This document shows, piece after piece, positions 1 through 64,000 of a DNA stretch of 64,000 nucleotides. Position numbers and translations under genes: made by a program. How positions within the stretch are numbered: position 1 is the first letter of the stretch; each line of letters opens with the position of its first letter. This stretch comes from Pseudoduganella plicata (GTDB taxonomy: Bacteria; Pseudomonadota; Gammaproteobacteria; Burkholderiales; Burkholderiaceae_D), in the NCBI RefSeq assembly GCF_004421005.1, contig NZ_CP038026.1:1054001-1118000 (forward strand), in the 5' to 3' direction. A model generated the notes under the pieces. That model saw nothing but the letters and a program-made list of their open reading frames with translations, was not told the origin of the DNA and did not search any database.

Positions 1-82
1 GCGCGGCCAGCGCCAGCGCCGACAGCCACTGGAACCTGCGCTGCTTCCTGCGTGTTACTTCGAAATGTTTGACGTGCTGCAT
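1..82 (-). CDS. N-terminus of probable ABC transporter substrate-binding protein (ProX-like), partial
   Basis: The minus strand shows an ATG at 82 preceded by AAGGATCGTT. The reading frame starts MQHVKHFEVTRRKQRRFQWL and continues into an Ala/Leu-rich stretch at the window edge, as expected for a signal peptide with a long basic n-region. It lies 15 bp downstream of proW and on the same strand, so the periplasmic betaine/proline-type binding protein is the natural candidate for the third gene of the operon. Only 27 codons are visible and no ligand-binding domain can be seen, so the product is inferred from context. Confidence 0.6.
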   Translation of the reverse strand, partial: MQHVKHFEVTRRKQRRFQWLSALALAA

Positions 83-97
83 AACGATCCTTTCTTC

Positions 98-1189
98 TTA
101 TTGTGCGGCTGCGGGCGCGGTGTGGCCGGCCGGGCCGGAGGCCGTGGAAGCACCGCGCACCAGGCGCACGATGAAACCGGCCGGGCCGGTCTGGTACCAG
201 TGACGCACGCCGCGACTCGGCTGGCCCAGCGACTGGGTCACGCGGTCCAGCGTGATGGCCAGCACGACGATGCCCAGACCGCCGACGGTAGCCAGCCCCA
301 TGTCCAGGCGGCCGATCCCGCGCAATACCATCTGGCCCAGGCCGCCGACGGCGATCATCGACGCGATCACCACCATCGACAGCGACAGCATCAGCGACTG
401 GTTGATGCCCGCCATGATGGACGGCATGGCCAGCGGGAGCTGCACGCGCGTCAGCAGCTGCCAGGGCGACGCACCGTAGGCGCGCGCCGCTTCGATCAGG
501 TCGGGGCGCACCTGGCGAATGCCCAGAGTGGTCAGGCGCACCAGCGGCGGCAGGGCAAAGACGATGGTGACGATGACGCCCGGCGCATTGCCGATACCGA
601 ACAGCATCACCACCGGCACCAGATACACGAAGGCGGGCGTCGTCTGCATGGCGTCCAGGAGCGGGCGCAGGATGTTCTGCGCGCGGTCGCTGCTGGCCAG
701 GAAGATCCCCAGCGGCAGGCCGATCGCCAGGCAGAACGCGAGCGACGTCAGCACCAGCGACAGCGTGACCATCGCCTCGGGCCAGACACCCAGCAGCGCG
801 ACTACCAGCAGTGCCGCCACGGTACCGACGGCCAGCGCGCGGCTGGTGAACTGCCATGCCAGCAGGCCGACGATGGCGATCACCACGGGCGCCGGGGCGG
901 CCAGCAGCACGTCGCCGGCACCCGTCAGGGTCGCGTCGATCGGTGCGCGCACGGCCTGGAAGAACGGCCGGCAGTGCGCGACCACCCAGCCCAGGCCGTC
1001 GTTGATCCAGGCTTGCAGCGGCAGCGAACCGTGGAACAGCTGTGATAACGCGCTCGCGTGTTCTTGTGTCGCCGCGGGCGGGCCGGCGTCCAGCCACGAA
1101 GTATCGGTCGGAGGGGTGGGCAGCCATGGATTGACCGGTGCGGCAGCCTGCGTGCCCTGCTCCAGCGAGGTGACGGTATCGGTGTTCAT
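98..1189 (-). CDS. proW: Glycine betaine/proline-type ABC transporter permease
   Basis: Inner-membrane permease of an osmoprotectant-type importer, 363 residues. A cytoplasmic N-terminal stretch of about 100 residues is followed by a MetI-like membrane domain. The coupling (EAA) loop reads [12 protein letters not shown] and is followed by [11 protein letters not shown], the surface that docks on the ATPase. The start at 1189 has an AAAGGAC ribosome site and overlaps the proV stop as ATGA, so translation is probably coupled. Length and long N-terminus match ProW (about 350 residues). Substrate specificity (betaine, proline or choline) cannot be read from this subunit. Confidence 0.9.
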
Positions 1190-2421
1190 GCTTGTCCTTT
1201 CTGAGTCTGTGGTTCCGCTATGGCGGGCGTGTCGCGGTCGAGGAATTTCAGCAGGGTGGTCTTGCTGATCGCGCCGCGGAAGTCGCCGTCGCTGGCCACC
1301 ACGGGGACGGCGTACGGGAGCTGTGCCACCTGGCCGACCAGGCCGGCGACGGGTTCGTCCGCGGCGATGGTCTGCACGTCCGGCAGGAATGCATGCGCCA
1401 GCCCCAGCGGCCCCGTGTGGCCGTCCAGCGCGCTGCGCAGCGAATCGGCCGAGACCACGCCGAGGAAGCGGCGCCGCGGATTGACGACATAGGCATACGC
1501 CCGGTCCTGCTCTTCAAGCATCGACAGCGCGGCGCGTGCACCGCGCGCCGGCGATTCGGACACGATGATCTGGCTCTTGCGCGCGATATCGCCGGCCTTG
1601 AAGACGGCCGCCGCATCGACGCCGCGCACGAAGCTGCGCACGTAATCGTTGGCGGGCCGGCGCAGGATTTCCTCCGGCGTGCCCACCTGCACCACGTGGC
1701 CGTCCTTCATGATGGCGACGCGGTCGCCGATGCGCATGGCTTCGTCCAGGTCGTGCGAAATGAAGACGATGGTGCGGCGCCTGACCTGCTGCAGGCGCAG
1801 CAGCTCCGACTGCATCTCCGTGCGCATGATGGGGTCGAGCGCGGAAAACGCCTCGTCCATCAGCAGGATCGACGGATCGCAGGCCAGCGCGCGCGCCAGG
1901 CCGACCCGCTGCTGCATGCCGCCGGACAGCTCGTCCGGATAGCTGGCGGCATAGCCGGCAAGGCCGACCTGTTCCAGCGCCTGCCGGGCCAACGCGTGGC
2001 GCTCGGACTTCGGCATGCCCGCCAGCTCCATGCCGAACGCGGTGTTGTCGAGCACCGTCAGTTGCGGCAGCAGCGCGAACGACTGGAACACCATGCTGAT
2101 GTCCTTGCGGCGCAAGGCGCGCAGCTGCGCGTCCGGCAGCGTGTTGATGTCGGCGCCGTCGATCAGGATGCGGCCGGCGGTCGGCTCGATCAGGCGGTTC
2201 AGCATGCGCACCAGCGTGGACTTGCCGGAACCGGACAGGCCCATGATGACGAAGATCTCGCCTGCCTCGATGGTAAAACTGGCGTCGAATACGCCGATCG
2301 TGCAGCCGGTGGCGGCCAGGATGTCCTGCTTGCCTGCGCCCTGGCGTACCAGCGCCAGGGCCTCGTCGGGCTGATCGCCGAACACTTTGAAGACATGGTC
2401 GATGAGGATTTGTTTGGCCAC
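1186..2421 (-). CDS. proV: Glycine betaine/proline-type ABC transporter ATP-binding protein
   Basis: Cytoplasmic ATPase of the same importer, 411 residues from a GTG start at 2421, which has AAGGAG eight bases upstream. An in-frame ATG at 2541 would add 40 residues unlike the family and was not used. Walker A is GLSGSGKST (about residues 61-69). The signature [14 protein letters not shown] and Walker [14 protein letters not shown] follow. The C-terminal 120 residues form a CBS-pair region, which in OpuA-type ATPases senses ionic strength. Length matches ProV (400). It is the first gene of the minus-strand operon proV-proW-(proX). Confidence 0.93.
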
Positions 2422-2953
2422 GTTGTGGTTCTCCTTCGATTTCGCGTTGAGTGAAACCCGACGGCCACAGGCCGTGACGGGAATCGGCAAACCCCGGGGC
2501 GTCGACAAGCACTCGGCGATAACGCTGGCGCGCTGGCGCACGCTCGCGACGGACAGGGGCGAGACACGGGTGTCCGACCAGGCCGATGCCTGTATGCCGG
2601 GGTGTCAGGTGCGTGCCGGAAGAAGCTGGGGTTCAGGACTTCCGGCCACGCGGGTGCGCTGCAATGGCAGCGGCACCTGGCTGTTTGACGAAAACGTCAA
2701 ACGGTATTGAGTAAGGGCGCATGGCCCGATTGCGACGTTCCCCGTACTGCAGGGAACCGGCAAGGATGCCGTCAAATCTGTTGTAAATGTGTATCAATTG
2801 TAACGCAACAGGGGCCGCGCGTCCAGTCCCTTCATTAATGAAATATGCGCGAAACGTTAGTTGATGCACATAGACGGTGAATTGATGCAACGTGACAGAA
2901 GTTGCGCGCGCCGGCACCCGCGGTCACGCACTGATCGATTCCGCAACAGTCGC

Positions 2954-2979
2954 TGTGTCAAAACGGGACAGGTGTGTCA
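2954..2979 (+). repeat. TGTGTCA direct repeat upstream of pqqA
   Basis: Two identical TGTGTCA heptamers start 19 bp apart (2954 and 2973). The segment between and around them also forms TGTC-N7-GACA. They sit 34-59 bp upstream of the possible sigma-54 element, where an activator could bind. The function is inferred from position only. Confidence 0.4.
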
Positions 2980-3012
2980 CGCCAGCGGCCTTGCACCCGC
3001 ATAGCCACTCGA

Positions 3013-3028
3013 TGGCACGCTTGCTGCT
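3013..3028 (+). promoter_or_regulatory. Possible sigma-54 promoter of pqqABCDE
   Basis: TGGCAC (3013-3018), five bases, then CTGCT (3024-3028). Compared with the sigma-54 consensus TGGCAC-N5-TTGCW, the -24 box is perfect and the -12 box has one mismatch. The invariant GG and GC are ten bases apart as required. The predicted transcript would begin near 3039 and give a leader of about 45 nt before pqqA. Confidence 0.4.
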
Positions 3029-3084
3029 ACTGCATCCTCGACTGCACATCCGCAGCAATCTTGACCACCCCTAGGAGAGCGACC

Positions 3085-3159
3085 ATGACCTGGACCACAC
3101 CGCAATTCACCGACCTGCGCTTCGGTTTTGAAATCACGCTGTACATCGCCAACCGCTAG
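3085..3159 (+). CDS. pqqA: Pyrroloquinoline quinone precursor peptide PqqA
   Basis: A 24-residue peptide beginning MTWTTPQFTDLRFGFE, with the diagnostic E-x3-Y motif (Glu16, Tyr20). The side chains of these two residues are cross-linked and excised to form PQQ. The ribosome site AGGAGAG lies seven bases upstream of the ATG. Length and spacing match known PqqA peptides of 22-24 residues. It is the first gene of pqqABCDE and falls below the size cut-off of many gene callers. PqqD presents it to PqqE for carbon-carbon bond formation. Confidence 0.96.
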   Translation: MTWTTPQFTDLRFGFEITLYIANR

Positions 3160-3174
3160 CGCAGGCAGTCGCCC

Positions 3175-4098
3175 GTGAGGATCATCGTTCTGGGATCGGC
3201 TGCGGGCGGCGGCTTCCCCCAGTGGAACTGCAATTGCCGCAACTGCCGTGGTGTGCGCAGCGGGACGGTTGCCGCCACGCCGCGCACGCAGTCGTCGATT
3301 GCCGTCTCGTCCAATGACACGGACTGGCTGCTGATCAATGCCTCGCCCGACATCCTGGCGCAGATCCGCGCCACGCCGGCGCTGCAACCGGCGCGGGCAA
3401 CGCGTGATTCCGGCATCGCCGCCGTGATGCTGATGGATGCGCAGGTCGACCACGTCACGGGCCTGCTGATGCTGCGGGAGGGAAAACCGCTGCCGCTGTA
3501 CTGCACGGCGCCCGTGTGGAACGATCTCAACACGGACCTGCCGCTGGCGCCCGTGCTGTCGCATTATTGCGGCCTGCGCTGGCATCGGCTGGACACCGTC
3601 GGCGACGGCCCGGCCATGCATCCGGTGCACGTGCCGGGCATGGATGGGGTGCGCTTCACGCCGCTGGCGCTCTCGAGCAAGCCGCCGCCCTACTCGCCGC
3701 ACCGGGCGCATCCGCAGGTGGGCGACAACATCGGCCTGCTGATCGAAAACCTGGCGAGCGGCCGGTCGCTGTTTTACGCGCCGGGGCTGGGCGCCGTCGA
3801 GCCGCAAGTGGATGCGGCGATGCGCCAGGCCGACTGCGTGCTGGTGGACGGCACGTTCTGGCGCGAGGACGAAATGATCCGCCACGGCTTTTCCCACAAG
3901 AGCGCGGCCGACATGGGCCACCTGCCGCAGTCGGGCGAAGGCGGCATGATTGCCGTGCTGGACCGGCTGGAATGCCGCAAGGTCCTTATTCACATCAACA
4001 ATACCAACCCGATCCTGGACGACGACTCGGAACAGCGCGCGATCCTGGCGCGCCACGGCATCGAAGTCGCCTTCGACGGCATGGAGATCGCCCTATGA
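3175..4098 (+). CDS. pqqB: PQQ biosynthesis protein PqqB
   Basis: Metallo-beta-lactamase-fold protein of 307 residues, starting at GTG 3175, 15 bp after pqqA. The N-terminus [20 protein letters not shown], with nearby paired cysteines (CNCRNC), is the PqqB hallmark, and length matches the family (about 300). Family work assigns PqqB a hydroxylase role on the cross-linked Glu-Tyr product before PqqC acts. It overlaps pqqC by four bases (ATGA). Confidence 0.95.
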
Positions 4099-4808
4099 CA
4101 GACAACCCGGCCTGGAGCCGCGGCGAATTCGAAGCGCAGCTGCGCGCCCGCGGCGCGGGCTATCACGTCCATCATCCGTTCAACGTGCGGATGAACGACG
4201 GCCTGCTGCGCCCGGGGCAGATCCGCGCCTGGGTCGCCAACCGCTTCTACTACCAGGTGAACATTCCGCGCAAGGACGCCGCCATCCTGGCGAACTGCCC
4301 CGACCGTGCAACGCGGCGCAAATGGGTGCGGCGCATCCTCGACCATGACGGCAATGGGGAGGACAACGCAGGCGGTATCGAGGCATGGCTGAGGCTGGGC
4401 GCGGCCGTAGGGCTCGATGCGGACGCGTTATGGTCGCAGCAAGACGTCGTGCCCGGCGTGCGGTTTGCCGTCGATGCCTACGTCAATTTTGCCCGCCAGG
4501 CACCGTGGCAGGAAGCGGTCTGCTCGTCGCTGACGGAAATGTTCGCGCCGCAAATCCACAAGGACCGCCTGGCCAACTGGCCCGTGCACTACGGCTGGAT
4601 CGACCCGGACGGCCTGCAGTACTTCCGCAGCCGCATCCGCCTGGCCGAGCGCGACGTCGAGCACGGCCTGCAGGTCACGCTCGACCACTTCACGACGCGG
4701 GCGGCGCAGGAACGGGCCCTCGACATCCTGCAGTTCAAGCTCGACATCCTGTGGGCGATGCTCGACGCCATCGAAAAAGCCTGCCCCGACAGCGAGGTGC
4801 CGCAGTGA
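4095..4808 (+). CDS. pqqC: Pyrroloquinoline-quinone synthase PqqC
   Basis: Cofactor-less oxidase of the heme-oxygenase-like fold, 237 residues. It catalyses the last step, ring closure and oxidation of AHQQ to PQQ. The family signature region [14 protein letters not shown] is near the N-terminus, and [16 protein letters not shown] and [13 protein letters not shown] follow. The ATG overlaps the pqqB stop, and the pqqC stop overlaps the GTG of pqqD, so the operon is translationally coupled throughout. Length is usual for PqqC (about 250). Confidence 0.96.
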
Positions 4809-5062
4809 TTCCCGACAAACCCCATCTTTCGCGCCGCTTCCGCATGCAATGGGAAGAAGCGCAAGGCAACTACGTACTGCTGTACCCGGAGGGCATGGTC
4901 AAGCTCAATGGCAGTGCGGCCGAAATCCTGAAGCGCTGCGACGGCGAGCACAGCGTGCCGGCCATCGTCGACGAACTGGAAGCCGCGTTCGATACGGGCG
5001 GTCTTGCGGCGGACGTGGACGGATTCCTGCGCGCCGCGAGCGAGCGCGGCTGGCTGGACTGA
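4805..5062 (+). CDS. pqqD: PqqA-binding peptide chaperone PqqD
   Basis: Small winged-helix RiPP recognition element, 85 residues from a GTG start that overlaps the pqqC stop (GTGA). It begins (M)[19 protein letters not shown] and contains [17 protein letters not shown], the conserved PqqD core. It delivers PqqA to the radical SAM enzyme PqqE encoded four bases downstream. It is a separate protein here rather than fused to PqqC or PqqE. Confidence 0.95.
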
Positions 5063-5065
5063 CGC

Positions 5066-6181
5066 ATGAGCGCACCACCCATTGCCGCACCGCTGTGGCT
5101 GCTGGCGGAACTGACTTACCGCTGCCCGCTGCACTGCGCCTTCTGCTACAACCCGGTCGATTACGCGCACCACCGGACCGAACTTTCGACCGCGCAGTGG
5201 GTCGACGTGATGCGCCAGGCGCGCCGGCTCGGCGCGGCCCAGCTGGGGTTTTCCGGCGGCGAACCGTTGCTGCGCGACGACCTGGAAGAGCTGATCGGCG
5301 AAGGACGCCGGCTGGGCTTCTACACGAACCTGATCACCTCCGGCATCGGGCTGACGGAGCCGCGGATCGCCCGGATGAAGGAACTGGGACTGGACCACAT
5401 CCAGCTGTCGTTCCAGGACTCCACGCGCGAGATGAACGATTTCCTGTCGAGCACCAAAACGTTCGACCTGAAGTCGCGCGTGGCGCGCCTGATCAAGCAA
5501 TACGACTACCCGATGGTGCTGAACGTGGTGCTGCATCGCTACAACCTCGACCACGTGGACCGCATTATCGACATGGCGCTGGCGATGGGCGTCGAGTACC
5601 TGGAACTGGCCAACACGCAGTATTACGGCTGGGGCATGGTGAACCGTGCGCAATTGATACCGACCCGCGAGCAGTTGCAGCGCGCCGAAGCGGTCGTCAA
5701 CGAATACCGCGCCCGCATCGGCAGCCGGGTGCGCATCCTGTTTGTCGTGCCCGACTATTTCGAGGAACGGCCCAAGGCGTGCATGAACGGCTGGGGCTCC
5801 GTCTTTCTCGGTATTTCGCCGGACGGCACCGCCCTGCCCTGCCATGCCGCGCGCACGCTGCCGGGCGTCGCCTTTCCCAATGTACGCGACTACAGCGTCG
5901 AGGAGATCTGGTACGCGAGCGGCGCCTTCAACCGCTACCGGGGCGACGCCTGGATGAAGTCGCCTTGCAGCACGTGCCCGGAAAAGCATCGGGATTTCGG
6001 CGGATGCCGCTGCCAGGCGTATGCGCTGACGGGCGACGCGGCAAACGCCGATCCCGTCTGTGCGCATTCGCCGCAGCATGCCGCCGTGCAGGCCATTGTC
6101 ATGGACTCGCCATTCCGGTCGACGGGCCAGCCGATTATCTTCCGCACCGATGCCAATTCGCGCCGCCTCGTACCCGGCTGA
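5066..6181 (+). CDS. pqqE: PqqA peptide cyclase PqqE (radical SAM/SPASM)
   Basis: Radical SAM enzyme of 371 residues that joins Glu16 and Tyr20 of PqqA. The SAM cluster motif is C20-x3-C24-x2-C27 (CPLHCAFC), followed by GFSGGEPLL. The C-terminal SPASM region, with auxiliary-cluster cysteines, runs from about GTALPCHAART to CSTCPEKHRDFGGCRCQAYA. Length is normal (about 370-390). No pqqF or pqqG protease lies in the window; in many bacteria that step is encoded elsewhere. Confidence 0.96.
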   Translation: MSAPPIAAPLWLLAELTYRCPLHCAFCYNPVDYAHHRTELSTAQWVDVMRQARRLGAAQLGFSGGEPLLRDDLEELIGEGRRLGFYTNLITSGIGLTEPRIARMKELGLDHIQLSFQDSTREMNDFLSSTKTFDLKSRVARLIKQYDYPMVLNVVLHRYNLDHVDRIIDMALAMGVEYLELANTQYYGWGMVNRAQLIPTREQLQRAEAVVNEYRARIGSRVRILFVVPDYFEERPKACMNGWGSVFLGISPDGTALPCHAARTLPGVAFPNVRDYSVEEIWYASGAFNRYRGDAWMKSPCSTCPEKHRDFGGCRCQAYALTGDAANADPVCAHSPQHAAVQAIVMDSPFRSTGQPIIFRTDANSRRLVPG

Positions 6182-6310
6182 CTTCCTGCGGCCAACCCGC
6201 CTTTGTCTCCACACCGTAAGCACGCGGTAAGAAATGTTGCGTAGGGTGTTAATCTGGCAGCTTGCAACACAGGAGCTGGCCCTACAAAAAATTACCCGGA
6301 GACAAGCATT

Positions 6311-6649
6311 ATGGAACAAGACCTCGTTCATTTGGTCAAGAACGACCCCAATTACCAGAAGCTGGTGAAGACCCGCTCGCGTTACGGCTGGATGCTCGCC
6401 TGGTCCGTCATGGTCGTCTACTACGGCTTCACGGCGCTGAACGCGTTCGGCAAGGAATTTATGGCCGGCAAGATCGGCGACGGCGTCATGTCGCGCGGCG
6501 TGCCGCTCGGCCTGTTCGTGATTTTCTTCACTGTCGCCGTCACAGGGATCTACGTGCGCCGTGCCAACCGCGAATTCGACGCGCTCACGGACGCCATCCA
6601 CAAGAACGCCGCCGCCCATGCAAAACAGCCGGAAGAGGTGAAGGCATGA
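6311..6649 (+). CDS. DUF485 (YjcH-like) inner-membrane protein
   Basis: A 112-residue protein with two hydrophobic helices (about residues 30-50 and 72-92). The first contains [13 protein letters not shown], typical of DUF485. Family members are nearly always encoded immediately upstream of ActP-type symporters and are thought to assist or regulate them. Here the stop overlaps the actP start (ATGA), so both are made from one transcript. The start is fixed by GGAGACA six bases upstream. Confidence 0.9.
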
Positions 6650-8316
6650 TGGCCCGCACCGCCCTGCGCGGCGCCGCTGCCGCCCTTGTCGCCTTGGCCG
6701 CCACCGGCACCGCTCTGGCCGCGCCCGACCTGGGCCAGTCCACCAAGCAGGCCACCAACTGGACGGCGATCGCCATGTTTGCCGCGTTCGTGCTGCTGAC
6801 GCTGTTCATCACCAAATGGGCCGCCAAGCGCACCCGTTCGGCATCGGACTTCTACACGGCCGGCGGCGGCATCACCGGCTTCCAGAACGGTCTTGCCATT
6901 GCCGGCGACTTCATGTCGGCCGCATCGTTCCTGGGCATTTCGGCGGCCGTGTTCGTCAGCGGTTTCGACGGCCTGATCTACGCGATCGGCTTCCTCGTCG
7001 GCTGGCCCGTGCTGACATTCCTGATGGCCGAGCGCCTGCGTAATCTGGGCCGCTTCACGTTTGCCGACGTGGCCGCCTACCGTTTCGCCCAAAAACCGGT
7101 GCGCCTGTTTGCCGCATCCGGCACGCTGGTTGTCGTGCTGTTCTACCTGATCGCGCAGATGGTCGGCGCGGGCCAGCTGATCAAGCTGCTGTTTGGCCTG
7201 GACTACTGGATCGCCGTCGTGCTGGTCGGCCTGCTGATGATGGTGTACGTGCTGTTCGGCGGCATGACCGCCACCACGTGGGTGCAGATCATCAAGGCCG
7301 TGATGCTGCTGGGCGCGACGACCTACATGGCGTTTGCCGTGCTGGCCCTGTACAACTTCAGCCCGTCCGCACTGTTTGCCGAGGCCGTCAACGTGCACGC
7401 CAAGGGCGACGCGATCATGGGCCCGGGCGGCTTCATCAAGGACCCGATCTCCGGCATCTCGTTCGGCATGGCGCTGATGTTCGGCACCGCCGGCCTGCCG
7501 CACATCCTGATGCGCTTCTTCACGGTCCCGAGCGCCAAGGAAGCGCGTAAATCCGTGCTGTGGGCCACCACGTGGATCGGCTATTTCTACGTGCTGGTGT
7601 TCATCATCGGCTTCGGCGCCATCGTGCTGGTCGGCACCAACGCCGGCTTCAAGGACGCCGCCGGCAAGCTGCTGGGCGGCGACAATATGGCGGCGGTGCA
7701 CCTGGCGAAAGCCGTCGGCGGCGACGTCTTCCTGGGCTTTATCTCGGCCGTGGCGTTTGCCACGATCCTGGCGGTAGTCGCCGGCCTGACCTTGTCCGGC
7801 GCCTCGGCCGTGTCGCACGACCTGTACGCCACCGTCATCAAGAAAGGCAAGCCGGCACCGGGCAGCGAGCTGCGCGTGTCGAAATTCACGACCATCGTGC
7901 TGGGCGTCATCGCCGTTCTGCTGGGCATCGTGTTCGAGAAGCAGAACGTCGCGTTCATGGTGTCGCTGGCGTTCGCGATTGCCGCATCGGCCAACTTCCC
8001 CGTGCTGTTCATGTCCGTCCTGTGGAGCAAGTGCACCACGCGCGGCGCCACCGTCGGCGGTTTCCTGGGCCTCATCACGGCCGTCACCTTGACGGTGTTG
8101 TCGAAATCGGTCTGGGTCGACGTGTTCCACAACGCCTCGGCCATCTTCCCGTACACGTCCCCTGCCCTGTTCTCGATGACCGTTGGCTTTGTCGGCATCT
8201 GGCTGTTCTCGGTGACGGATTCCAGCAAGCGCGCTGCCATCGACAAGGCGGGCTTTGAGGCGCAGGAAGTGCGTTCGGAGACAGGGATTGGCGCGGCTGG
8301 GGCGAGCGCGCACTAA
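6646..8316 (+). CDS. actP: Cation/acetate symporter, ActP-type (SSS family)
   Basis: Sodium:solute symporter of 556 residues. A cleavable-looking leader (residues 1 to about 24, ending TALAAP) precedes roughly 13 membrane helices. Family landmarks include [20 protein letters not shown] near the N-terminus and [22 protein letters not shown] mid-protein, matching ActP. It probably imports acetate or another short monocarboxylate. It is coupled to the DUF485 gene by a four-base overlap and ends before a strong terminator. Acetate specificity is inferred from the DUF485 pairing. Confidence 0.9.
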
Positions 8317-8347
8317 GCGCCACTGACTCAATCGTCCACGTAGTGGG

Positions 8348-8382
8348 AAGCCGGGATCGCAGCCGCGATCCCGGCTTTCTTT
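8348..8382 (+). terminator. Rho-independent terminator of the actP operon
   Basis: A perfect 13-bp stem (8348-8360 with 8365-8377) closes on an AGCC loop and is followed by TCTTT. It lies 32 bp after the actP stop. Being symmetrical, it may also serve the minus-strand PEP-CTERM gene that ends at 8445. Confidence 0.85.
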
Positions 8383-8444
8383 ACGGCTGACAAGTTCGTG
8401 CCTTCCGGTCGAGAGGGTGCCTCCGCTGCTGACGGAGGGCGACC

Positions 8445-9197
8445 TCAGTTCACGGCGGCACCTTTGCGGCGGCGCGCAACGTAACCCAGGATGCCAAGGC
8501 CGCCGATCAGCATGCCATATGTGGCCGGCTCGGGCACTGCGGATACATGCAGGGTCAACACGACGTCGTCGGCTCGAATACTGGCCAGTGCGGTCCCGAA
8601 ATTGTAGCCCCAGCCGCCGTCCGGGTGGTAAAGCCAGACCTCCTCTGCCTGTGCTCGGAGACTCGCGTACGAGGTGATGAAGAGGCCGAAGGTGTTCTCC
8701 ACGGTGTCCGAGTATTGCGTCCCGAAGGCGTGCGAGCCGTTCAAGTTGAACACTCTTCCCCCACGGACCTCGGTGTCTGTATCCCCGTGCTGGACCCACA
8801 TGGACATGGACGTCAAGGTGGAGGCGTCGCCTGGGGCCACGCTAATCTCGCCCGGCCAGTTCTGCCAGCCGTTCTGAGAAGTGAGTTCAACCGTTCCAAC
8901 GTACGTGCCGCGCAGCGTCATCGAAGTGACGCGATAGCCTTCTGCTATCGACCCGATGAAACTCGCGTCCCGGTCAAACTGGTCGCTACCCCTCGTCACG
9001 GTGGCGCCGACGATGATGTTCTCGAACCCGATTCGTACAATCCCGTCCTCATCCGAAAGCAGGTTCATACTCATCCACTGATCGTGGAATTGGCCAAATT
9101 CGAGACTGAAACCTTCCGTGTCGATCCGTGTAGCAGCTTGCGTCGTCATCGAGGTGAATGTGGCGGCAGCCAGTAATGCAGCAGCGAGAGCTTTCAT
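8445..9197 (-). CDS. PEP-CTERM sorting-domain protein
   Basis: Secreted protein of 250 residues. A Sec signal peptide (MKALAAALLAAATFTSM...QAA) opens it and a PEP-CTERM tail closes it: VPEPATYG, then a short hydrophobic helix, then ARRRK. Such tails target proteins to the exosortase/EpsH pathway linked with exopolysaccharide in Gram-negative bacteria. The start at 9197 is fixed by AGGAGCAC; an upstream in-frame ATG at 9263 lacks a ribosome site. The central part has no recognised domain. A decayed paralogue with a similar upstream region lies at 46758-47147. No exosortase gene is in the window. Confidence 0.88.
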   Translation of the reverse strand: MKALAAALLAAATFTSMTTQAATRIDTEGFSLEFGQFHDQWMSMNLLSDEDGIVRIGFENIIVGATVTRGSDQFDRDASFIGSIAEGYRVTSMTLRGTYVGTVELTSQNGWQNWPGEISVAPGDASTLTSMSMWVQHGDTDTEVRGGRVFNLNGSHAFGTQYSDTVENTFGLFITSYASLRAQAEEVWLYHPDGGWGYNFGTALASIRADDVVLTLHVSAVPEPATYGMLIGGLGILGYVARRRKGAAVN

Positions 9198-9573
9198 GGT
9201 GTGCTCCTGATTCGTTAGCGTTCGGTTGGGTATTGCGGCAACATCGGGTGACGCCGTGGCCACTTCGCACGAATCGTCCCAAGATGCCCCTTCACGTTAC
9301 GCCGCTCGCATCATGGAAGCAACGACACGGTTGCAGTCCAGTCGCATTTGCGGCGCCGGGCCAGAGGTCTTACGAGAACCGCGTGTAACGAACGGCGTGT
9401 TGGTTTTGCCAGATGGCGGCCCGAGGTCCGGCCGCTGCGGAGCCAGTGCCGCAGAGCCAGGTCACGCAGCGTCGTGCCCCGGGGTTGTAGTCGACGTCGC
9501 CAAGGCAGACGCACCTCTGGCCAAAAGCCCGGTATCCTGTCAGCCGGAACTTCTACTTTCATGCGCCCCGAAC
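9198..9573. other. Divergent intergenic region, PEP-CTERM gene / histidine kinase
   Basis: About 375 bp without a supported gene. The first 100 bp next to the PEP-CTERM start resemble the region upstream of the decayed paralogue at 46671-46757, so the duplication included the promoter side. No clear -35/-10 pair was seen for the kinase. Confidence 0.5.
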
Positions 9574-10665
9574 ATGGCTGAATCCTGCACCGATCTGCAC
9601 CAACGCCTCATGCTGCTGCGCGACACGGTCTTTGCGTCGTGGCTGGCGGCCGTGCGGGAACAGGTACGCTTCGCGCACGAACTGCCTGCGCCCTTGCTGC
9701 TCGATACCTTGCCAATTTTTTACGAACATCTCTGTTCCGTCGCATCGGGGGAAACGTTCAATTATCGCCAGTCGACCTTGGCGTCGGAACACGGCGGCGA
9801 ACGCGCGCGGCTGACGAGATACGACGTCGAAACGGTCGCCCATGAGATTCAGCTGTTCAGAAGTGTCCTGTTCTCGGCATGGGGGAACGCCGGCTTTGCA
9901 CTCTCGCGCGACCAGTCGGCCAGACTTAACTCCCTGATCGATGAGGCGATTCGCGAATCGATCACGGGCTTCATATTATGCAAAGCTGCCGCGCGGGAGC
10001 AGTTCAGCGCCGCCGCCGTCCATGATATCCGGGGCCGGCTTTCCGATGTATCGATGGCCGTCGATCACATCCGTGAAGCGCAGCAAACGGACACTGCGCA
10101 CCGGCTCGCGGCGCTCGCGTCCCAGCATCTCGAGCGCATCGGTTCGATGCTGTCGGAGATGCTGGACATGTCGATGCTGTCTCCTCCCGCGGATGACACG
10201 ATCGAGCTGCAGGCGCTGGATTTACGCGAAGTGCTTGTGGACGTGGTCCGCGCCTCCACGGCAGCGCCCAGAACCGAAGTGATCGCGATCCCTGTGCAGG
10301 GATTCTGGCATCGCGATTCGATATCGAAGGCGATCGAAAACCTGCTGTCGAATGCGGTCGAGTACAGCGACCCGGGAACGCCCGTCACCGCAACCTTGCG
10401 CAGCTACGGCGGCCGCGTGGCACTGTCCATCACGAACGAAGGGCCGCCCATTCCACCGGACCGCATCGAAGCGATCTTTCAGCTCTACAAGCGAACCGCC
10501 ATGAAGGGCGAAGGCGGCTGGGAAATCGGACTTCCGTTCGTGCGCAGCGTCGCCGAGCAGCATGCGGGAAGCATCGCCGTGGAATGCCGGCACGGCTATA
10601 CGACCTTCATACTCGACACGCCCGTCGATCCGCGACCGATTCTCACGGCGCGGATGCGCAGATAG
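9574..10665 (+). CDS. Orphan sensor histidine kinase, soluble
   Basis: Probable cytoplasmic kinase of 363 residues with no membrane helix. An all-helical N-terminal domain (about 1-135), reminiscent of RsbR-type input domains, precedes a phosphoacceptor segment with His150 in AAAVHDIRGRLSDV. The ATPase domain shows an N box (ENLLSNAVEY, about residue 255) and one divergent glycine box, GEGGWEIGLPFV, in place of the usual GTGLGL. No response regulator is adjacent. The ATG at 9574 was chosen because similarity to kinases starts there, but no strong ribosome site is visible. The signal and partner are unknown. Confidence 0.8.
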   Translation: MAESCTDLHQRLMLLRDTVFASWLAAVREQVRFAHELPAPLLLDTLPIFYEHLCSVASGETFNYRQSTLASEHGGERARLTRYDVETVAHEIQLFRSVLFSAWGNAGFALSRDQSARLNSLIDEAIRESITGFILCKAAAREQFSAAAVHDIRGRLSDVSMAVDHIREAQQTDTAHRLAALASQHLERIGSMLSEMLDMSMLSPPADDTIELQALDLREVLVDVVRASTAAPRTEVIAIPVQGFWHRDSISKAIENLLSNAVEYSDPGTPVTATLRSYGGRVALSITNEGPPIPPDRIEAIFQLYKRTAMKGEGGWEIGLPFVRSVAEQHAGSIAVECRHGYTTFILDTPVDPRPILTARMRR

Positions 10666-10688
10666 CGGCCGTCGTCGTCGGCGCCAAC

Positions 10689-11843
10689 TCAGCGCATGGC
10701 GCGCACCGTCGCGCGAACCTCATCGACAAACACCGCTGGCTGCTCCATCGCGGCAAAGTGGCCGCCGCGCGCCGGCTCGTTGAAGTGGACCAGGTTGGCA
10801 AAGCGCCGCTCGGCCCAGCGTTTCGACAGGCGCATCTGCTCGCCGGGGAACATGCTGATGCCGGCCGGCGTCGGCATCGGCGTTGCCGGCGCCCCGCCTC
10901 GCTGCATCGACTGCATCGTCTCCCAGTAAAGCCGCGCCGAACTGGCGCCGGTGTTGGGCAGCCAGTACAGCATGATGTCGTCGATGATGTGATCGAGTGG
11001 GAAGACGCTTTCAACGTCGCCGCCGCTGTCGGAGACGTCCTGGAACAGCGCATAGATCCACGCAGCCAGTCCGACAGGCGAATCTGCCAGGCTGAAGCCG
11101 ATCGACTGGGGCCGCGTGCCCTGCACTTTGAAATACCCGGAGAATTGCTGGTCATAGCGCTGCGCATCGTCGAGCATCTTCTGTTCGTGCGGCGTGGCCT
11201 CGGCACGTTCCTGCTCGGTCGGCTGGAACATCACCATGTTCAGGTGAATGCCCACCAGCCCCGGCGGCGCCTTGTAGCCAAGCGTTGCCGTGACCGCGCC
11301 GCCCCAGTCGCCGCCCTGGGCGGCCCATTGGTCATAGCCAAGACGCTGCATCAGGACGATCCACGCGTCGGCGATACGGTCGATGGTCCAGCCGGTGGCC
11401 GTCGGCTTGCCGGAGAAACCGAAGCCCGGCAGGGACGGGATCACGAGGTGGAATGCATCCTTCGCCTCCCCGCCATGCGCGGCGGGGTCGGTCAGCGGCT
11501 TGACCACGTCGCGAAATTCCAGCACGGAGCCGGGCCAGCCGTGCGTCATCAAGAGCGGCATTGCATCCGGCTCGGGCGATCGGATGTGCAGGAAATGGAT
11601 GTCCAGGCCATCGATTTCCGTACGGTACTGGCCGAAATCGTTCAACATGGCTTCACAGCGGCGCCAGTCGTAGCCATCTTGCCAGCGATCGACCAGGGCA
11701 CGCAACCTGGCCTGCTGCGGGCCCTGGCTGGTGTCGGACACGGTTTCGGCATCGGGCCAGCGCGTGCGCGCAAGGCGGCTGCGCAAGTCGGCAAGATCGC
11801 TCTCGGGTACGGCAAGGTGGAACGGGTGAATCGTGGTGGACAT
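10689..11843 (-). CDS. Epoxide hydrolase (alpha/beta-hydrolase, EHN family)
   Basis: A 384-residue protein of the microsomal/juvenile-hormone epoxide hydrolase type. An N-terminal EHN region (about 1-100, HPFHLAVPESDLADLRSRL) precedes the hydrolase core. The oxyanion motif is HGWPGS (101-106), the nucleophile is Asp179 in GGDWGG, and the catalytic His is about 362 in ARGGHFAA. It would open epoxides to diols. The start at 11843 has AAGGAAGT upstream. It faces a TetR regulator across 150 bp with a palindromic operator, suggesting that an inducer controls it. Confidence 0.9.
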   Translation of the reverse strand: MSTTIHPFHLAVPESDLADLRSRLARTRWPDAETVSDTSQGPQQARLRALVDRWQDGYDWRRCEAMLNDFGQYRTEIDGLDIHFLHIRSPEPDAMPLLMTHGWPGSVLEFRDVVKPLTDPAAHGGEAKDAFHLVIPSLPGFGFSGKPTATGWTIDRIADAWIVLMQRLGYDQWAAQGGDWGGAVTATLGYKAPPGLVGIHLNMVMFQPTEQERAEATPHEQKMLDDAQRYDQQFSGYFKVQGTRPQSIGFSLADSPVGLAAWIYALFQDVSDSGGDVESVFPLDHIIDDIMLYWLPNTGASSARLYWETMQSMQRGGAPATPMPTPAGISMFPGEQMRLSKRWAERRFANLVHFNEPARGGHFAAMEQPAVFVDEVRATVRAMR

Positions 11844-11946
11844 GGACTTCCTTGGTTGTGCTACGCTGCCGACCGGCATGGCGCCGGGATGGATTGAACT
11901 GTGAGGCGAACTGAACTGCACTAAATTGAACTGGCGAGTCTAGTTT

Positions 11947-11963
11947 AACGATAAGTTATCATT
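11947..11963. promoter_or_regulatory. Probable TetR operator between epoxide hydrolase and tetR
   Basis: GATAA-G-TTATC at 11950-11960 is a perfect inverted repeat and extends with one mismatch on each side to 17 bp. It lies in a short AT-rich patch in the shared control region and suits a TetR dimer that represses both directions. Confidence 0.6.
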
Positions 11964-11993
11964 TGTGTAAAGCGATTTGACAAGGGCAGCGGC

Positions 11994-12638
11994 ATGACAG
12001 CGGAAGTGGCGGCAAAACGTGGACGTGGCGGACGGCCGCCGGCCGATCGGGCCGGCGATGTCGAGGCCCGCCTGCTCGCGGCGGCGACACGTTTGTTCCT
12101 CGAGCGAGGCTACGACGGGACCACCTGCGATCAGGTGGCGCTGGACGCCGGCGCGGGCAAGGCCAGCATTTATGCGCGCTACGCCAACAAGGGTGCGTTG
12201 TTCACTGCCGTGATCGACAATATGCTGGGGCGTCCGCCCGGGCAGAGCGAGGTTGCGACCGAAACGCCGCTGCGCGAGCGCCTGCAGACGGTCGGGATGA
12301 GTGTGCTGGCCGATGCGCTGCATCCGGATGCGCTGGCCTTGCTGCGGCTGGTGGTGAGCGAGATGCCGCGCTTTGCCGGCACGGGCGTGCATGCCGAGCA
12401 GTTATTCTGGCAGGCAGGTGTGCAGCGGGTGGCGGGGGCGATTGCGGTGCGTGAGCCGGACCACGCCACCCAGGCGGTCGAACCTGCTCAGCAGTTTATC
12501 GAGCTGGTGCTAATGGCGCCGCTGATGCGTGCGCTGTTGGGCGAGCCGGTGGCGCCGCTCATCGAGTCCGCGCCGGGTCGTATCGATGGGGCCATTGCTG
12601 CGCTGGAGGCCGCCGGGGCACTGGCGAACTGGACGTAA
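11994..12638 (+). CDS. TetR/AcrR-family transcriptional regulator
   Basis: DNA-binding repressor of 214 residues. The N-terminal helix-turn-helix covers about residues 20-70: LLAAATRLFLERGYDGTTCDQVALDAGAGKASIYARYANKG is split over helices 1-4 as usual for TetR. The C-terminal 140 residues form the helical ligand and dimer domain, which is variable. It is divergent from the epoxide hydrolase gene, with a palindrome between them, so that gene is the likely target. Length is typical (about 200). Confidence 0.9.
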   Translation: MTAEVAAKRGRGGRPPADRAGDVEARLLAAATRLFLERGYDGTTCDQVALDAGAGKASIYARYANKGALFTAVIDNMLGRPPGQSEVATETPLRERLQTVGMSVLADALHPDALALLRLVVSEMPRFAGTGVHAEQLFWQAGVQRVAGAIAVREPDHATQAVEPAQQFIELVLMAPLMRALLGEPVAPLIESAPGRIDGAIAALEAAGALANWT

Positions 12639-12701
12639 CCGACGCCCTGCGATGCGGTGTGCCGCTCGTCGTTGACCGCGGCACCACCGGCTTAAGGCTG
12701 C

Positions 12702-14900
12702 TTAGCGGTTGGCGAAAGCCGCGCGCGCCTTGTGCAGCTTGCGATAGCTGTCCAGCAAACGCTGATGTCGGTCCAGCCCTTCCAGACCCATGCCGACCGG
12801 CGTCAGCCCATGGAAGCGCACGCTGCCGTCGATCGCGCCCAGCGCCGCATCCATGCGCGCGTTACCGAACATACGGCGGAAGTTGGCGACGTAGTCGTCG
12901 ATCTCCAGGTCGTCGTCCAGCTCCACTTCCAGCACCACGTTCAGCGCCTGGTAGAACAGGCGACGTTCGACGGTATTGTCGTTGTACTGCAGGAAGGCGC
13001 CGACCAGGTCGTGCGCGTCCTCGAAGCGTTTCAGCGCCAGGTTGATCAGCAGCCGCAGTTCCAGCACCGTCAGCTGGCCCCACTCCGTGTTCTCGTCGAA
13101 CTCGATGCCGATCAAGGTGGCGATGTCGGAATACTCGTCCAGCTCGTTGTTTTCAAGGCGGTCGAGCAGCGCTTCCAGCTGCGCGTCGTCCAGGCGGTGC
13201 AGGTTCAGGATGTCTTCCCGGAACAGCAGCGACTTGTTGGTGTTGTCCCAGACCAGATCCTCGACCGGGTAGACCTCGGAATAACCCGGCACCAGGATGC
13301 GGCAGGCCACCGCGCCCAGCTCGTTGTATTCGGCGATATACACTTCCTTGCCCGCGTCGGCCAGCAGGCCCAGCAACGCGGCGGCTTCCTCGGCGTTGGC
13401 GTTCTCGCCTTCGCTGGTGAAATCCCACTCGACAAAGTCGTAATCGGACTTCGCGCTGAAGAAGCGCCACGACACGACGCCGCTGGAATCGATGAAGTGC
13501 TCGACGAAGTTGTACGGCTCCGTCACGGCCGCGCTGGCAAACGTGGGCGGCGGCAGGTCGTTCAGGCCTTCGAAGCTGCGGCCCTGCAACAGTTCCGTCA
13601 GGCTGCGCTCGAGCGCCACCTCGAAGCTCGGGTGCGCGCCGAACGACGCGAACACGCCGCCCGTGCGCGGGTTCATCAACGTCACGCACATCACCGGATA
13701 CTGCCCGCCCAGCGACGCATCCTTGACGAGCACGGGGAAGCCCTGCTCTTCCAGCGCCTGGATACCAGCCAGGATGCCGGGATACTTCGCCAGCACTTCC
13801 TGCGGCACGTCCGGCAACGCCAGCTCGCCTTCGATGATCTCGCGCTTGACCGCCCGCTCGAAAATCTCGGACAGGCACTGCACCTGCGCTTCCGCCAGCG
13901 TATTCCCGGCGCTCATGCCATTGCTGGCGTACAGATTCTCGACGAGGTTCGACGGGAAATACACCGTCGCACCATCGGACTGGCGTACGAACGGCAGCGA
14001 GCAGATGCCCCGCGCCACGTTGCCGGAGTTGGTATCGATCAGGTGCGACGCACGCAGCTCGTCTTCCGGGTCATAAATCGACAGAGTGTATTCATCGAGG
14101 ATCTCCTCCGGCAGCGCATCCTTGCGCCGCGGCTTGAACCAGCGCTCGTTCGGGTAATGCACGAACGGCGCGTTGGCGATGTCCTCGCCCCAATAGGCGC
14201 CGGCATAGAAGTGGTTAGCGCTGAGGCGCTCGATGTACTCTCCCAGCGCCGAGGCCAGCGCGCTCTCTTTCGTCGCGCCCTTGCCGTTGGTGAAGCACAT
14301 CGGCGAATGCGCGTCGCGGATATGCAGCGACCACACGTTCGGCACGATATTGCGCCACGACGCGATCTCGATCTTGATGCCGAGCCCCGCCAGCAGCGCC
14401 GACATATTGGCGATGGTCTGCTCCAGCGGCAGGTCCTTGCCCGGAATGTAGGTCGCGGTATCGCCGCCCGGCTTCACCGTCAGCAGCGCCTGCGCATCGG
14501 CGTCCAGGTTCTCGACTTCCTCGATCACGAACTCCGGCCCCTGCTGCACGACCTTCTTGACGGTGCAGCGGTCGATCGAGCGCAGGATGCCCTGGCGGTC
14601 CTTGTCGGAGATGTCCGCCGGCAGCTCGACCTGGATCTTGAACGTCTGCTGGTAGCGGTTTTCCGGATCGACGATATTGTTCTGCGACAGCCGGATGTTC
14701 TCCGTCGGGATATTGCGCGTGTCGCAGTACAGCTTGACGAAGTAAGCGGCGCACAAGGCCGACGACGCCAGGAAGTAGTCGAATGGCCCGGGCGCCGAGC
14801 CGTCGCCCTTGTAGCGGATCGGCTGGTCGGCGATCACCGTGAAGTCGTCGAACTTCGCTTCGAGGCGAAGCTTGTCGAGAAAATTGACCTTGATTTCCAT
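12702..14900 (-). CDS. OsmC-domain/YcaO-domain fusion protein
   Basis: A 732-residue cytoplasmic protein. Residues 1 to about 135 form an OsmC-like domain (MEIKVNFLDKLRLEAKFDDF, then a Cys in LCAAYFVKLYCDT). About 180-590 is a YcaO ATP-dependent cyclodehydratase-type domain, with SALASALGEYIERLSANHF and CLSEIFERAVKREIIEGE carrying the ATP/Mg acidic residues. The last 140 residues are acidic and helical, as in E. coli YcaO (586 residues, linked to RimO methylthiolation of ribosomal protein S12). No RiPP precursor or RimO gene is adjacent. A shrunken copy of its 5' end lies at 24939-25275. Confidence 0.9.
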   Translation of the reverse strand: MEIKVNFLDKLRLEAKFDDFTVIADQPIRYKGDGSAPGPFDYFLASSALCAAYFVKLYCDTRNIPTENIRLSQNNIVDPENRYQQTFKIQVELPADISDKDRQGILRSIDRCTVKKVVQQGPEFVIEEVENLDADAQALLTVKPGGDTATYIPGKDLPLEQTIANMSALLAGLGIKIEIASWRNIVPNVWSLHIRDAHSPMCFTNGKGATKESALASALGEYIERLSANHFYAGAYWGEDIANAPFVHYPNERWFKPRRKDALPEEILDEYTLSIYDPEDELRASHLIDTNSGNVARGICSLPFVRQSDGATVYFPSNLVENLYASNGMSAGNTLAEAQVQCLSEIFERAVKREIIEGELALPDVPQEVLAKYPGILAGIQALEEQGFPVLVKDASLGGQYPVMCVTLMNPRTGGVFASFGAHPSFEVALERSLTELLQGRSFEGLNDLPPPTFASAAVTEPYNFVEHFIDSSGVVSWRFFSAKSDYDFVEWDFTSEGENANAEEAAALLGLLADAGKEVYIAEYNELGAVACRILVPGYSEVYPVEDLVWDNTNKSLLFREDILNLHRLDDAQLEALLDRLENNELDEYSDIATLIGIEFDENTEWGQLTVLELRLLINLALKRFEDAHDLVGAFLQYNDNTVERRLFYQALNVVLEVELDDDLEIDDYVANFRRMFGNARMDAALGAIDGSVRFHGLTPVGMGLEGLDRHQRLLDSYRKLHKARAAFANR

Positions 14901-14944
14901 GATGGATTCCAGAAAACGCAAAAAGAGGCTGCTGGCCGGCGCAG

Positions 14945-14975
14945 TAAAAACAGAAAGCCCCGCCGTGGCAGGGCT
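14945..14975 (-). terminator. Terminator after the LysR gene
   Basis: Read on the minus strand, AGCCCTGCC / GGCGGGGCT pair with one mismatch (14956-14964 with 14967-14975), followed shortly by a T-rich run. It lies between the LysR stop (15029) and the ycaO start (14900), so the two are probably separate transcripts. Confidence 0.55.
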
Positions 14976-15028
14976 CGACACATGGGCGGCAGCGAATCCC
15001 GGATTATACGCACTTGGCGACCGCCATT

Positions 15029-15916
15029 TCACGTGGCGCTCATGCAGGCCGCCAGTTCGTCCGTCGTGCCATTGGGAAACACCGTCTTCAGCAGGTCCAG
15101 AAACGCCGCCACGCGCGGGCTCAGCAGCCGGCGCGACGGGTACAGCGCCGAGATGGCGATTTCCGCCGCGTCCAGCTCACCCCACTGCAGCAGGCGCCCG
15201 GCAGCCACCTCGCGGCTGACGAGCGACACGGGCAGGCACGCGGCGCCCACGCCGGCCACCACGGCGTCGCGCACCATCACCAGCGACGACAAGCGCAGCC
15301 GCGGTTCGATGGCGATGCGCGCGCCGTCCTGCAGCGTCCAGGCCGCGGCACCGCCGCCATCAGCGCGGAGGACGGCGGCAGCCGGTTCGTCGCCCAGCGG
15401 CCGCGCGATGCCCGGGTGGGCCACGACCGCCAACCGGTCGCGCAGGATGATGCGTCCGACCAGCGTCGCATCCGGGTCGGGATTGACCCGGATGGCCAGG
15501 TCGTAGCCTTCCTCGACCATGTCCACGGCGCGGTCCTCGGTGGTGATTTCCAGCCGGACGTGGGGGTAGGCCAGCGCGAAGCGGGCGGCCAGTTTTCCCA
15601 GCGCCATCTGCGCGAACAGCAGCGGCGCGCTGATGCGCAGCCGGCCGCTGACCGCGCTGGCGCCGGACTTCAGGGCCGTCACCGTCTCGTCGATCTCCAG
15701 CAGCAGCGGTGCCATGCGCGCATGGAAGACCTCGCCCTCCTGCGTCAGCTTCAGCGTGCGCGCGCCCCGCTCCAGCAGCCGTACGCCCAGCGCCGCTTCC
15801 AGTTCCAGCACGCGGCGCGACAAGGTCGCTTTCGGCCGGCCGCTGGCACGCGTGGCGCGGCCGAAGCCGCCATGGCGGGCCACCAGGTTGAAGTCGGCCA
15901 GCGCGAGCAAGTCCAA
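15029..15916 (-). CDS. LysR-family transcriptional regulator
   Basis: A 295-residue regulator. The N-terminal winged helix begins LDLLALADFNLVARHGGFGR and contains KATLSRRVLELEAALGVRLLERG. A periplasmic-binding-protein-like effector domain (about 90-290) follows. The protein most likely starts at TTG 15916, which gives (M)DLLALADFN as in relatives and has AGG eight bases upstream; no ATG is well placed. It is divergent from the frameshifted NmrA-like gene, the usual arrangement of a LysR regulator and its target. Confidence 0.85.
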   Translation of the reverse strand: MDLLALADFNLVARHGGFGRATRASGRPKATLSRRVLELEAALGVRLLERGARTLKLTQEGEVFHARMAPLLLEIDETVTALKSGASAVSGRLRISAPLLFAQMALGKLAARFALAYPHVRLEITTEDRAVDMVEEGYDLAIRVNPDPDATLVGRIILRDRLAVVAHPGIARPLGDEPAAAVLRADGGGAAAWTLQDGARIAIEPRLRLSSLVMVRDAVVAGVGAACLPVSLVSREVAAGRLLQWGELDAAEIAISALYPSRRLLSPRVAAFLDLLKTVFPNGTTDELAACMSAT

Positions 15917-16027
15917 GTGTATTACCTGTGAGACGGAGCGCCCAATTCTACAGGCTATCGGAACGTTCGTGGGACGCCTACCATGCAAAGCGCCAACCGA
16001 CACTTTTCACCTGCCAGGAGCCACAAC

Positions 16028-16892
16028 ATGACCATCCTCGTTACCGGTGCCACGGGCACCGTCGGCCGCAACGTCGTCGCCCAGCTCGTCCAGCGCGGCG
16101 CCAGCGTGCGCGCCCTCGTCCGGACTCTCGCCATGGCTAACCTGCCGGCCGGCGTGCACGCCGTGCAGGGCGACCTGCTGGACGTCGACGCGCTGCGCGT
16201 GGCATTCGACGGCGTCTCGACGCTGTTCCTCCTCAACGCCGTCGTGCCCGACGAAGTGACGCAGGCGCTGCTGGCCCTGAACCTCGCCCGCGACGCCGGC
16301 GTGTGGCGGGTCGTGTATCTGTCCGTGCTGCACGCCGACCGCTACGTCAATGTGCCCCACTTCGCCGGCAAGTTCGCCGTCGAACGGATGATCGAGCAGA
16401 TGGGCTTTTCGGCCTCGATCCTGCGTCCGGCCTACTTCATGGACAACGACCTGGCGGTCAGGGACACGGTGCAAGCCTACGGCGTATATCCGATGCCGAT
16501 CGGCGCGTGGCGTGGCGATGATGGACGCACGCGACATCGGCGAGATCGCGGCCGTCGAGCTGCTGCGCCGCGACGCCGCCGGCGCCGACCTGCCGGTCGA
16601 GCACCTCGACCTGGCCGGCCCGGACCCGCTGACGGGCAACGACGCGGCCGCCATCTGGACGGAGGCGCTGCGCCGCCCGATCGCCTACGGCGGCGACGAC
16701 ACGGCCGCATTCGAACGGAACCTGCGCCACGCCATGCCGGCCTGGATGGCCTACGACATGCGGCTGATGGCCGAACGCTTCCAGGGCGACGGCATGGTCG
16801 CGGGGCCGGGCGCCGCGGGCCGCCTGGTCGCCCTGCTGGGCCGACCGCTGCGCAGCTGCCGCGCATTTGTCGCCGACGCCGTTGCCGCCTGA
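16028..16892 (+). pseudogene. NmrA-like NAD(P)-binding oxidoreductase, frameshifted
   Basis: The ATG at 16028, with AGGAGCC upstream, opens a Rossmann protein (MTILVTGATGTVGRNVVAQL) with normal features up to AYGVYPMPIG near 16504. The family motif that should follow (VAMMDARDIGEIAAVEL) is in the next frame and runs to a stop at 16892. The two frames join if two bases are restored in GCG(CG)TGG at about 16505-16508, which gives PIGARGVAMMDARD and a protein of about 288 residues. The break is either a real mutation or a sequencing error. Neighbours are the divergent LysR gene and the AtaL-like gene. Confidence 0.85.
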
Positions 16893-16936
16893 GCTTTGCC
16901 GACCTTCACCGATTTGCCCCATCAAGGAGACCCGTC

Positions 16937-17410
16937 ATGATCCATTCGACCGCAACCGTTGCCGTCAATCCGCAAGGCGCAGTGCCGCTGACCCGCGCCG
17001 AGGCCTGGCAAGGCCTGGTGCTGAAAGCACGCTACGCCCGCCTGTTCCTGCCGCCGGGCCTGTGCACCCGCTGCGACGTGGTGGCAGAAAGCGCCACGCA
17101 CAACGTGCGCGAGGCCACCATCGGCGGCAACGCCATCCGCGAGCTCATCGCTTTCGAGCCGGCAGCGAAAGTGTCGTTCTTCCAGGCCGGCGGCCCGCGC
17201 GAGGGCGTGATCGTCAACGAACTGTTCGAGGATGCCGGCGGCGCACTGCAGCTGCGCTTCTACTGCTACACGGGCCTGCGCGGCAAGGCGCCGGGCGGAC
17301 CCGAGGAACAGGCGGAGCAGACCTGGATGGACAGCGACCAGGGGTATCGGACGGCGCTGCTGTCGACGTTGCAGCGTACGCGGGCGCTGCTGGCGGAGGG
17401 CAGCCTGTGA
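16937..17410 (+). CDS. AtaL-like / DUF1857 SRPBCC-fold protein
   Basis: A 157-residue protein with a strong ribosome site (AAGGAGA) before ATG 16937. The central segment KVSFFQAGGPREGVIVNELF and the final LRFYCYTGLRGK resemble the AtaL-like START/SRPBCC family, a hydrophobic-pocket fold. No catalytic residues are assigned in that family. It follows the NmrA-like gene by 44 bp and may share its transcript. The ligand is unknown. Confidence 0.7.
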   Translation: MIHSTATVAVNPQGAVPLTRAEAWQGLVLKARYARLFLPPGLCTRCDVVAESATHNVREATIGGNAIRELIAFEPAAKVSFFQAGGPREGVIVNELFEDAGGALQLRFYCYTGLRGKAPGGPEEQAEQTWMDSDQGYRTALLSTLQRTRALLAEGSL

Positions 17411-17446
17411 TGCCGGCCGCGCCGCGCCAGCGGCGGCCCGAAGGAC

Positions 17447-18553
17447 TCACGTCCGCCTGACCTCCGCGCCCCCGTCCACGGGCGTGCAGATCGAGCCGGC
17501 GCCGATCAGCAGGCGGACCAGGTCGGCCTGCCGGTCCGTGCCGGTCTTCTGGAAGACCGACCTGATCTGGCTCTTCGCCGTGTTGATCGACAGCCCCGCC
17601 TCCGTGGCGATCTGTGCCAGCGTCGCGCTGCGGCTGCCGACCATCACGGCAAGACGCGCCTCGGCCGGCGTCAGGTCGAACATGCGCTGCAGGCATTCCG
17701 CGGACACCGGTACACAGCGCCCGGGATTGGTCAGCACCAGTAATGCGTCGGCCCGCGCGAACAGGTCGTGGGCCGCGCCGGCGAGCGGCAGCACATGCAG
17801 CACGCGGATCGGGCCCGGTCTGGCCCGGATGGGAATCGAGCAGCCGGAAAAGTCCTTGGCGCGCAGCCGCGCCAGCGCACCGGCGAACTGCTGCTGGGCC
17901 CGCCGATGCTGCAGGCACAACGCGCGGCCGATTTCGCGGAACGTCGTCCCCAGCTCATCCTGGAAGCGCAGATTGGCCGTGACCATCGCTCCCCTCGCAT
18001 CGATCACGCATGCCGCCGCGCCGATCGCCTGCAACGCTTGCACGTGTCCATGCATCGTCTGCAAGCGAAACTGGTCCGCCAGCTGGATGGCCCGTGCCAG
18101 GTGAGGACGCAGCGCATCGAGCGCCGGCACCGCGGCCCGCGCCGCATCGTAGTCGCAAAACCCTTCCACCGACAGCATGATGTCCTCGCCGGCGAGACCG
18201 GGTACGTACGTGCCGGCGGCGGCGGCAAAGCCACGCGGGCGCATGAACTGCTCGCACACGGGATCGTGCAGCAATTCCTGCTCCGACATTACGTCCAGTT
18301 CGGTCACGAAGCCGGGACGCCCCAGCGCACGCACCCTGGCCGGGCGCTCGTTCCGGCCCATCCATTCGCCGCTCAGGAACTCTTCCATGAAATCGGCCGC
18401 CGCGCCACCGCCGCGCCAGCAGGTGCCGTCGGCCGCCAGCGTGAACAGCAGCGCGCCCCTGGAGTGGAAACGCTCCCCTACCTCCTCGAGCAAGGACGGC
18501 CATTTCTCGGCAATGATGGCCGCTTCGTAGATTTGCTGGATCAGGCTTTCCAT
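17447..18553 (-). CDS. LuxR-family transcriptional regulator
   Basis: A 368-residue regulator. The C-terminal 65 residues are a LuxR/FixJ helix-turn-helix: LTPAEARLAVMVGSRSATLAQIA, then SINTAKSQIRSVFQKTG. The N-terminal 200 residues show no receiver phosphorylation site, and the middle (about 190-290) looks PAS-like. The start at 18553 (MESLIQQIYEAAIIAEKWPS) was chosen because this opening is typical of this regulator subgroup; upstream in-frame codons are rich in Arg/Ala and unlikely. Its targets are unknown. It is convergent with the AtaL-like gene. Confidence 0.85.
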   Translation of the reverse strand: MESLIQQIYEAAIIAEKWPSLLEEVGERFHSRGALLFTLAADGTCWRGGGAAADFMEEFLSGEWMGRNERPARVRALGRPGFVTELDVMSEQELLHDPVCEQFMRPRGFAAAAGTYVPGLAGEDIMLSVEGFCDYDAARAAVPALDALRPHLARAIQLADQFRLQTMHGHVQALQAIGAAACVIDARGAMVTANLRFQDELGTTFREIGRALCLQHRRAQQQFAGALARLRAKDFSGCSIPIRARPGPIRVLHVLPLAGAAHDLFARADALLVLTNPGRCVPVSAECLQRMFDLTPAEARLAVMVGSRSATLAQIATEAGLSINTAKSQIRSVFQKTGTDRQADLVRLLIGAGSICTPVDGGAEVRRT

Positions 18554-18799
18554 GGTGTCCCCCGTCGCGCCACAGATTGGACAGTATTCCACGATTTCAC
18601 CCGTTCGGGTGTTGTTTGCCGCGCCTGCGAAAGGTCTCATGACACGTAGGCAGTGACCAGTCCTTGCTGCCGGCGCCGACAGCGTTTCGGTCGCGCGCAG
18701 CGCCGCGCGAATGTGGCCCGGGATGAACGGACGCGTTCGCGGTGGTGACCAACCTCTACATGCCGTCACAAACGGCCCTGACTACCAGGGAGATGAACC

Positions 18800-19078
18800 A
18801 TGCCAAGACCAAGCAAACTGGACACCGTCGTAAGCATCGTCGACCAAGCATTGACGGATGCGGGCTACCCACGTCCGAAACGCGGGGAGGACACGCCGAT
18901 GCGCAAGGTACTGTCCGATGAACTCGACAAGCTGGCGATCATCCTGATGGCCATCAGCAAACGCCTGCGCGACAACAAGCCGTCGTACACGTTCCCCGTC
19001 GATTACGCATTTTGCGAAAAAGCGCTGGAATACGACGAGATCGATCTCAGCGCCGCCGTGGCAGCGCGCACGAGCTAG
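18800..19078 (+). CDS. Hypothetical 92-residue protein, first gene of radical SAM cassette
   Basis: Small soluble protein of 92 residues with ATG 18800 after GGGAGATG. The sequence is mixed charged (MPRPSKLDTVVSIVDQALTD..., later DELDKLAIILMAISKRLRDN) and contains one cysteine (Cys72). No signal peptide and no recognised family. It is nine bases before the secreted-protein gene and begins a same-strand run ending with a radical SAM enzyme, so it is probably part of the same function. It could be a second substrate, a carrier protein or a regulator; nothing in the sequence decides this. Confidence 0.7.
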   Translation: MPRPSKLDTVVSIVDQALTDAGYPRPKRGEDTPMRKVLSDELDKLAIILMAISKRLRDNKPSYTFPVDYAFCEKALEYDEIDLSAAVAARTS

Positions 19079-19087
19079 GGGGCCGCC

Positions 19088-20377
19088 ATGACGCTTCGAG
19101 ACCGCACCGTGTCGCGCCATGCGATGCTGGGGTGCGCCACCCTGGCCCTGGCCGTCCTGCCGCCGGCCCTGGCCGGCGACGGCTTTTACGACCGCAAGAA
19201 GCTGTGTACAGCTGCGGGCTACGTGGACAAGGAGGCGCTGGCGAAGCGGCTGGTGGAGCATGACCGCATCGGCTCGACCTTCCGCAATGCGGTGCCGCCG
19301 GCCGCCGCGGCCACGAATGCCGGCCTGCTCGCCGCGCTGATCCGCATGGGAGACTCGCCATGCGACACCATCGGCACATGCAGCGAGGAAGAGCGGCTCG
19401 ACTCGGATGGGTTGATGGCGCGGCTGGTGACCTTGTTCGCGTATCCGCCAGCGGAATTTACCCTCGCGAAGGGCGTGACGAAGGAGAATTTCTTTGCAAC
19501 GCCCAACGATGTGAATCCGCTGCTGTGCGTGGCAACACCAGCACAGAACGCGGCCGGCGGCAAGGCGAGCTGGCTGGCGGCCCTGCGCGTGCGCGGCCAT
19601 CCGGACGATCTCGTCATCTCGCAGCAGGAAGCGGAATTCAAGGCTGCCAAGCCGGCCGTCTTCAGCGTCGATCGCGATGAGCTTGCCGATACCCGCACCA
19701 TCAGCAGCAACGCGTATCTGGGCATCCTGGGGCAGGAGCGGCGTGAGGACATGACGAAGACCGCATGGCTCGGCTACCTCGGCATGGCGCGCAGCAGCAC
19801 GCGCGTGGACGGCACGGAAGATCCGGACCGGAAACTCAACCAGCTGCATGCCGGCATCATCTTCGACCGTCACCATGCGGGGCGCTATCGCCTGGCGCTT
19901 CGGCCCACCTATTTTCACGATCGGGTGGATGGCACGCGCGTCGCAGCGGTGGATGCGGTCTATACGCCGTACTGGCCGCTGACGGACAACAAGCTGAGAG
20001 CCAGCACGAACCTGCTCATCAACTTTCCCGCGTTCGCCATCAGGCCGGTCGTGAAGGCAAAGCTGCATGCGGGCCATTTCACGAACCGCTCGCGCGATCC
20101 CGACATCGCCGCCTACCAGGAAAACTATCTGCGCGCTGGTGGCGTGCTGGGAGCCGACCTTTTCGCCGCCAACCTCCCGGTCGAATATCACTTCAGCTAT
20201 ACGGGCCTGGCGAGACTGCGCGGCCCGTCCAGCATCCACCACGTCACGCATGCGCTGGGTCTCAGCCTGGACCCGAACGACTACACCAGCCTCGTACTGG
20301 ACTATTCGCGCGGCACCAACGAGGAAACGCTGCTGCGCGAGAAACGCTGGAAACTGACGTTTGCGTTCCGCTATTAA
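19088..20377 (+). CDS. Secreted, probably outer-membrane protein of radical SAM cassette
   Basis: A 429-residue protein with a signal peptide (about 1-29, ending PPALAG). The N-terminal half (30-190) has four cysteines in two groups (C38; C92 and C98; C147) and could form a disulphide-bonded periplasmic domain. The C-terminal half is rich in alternating polar/aromatic strands and ends KLTFAFRY, a terminal aromatic as used by the BAM complex to recognise outer-membrane barrels. No known family was recognised. Its place between two small genes and a radical SAM gene suggests export, display or reception of the modified product; this is inference. Confidence 0.7.
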   Translation: MTLRDRTVSRHAMLGCATLALAVLPPALAGDGFYDRKKLCTAAGYVDKEALAKRLVEHDRIGSTFRNAVPPAAAATNAGLLAALIRMGDSPCDTIGTCSEEERLDSDGLMARLVTLFAYPPAEFTLAKGVTKENFFATPNDVNPLLCVATPAQNAAGGKASWLAALRVRGHPDDLVISQQEAEFKAAKPAVFSVDRDELADTRTISSNAYLGILGQERREDMTKTAWLGYLGMARSSTRVDGTEDPDRKLNQLHAGIIFDRHHAGRYRLALRPTYFHDRVDGTRVAAVDAVYTPYWPLTDNKLRASTNLLINFPAFAIRPVVKAKLHAGHFTNRSRDPDIAAYQENYLRAGGVLGADLFAANLPVEYHFSYTGLARLRGPSSIHHVTHALGLSLDPNDYTSLVLDYSRGTNEETLLREKRWKLTFAFRY

Positions 20378-20410
20378 CCGCACCGACCACACTACCGACA
20401 GGAGAACGCC

Positions 20411-20725
20411 ATGGCATCATCCGACGAAAAAGAACTGCTCCGGGCGGCGCTCAGCACCCGCTTTGCGCTGCCCGACGATACGCTGACGAAGGTCATCGAC
20501 CAGCTCGGCAGCCTGCACCTCGACAACGTCACGCTGGCCGATCTCACGCCTGCGGCCAGCACCACGTCGAAGGCGCTGGTCGCACAGTACGATGTGCCGC
20601 CAGAGCGGCTGGCGGAGATCATCGCACTGGCGGGCAAGCTGCATGACCTCAAGGACATCACGATCTTCCCGCAGGGGATCGTCGCGCCACGCAACTGGCG
20701 CGTCAACATCGGCATGCGGACATGA
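20411..20725 (+). CDS. Hypothetical 104-residue protein coupled to radical SAM enzyme; candidate substrate
   Basis: A 104-residue protein with ribosome site AGGAGAAC and ATG 20411. The first 80 residues are helical and leader-like (MASSDEKELLRAALSTRF... LADLTPAASTTSKALV). The tail is different in character: IFPQGIVAPRNWRVNIGMRT, with Arg, Asn, Trp and Met but no Cys, Ser or Thr-rich core. Its stop overlaps the radical SAM start by four bases (ATGA), which usually marks stoichiometric or substrate-enzyme partners. A RiPP-like precursor with an unusual core or a recognition subunit are both possible. No family was recognised. Confidence 0.75.
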   Translation: MASSDEKELLRAALSTRFALPDDTLTKVIDQLGSLHLDNVTLADLTPAASTTSKALVAQYDVPPERLAEIIALAGKLHDLKDITIFPQGIVAPRNWRVNIGMRT

Positions 20726-21813
20726 TGGACGGTTCCGCCAGGGGTCCGGGCCCCGTCGGCGAGCCGACGCTGCACTTGCACCCTTTGCGCCGCTGCAACC
20801 TGGCGTGTGCCCACTGCTATGCGTCGAGTTCGCCGCACGCGACGGACCGGCTGGAACCGCGCGCGGCGCTGCAGGCGATCCGCCAGGCTGCGCGATGGGG
20901 TTACCGCCGACTGGCCATCTCGGGCGGAGAGCCGCTGCTGTACCCATGGTTGGGCGAACTGGTCGACATGTCGGCCGGGCTCGGCATGCGCAGCGCGATC
21001 GTGACGAATGGCCTGCTGGCGGGCCGCGGCGACAAACTGGCCGTCCTGAAGCGCTGCGACACCGTCGCGGTCAGTATCGACGGACTGGCGGCCGCGCACG
21101 ACGCATTGCGCGGCCGGCCGCGAGCGCTGGCGGGCGTACTGGCGGCACTCGACTCGATGGTCGATGCCGGCATCCACGTCAGCGTCGTGTGCGGCGTCAG
21201 CCGGCTCAATGCCAGCGAAATCGAGGAGATCGCTGGCATTGCAAGCAGCCACGGCGCCAGCGCGCTGCAATTGCATGTGGTGTCTCCGTCCGGACGCGCA
21301 CGCGACAGCATGCTGTCGCACCTGCTCGGCGAGCGGGGCATGCAGGAGCTTTACCTGGTCGCGCGGGTGCTCGCTGGCCTGTACAGGGAGAGCATGCACG
21401 TCAGTGTCGATCTCGTGCACCGTGACGTCGTCGCGGCATTGCCCGGCCTCCTCTACGGCATGCCGGTCTCACATGCGGCGCAACGCGCGCCTGCCGAAGT
21501 GCTGGGTGTCCTGGTCGTGGAGCCCGACGGCAACGTCAATCCCGTCTGTTTTGGCTTTGGCGCGGCGTATGGACTGGGACACTTGGGCAGCGCGGGACTG
21601 GCGCCGCTGTGGACACCATGGGTCGCCGGCCGGTATGAACGCCTGACCGCGCTGGGCGGGCAATTGTGGGAGCGGGCCCGGCGGCGCGAAGGCGCGTCGC
21701 TGCTCAATCCCAGCGACGTGCTCGGCCAGGCATCGCAGGGCCCGCCCGTATCGCAGGCAGCCGTCCGGCTGGCGAGGCCCTCGTGCGTGACGGCCGCGGA
21801 CGGCGCGTACTAG
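20722..21813 (+). CDS. Radical SAM protein with short SPASM/twitch-like C-terminus
   Basis: A 363-residue enzyme. The SAM [4Fe-4S] motif is C25-x3-C29-x2-C32 (CNLACAHC), followed by AISGGEPLL (GGE at 68-70) and a second-half SAM-site segment VSIDGLAAAHDALRG. The C-terminal part has the SPASM-type VEPDGNVNPVCFGFG, but only one cysteine there and one more near the end (RPSCVTA), too few for two auxiliary clusters. This layout resembles peptide-modifying radical SAM enzymes such as PqqE but is not PqqE. The substrate is inferred to be the coupled 104-residue protein or the 92-residue protein. Confidence 0.85.
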   Translation: MMDGSARGPGPVGEPTLHLHPLRRCNLACAHCYASSSPHATDRLEPRAALQAIRQAARWGYRRLAISGGEPLLYPWLGELVDMSAGLGMRSAIVTNGLLAGRGDKLAVLKRCDTVAVSIDGLAAAHDALRGRPRALAGVLAALDSMVDAGIHVSVVCGVSRLNASEIEEIAGIASSHGASALQLHVVSPSGRARDSMLSHLLGERGMQELYLVARVLAGLYRESMHVSVDLVHRDVVAALPGLLYGMPVSHAAQRAPAEVLGVLVVEPDGNVNPVCFGFGAAYGLGHLGSAGLAPLWTPWVAGRYERLTALGGQLWERARRREGASLLNPSDVLGQASQGPPVSQAAVRLARPSCVTAADGAY

Positions 21814-22147
21814 CTGCGCCACCGGACGACTTGCCGTCCAGGTCGCCCTGCGACGGCTGCCCGGCCGGCGCTCGGGTCCAGCCGCTGCGGCCGCACGGCT
21901 GGACGTGCCGTCGCGCTGTCGACAGTCTTGACAGTTCTTGGATGAAAGCCACCTTAACTGGTTGATTCACTGCAAATCACCACCGCGGCACGATTTTCGC
22001 TTGAGCTTCCACGTCCGCCCGGGGCGCGTGGCGGCACCAGACCGGCCCCACCGATGCCGATGTCGGGCGGGTCGGCCGCCCTGGCTTCGCCGGGTCGATC
22101 GAGCGGAACGTCGTGCGGCTTGCACGCGTGTTCTTATGGAGACGAAT
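21814..22147. other. Intergenic region after radical SAM gene
   Basis: About 330 bp with no supported gene. A TTGACA hexamer at 21928-21933 has only a poor -10 match 17 bp downstream. No terminator hairpin with a T run was found, so read-through from the radical SAM cassette into the membrane-protein gene is possible. Confidence 0.5.
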
Positions 22148-23881
22148 ATGACCAACGCAACGGGTAGCAGCTATTTACGGTATGCAGGCGTGTTACTACT
22201 CATCGCCCTGTCGCTCGGCATAGCGCGGCTGATCGGGGGCGTGCCGGACCTCTCCGGCCCCGACAAGTGGATCAGTCCTGCCAGCTCATTGTGCCTGCCA
22301 GCGGCGGAGATTCCAGCTAACACCCTGGTCACGCTGGACACGGCACCGCTGGCCACGCCCGCGCCCGCAGGGGCCGCCGGCCGGGGCGCACCTGCGTTCA
22401 TGCTGGACGTGGTCGCCAGCGCCGATACCGCGCTGCAGTTCAAGTCCTTGAACGGTACGACGGACAACGCGCAGGTGGCCATCGGTGGCAACGCGCTGCG
22501 CGTGACAGGTACGACGGCTGGCCTGCAGTTCAGGGCCAGGGGCGGCGACCCGCGCCTGCTCGTCGTTCACGCGGGCAAACAGTACACCTTGCAGCGCGCC
22601 GCCACCTTCACGGCGCCGCCCGATGCCGCGTACGACATCCGGATCGCCGCTGGCGTCATGGCGCAGTACAAGGACGGCAAGTACCTCGTGGCGCCAGGCA
22701 CCGTGTTGGCAAGCGTCGCGCTCGATGCGTCCATGGCGTTCACGACCACCCAGCCGCTGTCGACGCAACGTTTCGTTCCCTACCTGCCCGCCACGCTGGT
22801 CGGCAGCCAGGCAACAGGTAAATCGGGTTTGACGACGTTCTCGTTTGCGGCCAGCCAGTGGAGCGCGCCGCCTGACGCGACCAGGGACGGATTCGTGGCC
22901 TGCGCGCTCTCGGCCAACAACGTGTGGCGGCGCCTTCCCGCCAGCACCGGATCGGACGGTGCGGCCACGGTCACACTCGAGCGCGACAAGGTGCCCGAGC
23001 ATGCACTGCATCACGACGTGGAACTCATCCTGCTAGGGGCGGATGGCACACCGTTGGGGCGCGGCGGCATCCGTCTCTATCATCGCCTGTTCGCAGCCGC
23101 GATTTCCGTCGTGCTGACATTGGCGTTCCTCTGGCTGATCACGCGTGCCCGCGCCCAGCAGCGCGGCAGCACGGACGGGGATGGCATGCTGACCGGCCTG
23201 ATCATCGGCGCGGACGGCGAGGCCAGCCTGTCGCTGTTCCAGATCTTCTTCTGGACCGTGCTGACGGTATGGGCATGCTTCTACGTCTTCGTCGTGGCGG
23301 GCGACCTGATCAAGCTCACGGAAGACATCATGGGATTGCTGGGTATCGCGGGTGCCGGTTCCGTACTGGCGCGCTGGGCAGCCGTGACCGCCACGCCGGC
23401 AGCCCCCTCCCCGGCCGGCGCGACGACATCGCCCTTCTGGTCGATGCTCGATACCAAAGGCCGCTTCGACCTGCTGAAACTGCAGCTGTTCGTCTTCACG
23501 CTCCTGATCGGATTGTTCGTCATCTGCAGGATTGCCGACACGGCGGCGTTCCCCGATCTCGACGACAACACGCTGCTCCTGCTCGGCGTCAGCCAGAGCG
23601 TCTACATCTTCGGCAAGTTCGCCGCCAATTCCGACAGCCCCCGCCATACCGACCTGCTGGCGGCAAGAACCGAACTCGACCTGCTCGAAGCGGGCAAGTC
23701 TAGGCAAACCGCGAAAAAGACGGAACTGGAAACCCAGGCGGCGGCCGAGGCGGACGCGCAGAAGAAGCAGCTGCTGGCGGACCGGATCGCAGCGGTGGAT
23801 AGAGCGCTGGCCGATCTCGACACCCGGCTCCTGGCGGCACGGGAGCGCTACAACACGCTGCTGGACGGGGCCAGGGTCTAG
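22148..23881 (+). CDS. Large multi-domain membrane protein of unknown function
   Basis: A 577-residue protein. GGAG precedes ATG 22148; an ATG 12 bases earlier is in frame. An N-terminal membrane anchor (about 12-33) leads to a beta-rich periplasmic domain (40-310). A helix near 318-338 follows, then two similar units: SLSLFQIFFWT with its helix, and DLLKLQLFVFTLLIGLF with its helix. LLLLGVSQSVYIFGK then precedes a C-terminal cytoplasmic coiled coil (about 515-575, rich in Glu, Ala, Lys and Leu). I recognise no named family. It may belong with the radical SAM cassette upstream (same strand, 334 bp gap), but that is a guess. Confidence 0.75.
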   Translation: MTNATGSSYLRYAGVLLLIALSLGIARLIGGVPDLSGPDKWISPASSLCLPAAEIPANTLVTLDTAPLATPAPAGAAGRGAPAFMLDVVASADTALQFKSLNGTTDNAQVAIGGNALRVTGTTAGLQFRARGGDPRLLVVHAGKQYTLQRAATFTAPPDAAYDIRIAAGVMAQYKDGKYLVAPGTVLASVALDASMAFTTTQPLSTQRFVPYLPATLVGSQATGKSGLTTFSFAASQWSAPPDATRDGFVACALSANNVWRRLPASTGSDGAATVTLERDKVPEHALHHDVELILLGADGTPLGRGGIRLYHRLFAAAISVVLTLAFLWLITRARAQQRGSTDGDGMLTGLIIGADGEASLSLFQIFFWTVLTVWACFYVFVVAGDLIKLTEDIMGLLGIAGAGSVLARWAAVTATPAAPSPAGATTSPFWSMLDTKGRFDLLKLQLFVFTLLIGLFVICRIADTAAFPDLDDNTLLLLGVSQSVYIFGKFAANSDSPRHTDLLAARTELDLLEAGKSRQTAKKTELETQAAAEADAQKKQLLADRIAAVDRALADLDTRLLAARERYNTLLDGARV

Positions 23882-23940
23882 GGCCGGGCGGCCGGGCGTG
23901 CGGTGGCGACTGCCGCTGTGCGCCTGCCGCCGCTGGCTGG

Positions 23941-24036
23941 CGGGCCGGGCGGTTGCGCGCCCCGAAGGCGTGCACGCGGTTCGTTTCGCGATTGCCCGCC
24001 GCGGCGCTCTGCTGGTTGTCCCCTATCCATTCATGT
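23941..24036 (-). pseudogene. Remnant of a paralogue of the secreted protein at 25749-26417
   Basis: On the minus strand, 31 codons read EWIGDNQQSAAAGNRETNR and continue as VHAFGARNRPAR. They align with WARDNQKSAEAGDREAIR and the following LRAIEASNRLA of the intact neighbour. About half the residues and most bases match, including a long shared stretch around CTGGTTGTCC. There is no start, no signal peptide and no rest of the gene. It is a decayed partial copy. Confidence 0.7.
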
Positions 24037-24067
24037 GGCCGACGCCCTGCAGCTCGCCGGGCGCAGC

Positions 24068-24397
24068 TTACCGCCGCGGCGCCGGTGCGGCGCGCGGCTG
24101 GCCGACGACGTACAGCGTGGCACCCTCCTTCGACACGACGTAACGGATTTCGCACACTTCCGGCACCCGGCCGAACGACCTGCCGTTGACGTACACCGTG
24201 CGATCGCGCAGTTCCACCTTGTCGCGATCCACCACGGCGATGCCGACGCGACCCGTGATTGTCGCGACGTAACGCCCGCCGCTGGGGCCGGCGGCGGCTG
24301 TGCTGCTGTCGCCGTTCCCCGTCGTCGGTCGGGTGGGCTGGGCGTCGGCGGGCGCGCAGCAGCTGGCACACGCTAGCATCAGGAAGAGAGTTCGCAT
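24068..24397 (-). CDS. Small secreted protein of unknown function
   Basis: A 109-residue protein from ATG 24397, opening MRTLFLMLACASCCAPADAQ, a signal peptide with either a signal peptidase I site or a poor lipobox. The mature part has an Ala/Gly-rich spacer and a compact beta-type segment (GRYVATITGRVGIAVVDRDK, then VYVNGRSFGRVPEVCEI) with one cysteine. An in-frame ATG at 24427 would add ten residues ahead of the leader and has no better ribosome site. No family was recognised. It lies among gene remnants but its own frame is intact. Confidence 0.6.
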   Translation of the reverse strand: MRTLFLMLACASCCAPADAQPTRPTTGNGDSSTAAAGPSGGRYVATITGRVGIAVVDRDKVELRDRTVYVNGRSFGRVPEVCEIRYVVSKEGATLYVVGQPRAAPAPRR

Positions 24398-24485
24398 CGT
24401 TTCGAGGAGTGTGAGTTGTCGCGGCATGGGCGCATTCTAGCGCGTGCCGACCGCCGCAAAATGCGCAGAAGATCACACGCCTGGC

Positions 24486-24851
24486 GCGGGGTGGTCACCG
24501 GCGCTGCCGGCCTTTATTCTGGAAAGCGAGACCTTGCCCGTGCTTCGCCCGATCTACGCACTGCCGGTGGGCTTGCGCTGGCACCGGGTGCCTGGCGTTA
24601 CCCTGGTCGGCGACGCGGCCCATCTGATGTCGCCCTTCGCGGGCGAGGGAGCGAACCTGGCGATGGTGGACGGTGCCTCGCTTGCCCGGGCGATCCTTGA
24701 ACATCCTGGCGAGGTCGATGCTGCGCTGGACACCTACGAACGGGCGCTGTTCCCGCACAGCGCCAAAATAGCCGCGGCTTCTGCGCGCAATCTGGAGAGG
24801 TTCTTCGGGGAGGCGCCCTGGAGCGTTGTTTGCCTCTTCGGCCGGGCGTGA
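24486..24851 (+). pseudogene. C-terminal remnant of TetX-like FAD-dependent monooxygenase
   Basis: About 120 codons survive. They include [35 protein letters not shown] and a helical tail, which together are the FAD-binding GD motif and last quarter of group A flavin monooxygenases. The N-terminal Rossmann GxGxxG region and substrate domain, about 260 residues, are absent. The sequence upstream belongs to other material, and the open frame only begins by chance at 24444. The remnant cannot be active. Confidence 0.85.
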
Positions 24852-24938
24852 AGCATGATTTTTGTCGGCACCTAACGCGCGTTCTAGTTGCCCTTAGCGC
24901 CCATGGTCCGGACCGGCGCGCGTACCTCATCCTAAGCG

Positions 24939-25275
24939 GCCAGCAGCGCCGACATACTGGCGATAAACTGCTCCAGCTCCAAGTGCTTCCGGGGAAGTAT
25001 GGCGCCGCTTCAGTGCCGGGCTTGAGCGTCAGCAGCGCCTGCGCATCGGCCTCCAGGTTCTGGACCTCTTCAATGACGAACTCGGCCCTGCGGCACGAAC
25101 GGCTTGACGGTGCCGCGGTCGATCGAGCGCAGGCCGAACGGCGCAGGTGCTAAGCCGTCGCCCAAGTGGCGAATCTGCTCGTTGGCGATCACGGTTAAGT
25201 TGTCGAACTTCACCTTGAGACGGAGCCTGTGGAGCAATTGACTTTGATTTCTATGTGGGGTTCCCAGAAATACGC
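24939..25275 (-). pseudogene. Decayed, internally deleted copy of the 5' end of the OsmC-ycaO gene
   Basis: This stretch aligns with the intact gene at 14393-14910. The segment from GCCAGCAGCGCCGACATA to GGTCGATCGAGCGCAGG follows the intact copy base for base, with scattered changes and small indels. It then jumps about 200 bp, and the first 35 codons and about 20 bp of leader are recognisable again. The start codon is changed (CAT to TAT on the plus strand at 25252-25254). Several frame breaks are present, so it cannot encode a working protein. Confidence 0.88.
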
Positions 25276-25569
25276 GTAATAAATGCCGGAGGCCGCCGGG
25301 TGGTCGAGCAGAAATTTATATAGCAACTGTCGTTTGCCCGGGTCGCTCAGGATTGAAGCGATGGCTGGCGAAATAGTGTTGTCGCTTTCGTGCCATTCTT
25401 TAACGCTCTGAGTGATATTCATTAAGCCTGTAGAGCATATAGTCATAGGTTGTCCATCGGTACCGAATTCTGAGTAGGCCCCTATTCTCATGCTGGTAAG
25501 CAGTGAGCGCAGTAAGGCTAGCGTCGCAATGAGGTCAGGGTTTTTGAAGTCCGTTGTAATGATGGTCAT
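25210..25569 (-). CDS. Doubtful 119-residue ORF reading into the ycaO remnant
   Basis: An open frame of 119 codons in DNA of clearly lower GC (near half) than the surroundings. The first 105 residues (MTIITTDFKNPDLIATLALL...) resemble nothing I know but have sensible protein composition. The last 14 (IEIKVNCSTGSVSR) are simply the start of the ycaO remnant read in frame, so the natural C-terminus has been lost or replaced. No ribosome site is seen at ATG 25569. It is either a truncated foreign gene or a chance frame. Confidence 0.35.
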   Translation of the reverse strand: MTIITTDFKNPDLIATLALLRSLLTSMRIGAYSEFGTDGQPMTICSTGLMNITQSVKEWHESDNTISPAIASILSDPGKRQLLYKFLLDHPAASGIYYAYFWEPHIEIKVNCSTGSVSR

Positions 25570-25748
25570 GCTACGGAGTGTGAAGTACGGTTATTCCCAG
25601 ACGGATCAGCGCCGGTCTCATGAAATTGCATGCCAAAGGGTTTGAAAGTACCGATTCGCATAAAGGACTAGTATGCCCCCCAGCCTCTCGTAGGGCACTA
25701 AGCCACGTAGACCTATCGATAACCGATCTCGGGTCGCTTTGTTTATCG

Positions 25749-26417
25749 CTATTTCGAAGCGGTCGGCAGTCCCTCGGCCCACCGGCGCGCGGATGCATCC
25801 AGCGCCCGCCGGCGCTCCGCGGCCACCAGCGGAATCAGACGCGCCCGCGCCGTGCGGGCCGAGGCACAACCGGCAGCGCGGTCGCGCCGCTCGAACTTGC
25901 GCTTGAGGACGCAATCGTATTCGTACACCGCCGCCGCGTCCTCGTAAGCCCCTTCCAGGTACTGGGGCAGATCGGCGGCATAGCGCAGCACCAGTTCCGC
26001 CGCAGCACCCTTGTGCCCAACGCCGAACGCACCAGCCTGGTGACCGTACTTTGCCGCCTGGTTCAGGGCCCGCCACGCCGCCGGATGCTTACGGATGTTC
26101 GGGATCCCCGGCGGCAGGTGCGTTTCCGACGTGCCATCTGCGGAGCTGACTATCATGCCCCAGTCATCGTCGCCGGTGATGACCTCCTGGTGGCAGGCCA
26201 ACCGGTTGCTGGCTTCGATCGCGCGCAGGCGGATCGCTTCGCGATCGCCCGCTTCGGCACTCTTCTGGTTGTCCCTCGCCCATCCCTTGTAGGCGGCGTT
26301 GTGCTTCTTGCCGATCAGGACGTCGCAGTCGCTCAGGTCCAGGTCGGCCGCTTGTGCGCTGACGCAGCACAGCGCTGCGAGCATCAGGGAATACGGCAAG
26401 TGGCGCGTGGTTTTCAT
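25749..26417 (-). CDS. Secreted protein of unknown function with cysteine pairs
   Basis: A 222-residue protein from ATG 26417 (MKTTRHLPYSLMLAALCCVS, signal peptide cut near QAAD). The mature chain contains C-x-D near the N-terminus (LDLSDCDVLIGKK) and further cysteines in NRLACHQ, YEYDCVLK and AAGCASART, suggesting disulphides in the periplasm or outside. A basic, Arg-rich C-terminal third resembles lysozyme-inhibitor or Sel1-like small secreted proteins only vaguely; no family is claimed. A partial decayed copy lies at 23941-24036. Confidence 0.65.
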   Translation of the reverse strand: MKTTRHLPYSLMLAALCCVSAQAADLDLSDCDVLIGKKHNAAYKGWARDNQKSAEAGDREAIRLRAIEASNRLACHQEVITGDDDWGMIVSSADGTSETHLPPGIPNIRKHPAAWRALNQAAKYGHQAGAFGVGHKGAAAELVLRYAADLPQYLEGAYEDAAAVYEYDCVLKRKFERRDRAAGCASARTARARLIPLVAAERRRALDASARRWAEGLPTASK

Positions 26418-26793
26418 CGTGTGTTCTTCTTTATGGTTAAGACAGCCGGCATTTGACCCACGCCGTGCCGCCAGCGTCCCGCGGCCGGGCAAGGTAGACC
26501 CTGACCTAAGCCGACCGGACACAGCTCGGTCGTGGGGGCTTGTCGTAGGGGTGCCGTTTGCACGGTGCAGGGCGGCCTGCTGTACATCCACCGACACCGC
26601 GGCAGGAGGCACTGCGAGAAGCGGGGCTTATCGAAGCATTCCGACCGACAGCGCGAAACACGGTGTCCGATGCGAGGACCGGGGCTCCATCGTCATGACC
26701 GGGTCACATTCTTACGGCAAACTTCCAGCCCACGTCTTTTTTTCCCACACCGATACCGGATTTCTCTCCCCGATCCGTCGAACCCTGTAACAC
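26418..26793. other. Divergent intergenic region before ECF sigma operon
   Basis: About 375 bp with no supported gene; it is the presumed promoter region of the sigma/FecR operon. There is a T-rich stretch at 26738-26748. No convincing Fur box or -35/-10 pair was identified. Confidence 0.45.
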
Positions 26794-27360
26794 ATGCCCA
26801 CCGATCTGGACGACTGGTTCATCCGCGAAGTGCTTCCCGTGGAGCCCTTCCTGATGCGCTACCTGCGCAGCAACTGGCGCGATGCCGGCGACTGGCCGGA
26901 TATGCGCCAGGAGGTGTACGCACGCGTGTACGAGGCGGCGCGCAATCGGTTGCCCGAGCAGCCGGGGGCCTTTGTCATGGCAACGGCGCGCAACCTGCTG
27001 ATCGACCGGGCCCGCAGGAATATGGTTGTACCGATGGACTCATTCGCGCAGATCGACGACATGGGCGCCGACGAGCTGACGCCTGAACGGCACGCAAGCG
27101 GACGGATGGAACTGGGCGTGCTGGTCGAGGCGCTCGACGCCCTGCCGCCGCGCTGTCGCGAAGTGGTGGTCATGCGCAAGGTGGATGGCCTGTCGCAGCG
27201 CGAAGTCGCGGCGCGGATGGGCATTGCGGAAGACACGGTGGAAAAGCAGATTGCCAAGGGCATGAGGGCCCTGGCCGATGCACTGTTCGCGCGCGGCATC
27301 GGCCAGGGCATCGTCAAGCTGGAACGCAAGCTGCGCAGGAAAGGCACGCAAGATGAATGA
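26794..27360 (+). CDS. ECF RNA polymerase sigma factor, FecI-like
   Basis: A 188-residue sigma-70 family protein. Region 2 includes WPDMRQEVYARVYEAA and ATARNLLIDRARR; region 4 includes LPPRCREVVVMRKVDGLSQR and EVAARMGIAEDTVEKQIAKG. It overlaps the fecR-like gene by eight bases, the standard layout in which the anti-sigma FecR holds and then activates the factor when a TonB receptor binds its ligand. Its likely target is the receptor/hydrolase pair downstream. Confidence 0.92.
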   Translation: MPTDLDDWFIREVLPVEPFLMRYLRSNWRDAGDWPDMRQEVYARVYEAARNRLPEQPGAFVMATARNLLIDRARRNMVVPMDSFAQIDDMGADELTPERHASGRMELGVLVEALDALPPRCREVVVMRKVDGLSQREVAARMGIAEDTVEKQIAKGMRALADALFARGIGQGIVKLERKLRRKGTQDE

Positions 27361-28294
27361 AACGAGGAATGACGCGCAGATCATCGAGGAGGAAGCCGCG
27401 CGATGGCTGGCGTGCCAGGATGCCGGCACCTTGACCGGCGCGATGCAGGAACAATTCGACACCTGGCTGGAAGCCGACACGCGACACCGCGTCGCCTGGC
27501 TGCGCCTGCGCGCAGCATGGACGCAGGCCGACTCCCTCTTACGCCGGGAGGCCGCCAACGGCGCGCAATCGGCGGCACTGCCGCGCTTTTCCCAATGGCG
27601 CATTGCGGCGGGCGTGCTGCTCGCCATTGCGCTGGGCGCACAGCTGATGTGGATGTCCGGCGGTACCGGCCCGCAGCAATACGCCACCCGCATCGGCGAG
27701 AACCGTGTTGTGGCCCTGGCGGACGGCTCGCGCATCATGCTCAATACGGACAGCCGGTTGCGCGCGGCGCCAGATGCGGCACGCAAGGTCTGGCTTGACC
27801 GGGGCGAAGCCTACTTCGACATCGCGCACGACCCTGCCCATCCGTTCATTGTCGAGGCGGGCGACAGCCGCGTGACGGTACTGGGGACGCGCTTCACGGT
27901 GCGCCGCACCGGCGCCGGCGTGCGCGTGCTCGTCGCCGAGGGGCGGGTCAGGGTGACGGAAAGCGGCGCGGCCGTCACCCTGACCCGCAATGAGGAAGCG
28001 GTGGCGCTGGGCGGGCGGATCGCCCGCGCCACCCGTACCGAAGCGCAGACGGGCCAGCGCCTGGCCTGGCGCGAAGGCCGCATCGTCTTCGACCAGACCC
28101 GCCTGGCGGATGCGGCTGCCGAGTTCAACCGCTATAACGAACGCCGCATCGTGGTGGCCGATCCGGATATCGCCGGTATTCGCATCGGCGGCAGCTTCTC
28201 CCCGGCCAATGTGGACGGCTTCGCGCGTCTGCTCGAACAAGGGTTTGGACTGACCGCGCGGCGCGACGGCAACGACATCCTGATCTCCAGATGA
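27353..28294 (+). CDS. FecR-family anti-sigma/sigma regulator
   Basis: A 313-residue inner-membrane protein. A cytoplasmic N-terminal DUF4880 part (about 10-80, ARWLACQDAGTLTG and EADTRHRVAWLRLRAAW) leads to one membrane helix (about 84-102, IAAGVLLAIALGAQLMW). A periplasmic FecR domain (about 115-215, DGSRIMLNTDSRL, DRGEAYFDIAHD) is followed by a C-terminal STN-like end. It senses the receptor's N-terminal signalling domain and controls the sigma factor encoded just upstream. Confidence 0.92.
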   Translation: MNETRNDAQIIEEEAARWLACQDAGTLTGAMQEQFDTWLEADTRHRVAWLRLRAAWTQADSLLRREAANGAQSAALPRFSQWRIAAGVLLAIALGAQLMWMSGGTGPQQYATRIGENRVVALADGSRIMLNTDSRLRAAPDAARKVWLDRGEAYFDIAHDPAHPFIVEAGDSRVTVLGTRFTVRRTGAGVRVLVAEGRVRVTESGAAVTLTRNEEAVALGGRIARATRTEAQTGQRLAWREGRIVFDQTRLADAAAEFNRYNERRIVVADPDIAGIRIGGSFSPANVDGFARLLEQGFGLTARRDGNDILISR

Positions 28295-28395
28295 TTTTCT
28301 TTTGCGGGCGGCATACCGGATTTTGCGCGTCCTGTCGTCTTACAGGGCAGCAGCACGACAACGCGCCGCAAGGCCCCTGACCCGCAAGGAAAAAC

Positions 28396-30749
28396 ATGAT
28401 GACGTATCCAAGACTGCTCGGCGCACTATGCGCAACCCTGTTCTGCGGCGCGCTGCACGCCCAAACGCAAACGCTCGACATACCGGCGGGCGACCTGAAG
28501 GCGGCGCTGGACCGCTATGCAGCGCAGACCGGCGTGCAGCTGCTGTATCGGCCGGACGATGTGCACGGCCAAAGCAGTCCCGGCGCGCGCGGCGAAATGG
28601 ATGCCGAGGCTGCACTGCGGGCACTGCTGGCAGATACGGAGCTGACGGTACGCAAGGATGGCAGCAACGCGGTACTGATCTTTCGCGAAGCGGCCGCCGG
28701 CGCCACTGCCCCTGCCGCCGAAACGGAACTGACCTCCGTGATGGTGACGGCCCAGAAGCGCACGCAATCGGCGCAAGCCGTGCCGATTGCCATGACGGCG
28801 ATGTCCGCCAAGACACTGGACGTGCATCGCGTGCAGGGACTGCAGGATGTGGCCCGCCTGACCCGGGCCTGCTGGTATCGGCCTTCAGTCAGGCCAACCC
28901 CACGATCGCCATCCGCGGCATCAGCAACACATTCTCGCAGATCGGCGTCAACAAGCCGGTCGGCATCTTCGTCGACGACGTCTTCATTCCCCGCAACAGC
29001 GCGGCCAGCTTCGAACTGTTCGACCTGGAATCCATCGCCGTCCTCAAGGGACCCCAGGGCACGCTGTTCGGCCGCAATGTGACAGGCGGCGCGATCGTCA
29101 TCAACACACGTCAGCCCGACCCGGACGGCTTCTCGGCCGAGGCCGAACTGAGCGCCGGCAATCACGGCGAAAAGCAGGTCAGGGGAATCGTCAACGTGCA
29201 GCTCGGCGACGTCACGGCGCTCAAGCTGTCGACCTCGTTGCGCCAGCGTGACGGACTCGGCCGCGATCGCCTGACCGGACGCGAACAGGACGATATCGAC
29301 AGCCAGAATTTCCGTGCCCAGATCATGACGCGCATCGCGCCGCAGCTGACGGCAACGCTGAGTGCCGACTACAGCGACGACCGTAACGGTGGCCGCACGC
29401 TGTCGTCCGACACGCTGGGCGATGACGGTGACACCCGCACGTCCGAGCTCGGCGTCGAGCAGCGCTATGCGCGCATCATCTCGGGTGCGTCCGCCAAGCT
29501 CGTCTGGCGCTTGCCCGCTGGCGAAGTTACCTCCGTCACGGCCTACCGCAAATCGCAGTCGGGAGAGGATTATTCGGGTGTGGGCGCCAGCTACACGCTG
29601 CTGACGGCAGGCAGCCAGAGCATTACCCGCGACGCCGACCAGATCGGCACCTTCTCGCAGGAGTTGCGCTACGCCAGTCCAAAATGGGCGTCCGGCGACT
29701 TCGTGGCCGGCCTGTACTATGCGAACGAAAACGGCGATCGGCAACTGGCGACGCGCGGGCTGGCCGCGCGCACTGGCGCGCTCACAGGTTCCACGCTGGC
29801 CGAGCAATCGGTAGCCAGCCGCAGCGTGGCCATTTTCGCCGACGGCGTACTGCACCTGCCGGCCGGGTTCGACATGACGCTGGGTGCGCGCTATACACGG
29901 GATCGCAAGGAGGCCAGCCTGCTGCGCACCGACCTGCTTCGCAGCGCGAACACGTTCGCCGTGAACGGCCTGTCGGAAGAATGGAGCGAGCTGACGCCTC
30001 GCGCCGTGCTGGGCTGGACACCCCGGCCAAACCTGCTGGCTTACCTGAGCGTGGCACGCGGTTTCACCAGCGGCGGATTCAATGCCGATGCGTCCAGCGT
30101 CGCTGCGTTCCGCAAGCCGTTCGACCCGGAGACCGTCAACAACTTCGAACTGGGCATGAAGTCGCAGTGGCTGCAGAACCGCCTGCGCATCAACGCTTCG
30201 CTGTTTCGCATGAAGTACAGCGACAAGCAGGAACTGGTCAACAACACGCTGACGGGCATCCTGTCGATCGTCAACGCCGGGAAGGCAACGGTCGACGGCA
30301 GCGAACTGGAAGTGGCGTGGAAGGCGGCCAGCTGGCTCGACCTGTCGGCCAACGCGGCCTGGCTGGATGGGCGCTACGACAGCTTCGTCGTCGGTACCGT
30401 CAACAACAGCGGCAACCCGCTGTCGAATTCGCCGCGCCGCCAGGCCGGCGTGGCCGCCAGCGTCACCTACCCCGTCTCGTTCGGCTACCTGGTGGGCGCG
30501 GCCAGCTATGCCTGGAAGGACAGCTACAACACGGGGGCAGCCAACGACCCGAACCTGCAGCTGCCCGCGTATGGCCTGGCCAACCTGTCGGCCGGCGTGG
30601 AGTCACTCGACCGCCGCTGGCGCCTGCTGGCGTGGGTGAAGAACGTGGGCGATACCGAATACCTGCTGACCCGTTCCACGCAGGTGGTGCGCGCCCGCTA
30701 TGTGGGCGAGCCGCGCACCTTTGGCGTGAGCCTGAAGGCGAGCTTCTGA
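28396..30749 (+). pseudogene. TonB-dependent receptor with STN signalling domain, one-base frameshift
   Basis: The frame from ATG 28396 gives a signal peptide (ending ALHAQ), an STN domain (LDIPAGDLKAALDRYAAQTG) and the start of the plug (SVMVTAQKRTQSAQAVPIAM). At ARLT, near 28862, the frame breaks. One C restored in the CCC run at 28862-28864 gives ARLTPGLLVSAFSQANPTIA and joins a frame that runs through RGISNTF, plug and barrel to KASF at 30749, about 784 residues in all. The rest is intact, so the indel is recent or a sequencing error. The substrate is not known. Confidence 0.9.
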
Positions 30750-32044
30750 TGGCCGCGCCGAACAGGGGTCGGCGCCTGCTCTTGGCTGCCCTCCCTGCCC
30801 TTCTTTTGCCAGTGCGCCTGACGGCAGCGAACCTTGTAGTTGCGCCGGACAGGGTGGGCCATGCACTGGCTCCGTGGCAGCCGGGCTGGCTCGACATCCA
30901 CCACATCGCGACCGGCCGTGGCAATTCCACCTTCGTGCTGCTGCCCGACGGCACCAGCCTCCTCATCGACGCGGGTGCCTCGCTGAACGCGCTCGACGTA
31001 TCGGTGGCGCCCCGCCCGGACGGCAGCCGCCGCCCGGGCGAATGGATTGCCCGCTACGCGCGCCGTCAGCTTGCGGTTGCGCGGCTGGACGAAGTGCTGG
31101 ACTACTTGCTGGCAACCCACCTGCATCCCGATCACACGGGCGACGTCGCGCCCGACGCTCCACGGTCCGCGCTAGGCGCCTACAGGCTGGGCGGCGTCAC
31201 GGACGTGGCCGAAGCGCTGCCGGTTCGTACGCTGGTCGATCGCGGTTATCCTGACTATGCCTATCCCGCATCGATCGCTGCGCCGTTCGCGGACAATTAC
31301 CGGGCCTTTGTCGCAGCGCGGCGCGAGGCCGGGCTAACCGTCGAACGCTTCCGCGTCGGGAGCGCGCTGCAGATCGCCGGGCGTGGCCACCGACCTGCGC
31401 CCCGCGCGTTCGACGTGCGCAACGTGGCGGCCAATGGCGAAGTGTGGACGGGCCGCGACGATGCCACGCGCAAGCTCTTCCCCGACCTGGCATCGATCCC
31501 GCGCGCCGACTGGCCCAACGAAAACCAGTGTTCGGCGGCGATCCGCATCGGCTACGGTCCGTTCAGCTATTTCACGGCGGGCGACCTGACCAGCTACACA
31601 ATGGACGGCGCCCTCCCCTGGCACGATGTGCTGGGACCCGCAGCGCAAGCCGCCGGTCCCGCTACCGTGGCAACGGCCGATCATCACGGCATGTTCGACG
31701 GCTTGAACGCGGGCATCGTTCGCACGCTGCGCCCGCGCGCCTGGGTGATTCCGTCATGGCACATTGCCCACCCGGACATGCTGCAACTCGAGCGCATGTT
31801 CAGCGAGCGCCTCTACCCCGGACCGCGCGACGTGTTCGCCACCACCGTCATGCGCGAAAACCTGCTCGCCAACGGCCGCCTGACGAAACGCCTGCGCAGC
31901 CATGACGGACACGTCATCGTGCGCGTCATGCCAGGTGGGGAAAGGTTCTACGTCGTCGTTACCGACAACGGCAACGAGAGCGATACTGTCAAGTCATTGA
32001 CCGGTGTGATGCATACAGCCTCTGCCGCCACGCCGGACACCTGA
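30749..32044 (+). CDS. Secreted metallo-beta-lactamase-fold hydrolase, receptor-linked
   Basis: A 431-residue protein with a signal peptide (about 1-27). The metal motif is H124-x-H126-x-D128-H129 in ATHLHPDHTGD, with further candidate ligands in FTAGDLTSY and TADHHGMFDG. Its ATG overlaps the TonB-receptor stop (TGATG), so the two are co-made. An enzyme that works in the periplasm on whatever the receptor imports, for example breaking an ester or phosphoester, is the simplest reading. Substrate and exact reaction cannot be told. It ends just before the ArsR promoter. Confidence 0.82.
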   Translation: MAAPNRGRRLLLAALPALLLPVRLTAANLVVAPDRVGHALAPWQPGWLDIHHIATGRGNSTFVLLPDGTSLLIDAGASLNALDVSVAPRPDGSRRPGEWIARYARRQLAVARLDEVLDYLLATHLHPDHTGDVAPDAPRSALGAYRLGGVTDVAEALPVRTLVDRGYPDYAYPASIAAPFADNYRAFVAARREAGLTVERFRVGSALQIAGRGHRPAPRAFDVRNVAANGEVWTGRDDATRKLFPDLASIPRADWPNENQCSAAIRIGYGPFSYFTAGDLTSYTMDGALPWHDVLGPAAQAAGPATVATADHHGMFDGLNAGIVRTLRPRAWVIPSWHIAHPDMLQLERMFSERLYPGPRDVFATTVMRENLLANGRLTKRLRSHDGHVIVRVMPGGERFYVVVTDNGNESDTVKSLTGVMHTASAATPDT

Positions 32045-32148
32045 TCGGGGCAAGCTTGCGGGGTACGCGTACCGGCTATCGCGCGACGCGCTGTAGAGGC
32101 GGTTTCCCTGAGCAGCAGACCTCCGTTCGACAGAGACTGCTCGCTGGC

Positions 32149-32176
32149 TTGACATATCGCGAAATCTCGATATACT
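32149..32176 (+). promoter_or_regulatory. Sigma-70 promoter with overlapping ArsR-type operator
   Basis: TTGACA (32149-32154), 16 bp, TATACT (32171-32176). The inverted repeat ATATCG-N8-CGATAT (32154-32173) covers the whole spacer. The predicted start of transcription is at or next to the A of the arsR ATG (32183), so the mRNA would be leaderless and the repressor would block its own promoter. Confidence 0.7.
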
Positions 32177-32182
32177 TCGCGC

Positions 32183-32485
32183 ATGGACTTACTCGAAATA
32201 TTCAAGGCCCTCTCGAACCGTACCCGTCTCGACATCCTGAGACGATTGAAGGATCCCGTGAACAGCTTCCCCCCGCAGGATGAAGGGGACGTTCATACGG
32301 TCGGCGTCTGCGTGAGCAGTATCCAGGAGGGAGTTGGATTGTCGCAGTCGACAGTCTCTGACTATCTTGCAACTCTGCAAAGAGCTGGCTTGATCGAAGT
32401 ACGACGCATCGGTCAGTGGACCTACTACAAGCGTAACGAAGAAGCCATCAATGCCCTGGCCGAACGCATCGGCAAAGACCTGTAA
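32183..32485 (+). CDS. ArsR-family transcriptional regulator
   Basis: A 100-residue winged-helix repressor. It opens MDLLEIFKALSNRTRLDILR, the recognition helix region is VGLSQSTVSDYLATLQRAGL, and the wing is EVRRIGQWTYYKRNEE. A single cysteine in VGVCVSS, with no CxC or ELCVCDL motif, argues against classical arsenic sensing; it could sense redox or an organic electrophile. The next gene is an MDR oxidoreductase on the same strand, a common pairing. There is no ribosome site; see the promoter entry. Confidence 0.9.
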   Translation: MDLLEIFKALSNRTRLDILRRLKDPVNSFPPQDEGDVHTVGVCVSSIQEGVGLSQSTVSDYLATLQRAGLIEVRRIGQWTYYKRNEEAINALAERIGKDL

Positions 32486-32546
32486 TTTTTTTGCTTGAAC
32501 ACATCTGCAGTTCCCGATATCCCTTTTTAACGAAATGAGGACGACA

Positions 32547-33542
32547 ATGAAAGCGATGACACTTACCCGTTTTGGTGGCCCGGACGCCTTCGAACTTCGC
32601 GACGTGCCCAAGCCGACTCCTGGAGCAGGACAGGTTCTCGTCCGGGTCCACGCCACTTCCATCAATCCGCTGGATTACCAGGTACGCCGGGGCGACTACC
32701 GTGACCATGTGCCGCTTCCGGCGATTACCGGACACGATGTTTCGGGAGTGGTCGAGGAAGTCGGCGCCGGCGTGAAGGCATTTGTCCCGGGCGACGAGGT
32801 CTGGTACACGCCGCAGATTTTCGATGGCCCGGGAAGCTATGCGGAGTATCACGTCGCCGCGGAAAATATCATCGGGAAGAAGCCTGCCTCGCTCAGCCAT
32901 GTGGAAGCCGCAAGCCTGACCCTGGTCGGAGGCACGGCATGGGAAGCGTTGGTCGTGCGCGCCGAGCTTCGCGTCGGGGAAAGCATCCTGGTGCATGGCG
33001 GCGCGGGCGGGGTGGGCCATGTGGCGATCCAGGTTGCCAAGGCGATCGGTGCGCGGGTCTTCACGACCGCACGCGCCGAGCAAGCCGACTTCGTCCGCAG
33101 CCTTGGCGCCGATGTCGTGATCGACTATGCGAATGAAGGTTACGTCGACGTCGTCATGCGTGAAACAGCGGGCCGGGGCGTCGACGTGGTCTTCGACACG
33201 ATCGGCGGCGACACCCTTTCCCGCACGCCTGACGAACTTGCCCAGCTCGGCCGGGTGGTTTCCATTGTCGATACCCCACAGCCGCAAAACCTCCTCCAGG
33301 CCTGGGGCAAGAATGCGAGTTATCACTTCGTGTTCACCCGGCAGAATCGCGGCAAGCTCGACGAACTGAGCGCCCTGGTGGAACGTGGTCAGCTGCGCCC
33401 TCACGTCGGCGCTGTGTATTCGTTGGCCGACATTCCAAGCGCGCATGCCCGCCTTGAAAGCCGCGATAACGGCTTGCGTGGAAAAGTCGCCATCGAGGTG
33501 GTCCCGGCAGCGGATTCGAACACTCCGCTGGTTAGGTCATGA
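32547..33542 (+). CDS. MDR-family NAD(P)-dependent alcohol dehydrogenase / quinone oxidoreductase
   Basis: A 331-residue medium-chain reductase. The start at 32547 ([20 protein letters not shown]) has GAGGA six bases upstream. A GroES-like domain contains [15 protein letters not shown] and [14 protein letters not shown]. The Rossmann segment is [20 protein letters not shown]. It lacks the zinc-binding GHE...C pattern, so a quinone-reductase-like, zinc-free activity is likely. It is probably controlled by the ArsR regulator 61 bp upstream. A 7-bp stem hairpin (33508-33530) lies at the end of the frame. Confidence 0.88.
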
Positions 33543-33563
33543 GCACTGTCAACGGAGCACATC

Positions 33564-33704
33564 ATGATTTATGAAATTGCTTCGCTACCGGTCAAACCCG
33601 ATCGGATTGATCCCTTCAAACGCGCGTTCCACGAGGTCGCTCATCTATTGTCGCGCGCGAAGGCATGCCTTGCCATCCTTCCTACAGCGCACCACTGGCG
33701 TTGA
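33564..33704 (+). pseudogene. Truncated ABM-domain monooxygenase gene
   Basis: GGAG precedes ATG 33564. The frame reads MIYEIASLPVKPDRIDPFKR and continues as AFHEVAHLLSRAKAC. This is the opening of antibiotic-biosynthesis-monooxygenase (ABM) domain proteins, which usually reach about 100 residues. After Ala/Lys/Ala near 33660 the reading departs into unrelated residues and stops at codon 47. The second half of the ferredoxin-like fold is missing. It follows the MDR gene by 21 bp and was probably once its operon partner. Confidence 0.7.
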
Positions 33705-33806
33705 GCGCTGAAGTCGCCGTCGGATCGCAATGGCCGGAACTGCCCGATTGCGGCACCGGCCGCCAGCAGAAATGGAAGGCCGAGCCATGCCGCACGCATG
33801 CCCACC

Positions 33807-35618
33807 TCAGCGGGCCTGGTAATAGCCGCCGAAGTGCCTGATCGGCGACCAGGCCGGCAGCACATCGGGCAATGCCGGTGCCAGGGACTGGTAATCCTGC
33901 GCGCCATACACCACCCGGCCATCCATGACGGTCAGCACCGAGGACACCGACGCAATCTGGGATTCCGGGACCGTGAAGTAGTCCCGGTCCAGCAGCGCGA
34001 AATCGGCGAGCTGGCCGGGCGCGATCATGCCCATCTCGGTTTCGGTGTTCATGAACCATGCCGCTTTGCGGGTGAACAGCCCCAACGCTTCGGCCCGCGA
34101 CAGACGGTTGTCCCTGGCCAGCACTTCGCTTCCGGAGACCGCCTTCCCGGACACCATCCAGCTGATCCCGACCCACGGATTGTACGAGGCTGCCCGGAAG
34201 CCATCCGTCGTCATGGCCAGGGGTATGCCGCTGTCGACCAGCTGTCGCAGGCGTGGGGTCAGCAATGCCTTGTCGCGGCCGTGGGTCTTGATGAAGCCGT
34301 CGCCATGGAAGGCCATCTTGGTGTCCAGGGCGATTCCGCCGCCCAGTGCCTTGACCCTGGCGATATTTGCGGGACTGATGGTCTCGGCATGTTCGAGGCT
34401 CCAGCGCAAACCGTCCAGCGGCGTCTTCTGATTCAGCTTTTCGAGCGCATCGAGGAACGGCGTGATGTTCTCGTTGTAGGTGATGTGCAGGCGGAACGGG
34501 ATGCGCCGCTGGACCAGTTTGGCGACGTCGCGCTCCACCAGCTGCCGCATCATCTCCGGTTCAATGATGACCGCCGGACGGTCGAAATTTTCGTGATCGT
34601 GCACGTCGCCCGCCAGCACTTCACCGGTGCCACGGTAGACATGGCCATGCGCCAGGTGTGGGTGCAGGTTGTGCCCGGGAGCGATTGGCGCCGTCCTGGT
34701 GATCGCGGTGATCTCCGCGTCCACCATGTTGCCGGTGCCGTCTCCAAACTGGATGTCGACGAAGGGCATGCGGATGTTAAGCCGGTTGTCGCGTGCGACG
34801 ACGTCCACGGTGCGCTGGCCCTTGGGATACTCGCGAAAGCCGGTGCCCGCGTCGATGGCCGAGGTGATCCCGAAGCGGTTCAGGCTGTGGATTGTATGGA
34901 TCAGCGAACTGACTTCCTCATCGAAGCTGAGCTGGGGAACCATGGTTTCCATGACGATGAACATGAAGGTGAAGCCGTGCACTACGCCCGTGTACCTGCC
35001 CTGGGCATCCTTTTCCAGCTCGGTACCCGGAAACTTTGGGAACGCGTCGGTGCCTACGCCAAAGGCATCCATCGCCTGCTGATTCATGAAGCCGCGGTTA
35101 TAGGCGTACTGCACGATCATCGGACGATTGGGGACGGCCTTGCGGAGTTCCTCCATGGTGGGAAAGCGCTGCTCCTCGAACTGGTAGGGAGACCAGCCGC
35201 CGATCACCTTGACCCAGTGACCTTCCGGCGTGCGTTTGGCCTGCTCCCTCAGCATTGCGAGGGCACGGCGTAACGTCGGCACACCGTCCCATCGAAGTGT
35301 GTAGTTGAATCCTCCTTCATTGAGCACGTGGGTGTGCGCGTCGATGATGCCGGGGATGAGCCGCCGACCGCGGGAATCGATCACGCGGGTCCTGGTGCCT
35401 TTCAAACCCAACACCTCCGCATCCGTGCCTACCGAGAAGATGCGGCCATTCCTGACCGCCAGGGCGGACGCTGCGGGTTGTGCCGCGTTGCCGGTGAATA
35501 TCCTGGCGTTGTGAACGATCAGGTCTGCGCCTGACGCCTCTTGCGCGGCTTGTGCATGGGTATCGCTTGCGACACTCATCACGATGAATCCGATCAGTAA
35601 TAGTAGTTTCACTGCCAT
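33807..35618 (-). CDS. Secreted amidohydrolase (YtcJ-like, amidohydrolase_3)
   Basis: A 603-residue protein from ATG 35618 (MAVKLLLLIGFIVMSVAS, signal peptide ending THAQA). The metal motif H-x-H lies in IIDAHTHVLNEGG, and the end of the metal site is near LAMTTDGFRAASYNPW. Length and motifs fit the YtcJ-like zinc amidohydrolases that split exocyclic C-N bonds. Secretion suggests action on an external amide. A start further upstream at 35708 would put 30 non-leader residues before the signal peptide and is unlikely. Confidence 0.85.
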   Translation of the reverse strand: MAVKLLLLIGFIVMSVASDTHAQAAQEASGADLIVHNARIFTGNAAQPAASALAVRNGRIFSVGTDAEVLGLKGTRTRVIDSRGRRLIPGIIDAHTHVLNEGGFNYTLRWDGVPTLRRALAMLREQAKRTPEGHWVKVIGGWSPYQFEEQRFPTMEELRKAVPNRPMIVQYAYNRGFMNQQAMDAFGVGTDAFPKFPGTELEKDAQGRYTGVVHGFTFMFIVMETMVPQLSFDEEVSSLIHTIHSLNRFGITSAIDAGTGFREYPKGQRTVDVVARDNRLNIRMPFVDIQFGDGTGNMVDAEITAITRTAPIAPGHNLHPHLAHGHVYRGTGEVLAGDVHDHENFDRPAVIIEPEMMRQLVERDVAKLVQRRIPFRLHITYNENITPFLDALEKLNQKTPLDGLRWSLEHAETISPANIARVKALGGGIALDTKMAFHGDGFIKTHGRDKALLTPRLRQLVDSGIPLAMTTDGFRAASYNPWVGISWMVSGKAVSGSEVLARDNRLSRAEALGLFTRKAAWFMNTETEMGMIAPGQLADFALLDRDYFTVPESQIASVSSVLTVMDGRVVYGAQDYQSLAPALPDVLPAWSPIRHFGGYYQAR

Positions 35619-36096
35619 TCCCCATTGATGGATTGAAAAGAACAACGCGCAGTACCGGTTATTCGTCGGCGAGCGTGACTTCGCAGCGATGTGCGTTGAT
35701 GGAAACAATGCTACTGACTCGGTACAGCCCAGTCACTGATCGATCCTGCTGGTGACAGCACGATTTGCTCATCCAAATGACGTCACAGCAAAATTGATCT
35801 GTCCAGCGCGGGAATAGACATTGCTGCGCTTGCACGAGGTGGCTATCGTCCTGGTACCAATGTTTTTTGTTATTGATGCGATAAAATGAAGGAGCACGAT
35901 GTGGACTGCAACTCTCACTTCCGGGCGATATGGCGCATCGCGATTGGCAACCGGCACAAGGCCGCGGAATTCAGGAAACGGCATGCAGGACCATTAAATC
36001 GCGCGCCGTGCGGGCATGGGTGAACCCTCTGCGAGCCCGCATCACTTCGTGAGTGCGACGCGCCTCAACCACCACCATCAACTCCCAATATTTCTC
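35619..36096. other. Intergenic region between amidohydrolase and AraC genes, with a small ORF
   Basis: About 480 bp and relatively AT-rich. A TGACGTCA palindrome lies at 35778-35785. A 32-codon frame at 35899-35997 on the plus strand (MWTATLTSGRYGASRLATGT...) has a good ribosome site (AAGGAGCAC) and GATAAAAT upstream. It might be a leader peptide or a chance frame, and nothing similar is recognised. Confidence 0.4.
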
Positions 36097-36969
36097 ATGG
36101 CAAACCATATTGCACTTCCGGAGAATCTGCTCGATGTGGCCAGCGTTGGCCGCACCTGGAATGGCGTCGACGTCGAGATCACCGAGTTTTTCGGCTCGGG
36201 CCGGGTGCTGCACAAACTGGCGCACGCTGACCAGACGCGGCTGGGCATGATGCTGGATGAAGTCGGCGAAGGCCGCAGCGAGCCGCGGCTGCGCAGCAAT
36301 ACGCCCTGCCCGGTAGACTACAAACCACGCCAGATGCACTACACACCTGCGGGGATGGAGCTGTGGGGGTACAGCGAACACATCCGCTACGCCCGTGACA
36401 TCAATCTGTGCTTCGATATCGACGCGCTTGGCGAGCGCTGCGACATCGAAGGGTGGCGCGGCCTCGCCGACACCCCAAGGCTGCGATTCAACGACGATGG
36501 CATCTTCGCACTGATCAACTTGCTGGTGGACGCGGTACAAGATCCGGATCCCTCCGCGCAGCTGTACGGCGATGCGCTCGTGACCGCAATCGCGATCCGG
36601 CTCTACCGGGGCAGTCAATCCCCCGTCAAGGGTCCGACCAGGCTGTCGCCATTGCAGTTGAATGATGCGCTGGGCTTCCTCGAAGCGAACCTGCCTTCGA
36701 AGGTCGACCTGGCAACGCTGGCGAAACTCGCCGGTCTGTCTCAATCCCACTACCACCGGGCTTTCAAGGCCTCTACCGGCCTGGCGCCCTACGCATGGCA
36801 GCTGCAGGCGCGCATCGAGCGCTCAAAGGCACTGTTGCTCGACACCTCAGGTTCGCTCGAGGACGTGGCTGAAGCGACCGGTTTCGCGGATGCCGTCCAC
36901 TTCGGCCGGACCTTTCGCAAACTGACGGGCGCGACACCGGCAGCCTGGCGCAGGGACCGCTTCAACTAG
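36097..36969 (+). CDS. AraC-family transcriptional regulator
   Basis: A 290-residue regulator. The C-terminal 100 residues hold two helix-turn-helix units: DLATLAKLAGLSQSHYHRAF and SLEDVAEATGFADAVHFGRT. The N-terminal 170 residues are a sensor part without a recognised motif. The start MANHIALPENLLD at 36097 was chosen because the preceding 27 in-frame residues look non-coding; no clear ribosome site decides it. It is divergent from the amidohydrolase gene, which it may control. Confidence 0.85.
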   Translation: MANHIALPENLLDVASVGRTWNGVDVEITEFFGSGRVLHKLAHADQTRLGMMLDEVGEGRSEPRLRSNTPCPVDYKPRQMHYTPAGMELWGYSEHIRYARDINLCFDIDALGERCDIEGWRGLADTPRLRFNDDGIFALINLLVDAVQDPDPSAQLYGDALVTAIAIRLYRGSQSPVKGPTRLSPLQLNDALGFLEANLPSKVDLATLAKLAGLSQSHYHRAFKASTGLAPYAWQLQARIERSKALLLDTSGSLEDVAEATGFADAVHFGRTFRKLTGATPAAWRRDRFN

Positions 36970-37006
36970 GCAAGGGCGAGGTGTACGCCCTCCCCGATGT
37001 TCAGGC

Positions 37007-37642
37007 CTAGCCCGCCGATTGCAGCAGCTGAATTTCCCAGGCCAGCGCGACCCCGCTTGCGCCACCGTGCTCCAGCACCACGGCCGATAGCTCGGTGGCC
37101 GATTCCACACGCGCCCAGTCGCGCTGCCACTCGGAGATCACCGCCATCCAGGTCATCGGAACGGCACCAGCCTGCACCATCCGGCGCACCGCCATGTCAT
37201 GTGCTTCGGACGACACGCCGCCCGACGCATCGGTCACGATGTACACGTCGTAGCCTTCGCCCAGCGCCTGGATCGCCGGCATGGCCAGGCAGATCTCGGT
37301 CCACAGCGCCGCCAGGATAAGCTGTTTGCGGCCGCTCTCTTTCACCAGGTCGGTGACGTTGGGGTCCTGCCAGGTATTGATGAACGTGCGATTGATCGGC
37401 TTCTGGTCGGGGAATACCTCTTGCAGCCCCTTGATCAGATTGCCGCCGCGCTCTTCGATGACCGTCGTAAGAATGGTCGGGACGTTGAAAACCTTCGCGG
37501 CCTTGGCCAGGCCGACAACGTTATTGACAATCATGGTTGGTTCGTGACTGTGCAGGTTGGCAAACTGGTAGGGCTGGTGGTCGATGAGCACGACAATGCT
37601 GTCTTCGGGACGAAGCAGTGCGGGGAGACCGTTTTTGTGCAT
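37007..37642 (-). CDS. Isochorismatase-family (YcaC-like) hydrolase
   Basis: A 211-residue cysteine hydrolase from ATG 37642, which has AAGGAGC nine bases upstream. The catalytic Asp lies in VVLIDHQPYQF, the Lys region follows LTTVIEERG, and the nucleophile Cys is in ALWTEICLAMPA. These fit the Asp-Lys-Cys triad of YcaC-type enzymes, whose substrates are mostly unknown. It is convergent with the AraC gene, only 37 bp apart. Confidence 0.85.
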   Translation of the reverse strand: MHKNGLPALLRPEDSIVVLIDHQPYQFANLHSHEPTMIVNNVVGLAKAAKVFNVPTILTTVIEERGGNLIKGLQEVFPDQKPINRTFINTWQDPNVTDLVKESGRKQLILAALWTEICLAMPAIQALGEGYDVYIVTDASGGVSSEAHDMAVRRMVQAGAVPMTWMAVISEWQRDWARVESATELSAVVLEHGGASGVALAWEIQLLQSAG

Positions 37643-37756
37643 GGGAAGCTCCTTCATGGATGTGGCGTTGGGACACCGTGTGGGAAGAAGCGGAACAGGC
37701 GGCAAGCGCCAACTGTCCGTCTCCAGAAGATGGTGCCATGTCAGGCCGTGGGTGAC

Positions 37757-37781
37757 ACTGTCCTGCCTTGCGCAGGACAGT
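37757..37781. other. Perfect 10-bp hairpin upstream of the YcaC-like gene
   Basis: ACTGTCCTGC, loop CTTGC, GCAGGACAGT. No T run follows on either strand, so it is not a standard terminator. It could be an operator or a hairpin in the leader of the minus-strand gene starting at 37642. Confidence 0.5.
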
Positions 37782-37914
37782 CTGAATTGATCATCCAGCG
37801 TGGCACGCGCGTTTCCGTTGCTGTGTATCGGGCACCTTTAGCGGTCCTTGCGCCTTCTAGCCGGCTTTCGTGCGTGCAGAATGGCGCTTAGAGCCGAATT
37901 GTCAGCCGAAGCAT

Positions 37915-37944
37915 AAAAAAAAGCCCCTGAAAAATCAGGGGCTT
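37915..37944 (-). terminator. Rho-independent terminator of guaA
   Basis: On the minus strand AAGCCCCTGA, loop TTTT, TCAGGGGCTT, then TTTTTT. The stem is 10 bp without mismatch (37921-37944), 48 bp after the guaA stop. Confidence 0.93.
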
Positions 37945-37991
37945 AATCTTGCTGAACTGCCTGTGAATGGTTGAGCGTTCAGGCTAGCTCA

Positions 37992-39602
37992 TCATTCCCA
38001 CTCGATCGTCGCCGGCGGCTTCCCGGAAATATCATAAACAACGCGATTCAACCCACGAACCTCGTTAATGATGCGGTTAGAAACCTTACCCAACAACTCA
38101 TGCGGCAGATGCGCCCAATGCGCCGTCATGAAATCCTGCGTTTGCACGGCGCGCAGCGCGACGACGTAGTCGTACGTGCGGCCATCACCCATCACGCCCA
38201 CCGATTTCACCGGCAGGAACACGGCAAACGCCTGCGACGTGGCTTCGTACCAGTTGGTCGGCACGCTGTCCTGGTCGAAGCCCGGCACGACCGTGGCGAC
38301 ATACGGCGTGTTGCGCAGTTCTTCGATGAAGATCGCGTCCGCGCGGCGCAGCAGGTCGGCATACTCTTTCTTCACTTCGCCGAGGATGCGCACGCCCAGG
38401 CCCGGGCCCGGGAACGGGTGGCGGTAGACCATGTCGTGCGGCAGGCCGAGGGCGACGCCCAGTTTGCGCACTTCGTCCTTGAACAGTTCGCGCAGCGGTT
38501 CCAGCAGCTGCAGCTTCATGTCTTCCGGCAGGCCGCCCACGTTGTGGTGGCTCTTGATCGTCTGGCCCTTCTTGCCCTTGCCGGCCGATTCAATGACGTC
38601 CGGGTAGATCGTGCCTTGCGCCAGCCATTTCGCGTTGGTCAGCTTGCTTGATTCGGCGTTGAACACCTCGACGAATTCGGCACCGATGATCTTGCGCTTC
38701 GCTTCGGGGTCCGTGACGCCGGCCAGCTTGCCCATGAACTGGTCGACGGCGTCCACGCGGATCACCTTGACGCCCAGGTTCTTGGCGAACATGTCCATCA
38801 CCATCTTGCCCTCGTCCAGGCGCAGCAGGCCGTGGTCGACGAAGACGCACGTCAGCTGGTCGCCGATGGCGCGGTGGATCAGCGCAGCCGCGACCGACGA
38901 ATCGACGCCGCCGGACAGGCCCAGGATGACTTCGTCCGTGCCGACCTGCGCGCGGATCTTCTCGACGGCCTCGCTGATGTAGTCCGGCATGTTCCAGTCG
39001 GACTTGCAGCCGCAGATCTCATGCACGAAGCGGCCCAGCATGGCCTTGCCCTGCACCGTGTGCGTCACTTCCGGGTGCCATTGCACGCCGTAGAAATGGC
39101 GCTCGTCGTCGCCCATGCCGGCGATCGGGCAGCTTGGCGTGCTCGCCATCAGCTTGAAGCCTGGCGGCATGTCCAGCACCTTGTCGCCGTGGCTCATCCA
39201 CACTTTCAGCATGCCGTGGCCTTCGCTGGTGACGAAGTCGTTGATGCCGTTCAGCAGCGCCGTGTGGTTGTGCGCGCGCACTTCGGCGTAGCCGAATTCG
39301 CGCACGTGGCCATTCTCGACCTTGCCGCCCAGCTGCGCGGCCATCGTCTGCATGCCGTAGCAGATGCCCAGCACGGGCACGCCCAGCTCGAACACGGCCT
39401 GCGGTGCGCGTGGCGAATCGCCTTCCAGCGTCGAATTGTGGCTGCCGGACAGGATGACGCCGGCGGCGCCGTAGTTGCGGACGAATTCGTCGGACACGTC
39501 GTACGGATACACTTCCGAGAACACGCCGGCATCGCGCACGCGGCGCGCGATCAGCTGGGTTACCTGGGAGCCGAAATCGAGGATGAGGATTTTAGAGTGC
39601 AT
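37992..39602 (-). CDS. guaA: GMP synthase (glutamine-hydrolysing)
   Basis: A 536-residue cytoplasmic enzyme converting XMP to GMP with glutamine and ATP. The class I glutaminase domain (1 to about 200) has nucleophile Cys81 in GICYGMQT and the His/Glu pair in [10 protein letters not shown]. The ATP-pyrophosphatase P-loop [12 protein letters not shown] follows, then the C-terminal dimer domain ending PPATIEWE. Length is close to E. coli GuaA (525). guaB lies 72 bp upstream on the same strand but with its own terminator between, so guaA probably also has its own promoter. Confidence 0.98.
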
Positions 39603-39641
39603 TGAATGGACTGTAGTAACTGGGAAACCGGGATATGTAAA

Positions 39642-39664
39642 AACGCCGGCGCGCGGCCGGCGTT
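39642..39664 (-). terminator. Terminator or attenuator between guaB and guaA
   Basis: Minus strand AACGCCGGC, loop CGCGC, GCCGGCGTT, followed by TTTT. The perfect 9-bp stem lies 11 bp after the guaB stop. It would reduce read-through from guaB into guaA. Confidence 0.85.
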
Positions 39665-39674
39665 CGAGGACAGC

Positions 39675-41237
<1,563 letters not shown>

Positions 41238-41290
41238 TTAGCGGGTAATCGGGGTGAAATCGACGGAAGATTCTGCAAGGAAAGAACCAC

Positions 41291-41779
41291 ATGAAGACCA
41301 GGCTGACATTGGGGCAGGCGCTCGTTGCCACTGCCATGCTGGGCGCTTGCGGCGTCGTTCACGCCCAGTGGGCATGGAAGGATGCCAACGGACGACCGGT
41401 CTATTCCGACCAGCCCCCGCCAACGTCCGTGCCCGCCACGCGGATCTTCAAGGCGCCGCGCGGACAGATGCCGGACGTCCGACCGCAGCCCGAGCCCACT
41501 GCATCGAAAGCACCGCCGACGCTCGCCGAGCGCAATGCGGCATACGAGCAGCGCCGTGCCAGCGCTGCCGAACAGGCCGCGAAACAGGCCGACGAAGCCA
41601 AGGCCACGAGGGCTCGCGCCGCCAGCTGCGAGAGCGCCCGCAGCAACCAGCACGCACTGGACGGCGGCGCCCGCATCGCCCGCTTCAACGCCCAGGGCGA
41701 ACGGGAGTTCCTGACGGACGCACAGCGCGCCGAGGCGTCAAAACGCAACGCCGCGCTGGTGGCCGAGCATTGCCGCTAG
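41291..41779 (+). CDS. DUF4124-domain secreted protein
   Basis: A 162-residue protein with AAGGAAAG before the ATG and a signal peptide (about 1-25, ending VVHAQ). It opens its mature part with WAWKDANGRPVYSDQPPP, the DUF4124 signature seen in many betaproteobacterial periplasmic proteins. The middle is an Ala/Glu/Arg-rich coiled helix (about 75-115) and the end carries two cysteines (SCESARS and EHCR). Function is unknown. A gene of this type next to guaB is common in this group. Confidence 0.85.
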   Translation: MKTRLTLGQALVATAMLGACGVVHAQWAWKDANGRPVYSDQPPPTSVPATRIFKAPRGQMPDVRPQPEPTASKAPPTLAERNAAYEQRRASAAEQAAKQADEAKATRARAASCESARSNQHALDGGARIARFNAQGEREFLTDAQRAEASKRNAALVAEHCR

Positions 41780-41880
41780 CTCGCACGTTTGATGTGGCGC
41801 AAAGCCCGCGGCGAAGGGAATGGCTGACTCAGCAATATAAGTCAGACTGGCCGAAACCCTATAATCTCCCGCGAGCGACC

Positions 41881-42210
41881 ATGAATGCATTCTCCGACGT
41901 CCAGATCATCAACGGCCCCAACGGCGAGCCTGTCTACGTCGTTATCCCTTACGAAACGTATATGCAGACGCAGTCGTGCCACAGCGGCCACGTGCCGCAC
42001 CAGGTGATCGGCTCTATCGCCGAGAAGGGCTGGACGGCCGCACGGGCCTGGCGCGAGTACCTGGGGCTGACCCAGCAGGAGGTGGCGGAACGGATCGGCA
42101 TCAGCCAGCCCGCCTATGCGCAGCAGGAGGCAGGACTGCGGCCCCGGAAGGCCACGCGCGAGAAGATCGCGGCGGCCATGGGGATCAAGTCGGGGATGCT
42201 GGATCTGTAG
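41881..42210 (+). CDS. Xre-family HTH protein, orphan antitoxin-like
   Basis: A 109-residue DNA-binding protein from ATG 41881. An N-terminal 45-residue part (VQIINGPNGEPVYVVIPYET) looks like a Phd/RelB-type opening. The C-terminal Xre helix-turn-helix contains REYLGLTQQEVAERIGISQP and AYAQQEAG. In relatives this layout is found in antitoxins, yet no toxin gene is adjacent: upstream is DUF4124, downstream a convergent, frameshifted gene overlaps its last 26 bp. It may be an orphan or an ordinary regulator. Confidence 0.8.
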   Translation: MNAFSDVQIINGPNGEPVYVVIPYETYMQTQSCHSGHVPHQVIGSIAEKGWTAARAWREYLGLTQQEVAERIGISQPAYAQQEAGLRPRKATREKIAAAMGIKSGMLDL

Positions 42211-42962
42211 CGTCGGGCCGGGGAGCTTCCAGCTTCATCTGGTGTTCGACCAGCGTGCGGACGATGGTGCCGGGCATCGCGCATTCTTGCGTTGCAAGTG
42301 AGCGCAACTCATCCGATGCAATGCCGCTCAATGCCGCGGTCCGCAACGACGCAGCCTCCTCGGGGCGGCCCAGCCCGTCCAGAATGGCGCCGGCCAGACG
42401 CACGTCAGCCATGAATGCAGAAAGCTCCGCCCCCAGCCGCGGTGCCGTCCAGGGTGCCGGCAGCAACGGTTCGCCCTCCGCCAGCTCGTTCAGCTGATTC
42501 AGTCTCGCCAGAGGTTGCGGCATGTACTGTCCGGCCAGCTCGAAGTCCCCGGCCGCGACGATTGCCGGCAACGCAAGGAACGCCTCGCGTTGTGCCTCCT
42601 CGGGCCGGACGGCGCTCAGCCGCAGGAACAGGTCGTAAGTCGCACGCGGCTGCTCCAACGCCTCATCCAGCCGGACGATAAACATGAACCGGGAGCGCGG
42701 CCAGTGCGCCGTTTGCGCGCCGAAGATGCAATCGCCGGCCAGCAGGCGGCGCGCCTGGTCGTCGCGCGCCGAAGCCAGCGCCGTGCGTGCCGGGACGTAC
42801 TCTTCGGCAAGCTGGCTCCACTCGAACATGGTGATGAACTCCCGGCCGGGCTCCCTGGGCATCCCTGTCGACCTGCGCGTACGAGCGCAGCAGGATTTCG
42901 AGCGCATCCGCGTGGCGCCCCTCCTGCCGCGCCGAGACGGCCAGTGCGATCTCGTCAGTCAT
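42185..42962 (-). pseudogene. Hypothetical soluble protein, one-base frameshift
   Basis: ATG 42962 overlaps the rnfH stop (TCATGA region) and opens MTDEIALAVSARQEGRHADALEIL, a TPR-like start. After YAQVDRDAQ, near 42855, the frame is lost. Removing one G of the GGG run (plus strand CCC at 42853-42855) continues as EPGREFITMFEWSQLAEEYV and runs to 42185, about 258 residues in total. The second part is helical (LVRLDEALEQPRATYDLFLR). The family is not recognised. The gene is co-directional with rnfH and ratA. Confidence 0.75.
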
Positions 42963-43255
42963 GATTCACCGGCGCTGTCCTTCTTCGCGCGCCGGCGCCG
43001 CGCATTCTTCGGGTCAACAATCAGCGGGCGGTAGATTTCCACGCGGTCGCGTGCCTGCAGCACGGTATCGAGCGTCTTTTTCTTGCCGTAGATCCCGACG
43101 GGCATCGTGACGAGGTTGATCTCGGGCGCGTCCTGCAACATGCCGGACTGCTCGATGGCCTGGCCGATCGTCGTGCCCGCATCCACTTCCATGGCGCGCA
43201 GCAGTGGATTCGGGCCGCTGGCGTAGCACAGCGAGATCTTGATGCGTTCGGCCAT
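42959..43255 (-). CDS. rnfH: RnfH-family ubiquitin-like protein
   Basis: A 98-residue protein with a beta-grasp fold. It begins MAERIKISLCYASGPNPLLR and contains VTMPVGIYGKKKTLDTVLQA and RDRVEIYRPLIVDPK, the RnfH/UPF0125 signature. The C-terminal tail is basic. It follows ratA by three bases, an arrangement conserved in proteobacteria, often beside smpB. Its role is not settled; it is named for location near rnf genes in other species. Confidence 0.92.
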   Translation of the reverse strand: MAERIKISLCYASGPNPLLRAMEVDAGTTIGQAIEQSGMLQDAPEINLVTMPVGIYGKKKTLDTVLQARDRVEIYRPLIVDPKNARRRRAKKDSAGES

Positions 43256-43258
43256 GGA

Positions 43259-43690
43259 TCAGCCGTACACCGTCTCGGCCCGCTTGGTAAACGAGTCGAC
43301 CATGCTGTTGGCGATCATGCCGAAGACGGGGCCGACGACCTGCTCCAGCAGGCGGCTGGAGAATTCGTACTGCAGGTCCAGTTCCACCTTGCAGGCGTCC
43401 TCGCGCAGCTCCTTGAACGTCCAGACACCGGTCAACGTCTTGAACGGCCCGTCGACGAGGCTCATGTTGATGGCCGTGGGCGGCGTGTTGGTGTTGGCCG
43501 TCGTGAAGCTCTGGCGCACGCCGTGGAAATTGATGCCCACGCTGGCGACAACCCGGTTGTCGCCTCGCTCGCGCACCTCGACCCCGCCACACCAGGGCAG
43601 GAATTTGGGATAATCCTCGACCCGGTCGACCAGATCGAACATCTGCCTGGCGCTGTATCCCAGCAAAACTGACTTGTGCACTACTGCCAT
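43259..43690 (-). CDS. ratA: RatA/Coq10-like START-domain protein
   Basis: A 143-residue SRPBCC protein (MAVVHKSVLLGYSARQMFDL, VEDYPKFLPWC). Described both as a ribosome-association toxin in E. coli and as the bacterial counterpart of the ubiquinone-binding Coq10. The order ratA-rnfH opposite smpB is the widespread proteobacterial arrangement. It is divergent from smpB across 145 bp. Which of the two roles applies cannot be seen here. Confidence 0.92.
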   Translation of the reverse strand: MAVVHKSVLLGYSARQMFDLVDRVEDYPKFLPWCGGVEVRERGDNRVVASVGINFHGVRQSFTTANTNTPPTAINMSLVDGPFKTLTGVWTFKELREDACKVELDLQYEFSSRLLEQVVGPVFGMIANSMVDSFTKRAETVYG

Positions 43691-43835
43691 TCTTTAACCG
43701 TTTGCTATCATGTTGAAAAAAGCGAGTGGTTTCAGAAAGCCTGCACAAATTTTGCGCAAGATTTTTGAAACAGCCTCCCGCGCCGTTGCGCGATAACCGT
43801 AGTTTAACCGACCCGCGCCCAAGACCACATTACTC

Positions 43836-44285
43836 ATGACTATTGCCGACAACCGCAAAGCCTTCCACGACTACTTCATCGAAGACCGCTTCGAAGCGGG
43901 CATCGTGCTCGAAGGGTGGGAAGTCAAGGCGATCCGCGATGCGCGCGTCCAGATCAAGGAAGCCTACGTTACGATCCGCGATAACGAACTCTACCTGTTT
44001 GGCGCGCACGTCAGCGCACTGCCGACCGCCTCCACCCACATCCACCCGGAAGCCGTGCGCACCCGCAAGCTGCTGCTGCACCGCAAGGAGATCGACAAGC
44101 TGATCGGCAAAGTCGAGCGCTCCGGCTACACGCTCGTGCCGCTGAACCTGCACTACAAGGGCGGCCGCGTCAAATGCGAGATCGGCCTGGCCAAGGGCAA
44201 GAAGCAGCACGACAAGCGGGCCACCGAGAAGGATCGCGACGCCAATCGCGAGGTGCAGGCGGCGATGAAGCAGAATCGGCGGTGA
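43836..44285 (+). CDS. smpB: SsrA-binding protein SmpB
   Basis: A 149-residue RNA-binding protein required for tmRNA trans-translation. The OB-fold core opens [20 protein letters not shown] and contains [20 protein letters not shown]. The basic C-terminal tail ([16 protein letters not shown]...) enters the ribosomal decoding site. Length is typical (about 150-160). No ssrA gene was found in the window. Confidence 0.97.
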
Positions 44286-44287
44286 TT

Positions 44288-44590
44288 ATGAGACCCTACG
44301 ACGATAATCGGATACCAGACGCCAATCGTCTGGCCTGGTACAGCCTGGCGATCGGCCTGCTGAGCTTTGGTGTCGCTCTGCTGATCCTGAATGAGACATT
44401 CGGCGGCTGCGGCTGGCGCGTTGGCAACTGTATTGGCGACGTCAAGTGGACGTTGGGAATCGGCGGCGTGATCGGCACCCTGACGGGGCTGCGCTCTTTC
44501 GTCAGTTCGCCATGGCAGCGATGGCTCAGTTGCGTGGCGCTATTGGTCAGCGGCCTCGCTGTTGCGGCAGCCTGCGCCCTGAATATGTAA
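44288..44590 (+). CDS. Small membrane protein
   Basis: A 100-residue protein starting two bases after the smpB stop. There are three hydrophobic helices at about 17-35, 53-68 and 78-97, with two cysteines in the first loop (GGCGWRVGNC) and two in the last helix. No family was recognised. Distance and strand suggest co-transcription with smpB. Confidence 0.65.
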   Translation: MRPYDDNRIPDANRLAWYSLAIGLLSFGVALLILNETFGGCGWRVGNCIGDVKWTLGIGGVIGTLTGLRSFVSSPWQRWLSCVALLVSGLAVAAACALNM

Positions 44591-44702
44591 GGCTCATAAC
44601 CGCCTGACAACCCGTCGCATGCGAACCACGCGACGGCCGCATTCGATTTCCACAGGGAAACACCCATGCTACACTGACGGCTGACCATCACCGGCTGTTC
44701 CC

Positions 44703-45389
44703 ATGTTCGCCAAAGTCCCCCATATCGCTCTCGCGGCCAGTCTTGCCGCCACCCTTGCCGGCTGCGTCGTGCCGTATTCGCCGACACCCGTTGCCACCAA
44801 CTTCCCCACGTCGCGCCAGGAAAAGCTGCAGGCGGCGGCGCACTGGACGACGGTTGCCGATCACATCGAGCAACGCGTCGTGACGGACATGAAGAAGCAT
44901 CCGAACCGGCCGTTCTACATCGCCGAGGACAAGGATGCGTCGCCGTTCCAGAAGGCCGTCACCACGCAATTGGTGACGTCGCTCGTCAAGGACGGCTACG
45001 TTGTCGCGCGCACGCCAACGGGTGCATGGAAGCTGGAACTGGATATCCAGGCCGTCACATTCACGCGAAACCGCCCCCAGTACCGCTATTCCGGCGCCGC
45101 CACGGCGCTGGCGAACGGCGTCTGGGTGCTGTCCGACATCAATCCGACCATCGGGGCGATCGGCGTGGCGGGTGCCGCCGACGCCTTCCACTGGTTCCAC
45201 AGCCAGTTCGCGCCCGGCGCGACGCCGAAGACGGAGCTGATCGTCACGCTGTCGGCCGGCGACCAGTACCGCTATTACGCGCGCTCCACGGCGGCGTATT
45301 ATGTGGCCGACACGGACCGTGCGTTGTACGGCATCAAGGAAGAGGACACGCAATTGACCAAAGTGTTCAAAGTGCAGGGAGGCCGCTGA
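44703..45389 (+). CDS. Lipoprotein of unknown function
   Basis: A 228-residue lipoprotein with lipobox LAGC (Cys21). The mature part contains NRPFYIAEDKDASPFQKAVT and GYVVARTPTGAWKLELDIQA, consistent with a periplasmic domain that pairs with FlgO-like partners. A hydrophobic stretch GAIGVAGAADAFHWF lies mid-protein. It overlaps the FlgO-like gene (TGATG), so the two are coupled. Function is unknown. Confidence 0.8.
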   Translation: MFAKVPHIALAASLAATLAGCVVPYSPTPVATNFPTSRQEKLQAAAHWTTVADHIEQRVVTDMKKHPNRPFYIAEDKDASPFQKAVTTQLVTSLVKDGYVVARTPTGAWKLELDIQAVTFTRNRPQYRYSGAATALANGVWVLSDINPTIGAIGVAGAADAFHWFHSQFAPGATPKTELIVTLSAGDQYRYYARSTAAYYVADTDRALYGIKEEDTQLTKVFKVQGGR

Positions 45390-45928
45390 TGCGCGCGTTC
45401 GCTCCCCTGCTCGTTGCTGGCCTGCTGGCCGGCTGCGCCGCCACGCCCGCGAAGGACGAACCGAACTATGCGACGGTCGCATCGAACGGGTTCGTCTCCG
45501 CCAACTATACCGCAGCCGACAAGCTGCTGATGCAGCTGAGCGGCAAGCTGGCCGCCGACAAGCCCCTGATCATGGCCACCGTCGTCAATATCGACGCACT
45601 GGACCAGACGTCGACCCTGGGTCGCCTCGTTTCCGAACAGATTTCCACCCGGATGGCGCAAGGCGGCCTCAAGATGCTGGAAATGAAGCTGCGCAACAAT
45701 GTCTACCTGAAGCGCAACCAGGGCGAACTGATGCTGACGCGCGAAATCGGCGAAGTGGCGCAGACCCACAACGCGCAGGCGGTCGTCGTCGGCTCCTATG
45801 CCGAGACCAGCGATATGGTCTTCATCAACATCAAGGTGGTCCAGCCGCAAAGCAATTTCGTACTGGCCGGGCATGACTACGTGCTGGCCAAGGAAGGCAT
45901 CGTGCGGTCAATGCTGCTGTCGCGCTGA
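45389..45928 (+). CDS. FlgO-domain lipoprotein
   Basis: A 179-residue lipoprotein, lipobox LAGC (Cys16). It contains LIMATVVNIDALDQTSTLGR and the following VSEQISTRMAQGG, then EIGEVAQTHNAQAVVVGSYA, matching the FlgO family. In Vibrio, FlgO is an outer-membrane flagellar protein. No flagellar gene lies near, so a general outer-membrane role is possible. It follows and is coupled to the lipoprotein gene at 44703. Confidence 0.85.
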   Translation: MRAFAPLLVAGLLAGCAATPAKDEPNYATVASNGFVSANYTAADKLLMQLSGKLAADKPLIMATVVNIDALDQTSTLGRLVSEQISTRMAQGGLKMLEMKLRNNVYLKRNQGELMLTREIGEVAQTHNAQAVVVGSYAETSDMVFINIKVVQPQSNFVLAGHDYVLAKEGIVRSMLLSR

Positions 45929-45981
45929 CAATCAGGATATAGTGGCGTTTTCGACAACCGCATCGATAACGACGGCGCCAC

Positions 45982-46557
45982 ATGTTCTCCCACTGCACCT
46001 GGCTCAACGAGCCTGCTGACTACACCGTCAACGCCGACAGCCTGCGCGTCGTCACCGACAACGCCACCGACTTCTGGCGCATCACCAGCTACGGCTTCAT
46101 CCGCGACAGCGGCCACGTGTTCGGCCGCTCCGTCGAAGGCGACTTCACGGCGCAGGTGCGCGTGCAGGGCGACTTCCGCGAGCTGTACGACCAGGCCGGC
46201 CTGATGGTGCGCATCGACGAGCGCCAGTGGATCAAGGCCGGCGTCGAGTTTTCCGATGGCGCGCTGATGCTCAGTACCGTGCTGACGGCGGAGCACTCCG
46301 ACTGGGCCACCGCCAGCGCGCCGCCGCTGCCGGACGGCTTCTGGCTGCGCGTGACGGTCGCCAGCGGCGCCATACGCGTGCAGTATTCCGCCGACGGCAA
46401 GGTGTGGCCGCTGCTGCGGCTGGCGCCCTTCCCGGCCGCCGGGCGCTATTTTGTCGGTCCCATGTGCTGCACGCCGGAGCGGGCCGGGCTGACCGTTGTG
46501 TTCAGCGAGTTTACCGTCGGTCCCGCGCTGCCGAAAGACCTGCACGATCTCACCTGA
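45982..46557 (+). CDS. DUF1349-domain protein
   Basis: A 191-residue protein with a concanavalin-like beta-sandwich pattern. FWRITSYGFIRDSGHVFGRS and DFTAQVRVQGDFRELYDQAG fit DUF1349 (regulatory or carbohydrate-binding beta-sandwich). GLMVRIDERQWIKAGVEFSD is the family core. No signal peptide, so it is probably cytoplasmic. Function is unknown. A GC-rich hairpin without a T run (46561-46577) follows the stop. Confidence 0.85.
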   Translation: MFSHCTWLNEPADYTVNADSLRVVTDNATDFWRITSYGFIRDSGHVFGRSVEGDFTAQVRVQGDFRELYDQAGLMVRIDERQWIKAGVEFSDGALMLSTVLTAEHSDWATASAPPLPDGFWLRVTVASGAIRVQYSADGKVWPLLRLAPFPAAGRYFVGPMCCTPERAGLTVVFSEFTVGPALPKDLHDLT

Positions 46558-46757
46558 CGCCGGCGGCGAAACCGCCGCGATGCTTCGCTGGGGCCGCGTT
46601 GCGTCGTCCCGGCTTTTCTTCGCCGACGAGGTTGCTTCGTACATGCCAGCAGCCTACCGTGGAAGAGCACCCACGACGGTTCGTGAACGCGGCATCGGGC
46701 GTTACCAGTGTTGCGGCAGCATACGCTGGGCCCAGGCTGACGAATCAGGAGCCCACA

Positions 46758-47147
46758 ATGAAAGCTCTCGCTGCTGCGCTGGTGGCCGCCGTCGCGCTCA
46801 CCTCCATCACGGCCCACGCCGCAAACCGGATTGACACGCAAGGCTCCAGCTTTGCGTTTGCCTAAGATCGGGAACCGCCTCTGGGCATGACCTTGCTGTC
46901 GGACGAAGCCGGGACCGACCTCCCTGTCTTCTCAAGCGCGGCAACATCAGCCCGAAGGCAGGAAATCTTCTTGAATTGGCCTGACGGCAACCAAGGTTGG
47001 TTTCAGAGTGCCCTGGCATCCATTCACGCTTCGGATGTGGTTCTGACCTTCCAGGCAGCGGCGGTGCCGGAACCAGCCACGTATGGGATGTTGCTCGGCG
47101 GCCAGGGCATGCTGGGCTTCGCGGCGCGTCGCCGAAGGGCACGGTGA
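46758..47147 (+). pseudogene. Decayed paralogue of the PEP-CTERM gene
   Basis: The start (MKALAAALVAAVALTSITAH), with AGGAGCC upstream, and the leader match the intact PEP-CTERM gene at 8445-9197, including about 90 bp upstream. After SSFAFA the frame meets TAA (46863-46865). It then continues in the same frame with GMTLLSDEAGT, jumps over the region equal to about 120 residues, and ends with ASIHASDVVLTF, VPEPATYGMLLGG and ARRRRAR. A stop codon plus an internal deletion make it non-functional. Confidence 0.85.
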
Positions 47148-47233
47148 CCAGCTGACGTTGCGGTCCATAACGACCTGCGCCGACAGCTTGCGGTTGCTGG
47201 TCAAACCGTGCGGAGTTAAGCGCAACCACAGCT

Positions 47234-48208
47234 TTATCGCTGCTCGGCGCCCGCTTTCTCCCCGAACGTGCGCCGCCAGTCCCTGGGGCTGACGTGGAAG
47301 CGCTTCTTGAAATGCTGGCGCAGTGCCAGCGGGGTCTGGAAGCCCGTCAGTTCGGAGATCCTTTCGACGGGAATGGCGGTCGTTTCCAGCAGCTCCCGCG
47401 TCTGCTGCAGGCGCTCGTTGACCAGCCAGTCGCCCAGCGTCATGCCCGTCGCCTTGTGGAAGTGGCGGGTAAAGGTGCGTCGGCTGGTCGCGGCGCGGGC
47501 TGCCAGGTCGTCGATGCTGTGCTGCGTGGCGAGATTCTCGCGCAGGTAGTCGAGCAGTCGATTCACCTGCGAATCTTCGGTGGAAGCAGCCACGGGCTGC
47601 TCGATGAATTGCGCCTGGCCGCCCTCGCGATGCGGCGGAATAACCATCGTGCGCGCCACCTTGTTGGCGATCTTCGGCCCGCACCATTCGCGCACGAGGT
47701 AAAGGCAGCAGTCGAGGCCCGCCCCCGTGCCTGCCGACGTGATCAGCCGCTCCTCGTCGACGTACAGCGCGTTCATGTCGAGCTTCACGCGGGGGAACCG
47801 CACGCTGAAATCGGCCTCGGCCATCCAGTGCGTCGACGCCCGCCGGCCGTCCAGCAAGCCGGCATACGCGAGCACATACGCGCCGTAGCACAGGCCGACG
47901 ACATACGCGCCTCTGGCATGGGCACGTGCCAGCGCGGCAACCAGTGCGGCATCGGGACGTACGTTCAGGTCGTGCCACCCCGGCACCACCACGATGTCCG
48001 CGATGTCGACCAGTTCCAGGCCGCCGTCCGGCTGCACTGTCATCGCGCGCTCCGCCGCCAGTGGCCGGGCGTCCGACGAGACGATGCGCAGCTCGAACAG
48101 GCGCCCTTCCGGCAACTGCGCACTGAACATCATGTACGGCACGGAGAAGTGAAAGGGGCTGAAATCGGGGTAGACGATCAGGGCGACAATGGGCAAACGT
48201 GCGGTCAT
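47234..48208 (-). CDS. GlxA-type AraC regulator (DJ-1/PfpI domain)
   Basis: A 324-residue regulator from ATG 48208. The N-terminal 190 residues are a DJ-1/PfpI-like domain with the nucleophile-elbow segment VVGLCYGAYVLAYAGLLDG. The C-terminal AraC domain has DDLAARAATSRRTFTRHFHK and ISELTGFQTPLALRQHFKKR. It is divergent from the secreted metallo-hydrolase gene at 48323 (114 bp gap), which it probably controls. GlxA-type proteins act as transcription factors rather than proteases. Confidence 0.9.
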   Translation of the reverse strand: MTARLPIVALIVYPDFSPFHFSVPYMMFSAQLPEGRLFELRIVSSDARPLAAERAMTVQPDGGLELVDIADIVVVPGWHDLNVRPDAALVAALARAHARGAYVVGLCYGAYVLAYAGLLDGRRASTHWMAEADFSVRFPRVKLDMNALYVDEERLITSAGTGAGLDCCLYLVREWCGPKIANKVARTMVIPPHREGGQAQFIEQPVAASTEDSQVNRLLDYLRENLATQHSIDDLAARAATSRRTFTRHFHKATGMTLGDWLVNERLQQTRELLETTAIPVERISELTGFQTPLALRQHFKKRFHVSPRDWRRTFGEKAGAEQR

Positions 48209-48322
48209 GGGGAAGAATTTCGTCTGGTGGCCCGAAAACATCGGTAATTGGCATGCGGGTCAATATTAGCGCCGACGGCCTGCCGCCACAATAGCGCTAT
48301 CGACACCTCAACGGAGCAGCAC

Positions 48323-49213
48323 ATGCAACGACAGACAGCCCTGGCCCTTCTCTTTTCCCTGACCCTTGGCGCGGCAAGCGTCCCGGCCCTCGCGGCCCCC
48401 GCAACCGGACCGGCGGCAGCGAAGCAGCCGGTCCAGGTCCAGCAGATCCGCAACGCGACGGCGCGGATCGGCTATGCGGGAAAGACCTTCCTGGTGGATC
48501 CGTTCCTGGCAAAAAAAGGCACTTACCCGGGCTTTCCAGGCACCTTCAACAGCCAGCTGCGCAATCCGCTTGTCGAATTGCCGATGCCGGCACAGGACGT
48601 GCTGCGCGGCGTGGACGCGGTGATCGTGACCCATACCCACCTCGACCACTGGGACGGCGGCGACCAGCAGTTCGTGCCGAAAGCCATCCCGCTGTTCGTG
48701 CAGGACGAAGCCGACGCCGCGCTGATACGCGGCCAGGGTTACACGAACGTCCGGATCCTTGGCGAGGACACGCAGTTTGAAGGCGTGCAGCTGACGAAGG
48801 TCAAAGGCCAGCACGGTACGGATGCGATGTACCGCGTCGCGCCCCTGGCCGAGAAGCTCGGCAAGGCAATGGGCATCGTGTTCCGAGCCCCGGGCGTAAA
48901 AACCGTCTATGTCGTGGGCGACACCGTCTGGCAAGGCGGCGTGGACCAGACGCTGGCGAAGTTCAGGCCCGACGTGATCATCCTGAACGCGGGCGACGCG
49001 CGCATGGTCGGTTTCACGGGCTCCATCATCATGGGCAAGGACGACGTGCTGCACGCGGTGCAGAGCATGCCGAATGCGACGATCATCGCCACGCATATGG
49101 ATGCCATCAACCACATGACGCTGAGCCGCAAACAATTGCGCGAACACCTCAGGCAGCACGGCATCCAGGATCGCGTACGCATTCCGGCAGACGGCGAGAT
49201 CGTCAAGTTCTGA
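48323..49213 (+). CDS. Secreted metallo-beta-lactamase-fold hydrolase
   Basis: A 296-residue protein from ATG 48323 (CGGAGCAGC upstream). It has a signal peptide (about 1-24, ending PALAAP) and the metal motif H104-x-H106-x-D108-H109 in THTHLDHWDGG. Further metal region residues lie in TVYVVGDTVW and ATHMDAINHM. This is the UlaG/RNase-like L-ascorbate-lactonase subtype by appearance. The co-directional isochorismatase gene begins 86 bp downstream. The substrate is unknown. Confidence 0.85.
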   Translation: MQRQTALALLFSLTLGAASVPALAAPATGPAAAKQPVQVQQIRNATARIGYAGKTFLVDPFLAKKGTYPGFPGTFNSQLRNPLVELPMPAQDVLRGVDAVIVTHTHLDHWDGGDQQFVPKAIPLFVQDEADAALIRGQGYTNVRILGEDTQFEGVQLTKVKGQHGTDAMYRVAPLAEKLGKAMGIVFRAPGVKTVYVVGDTVWQGGVDQTLAKFRPDVIILNAGDARMVGFTGSIIMGKDDVLHAVQSMPNATIIATHMDAINHMTLSRKQLREHLRQHGIQDRVRIPADGEIVKF

Positions 49214-49299
49214 ACGTTACAGGGTCGCTCACGCGGCCCCCTCCCTGGCAAGGCGCGGCACGCGCCGTTGCAACCACCGTTTCATCGAAAGGACATCCC

Positions 49300-49848
49300 A
49301 TGAACAAACGCGCCGTTGTCGTCGTCGACCTGCAAAACGAGTACCTGCCCGGCGGCAAGCTGCCGCTGGAAGGCATCCACCACGCCCTTGACAATGCTGC
49401 CCGCGTCATCGCAGACGCCAGGACCAAAGGCGATCTGGTGATCAATGTGCGCCACGAAGCCGCCGCAGCCGATGCGCCATTCTTCACACCAGGCACGGAC
49501 GACGTGCATATCCACGACACCGTGGCACCGGCCGAAGGTGAGCCCGTCATCGTCAAGAACTTCCCGAATTCGTTCCGCGATACCAACCTGAAGGCGTTGC
49601 TGGACCAGCACGGCGTCGAAGAAGTGACCGTCGTGGGCGCCATGAGCCATATGTGCATCGACGCCACCACCCGCGCCGCCGCGGACCTCGGCTACAAGAC
49701 GAAGGTCGTGCACGATGCCTGCGCCACGCGCGACCTCGAGTTCAACGGCGTCACCGTTCCCGCGCTGCAGGTGCACAGTGCGCTGATGTCCGCGCTGGCG
49801 TTCGGCTATGCCGACGTGGTCGGCACGGACGAGTACCTGGCCGGCTGA
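49300..49848 (+). CDS. Isochorismatase-family cysteine hydrolase
   Basis: A 182-residue enzyme with AAAGGACA before the ATG. The catalytic Asp10 is in VVDLQNEYLPGG and the Cys in GAMSHMCIDATTRAA, with the Lys near VIVKNFPNSF. This resembles the nicotinamidase-like branch but lacks a clear metal triad. It is convergent with the sirtuin gene, one base apart. A link to NAD metabolism is possible but not shown. Confidence 0.88.
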   Translation: MNKRAVVVVDLQNEYLPGGKLPLEGIHHALDNAARVIADARTKGDLVINVRHEAAAADAPFFTPGTDDVHIHDTVAPAEGEPVIVKNFPNSFRDTNLKALLDQHGVEEVTVVGAMSHMCIDATTRAAADLGYKTKVVHDACATRDLEFNGVTVPALQVHSALMSALAFGYADVVGTDEYLAG

Positions 49849-49849
49849 A

Positions 49850-50716
49850 TCAGGCGACTTCGGCGCCGTCGAGCATGCGGGCCACCTGCGGCAGCACCTG
49901 CTGCGCCGGCAGCGCCAGCTTCAGGCCGATCAGGTCGTCCGCACGGGTGCGGCCCACGTTGACGGCCGCGATAGCCTTGCCCGCCGCGGCGGCCAGCCTG
50001 GCGAAGCGGAAGCCGGAAAACACCATCAGCGACGAGCCGACGACGAGCAGCGCGTCCGCTTCGTCCATCCAGCCCAGCGCAAGCTCGGTACGGTCGCGCG
50101 GCACGTTGTCGCCAAAGAAGACGACGTCAGGCTGCAGCATGCCGCCGCAGACCTCGCAGTCCGGCACGACAAAGTGTTCCAGCGACTCCGGCTCAAGCTG
50201 CGCATCGCCGTCCGGCAGCGGCTGCGCCAGGACGTCGGCCAGCGCCGGGTTGTCGCGCAGCAGGCGCACCTGCAGCTCGGCACGCGACTGCCTGCGCGCG
50301 CAAGCCAGGCAGCGCACCGTATGGATATTGCCGTGCAGTTCGATCAGGCTGTTCGTACCCGCGCGTTGATGCAGGCCGTCGACGTTCTGCGTGATGACGC
50401 GGCCGATGCGGCCTGCGTGTTCCAGCCGCGCCAGTGCGAGGTGCCCGTCGTTCGGCTCGGCCTCCGCCAGCACGGGCCAGCCTACCATGCTGCGCGCCCA
50501 GTAGCGGCGGCGCAATGCATCGGAGCGGCGGAACTCCGGGCCTTCCGTCGGCGGACGGCCGCGCCGGATGCCTTCGGCGTCGCGGTAGCCGGGAATGCCG
50601 GAAGCGGTGGACAGGCCGGCGCCCGTCAGGACAAGCACGCGGCGGTGCGTATCGAGGAAGTCGGCCAGGCTTTCAAGGGTGTGCTCCGGCGTGGCGGCAG
50701 GCGTCGTGGAAGTCAT
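49850..50716 (-). CDS. Sirtuin-family NAD-dependent deacetylase
   Basis: A 288-residue protein. The NAD pocket GAGLSTASGIPGYRD lies at about 32-46, QNVDGLHQRAG follows, and the catalytic His is in IELHGNIHTVRC. The zinc cysteines are CLAC near residue 155 and CEVC near 207. A class II/III bacterial sirtuin that removes acyl groups from lysines. Length is slightly above E. coli CobB (273). No adjacent acetyltransferase. Confidence 0.93.
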   Translation of the reverse strand: MTSTTPAATPEHTLESLADFLDTHRRVLVLTGAGLSTASGIPGYRDAEGIRRGRPPTEGPEFRRSDALRRRYWARSMVGWPVLAEAEPNDGHLALARLEHAGRIGRVITQNVDGLHQRAGTNSLIELHGNIHTVRCLACARRQSRAELQVRLLRDNPALADVLAQPLPDGDAQLEPESLEHFVVPDCEVCGGMLQPDVVFFGDNVPRDRTELALGWMDEADALLVVGSSLMVFSGFRFARLAAAAGKAIAAVNVGRTRADDLIGLKLALPAQQVLPQVARMLDGAEVA

Positions 50717-50797
50717 GGGCGAATGCTAGCACCAACCACGGTTTGGTGCGTAGCGGCGCCGGGTCACGAACCAGGCGCCGCCCGTCGTGCCCGGGCA

Positions 50798-51556
<759 letters not shown>

Positions 51557-51696
51557 GACGATGCTCCTTGAACGTGTTGTCGGGAGCTCATATGTTGCGG
51601 TCAGGCGACCCGCGCCGGTTGCCGGAAATTCGCCAGGTCTTGCTCGATCCTCCAGTGCCCGCTGCGCCCACGGCGCCGACGGTGTACTCTGTTGCC

Positions 51697-52587
51697 ATGA
51701 ATACGCTACTCGATGCCGTGCGACAGTACACCGAGGCGCACGCCGGCAAGGACGGCGTGGCCGCCACGTCCGTTCCCGGACTGACGACGGTGCGCGCCTG
51801 CGCCCCCAGCGGCTTGATCCACGGTATCCAGCGGCCACTGGTCTGTCTGGTCCTGCAAGGCAGTAAAGAGGTCACGTTCGGCACGCAAAGCCTGGATTTC
51901 CATGCCGGCGATTCGCTGCTGATCACTGCCGATGTGCCGACCGTCAGCCAGGTCACCCGCGCCAGCCGGGCCGAACCCTATCTGGCGCTGGTGCTGGAAC
52001 TGGACCCGGCCATCATCGCGGAGCTGGCGGCACGCATCGCGGACGATGCCGAAGAATCGGGACTGCCAGTCCGCTCGGAACGCACGGACGACGACATCGC
52101 CGCCGTGGCGCTGAGGCTGGTACGTTTGCTCGATCGTCCAGCGGCCGTTCCCGTCCTGCACGAGCACCTGCTGCGCGAGCTGCATTACTGGCTGCTGGCG
52201 GGCCGGCACGGGGTCGCGCTGCGGCGGCTGGGTGCCGTCGACAGCCGCTACCGGCGGGTGGCGCGGGCGGTGGCACTCCTGCGCGCCCAGTTCTCGAAGC
52301 CGGTACCGGTCGCGAACCTGGCCGAGGCCGCCGGCATGAGCGTATCGTCGCTGCACGAGCACTTTCGCGCGGCGACGTCGCTGTCGCCGCTGCAGTTTCA
52401 GAAGCAATTGAGATTGATCGAGGCACGGCGCCTGATGGTGGCGGAAGGCGCCAGCGCCAGCAGTGCGGCGTTTGCGGTGGGTTACGAGAGCGTGCCCCAG
52501 TTTACGCGGGAGTACAGCCGGCTGTTCGGCCAGCCGCCCGTGCGGGCTACCCAGGCAGTGCGCGAACGTGCACTGACGGCGATGTAG
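51697..52587 (+). CDS. AraC-family transcriptional regulator (AraC_N domain)
   Basis: A 296-residue regulator from ATG 51697 (MNTLLDAVRQYTEAHAGKDG). The N-terminal cupin-like sensor has PLVCLVLQGSKEVTFG and FHAGDSLLITADVPTVSQV. The C-terminal helix-turn-helix region has VANLAEAAGMSVSSLHEHFR and SSAAFAVGYESVPQFTREYS. The N-terminal type is common in regulators of neighbouring SDR genes. Length is typical (about 290-300). Confidence 0.92.
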   Translation: MNTLLDAVRQYTEAHAGKDGVAATSVPGLTTVRACAPSGLIHGIQRPLVCLVLQGSKEVTFGTQSLDFHAGDSLLITADVPTVSQVTRASRAEPYLALVLELDPAIIAELAARIADDAEESGLPVRSERTDDDIAAVALRLVRLLDRPAAVPVLHEHLLRELHYWLLAGRHGVALRRLGAVDSRYRRVARAVALLRAQFSKPVPVANLAEAAGMSVSSLHEHFRAATSLSPLQFQKQLRLIEARRLMVAEGASASSAAFAVGYESVPQFTREYSRLFGQPPVRATQAVRERALTAM

Positions 52588-52610
52588 CCGGGCCGTCCCG
52601 CGTTGCGCCG

Positions 52611-53750
52611 TCAGCGCTCGACTGGCCGGAAGCGCAATGTATTGATCAGCGTATTGGTCGTGTCGACATCGGCCAGCGTTTCGGCCGACACCCGCAGCAG
52701 GCTGCGTTCGCGCACGCGGATCAGCTCATCGATCAGCACCTGCCGCGGCAGCGCGGCGCGGGCGATCGCTGCCGGCTGGATGCCGTCGTAGCTGCCATAG
52801 CCGGCGTTCAGCGTCGCGAGTGCCTGACGCGCGCCCGCTTCGTCCAGCCCGCGGACCTGCGCCGGTGTGCCGTCGGGCTGCTCGGACAGCTGGCTGGCGA
52901 GCGTCTCGAAGGACACGCGGTTCAGCTGGCCGGCCGTCTGGCGGTAGAACTCCAGCGCCTTGCCCTGCAGGCCACGCGGATCGAAGGCGCGCAGCGCATC
53001 GCGGCCCTGTAGCCCCCCGGCGCGCAGCAGGAACGTGGCGGCGCGGGCAAAGGTGTCGCTGTCGGCCGTGTTCAGCAGCGCGGCCACGGCCGGCACGCTG
53101 TCCGGCGAACCCACCCACATCAGCACTTCCAGTACGCGGTTGACGACGGCGGAATCGCCCAGCAGAGCGCGCAGGTGGCGCTCTGCCGCGCTGCCGTACT
53201 GGCCATACAGGTAGATGCAGACGGACGTCTCGTCCAGCGTGGTGCCCTGCTGCGGCAGCAGGACCGTGACCTGCCCGCGCAGGAAAACCTTGTCCATCAG
53301 CGGCAGCAGGCGCGCATCGCGCTCACGCGCCATCGCATGCACGAAGCGGAACAGCTGGCCGCCCTGCGATTTCGGTACGGCGCCATCCGGATCGATGCGC
53401 AGCAGCGCCTGCAGCGCCAGCGGCGTGTCCGCCGGCTCGCCCAAGGCCCGCAGGAAGTAGCCCACGTCCAGCAGCATCAGCTGGCTGGGCTTCGGCCTTT
53501 TCAGCTCCAGCGCCAGCTCGCGCCGCAGCACGGGCAGCGCCTCAAGCCTGTGGTTGCCGAACCAGCGCCAGGCCGCATCGAGCTCGCCGCGCTGGCCGAT
53601 GCCTTGCTGCGCATCGGTGGCCGTCGGCAGCGCGCGCATCTGCGCCAGCCGGGCAAGCGTCTCTTCCGCCACGGGCGCGGCCGCGGCCAACCCGTGCACG
53701 CACAGGGCGAACGCCAGCGCCGTCAATCTCTTCGTTACCGCCATCGTCAT
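52611..53750 (-). CDS. Secreted helical-repeat protein of unknown function
   Basis: A 379-residue protein starting at 53750 (MTMAVTKRLTALAFALCVHG, signal peptide to about AAAAP); ATG 53744 is equally possible. The middle (about 90-260) shows repeated helical units, such as VNRVLEVLMWVGSPDSVPAV and AALLNTADSDTFARAATFLL, that look like HEAT/armadillo repeats. Four bases separate it from the DUF4259 gene, so it is the last gene of the nfeD-qmcA operon. Function is unknown. Confidence 0.75.
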   Translation of the reverse strand: MTMAVTKRLTALAFALCVHGLAAAAPVAEETLARLAQMRALPTATDAQQGIGQRGELDAAWRWFGNHRLEALPVLRRELALELKRPKPSQLMLLDVGYFLRALGEPADTPLALQALLRIDPDGAVPKSQGGQLFRFVHAMARERDARLLPLMDKVFLRGQVTVLLPQQGTTLDETSVCIYLYGQYGSAAERHLRALLGDSAVVNRVLEVLMWVGSPDSVPAVAALLNTADSDTFARAATFLLRAGGLQGRDALRAFDPRGLQGKALEFYRQTAGQLNRVSFETLASQLSEQPDGTPAQVRGLDEAGARQALATLNAGYGSYDGIQPAAIARAALPRQVLIDELIRVRERSLLRVSAETLADVDTTNTLINTLRFRPVER

Positions 53751-53754
53751 CCCG

Positions 53755-54174
53755 TCAGCCTTGCAGGCGCGCCTTCTGCGCCTCGACGCCGGCCCGCCAC
53801 TGTTCATAATGTTCGCTGTCCTGCCACAGCTCGCGCAGTTCCGATCGCTCCGACAGGATCATGTCCAGCGCCCGCCCCGCCTTCTCGAACAGGTCCGTGC
53901 GCAGGCGGAAGCGGCCCTTGATGGCGCCGACCCAGTCGTCCACGTGCCGGGTGTCCTCATCGGAGACGCCGCCGCGCTCGTACAACCGCAACAGCGCCTC
54001 CACGGCGGCGATGCCCTCGGCGCCGTAGGGCGCCTCCAGCACCTCCGCGCCCGCCGCCGACAGCACGTTGTCCAGCGTGTTCTCGATGAAGTACAGGTCG
54101 TTCGATTCCTGCAGATCCTCCGCCCAGTCCTGCGCGAAGTCGTTGCCGTATGGGCCGATGTCCCAGGTTGCCAC
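53755..54174 (-). CDS. DUF4259-domain protein
   Basis: A 139-residue soluble protein. MATWDIGPYGNDFAQDWAED is the DUF4259 opening, and the rest is helical and acidic (ENTLDNVLSAAG). No function is known for the family. It lies 18 bp after qmcA on the minus strand and four bases before the helical-repeat gene. Confidence 0.85.
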   Translation of the reverse strand: MATWDIGPYGNDFAQDWAEDLQESNDLYFIENTLDNVLSAAGAEVLEAPYGAEGIAAVEALLRLYERGGVSDEDTRHVDDWVGAIKGRFRLRTDLFEKAGRALDMILSERSELRELWQDSEHYEQWRAGVEAQKARLQG

Positions 54175-54192
54175 TCTTCTCTCCCGCCGTTC

Positions 54193-55143
54193 CTATGTAT
54201 TCGGGCGCACCAGCGTGCGCTCCGGCTGCTGTGTCTTGACGACCTGCATGGCGGTCGCAATCAGGCTGCTCATGTCGCCCAGGTTGGCTGGTACGATCAG
54301 CGTATTGTTGGTCTTGGCCAGCCGGCCGAACGCGTCGACATACTGCTCCGCCACCCGCAGATTAACCGCTTCCACGCCGCCGGGTTGTTCGATTGCCGCA
54401 CCCACCTGGCGCAGCGCGCCTGCCGTCGCTTCCGCAATCGCCGTGATCGCGGCGGCCTCGCCCTGCGCGCGGTTGATCGCGGCCTGCATCTCGCCTTCCG
54501 AACGGGCGATGGACGCCTCCCGTTCGCCCGTGGCGATATTGATCTGTTCCTGCTTGCGCCCTTCCGACGCGGCGATCAGCGCGCGCTTGCCCCGCTCGGC
54601 CGTGATCTGCGCCTGCATTGCATGCAGGATGTCCGCCGGCGGCGTCAGGTCCTTGATCTCGTAGCGCAGCACCTTGACGCCCCAGTTGGCAGCCGACTCG
54701 TCGATGGCGTTCACGACTGCCGTGTTGATATGGTCCCGTTCCTCGAACGTCTTGTCCAGCTCCATGCGGCCGATCACGGAGCGCAGCGTCGTCTGCGCCA
54801 GTTGCGTGATCGCGGCCACGTAGTTGGACGAGCCGTACGACGCGCGCATCGCATCGGTCACCTGGAAGTACAGGATGCCGTCCACCTGCAGCTGGGTGTT
54901 GTCCTTGGTGATGCAGACCTGCGACGGCACGTCCAGCGGGATCTCCTTCAGGATGTGCTTGTAGGCGATGCGGTCGATGAACGGCACGACGATGTTCAGG
55001 CCCGGTCCCAGGGTCGCGTGGTATTTGCCGAGACGCTCGACAACCCAGGCATGCTGCTGCGGCACCACGTTGATCGTCTTGAAGACGAAGACCAGCGCGA
55101 CGATCAGGATGACCAGCGTGACGCTGCCGAATGTAATGTCCAT
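54193..55143 (-). CDS. qmcA: SPFH/Band 7 membrane protein QmcA-like
   Basis: A 316-residue protein with an N-terminal membrane anchor (about 5-22, VTLVILIVALVFVFKT). The SPFH domain (about 30-200) has VPQQHAWVVERLGKYHATLG and GLNIVVPFIDRIAYKHILKE. A helical flotillin-type region rich in Ala, Glu, Arg and Gln follows. The start is fixed by AAGGGGAA. NfeD upstream is the classic partner of stomatin-like proteins in membrane microdomains. Confidence 0.92.
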   Translation of the reverse strand: MDITFGSVTLVILIVALVFVFKTINVVPQQHAWVVERLGKYHATLGPGLNIVVPFIDRIAYKHILKEIPLDVPSQVCITKDNTQLQVDGILYFQVTDAMRASYGSSNYVAAITQLAQTTLRSVIGRMELDKTFEERDHINTAVVNAIDESAANWGVKVLRYEIKDLTPPADILHAMQAQITAERGKRALIAASEGRKQEQINIATGEREASIARSEGEMQAAINRAQGEAAAITAIAEATAGALRQVGAAIEQPGGVEAVNLRVAEQYVDAFGRLAKTNNTLIVPANLGDMSSLIATAMQVVKTQQPERTLVRPNT

Positions 55144-55179
55144 TTCAGTTTTCCCCTTGTTTTTGTTCAGCCGCCGAAA

Positions 55180-55599
55180 TCAGCCTGCCACAATCAGCGT
55201 GCTGCCGCGCACTTCGCGGATGGTGAACATGCCGCCGCGGGCCTCGGCGCCTGGCGCCAGCTCGACGTCCCACAGCGCGCCGCGGTACATCACTCGCGCC
55301 GCGCCGTCGACCCAGTGCGTCACCTGCACCGTCTGGCCGATATCGAGATTGATGTTGGGGTCGCGCTGCGCGTCGGCGCCGGCGGTCTTGCCATAGCGGC
55401 TGCGCCGCAGCAGCACGGTGGCGACGATGCCGACGATGGCCGCGGCCAGCATCTGCCCCGGCAGGTCCACGCGCAAGAATGCCATGAGTGCACCGGCCAG
55501 CGCGCCGATCGCCACCATCAGCAGGTAAAACGTCCCGCTGAACAGCTCCAGCGCCACCAGCACGCCGGCGGCGACAAGCCACATGATCCAGTCAGCCAT
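55180..55599 (-). CDS. NfeD-family membrane protein
   Basis: A 139-residue short NfeD. Three membrane helices (about 5-25, 26-45, 48-66) precede an OB-fold (about 75-138; INLDIGQTVQVTHWVDGAAR, ending STLIVAG). AGGAGAGAAGGAAC precedes the ATG. It is the first gene of the nfeD-qmcA-DUF4259-helical-repeat operon. The short form lacks a ClpP-like protease domain. Confidence 0.92.
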   Translation of the reverse strand: MADWIMWLVAAGVLVALELFSGTFYLLMVAIGALAGALMAFLRVDLPGQMLAAAIVGIVATVLLRRSRYGKTAGADAQRDPNINLDIGQTVQVTHWVDGAARVMYRGALWDVELAPGAEARGGMFTIREVRGSTLIVAG

Positions 55600-55620
55600 G
55601 TTCCTTCTCTCCTGAAAGTG

Positions 55621-55653
55621 AAAAACCCCCGCGGCCCGAAGGGCGGCGAGGGT
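55621..55653 (-). terminator. Terminator of ppsA
   Basis: Read on the minus strand, a 12-bp stem with two mismatches (55626-55637 with 55642-55653) closes on TTCG and is followed by TTTTT. It is about 50 bp after the ppsA stop and just before the nfeD start. Confidence 0.75.
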
Positions 55654-55700
55654 AACAATAAAGTAAAACTTTACAGTTGTGTAGTGAATTTATGTGGCGG

Positions 55701-58148
55701 CTATTTCTGCAGCGCGGCCAGCTTCTGCCACGTGTCGATCACCGAGTCCGGATTGAGCGACATCGACTCGATGCCCTGCTCCATCAGCCATTCGGCCAGG
55801 TCGGGGTGGTCCGACGGGCCCTGGCCGCAGATGCCGATGTATTTGCCTTGTTTTCTGCAGGCCGAAATCGCCATCGACAGCAGCGCCTTGACGGCCGGAT
55901 CGCGCTCGTCGAAGTCGGCCGCCAGCAGCTCCATGCCGGAGTCGCGGTCCAGGCCCAGGGTCAGCTGGGTCAGATCGTTCGAACCGATCGAGAAGCCGTC
56001 GAAGTATTCGAGGAACTGGTCGGCCAGCACGGCGTTCGACGGGATCTCGCACATCATGATGAGGCGCAGGCCGTTCTCGCCGCGCTTCAGGCCATTCTTC
56101 GCCAGCAGCTCGACGACCTTCTGCGCCTGGCCGATGGTGCGCACGAACGGCACCATGATCTCGACGTTGGTCAGGCCCATTTCTTCGCGTACCCGTTTCA
56201 TCGCCACGCATTCCATGTTGAACGACTCGGCAAAGTCGGCCGCCAGGTAGCGTGCAGCGCCGCGGAAACCCAGCATCGGGTTTTCCTCGTCCGGCTCGTA
56301 GCGCGAGCCGCCGATCAGCTTCTTGTACTCGTTCGACTTGAAGTCGGACAGGCGCACGATGACGGGCTTCGGCCAGAACGCGGCCGCGATCGTGGCGATG
56401 CCTTCGGCCAGCTTGTCGATGTAGAACGCCTTCGGCGAAGCATGGCCGCGCGCCACCGATTCCACGGCCTTCTTCAGGTCCGGGTCGATGTTCGGGTATT
56501 CCAGGATCGCCTTCGGGTGCACGCCGATGTTGTTGTTGATGATGAACTCCAGGCGCGCCAGGCCGACGCCGGCGTTCGGCACCTGCTGGAAGTCGAAGGC
56601 CAGCTGCGGGTTGCCCACGTTGAGCATGATCTTCGTCGGCAGCTTCGGCAGCTCGCCGCGCGCCACTTCCGACACTTCCGTTTCCAAGAGGCCGTCGTAG
56701 ATCTTGCCTTCGTCGCCTTCGGCGCAGGAGACCGTGACGAACGTGCCGTCCTTGAGCACATCGGTCGCGTCGCCGCAGCCGACGACGGCCGGCACGCCCA
56801 GCTCGCGGGCGATGATGGCCGCGTGGCAGGTGCGCCCGCCGCGGTTGGTGACGATGGCCGAGGCACGCTTCATGACCGGTTCCCAGTTCGGGTCCGTCAT
56901 GTCCGCCACCAGCACATCGCCCGGCTGCACGCGTTCCATTTCGGACGGATCGCGGATGACGCGCACGGGACCGGCGCCGATCTTCTGGCCGATCGCGCGG
57001 CCCGAGGCCAGCACGGTGCCGGTGGACTTCAGGCGGAAGCGCTGCTGCGCATCCGTCGGCTTCTGCTGCGACTTCACCGTCTCGGGACGCGCCTGCAGGA
57101 TGAACAGCTTGCCGTCACGGCCGTCCTTGCCCCACTCGATGTCCATCGGACGGCCGTAGTGGTTCTCGATGATGACGGCGTATTTCGCCAGCTCGACCAC
57201 TTCCGCATCCGTCAGCGAGTAACGATTGCGCAATTCGATCGGCACGTCCACCGTCTTCACGGAACGCCCGGCTTTCGCTTCGTTCGTGAATTCCATCTTG
57301 ATCAGCTTCGAGCCGATGTTGCGGCGGATGACGGGCGACTTGCCCTGTTCCAGCATCGGCTTGTGGACGTAGAACTCGTCCGGATTGACCGCACCCTGCA
57401 CCACCGTCTCGCCCAGGCCGTAGCTGGACGTGATGAACACGACGTCCTTGAAGCCGGACTCGGTGTCGAGCGTAAACATGACGCCGGCGGCGCCCACGTC
57501 CGAGCGCACCATGCGCTGCACGCCGGCCGACAGCGCCACTTCGGCGTGCGTGAAGCCCTTGTGCACGCGGTAGGAGATGGCGCGGTCGTTGTACAGCGAT
57601 GCGAACACGTGCTTCATCGCGTCCAGCACGTTGTCGATGCCGACGACGTTCAGGAACGTCTCCTGCTGGCCGGCGAACGACGCGTCCGGAAGGTCTTCCG
57701 CGGTCGCGGAGGAGCGCACGGCAAACGACATCTCGGCATCCGAATCGGCCACCAGGCGTTCGTAGAAGTTGCGGATTTCCTGTTCCAGGCGTGGCTGGAA
57801 CGGCGTCTCGACGATCCACTGGCGGATCTCTGCACCGGCCTGCGCCAGCGAGCGGACGTCGTCGATATCGAGGTTGGCCAGGCGGTCGGCGATGCGTTCG
57901 GCCAGCGGCTTGCCGCCGTCGATGCTGTGGGAAAGGAAATCGCGGAACGCCTGCGCGGTCGTGGCGAAGCCTGTCGGTACGCGCACGCCGGCACCGGCCA
58001 GCTGGCTGATCATCTCGCCCAGCGACGCGTTCTTGCCGCCGACGGACTCGACGTCCGTCATGCGCAGGTCTTCGAACGCGGCGACATACACCGTATCCCC
58101 CGCCAGACCCGGCTCCTTCAGTACTGCGTTAGACATGTTGGTCATCAT
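55701..58148 (-). CDS. ppsA: Phosphoenolpyruvate synthase
   Basis: An 815-residue enzyme making PEP from pyruvate and ATP for gluconeogenesis. An N-terminal ATP-grasp region ([20 protein letters not shown]) is followed by the swivelling phosphohistidine domain [15 protein letters not shown] and the C-terminal PEP-utilising barrel with [11 protein letters not shown]. It may start at 58148 (AAGGGTG upstream) or at 58136 (MSNAVLKEP). Length is near E. coli PpsA (792). The regulator ppsR is divergent. Confidence 0.97.
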
Positions 58149-58448
58149 GACACCCTTACACTAGATAGAAAGCTGTGCGGGGTGCCGGCCATCGCGCTTG
58201 CAACGTCAGTACCCCAGGACGTCCGCGAGCTGCCGCACCGTTACCGCCGGCGTGCACCGCCGCTGTCGGGACAGCGCGCGCATCTGCCGGCTTCGTGCCG
58301 CGGTCCCCTCGCGGGTATCCGGTATTCTTGATTCAGGCGTGCCGGCTCTCTGTTGTTATTCTTGGCGCCGTGCATCACAATCGAACTGTTGCCGGCCATT
58401 TTACAGCCTGCGGACAAAATTGACGATTCACAATCAAAAGACACTTTC

Positions 58449-59288
58449 ATGACCACTGAGCAACGCCCGGCGGCGGCCCGCACCGTCTTCTTCGTTTCCG
58501 ACGGCACCGGCATCACCGCCGAAACCTTCGGCCACTCCGTGCTGACGCAGTTCGAGCTGCGCTTCCGCCAGATCCGCCTGCCGTTCATCGACACCGTCGA
58601 CAAGGCGCGCGACGCGGCCCGCAAGATCAACGAGATGGCGGCCGCGGACGGCCAGCGCCCCATCATCTTCAGCACGCTGGTGCAGGCGGAGCTGTCCACC
58701 ATCATCCGTCAATGCAACGGCATGCACATGGATCTGTTTCAGACGTTCGTCGCGCCGCTGGAACAGGAACTGGGCGTGAAATCGACGCACACGATCGGCC
58801 GCTCGCACAATATCGTCGACAGCGAGGAATACAAAAGCCGGATCGAGGCCATCAACTTCTCGCTGGCGCACGACGACGGCCAGTCGCACAAGAACCTGGC
58901 CGATGCGGACGTGATCCTGGTCGGCGTGTCGCGTTCGGGCAAGACGCCGACGTCGCTGTACCTGGCCATGCAATACGGCATCAAGGCGGCCAACTATCCG
59001 CTGATTCCGGACGACTTCGAGCGCGGCAAGCTGCCGTCCGCCCTGTACGACTACAAGGCCAAGATTTTCGGCCTGACGATCACGCCCGAGCGCCTGACGG
59101 AAATCCGCAACGAGCGCCGCGCCGGCAGCAAGTACGCGTCGATCGAGAACTGCCGCTATGAAGTCAACGAGGCGGAGAAGATGATGAAGCGCGAGGGCAT
59201 CCGCTGGCTGTCGTCCACCACCAAGTCGATCGAGGAGATTTCCACGACCATCCTGCAGGAGATCAAGCCGAACCGGCGGGAGTACTAA
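58449..59288 (+). CDS. ppsR: PEP synthase regulatory kinase/phosphorylase PpsR
   Basis: A 279-residue protein (DUF299). It opens [20 protein letters not shown] and carries the P-loop [16 protein letters not shown]. It phosphorylates PpsA with ADP to switch it off, and removes the phosphate with Pi. It is divergent from ppsA across 300 bp that hold no other gene, the usual arrangement in betaproteobacteria. The ATG at 58449 was chosen because similarity begins there; upstream in-frame residues are unlike the family. Confidence 0.96.
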
Positions 59289-59400
59289 GGCAATATCGGT
59301 GCGTCACTGCCCGGGGATGAGGCGAGGCGCGGAGTTACCGGGACAGGCTGCGCATCATCGGGTAAGATTTCCATCTCTGCAATTACCTGGAACGCCGTCC

Positions 59401-61029
59401 ATGCCATCTCCGAACCGCCTGCGTGCCGTCACCGCCGCTGCCATCCTGTCCAGTACCTCCGCCCTCGCCCAGAACGCCCCCACCATTTCCGAAAACGCGC
59501 TGCGCGGCCACCTCGCCTTCCTGGCGGACGACTTGCTGGAAGGCCGCGGCACGGGCCAGCGCGGCGGCGACCTGGCGGTGCGCTACCTGGAGACGCAGGC
59601 GCAGGTCATCGGCCTGAAGCCGATGCCGACGGGCGGCTATCGCCAGTCCGTCAGGTTCGAGGGCAGCAAGCTGATGCCCGACAGCGCCGTCACGTTCCGC
59701 GCGGGGAACTCGCGCATCATGCCGGTGCCGGGCAAGGATATCGTGTTCGGCACCGGCAGCGGCAAGGCCAGCCTGTCGTTCGATGCGCCGCTGCTGTTCG
59801 TGGGCTACGGCGTCAAGGCGGACGAGGAAAACTGGGACGACTACAAGGGCGTCGACGTCAAGGGCAAGATCCTCGTCATGATGGTCAACGACCCGCAGCC
59901 CACGGCCGAAGAGCCCAACCGGTTTGCCGGCAAGGCCTACACGTACTACGGCCGCTGGCTGTACAAGTTCGAGGAAGCGGCACGGCGCGGCGCCGCCGGC
60001 GCCCTGCTGATCCACACGACACCGTCCGCCTCGTATCCATGGAGCGTGCCGGCCAACGGCTTCTCGCACGAGCGCTTCCACCTGAAGGGGCCCGGCAATC
60101 CGATCGAAGGCTGGCTGCACGAGGATATGGCGCGCGAGCTGTTCCTGACTGCGGGCTTCGACCTCGACGTGCTGCGCGCGCAGGCCGAGCGGCGCGACTT
60201 CAGGCCCGTCGACCTGAAGGTCGCCACGCACGTGGAACTGCGTTCGACGATCCGCCAGGTGGAACAGTTCAACGTGGTGGGCATCGTGCCGGGCACGGAC
60301 CCGAAACTGAAGGCACAGGCCGTCGTCTACTCGGCGCACTGGGACCATATGGGAATCGACGAAGGTGTCAACGACGGCCGCGACCATATCTACAACGGCG
60401 CCATCGACAACGCCTCCGGCACGGCTGCCCTGCTGGCGATGGCGGCCGAAGCGGTCAAGCGCCCCGCCAGGCGCACGCAGGTGTTCCTGTGGCCGGCGGC
60501 CGAGGAGCAAGGCCTGCTGGGCGCCGCCGCCTACGTCGCCAACCCGGTCATTCCGCTGGCGCAGACGGCTGCCGACCTGAACCTGGACAGCATGAACTTC
60601 GCCGGCCGCACGAAGGACATCGGCGTGGCCGGCGCCGAGCGCAGCAGCCTGTATGAAACCTCGGCGCTGGTGGCGAAGAAGATGGGCCTGAAGCTGGCGC
60701 CATCGATCCCCGACCTGTCCGGCGCCTACTTCCGGGCCGACCATTTTGTCTTTGCCAAGGCCGGCGTCCCCGCATTCAACGTGGGCTCGGCCGTGTTCTC
60801 GGGCGATGGCCACTTCGAGTTCGAGCACCATCACGACGCGTCCAGCGCGAAGATGATCGGCTTCAAGCAGGACTATCACCAGGTGACGGACGAGTACCGC
60901 GCCGACTGGGACCTGTCCGGCATGGTGCAGCAGGCGCAGTTCACGCTGAACCTGGGCTATGCGGTGGCGAACGGCGCGACGATGCCGACATGGAAGAAGG
61001 GGGAGGCGTTTGGGCGGGTGAAGCGGTAA
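59401..61029 (+). CDS. Secreted M28-family peptidase with PA domain
   Basis: A 542-residue protein from ATG 59401 (GGAACG upstream), with a signal peptide (ending SALAQ). A PA-type insert (about 125-240, YTYYGRWLYKFEEAARRGAA) interrupts the zinc aminopeptidase fold. Metal and catalytic residues lie in SAHWDHMG (His, Asp), DNASGTAALL (Asp), AAEEQGLLG (Glu-Glu) and LNLDSM. It probably trims peptides outside the inner membrane. Confidence 0.92.
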   Translation: MPSPNRLRAVTAAAILSSTSALAQNAPTISENALRGHLAFLADDLLEGRGTGQRGGDLAVRYLETQAQVIGLKPMPTGGYRQSVRFEGSKLMPDSAVTFRAGNSRIMPVPGKDIVFGTGSGKASLSFDAPLLFVGYGVKADEENWDDYKGVDVKGKILVMMVNDPQPTAEEPNRFAGKAYTYYGRWLYKFEEAARRGAAGALLIHTTPSASYPWSVPANGFSHERFHLKGPGNPIEGWLHEDMARELFLTAGFDLDVLRAQAERRDFRPVDLKVATHVELRSTIRQVEQFNVVGIVPGTDPKLKAQAVVYSAHWDHMGIDEGVNDGRDHIYNGAIDNASGTAALLAMAAEAVKRPARRTQVFLWPAAEEQGLLGAAAYVANPVIPLAQTAADLNLDSMNFAGRTKDIGVAGAERSSLYETSALVAKKMGLKLAPSIPDLSGAYFRADHFVFAKAGVPAFNVGSAVFSGDGHFEFEHHHDASSAKMIGFKQDYHQVTDEYRADWDLSGMVQQAQFTLNLGYAVANGATMPTWKKGEAFGRVKR

Positions 61030-61106
61030 GCATGGGCAGGGGCGCCGGCGCGGGGCTGCGCCCCGAAGATGGTGCCCCTCCCCGACGTTGGATTAATTCC
61101 CGCGGG

Positions 61107-62123
61107 TCACGGGTTGCCGCTGCCGCCCGATGCGCCGTACACCTGGCCCGTCGTATAGCTCGAGCTGTCTTCGGCCAGGATCACGTAGACACCCGCGATC
61201 TCGGCGGGCTGGCCGGCACGCTTCATCGGCGTGTCGGCACCGAATTTCTCCAGCGCGTCCGGCTTCTGGCCACCCGTCACCTGCAACGGCGTCCAGTACG
61301 GCCCCGGCGCCACCGCGTTGACGCGGATACCCTTGCTGGCCACCTGCTTGGCCAGCGACTTCGTGAACGCGACCTGGGCGGCCTTTGTCTGCGCGTAGTC
61401 GAGCAGGTTTTCCGACGGGTCGTAAGCCTGCACCGAGGACGTGACGATGATGGCGCTACCGGGCTTCATCAGTGACACGGCCGCCTTGCAGATCCAGAAG
61501 TTGGCGTACAGATTGGTTTTCATCGTCCAGTCGAACTGCGCCGTCGTCATGTCCAGGATCGAATCGACGGCCTGCTGGCGCGCGGCATTGCTGACGAGGA
61601 TGTCGAGTCCACCCAGCTGGCGGGCCGCGTCGTCGACCAGTTTCTTGCAGAACGCCTCGTCGCGGATATCGCCCGGCAGCAGCACGGCCTTGCGACCGGC
61701 GGCGCGGATCAGTTCCGCGACGTCGCGCGCATCGGATTCCTCGGCCGGCAGGTAGCTCAGCGCAACGTCCGCCCCCTCGCGGGCATACGCGATGGCTGCG
61801 GCGCGGCCGATGCCGGAGTCGCCGCCGGTAATCAGCGCCTTGCGCCCGTTCAGGCGGCCGCTGCCCTGGTAGCTGGTTTCACCGTGGTCGGGACGCGGCG
61901 TCATTTTCGACGCCAGGCCCGGCCAGGGCTGTTGCTGCTTGGGGAACGGTGGCTTCGGGTAGTTCGGCACCGGCTTGCGGGCGCCGCTGCTAGCGCTACC
62001 TTGCTGGGCCAGCGCACCACCCGCGGCGGTTGCTGCCGTGCCTGCGGCAAGTCCGGTGGCGACAGCACCGACAAAGCGGCGGCGCGATGGCACGATATTC
62101 TCGTCCTGGTCTTTCATATCCAT
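61107..62123 (-). CDS. Tat-exported short-chain dehydrogenase/reductase
   Basis: A 338-residue SDR from ATG 62123 (AAGGAGTG upstream). A twin-arginine leader ([20 protein letters not shown]) and a Pro/Lys-rich linker precede the enzyme. Cofactor motif [20 protein letters not shown] in place of NNAG, and catalytic DYAQTKAAQ (Tyr, Lys). Similar glucose/ribitol dehydrogenase-like proteins with Tat leaders are found near stress genes. It is divergent from the SigJ-like sigma gene. Confidence 0.9.
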
Positions 62124-62279
62124 GGATGCACTCCTTGATGTGGTTGATTGTTGGTATGCTGCTGGTCGAGTAACTGTAGTCAAGAACGCAACAGCCTGCC
62201 AACACCTTTGCCTCAGGAAAGCTGTCACAACGCCGCCGGCTGCCTCGTCTAAGCCGCATCGACCACTTTCACGACCGCC

Positions 62280-63146
62280 ATGACCGACGACACCTTCAAC
62301 GCGCTGCGCCCCCGCCTGTTTGCCATCGCCTACCGCATGCTGGGCACTCGTGCCGACGCGGAGGACGTCGTGCAGGATGCCTGGCTGCGCTGGCACGGCA
62401 GCGACCGGGACGCCATCCAGTCCGCCGAAGCCTGGCTGGTGACGACCACGACACGCCTGGCCATCGACCGGCTCCGCTCGCGCCAGACGGAGCGCGAGGC
62501 ATACGTTGGCTGGTGGCTGCCCGAGCCGCTGGTGGAACTGGACGAGCACACGCCGGAGCGTGCCGTGGAACTGGCCAGCGACGTCTCCGTGGCGATGCTG
62601 TGGGTGCTGGAGCGTCTGGCGCCGGAGGAGCGCGCGGCGTTCCTGATGCGCCAGGTGTTCGACCAGGACTACGCCGACCTCGCCGCCACGCTGGGCAAGA
62701 GCGAAGCGGCCTGTCGCCAGCTGGTGCATCGGGCGCAGGAGCGCGTGCGGCAGGAGCGCCCGCGCTTCGTCGTCTCGCGCGACACCCACCGCGACGTGCT
62801 GACGGGCTTCATGCAGGCCGCCGCCAGCGGCGACCGCGCGGCAATGAAGACCTTCCTGGCCGGCGACGTGCAGTTCGTGTCCGACGGCGGCGGCAAGGTG
62901 CCGTCGTTCGGCCGCATCCTGCGCGGCGCGGCCCGCATCGCGGGGCTGTACTGGTGGGTGCTGGACCAGTTCCCCGGCGCCGTCACGTATCGCCTCGTGC
63001 GCATCAATGGCGAGCCGGGGCTGCTGCGCTACGTGAACGGGGCGATCGAGTCGGCGCAGTCGTTCATTGTCGATGACGGCAAGATCGTGGCGGTGTATGT
63101 GGTGCGTAATCCGGACAAGCTGGCCAACGTTGCCGCGCTGGCGTGA
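62280..63146 (+). CDS. SigJ-like ECF sigma factor with SnoaL-like C-terminus
   Basis: A 288-residue sigma factor. Region 2 ([29 protein letters not shown]) and region 4 ([40 protein letters not shown]) are joined to an NTF2/SnoaL-like C-terminal domain (about 180-285). That domain replaces a separate anti-sigma factor in the ECF41 group. The co-directional AhpD-fold gene is the usual ECF41 partner and probable target. Confidence 0.93.
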
Positions 63147-63257
63147 AGTGTTCGCGCGAAGTTTGTCCGTCCCCTGTCACAAGCGCCGCGCCCTCGCCGT
63201 CTAAAGGTCATGGCAGGCGCATGGTGCGCCCGCCGCCTTCACGACAAGAGGACCATC

Positions 63258-63722
63258 ATGACGCAAGCATCCCGTATGAATTTCTACCACTACGCTCCGC
63301 AAGCCTTCAAGGCGATGCTGAACCTGTCGAACGCCGTCAAGGAAGGCGCCATCGGCGCGCAACTGGCCGAGCTGGTATTCCTGCGCGTGTCGCAGATCAA
63401 TGGCTGCGGCGTGTGCATCGACATGCACTGGCGCGCGCTCGTCAAGGGTGGCGCCGATCCGCGCCACCTGAACACGCTGCCGGCATGGCGCGAATCGCCA
63501 TTCTTCAGCGACCGCGAACGCGCCGCGCTGAACTGGGTCGAAGCCGTCAACGCGATCCCGCATCGGGAGCCGTCTGACGCCGATTTCGCACAGCTGCAGG
63601 AGCACTTCACGGAAAACGAGATCGCGGAGCTGGGCTATGCCGTGAGCGTCATCCGCGGCTGGAACATGTTCAATGTCAGCCTGCGCAATCCGATTCCGGT
63701 GACGCCGCCGCCGGGCATGTAG
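63258..63722 (+). CDS. Carboxymuconolactone decarboxylase-family (AhpD-fold) protein
   Basis: A 154-residue protein from ATG 63258 (GAGGACC upstream). The redox motif C-x-x-C with a following His is NGCGVCIDMHWRAL. It is more likely a peroxidase or disulphide reductase than a true decarboxylase. ECF41 sigma factors typically drive such a gene, and it lies 111 bp after the SigJ-like gene. Length fits (about 150). Confidence 0.93.
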   Translation: MTQASRMNFYHYAPQAFKAMLNLSNAVKEGAIGAQLAELVFLRVSQINGCGVCIDMHWRALVKGGADPRHLNTLPAWRESPFFSDRERAALNWVEAVNAIPHREPSDADFAQLQEHFTENEIAELGYAVSVIRGWNMFNVSLRNPIPVTPPPGM

Positions 63723-63726
63723 TCCC

Positions 63727-64000
63727 CTAGAAAAACTGCCGCCAGTCCGCCAGCCACGCCGGCACGGCATCGACGGCCATCGGGCTGGCGATGTAATAGC
63801 CCTGCGCGTAGGTGCAGCCCAGCCCCTGCAGGAAATCCCAGTCCTCTTTCGTTTCCACGCCGACGGCGCAGGAATGCCGGTCCAGGCTGCGCGCCAGCCC
63901 CAGGTACGATTTCAGCACCGTGCCGATGGCGCGCTTCCTCGATGCGCCGTCGACGAAACTGCGGTCGATCTTCAGTTCCGAGAACGGAATGCTGGCCAGC
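63727..64000 (-). CDS. C-terminus of an EAL-domain protein, partial
   Basis: The last 90 residues of an EAL-type protein enter from the right edge: LASIPFSELKIDRSFVDGAS, then GLGCTYAQGYYIASPM near the end. The usual (A)EGVE motif reads AVGVE, so the glutamate that normally helps catalysis is a valine. KID and QGY are present. The product may bind but not cut c-di-GMP. The upstream domains are outside the window. It is convergent with the AhpD-fold gene, four bases apart. Confidence 0.85.
   Translation of the reverse strand, partial: LASIPFSELKIDRSFVDGASRKRAIGTVLKSYLGLARSLDRHSCAVGVETKEDWDFLQGLGCTYAQGYYIASPMAVDAVPAWLADWRQFF

Follow-up and report, generated by a model that had tools for sequence, protein, structure and literature searches.

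The DNA analyzed here (the window) is a 64,000-nucleotide stretch of the Pseudoduganella plicata genome (NCBI RefSeq assembly GCF_004421005.1, contig NZ_CP038026.1, positions 1,054,001 to 1,118,000), in which a run of four same-strand genes ends with a radical SAM enzyme. A sequence-only reading had proposed these genes as a candidate radical SAM peptide-modification cassette, which raises the question of which of them belong together and what the enzyme acts on.

Results

The features on which the analysis rests are as follows.

17447..18769, minus strand: divergent regulator-like gene, with weak helix-turn-helix matches, all below cutoff
18800..19078, plus strand: 92-aa protein, part of the four-gene set and specific to this lineage
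19088..20377, plus strand: 429-aa protein with a signal-peptide-like start and an aromatic C terminus, barrel-like by eye
20411..20725, plus strand: 104-aa small protein, proposed substrate (precursor), of no known family; its relatives upstream of other enzymes were found by leave-one-out profile
20558..20569, plus strand: predicted turn of hairpin 1 in the 104-aa protein (residues 50 to 53), where the first motif copy sits in many relatives
20663..20722, plus strand: C-terminal tail of the 104-aa protein, IFPQGIVAPRNWRVNIGMRT, a diverged copy of the class motif (alignments A2 and A3) and hairpin 2 in the model (AF2 strands 80 to 88 and 95 to 103)
20675..20677, plus strand: Gly89, the constant motif residue and first of the predicted turn, invariant across all 29 rows of A3 and present in at least 90% of the 32 rows of A2
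20722..21813, plus strand: radical SAM enzyme, 363 aa, with a C-terminal region lacking auxiliary-cluster cysteines (PF04055, Cys conservation)

The open reading frames bear out the arrangement described earlier: neighboring genes are spaced by 9, 33, and -4 bp, the last being an ATGA where the 104-residue gene overlaps the start of the radical SAM gene. Since one other genome, G028, has all four genes in unchanged order, with the regulator-like gene adjoining them as well, the grouping is more than chance. The 92- and 429-residue proteins were each found in 2 of 61 genomes, the window's own (G000) and G028, both of which hold the whole set. Beyond these two genomes, no further copy of the 104-residue protein turned up among 100 genomes searched, and relatives of the enzyme in these genomes were only distant, at 31 to 38% identity (in G058, in G074, and as an additional copy in G028). 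What stands of the four-gene cassette as a conserved unit is therefore its last two genes, but not the 92-residue and barrel-like genes, which are lineage extras.

Scans with Pfam and NCBIfam placed nothing above cutoff for the 92-, 429-, or 104-residue protein, a PADLOC scan of the four genes returned nothing specific, and a promoter and terminator scan and the base composition held nothing decisive. The 429-residue protein, whose signal peptide and barrel-like C terminus were judged by eye only, has neither a Pfam nor a PDB relative. A link to a LodA-type quinoprotein system was considered, as genes for a ferritin-like protein (PF12902), LodA, and a FAD protein follow the enzyme in G028; because G000 lacks LodA and no second locus with such genes is among the ORF clusters listed, we treat these genes as local to G028.

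The pair of small gene and enzyme gene, compact at 1.4 kb, recurs in at least six phyla with the small gene directly upstream. A seventh phylum, Cyanobacteria, was noted by eye. By leave-one-out profile, 26 of 40 family loci have a relative of the small protein immediately upstream of the enzyme gene (E <= 3.8e-6), the window's 104-residue protein itself scoring E 2.8e-8. None of 51 control radical SAM loci has one (best match E 0.093, 11.9 bits, in 602 kb searched), and in one control set 41 of 44 loci extend 500 bases or more upstream of the match. Seven more family loci comprise a weak case (L017, E 0.013) and six small proteins assigned by eye and not significant in the leave-one-out search (L006, L012, L014, and L018, all of a double-glycine type, and L020 and L039); the other seven (five Saccharothrix loci, L028, and L029) yielded no small gene. 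These counts refer to a family boundary that we set ourselves, with L035 and L037 admitted after their small gene had been seen and L038 and L040, of similar score, kept among the controls. Enzyme homologs thus do not mostly occur without the small gene; the opposite was seen, and the small proteins have no convincing Pfam or NCBIfam match that would place them in a known unrelated family.

The small-protein profile picks up 89 proteins, the window's own included. In five genomes searched with it, all four matches adjoin a family enzyme and there are no orphan copies, although it gave no match in G074 and G480, both of which hold a copy assigned by eye. Distances between enzymes correlate with those between small proteins (r 0.69 over 25 loci, with 0 of 2000 permutations as high), also when only distant pairs are considered (r 0.37, again 0 of 2000); shared inheritance can also be a source of this correlation, and the test leaves out the double-glycine loci, L020, L039, and L037, where the enzyme ORF was not picked. 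An all-against-all comparison of ORFs from the 40 loci yielded no third specific gene common to the phyla among the matches listed; the genes recurring across loci are generic, namely response regulators (at least 6 loci) and ABC ATPases (at least 5).

In an even draw of 398 Pseudomonadota genomes, 10 reach E <= 1e-45 against the enzyme profile, and at least three of these belong to the family (the window's own genome, G480, and G482), a lower bound because mostly five candidates per genome were scored. The other seven proteins (L095 to L101) end in a Cys-rich, SPASM-like region, have no small gene found beside them, and are presumably NirJ-like.

The enzyme matches the radical SAM family PF04055 (E 1.2e-21). 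Its core CxxxCxxC cysteines, C25, C29, and C32, are present in 70, 71, and 69 of 72 aligned relatives (L028 and L037 left out), and they form the only cysteine columns conserved at 90% or more, no other exceeding 29 of 72. The suspected reduction of the SPASM-like end is thereby upheld: the C-terminal domain lacks the auxiliary Fe-S cysteines that define SPASM/twitch enzymes. The AF2 model (pLDDT 92.6) has no separate N-terminal domain, and its nearest solved structures are SkfB, SuiB, and BlsE; it comes nearest to SkfB and SuiB, both peptide maturases (Foldseek E 1.1e-17 for SkfB), and SkfB is also the nearest solved relative by sequence profile. The best 25 of 71 matching NCBIfam models all fall below their cutoffs, including the viperin model NF038283 (72.1 bits against 180), and the PADLOC pVip match is partial (74.5 bits, no cutoff given). 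As had been noted, a PqqD-like element is missing, with no PqqD/RRE match in a Pfam scan of the four genes.

The small proteins, roughly 90 to 156 aa outside the double-glycine groups, share an N-terminal segment that is often GSEKLL-like and a motif, roughly [FI]-P/I-x-G-[ITK]-[PIV]-x-P-[DE], which often occurs twice and whose Gly is constant. In the window protein the motif reads GIVAPR, without the usual first Pro and without Asp, and a first copy is not recognizable at residues 50 to 53. Its tail is shared with P0002 at 19 of 20 residues (64% identity over the whole protein) and with G028 at 13 of 20 (51%). A medium-confidence AF2 model shows two helices followed by a beta-beta-alpha-beta-beta domain, in which the motif lies at the turn of a hairpin. 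The earlier picture of a leader-like first 80 residues and a distinct tail must therefore be modified: this model places the tail in a small domain, as its second hairpin, and many relatives carry the motif twice (a count from which the seemingly broken or incomplete rows P0091, P0110, and P0133 were left out), so a simple split into leader and short tail does not hold. The lack of Cys in the tail extends to the entire 104-residue protein. YkoP was rejected as an assignment (17.5 bits against a cutoff of 27, with only 1 of 32 aligned members matching), no solved relative is convincing (best E 0.098), and the fold resembles PilO-like domains in a weak, general way only (E 1.2e-3).

Small proteins of the Nitrosomonas group are peptides of 62 to 72 residues (67 in L017) with a double-glycine leader. 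Of 100 Nitrosomonas-family genomes only five match, and in these the motif comes after such a leader and the operon runs precursor, enzyme, HlyD, C39/ABC exporter. The HlyD and Peptidase_C39/ABC assignments come from Pfam for L017, from NCBIfam for L117 and L119, and from sequence similarity for L116 and L118; among NCBIfam models the exporter scores best with TIGR03796 (NHLP bacteriocin export), but below its cutoff. Exported modified peptides classically have this gene order, and, given leader and operon, the Nitrosomonas small protein is laid out like an exported, processed peptide. That a protease and an ABC exporter are absent is thus true beside the four window genes but not of the class. 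In the DNA retrieved around the double-glycine loci L006, L012, L014, and L018, no C39 gene was found.

Discussion

Our data support the reading of a radical SAM peptide-modification system for the pair, the modification itself being predicted: a precursor gene linked to its tailoring enzyme, as expected of RiPPs, is seen in 26 of the 40 family loci and in none of the controls. The small protein is probably what the enzyme acts on, with its Gly-centered turn motif as the predicted site of modification. As our best reading, the pair represents an apparently unnamed radical SAM RiPP class in which the enzyme likely edits the turn. A folded small domain is unusual as a RiPP core, which counts against a substrate role, as far as the medium-confidence model goes. 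Also on the opposing side, the window pair has no adjoining protease or exporter gene, and its motif has diverged.

The small protein could instead be a partner or recognition subunit, in the role of PqqD with another fold, whose substrate is encoded elsewhere. Its predicted folded domain, the position of the copies found beside the enzyme, and the missing PqqD-like element all fit such a role, but we consider it unlikely, as the Nitrosomonas version is a short double-glycine peptide in a C39-exporter operon in five genomes and the motif is what stays conserved between groups. Rather less probable still is an enzyme whose substrate is a small molecule, as for BlsE, NirJ, and viperin, with the small protein carrying or presenting that molecule. 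The enzyme core does resemble those of BlsE and viperins in addition to that of SkfB; however, the viperin match lies far under its cutoff, the PADLOC matches are partial, and among the matches listed the only further genes common to the phyla are generic response-regulator and ABC genes. A system of the usual sactipeptide, ranthipeptide, or epimerase type whose precursor has degenerated would agree with SkfB, the sporulation killing factor maturase, as nearest solved relative. It is nevertheless very improbable, considering that sacti- and ranthipeptides have core cysteines and the 104-residue protein has none, that the enzyme possesses neither auxiliary-cluster cysteines nor a universally conserved extra Cys, and that no NCBIfam model among the best 25 reaches its cutoff.

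If the small protein is indeed the substrate, its N-terminal segment would dock on the enzyme, no PqqD-like element having been found. The enzyme's single [4Fe-4S] cluster would then generate a 5'-deoxyadenosyl radical that abstracts hydrogen from the turn, with the constant Gly or an adjacent residue as the most likely site, giving a cross-link, a dehydrogenation, or another product. The recurring motif, with its constant Gly and no requirement for Cys, Ser, or Thr, suggests chemistry other than thioether formation. In the window protein, the modified turn would remain within the small folded domain, and the neighboring secreted barrel-like protein may aid delivery or reception of the modified protein. 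A broader scheme, tentative but nearly an even prospect, is that a core-cluster-only enzyme alters the Gly-centered turn of an internally duplicated beta-hairpin domain, the same chemistry serving proteins kept whole, as in the window, and C39-exported double-glycine peptides, as in Nitrosomonas, which would constitute a new class of radical SAM peptide/protein editing.

Several known systems share parts of this arrangement. SkfB/SuiB-type maturases (SPASM/twitch) have the same radical SAM core fold and a small precursor gene adjoining the enzyme, but the enzyme here lacks their auxiliary-cluster cysteines, and its precursors are of the lengths given above, the window's being Cys free with a Gly-centered turn motif that is often duplicated in relatives. 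The Nitrosomonas-group operon, with GG-type leader, HlyD, and Peptidase_C39/ABC, resembles those of C39-ABC-exported double-glycine peptides, whereas the window member has neither a double glycine nor an adjoining C39 or HlyD gene. BlsE (cytosylglucuronate decarboxylase) and viperins have a similar core and give partial profile matches, but these cover mainly the core, and both act on nucleosides or nucleotides and have no known small-protein substrate. In the poly-cyclopropylglycine peptide system TvgA/TvgB, too, a precursor with a repeated motif is encoded next to a radical SAM enzyme, but there the motif is TVGG and the enzyme is SPASM type (PMC9062424).

Among the literature matches listed, no paper describes the motif or the pairing; supplements and subscription papers, which lay outside that scope, may describe the class. 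The running text of section 4 of the IPR023867 survey names no GIPxPD-like motif (PMC9062424). In the portions consulted, that survey selects SPASM-type enzymes (PMC9062424), and another selects short ORFs of 20 to 100 residues (PMC11002830); such filters could pass over a pair whose enzyme lacks auxiliary-cluster cysteines and whose precursors mostly exceed 100 residues. If modification of the small protein by the enzyme is real, the pair would define a widespread and so far apparently unnamed radical SAM class of enzyme-modified bacterial peptides.

Occurrence of the four-gene set

Open reading frames of the window confirmed the four genes that the sequence-only reading had described, with their intergenic gaps and the ATGA overlap:

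18800-19078, + strand, 92-residue protein
19088-20377, + strand, 429-residue barrel-like protein
20411-20725, + strand, 104-residue protein (with its relatives, the small protein)
20722-21813, + strand, radical SAM enzyme (the enzyme)

A Pfam scan matched the enzyme to PF04055 (radical SAM); among the best 25 of its 71 matching NCBIfam models, none scored above its own cut-off, and for the other three proteins nothing in Pfam or NCBIfam passed its cut-off. The genome of the window is a single contig of 5.9 Mb, and the nearest relative carrying the same genes (G028) has all four in identical order, with the same divergent regulator-like gene adjoining. Counting the window's own genome, 2 of 100 related genomes carry a match to the 104-residue protein and 4 of 100 a match to the enzyme (E <= 1e-30); the 429- and 92-residue proteins were each found in 2 of 61. 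Outside the window's genome and G028, recurrence was seen for the enzyme and the small protein only, the 92-residue and barrel-like proteins accompanying this pair in one lineage.

In G028, genes for ferritin-like (PF12902), LodA-like and FAD-dependent proteins lie 3' of the enzyme (locus L088, 7414-11239); a search of the window's own genome gave no LodA match. Within the window, 12702-15032 (- strand) encodes an OsmC-YcaO fusion protein, above cut-off for NF040716 (ribosomal protein S12 methylthiotransferase accessory factor YcaO) and TIGR03549, which shows no sign of membership in the four-gene cassette.

Pairing of the small gene with the enzyme

From a search of public genomes with 35 enzyme relatives (alignment A1), the best 80 of at least 565 relatives were kept. 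Thirty-six of these (L003-L037, L039), together with the window, L088, L089 and L090, form a family of 40 loci that are partly non-independent: Nitrospira defluvii is present as two records (L005 and L008), one genome supplies both L088 and L090, and five loci are from Saccharothrix. L035 and L037 were admitted once their small gene had been seen. The similarly scoring L038 and L040 were kept among the controls, which are loci of other radical SAM enzymes.

On inspection, a small open reading frame is visible immediately 5' of the enzyme in most family loci. In a leave-one-out test, a profile was built for each locus from the other loci's small proteins, excluding those at least 45% identical, and was run against stop-to-stop frames: 3237 fragments from around the 40 family loci, and 6899 from 51 control loci taken whole (602 kb). 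The best own match lay directly upstream of the enzyme in 26 of the 40 family loci (E 3e-24 to 3.8e-6), with the window's small gene at E 2.8e-8, versus a best control match of E 0.093 (11.9 bits) in all runs. By record titles, with genus-to-phylum assignments partly from general taxonomy, the 26 loci include Pseudomonadota, Nitrospirota, Acidobacteriota, Bacteroidota, Planctomycetota and Actinomycetota. The small gene of L017 (Nitrosomonas) reached E 0.013; those of L006, L012, L014, L018, L020 and L039 were not significant and were assigned by eye, which is also the sole basis for a small gene in Cyanobacteria.

The same search around the enzyme found no small gene in L028, L029 or the five Saccharothrix loci (L022, L024, L025, L027 and L030), whose enzymes are family-like. 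In L028 (Nitrospira), around -702 to 656 from the match, the enzyme frame is continuous with one upstream that is unrelated and looks PAS-like by eye, and this locus is possibly a truncated or rearranged copy. Two related genomes from an even draw of Pseudomonadota (G480 and G482; loci L093 and L094) encode a family enzyme and a small upstream protein with two copies, VCKYGTCWDFEF and IMIDGITDPERLRVRV, of a divergent form of the motif described below.

Motif and predicted fold of the small protein

Two features are common to the small proteins (alignments A2 with 32 rows and A3 with 29, and 89 database matches): an N-terminal segment that is often RGSEKLL-like, and the motif [FI]-P/I-x-G-[ITK]-[PIV]-x-P-[DE], in which the Gly does not vary across the 29 rows of A3. 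By a permissive score written after the motif was seen, all 34 proteins kept from 118 after reduction to <60% identity have at least one copy, and 14 have at least two. The window's copy, FPQGIVAPRNWRVN, retains its flanks, the Gly and the second Pro but has neither the first Pro nor the Asp; a first copy is not recognisable in this protein. No Pfam or NCBIfam family covers the small proteins, and single members weakly touch other families, including bacteriocin and RiPP leader models (best E 0.0073).

The medium-confidence model of the 104-residue protein (mean pLDDT 73.7) predicts helices at 4-17 and 22-34 followed by a beta-beta-alpha-beta-beta domain, with weak, general fold matches (best E 1.2e-3). 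Gly89 is predicted to start the turn of hairpin 2, and the relatives' first motif copy aligns with the predicted turn of hairpin 1.

An enzyme lacking auxiliary-cluster cysteines

Across 72 aligned relatives, the three core cysteines are the only conserved ones, other Cys columns being occupied in at most 29; the auxiliary cysteines are missing. Conserved besides the cluster are, among others, H20, S36, D120, H126, R130, Q183, H185, D230 and P274. Position 312, a Cys in 28 of the 72 relatives but not in the window's enzyme, could mark a second functional subgroup. The enzyme model (pLDDT 92.6) is nearest in structure to SkfB, SuiB, BlsE, DesII, PqqE, CteB-type, anSME and EpeE, and the sequence profile is closest to SkfB. 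As in the sequence-only reading, which saw no PqqD-like element, none was found in the Pfam scan of the four genes or in the enzyme model.

The small protein as a candidate substrate

The main argument that the small protein is a substrate comes from its double-glycine form in the Nitrosomonas family, where the gene sits in an export operon. In L017, the 67-residue small protein has ...LTPEEISQIAGG preceding a stretch that ends in FPSWLIRGIPVDIYH, and its gene is followed by those for the enzyme, an HlyD-family protein (PF13437) and a C39-peptidase ABC transporter (PF03412, PF00664, PF00005), all overlapping or closely spaced. Small genes of this type occur in 5 of 100 genomes of that family, with the same four-gene order in all five. 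L117 and L119 have matches to HlyD and peptidase/ABC models, the best being TIGR01843 and TIGR03796, which score under their cut-offs; in L116 and L118 these genes were assigned by sequence similarity. The export operon was seen in this one group; a pattern scan of locus DNA gave no C39 gene in the double-glycine loci L006, L012, L014 and L018, the DNA of L014 ending at the enzyme.

We consider the small protein a probable target of modification by the enzyme. The modification would fall at the turn, most likely at the constant Gly or its neighbor. Thioether chemistry is unlikely, since the 104-residue protein has no Cys. We found no description of the motif or of the pairing in the open-access papers searched, and we regard the pair as a radical-SAM, RiPP-like system distinguished by an enzyme without auxiliary-cluster cysteines and by an unusual predicted substrate.
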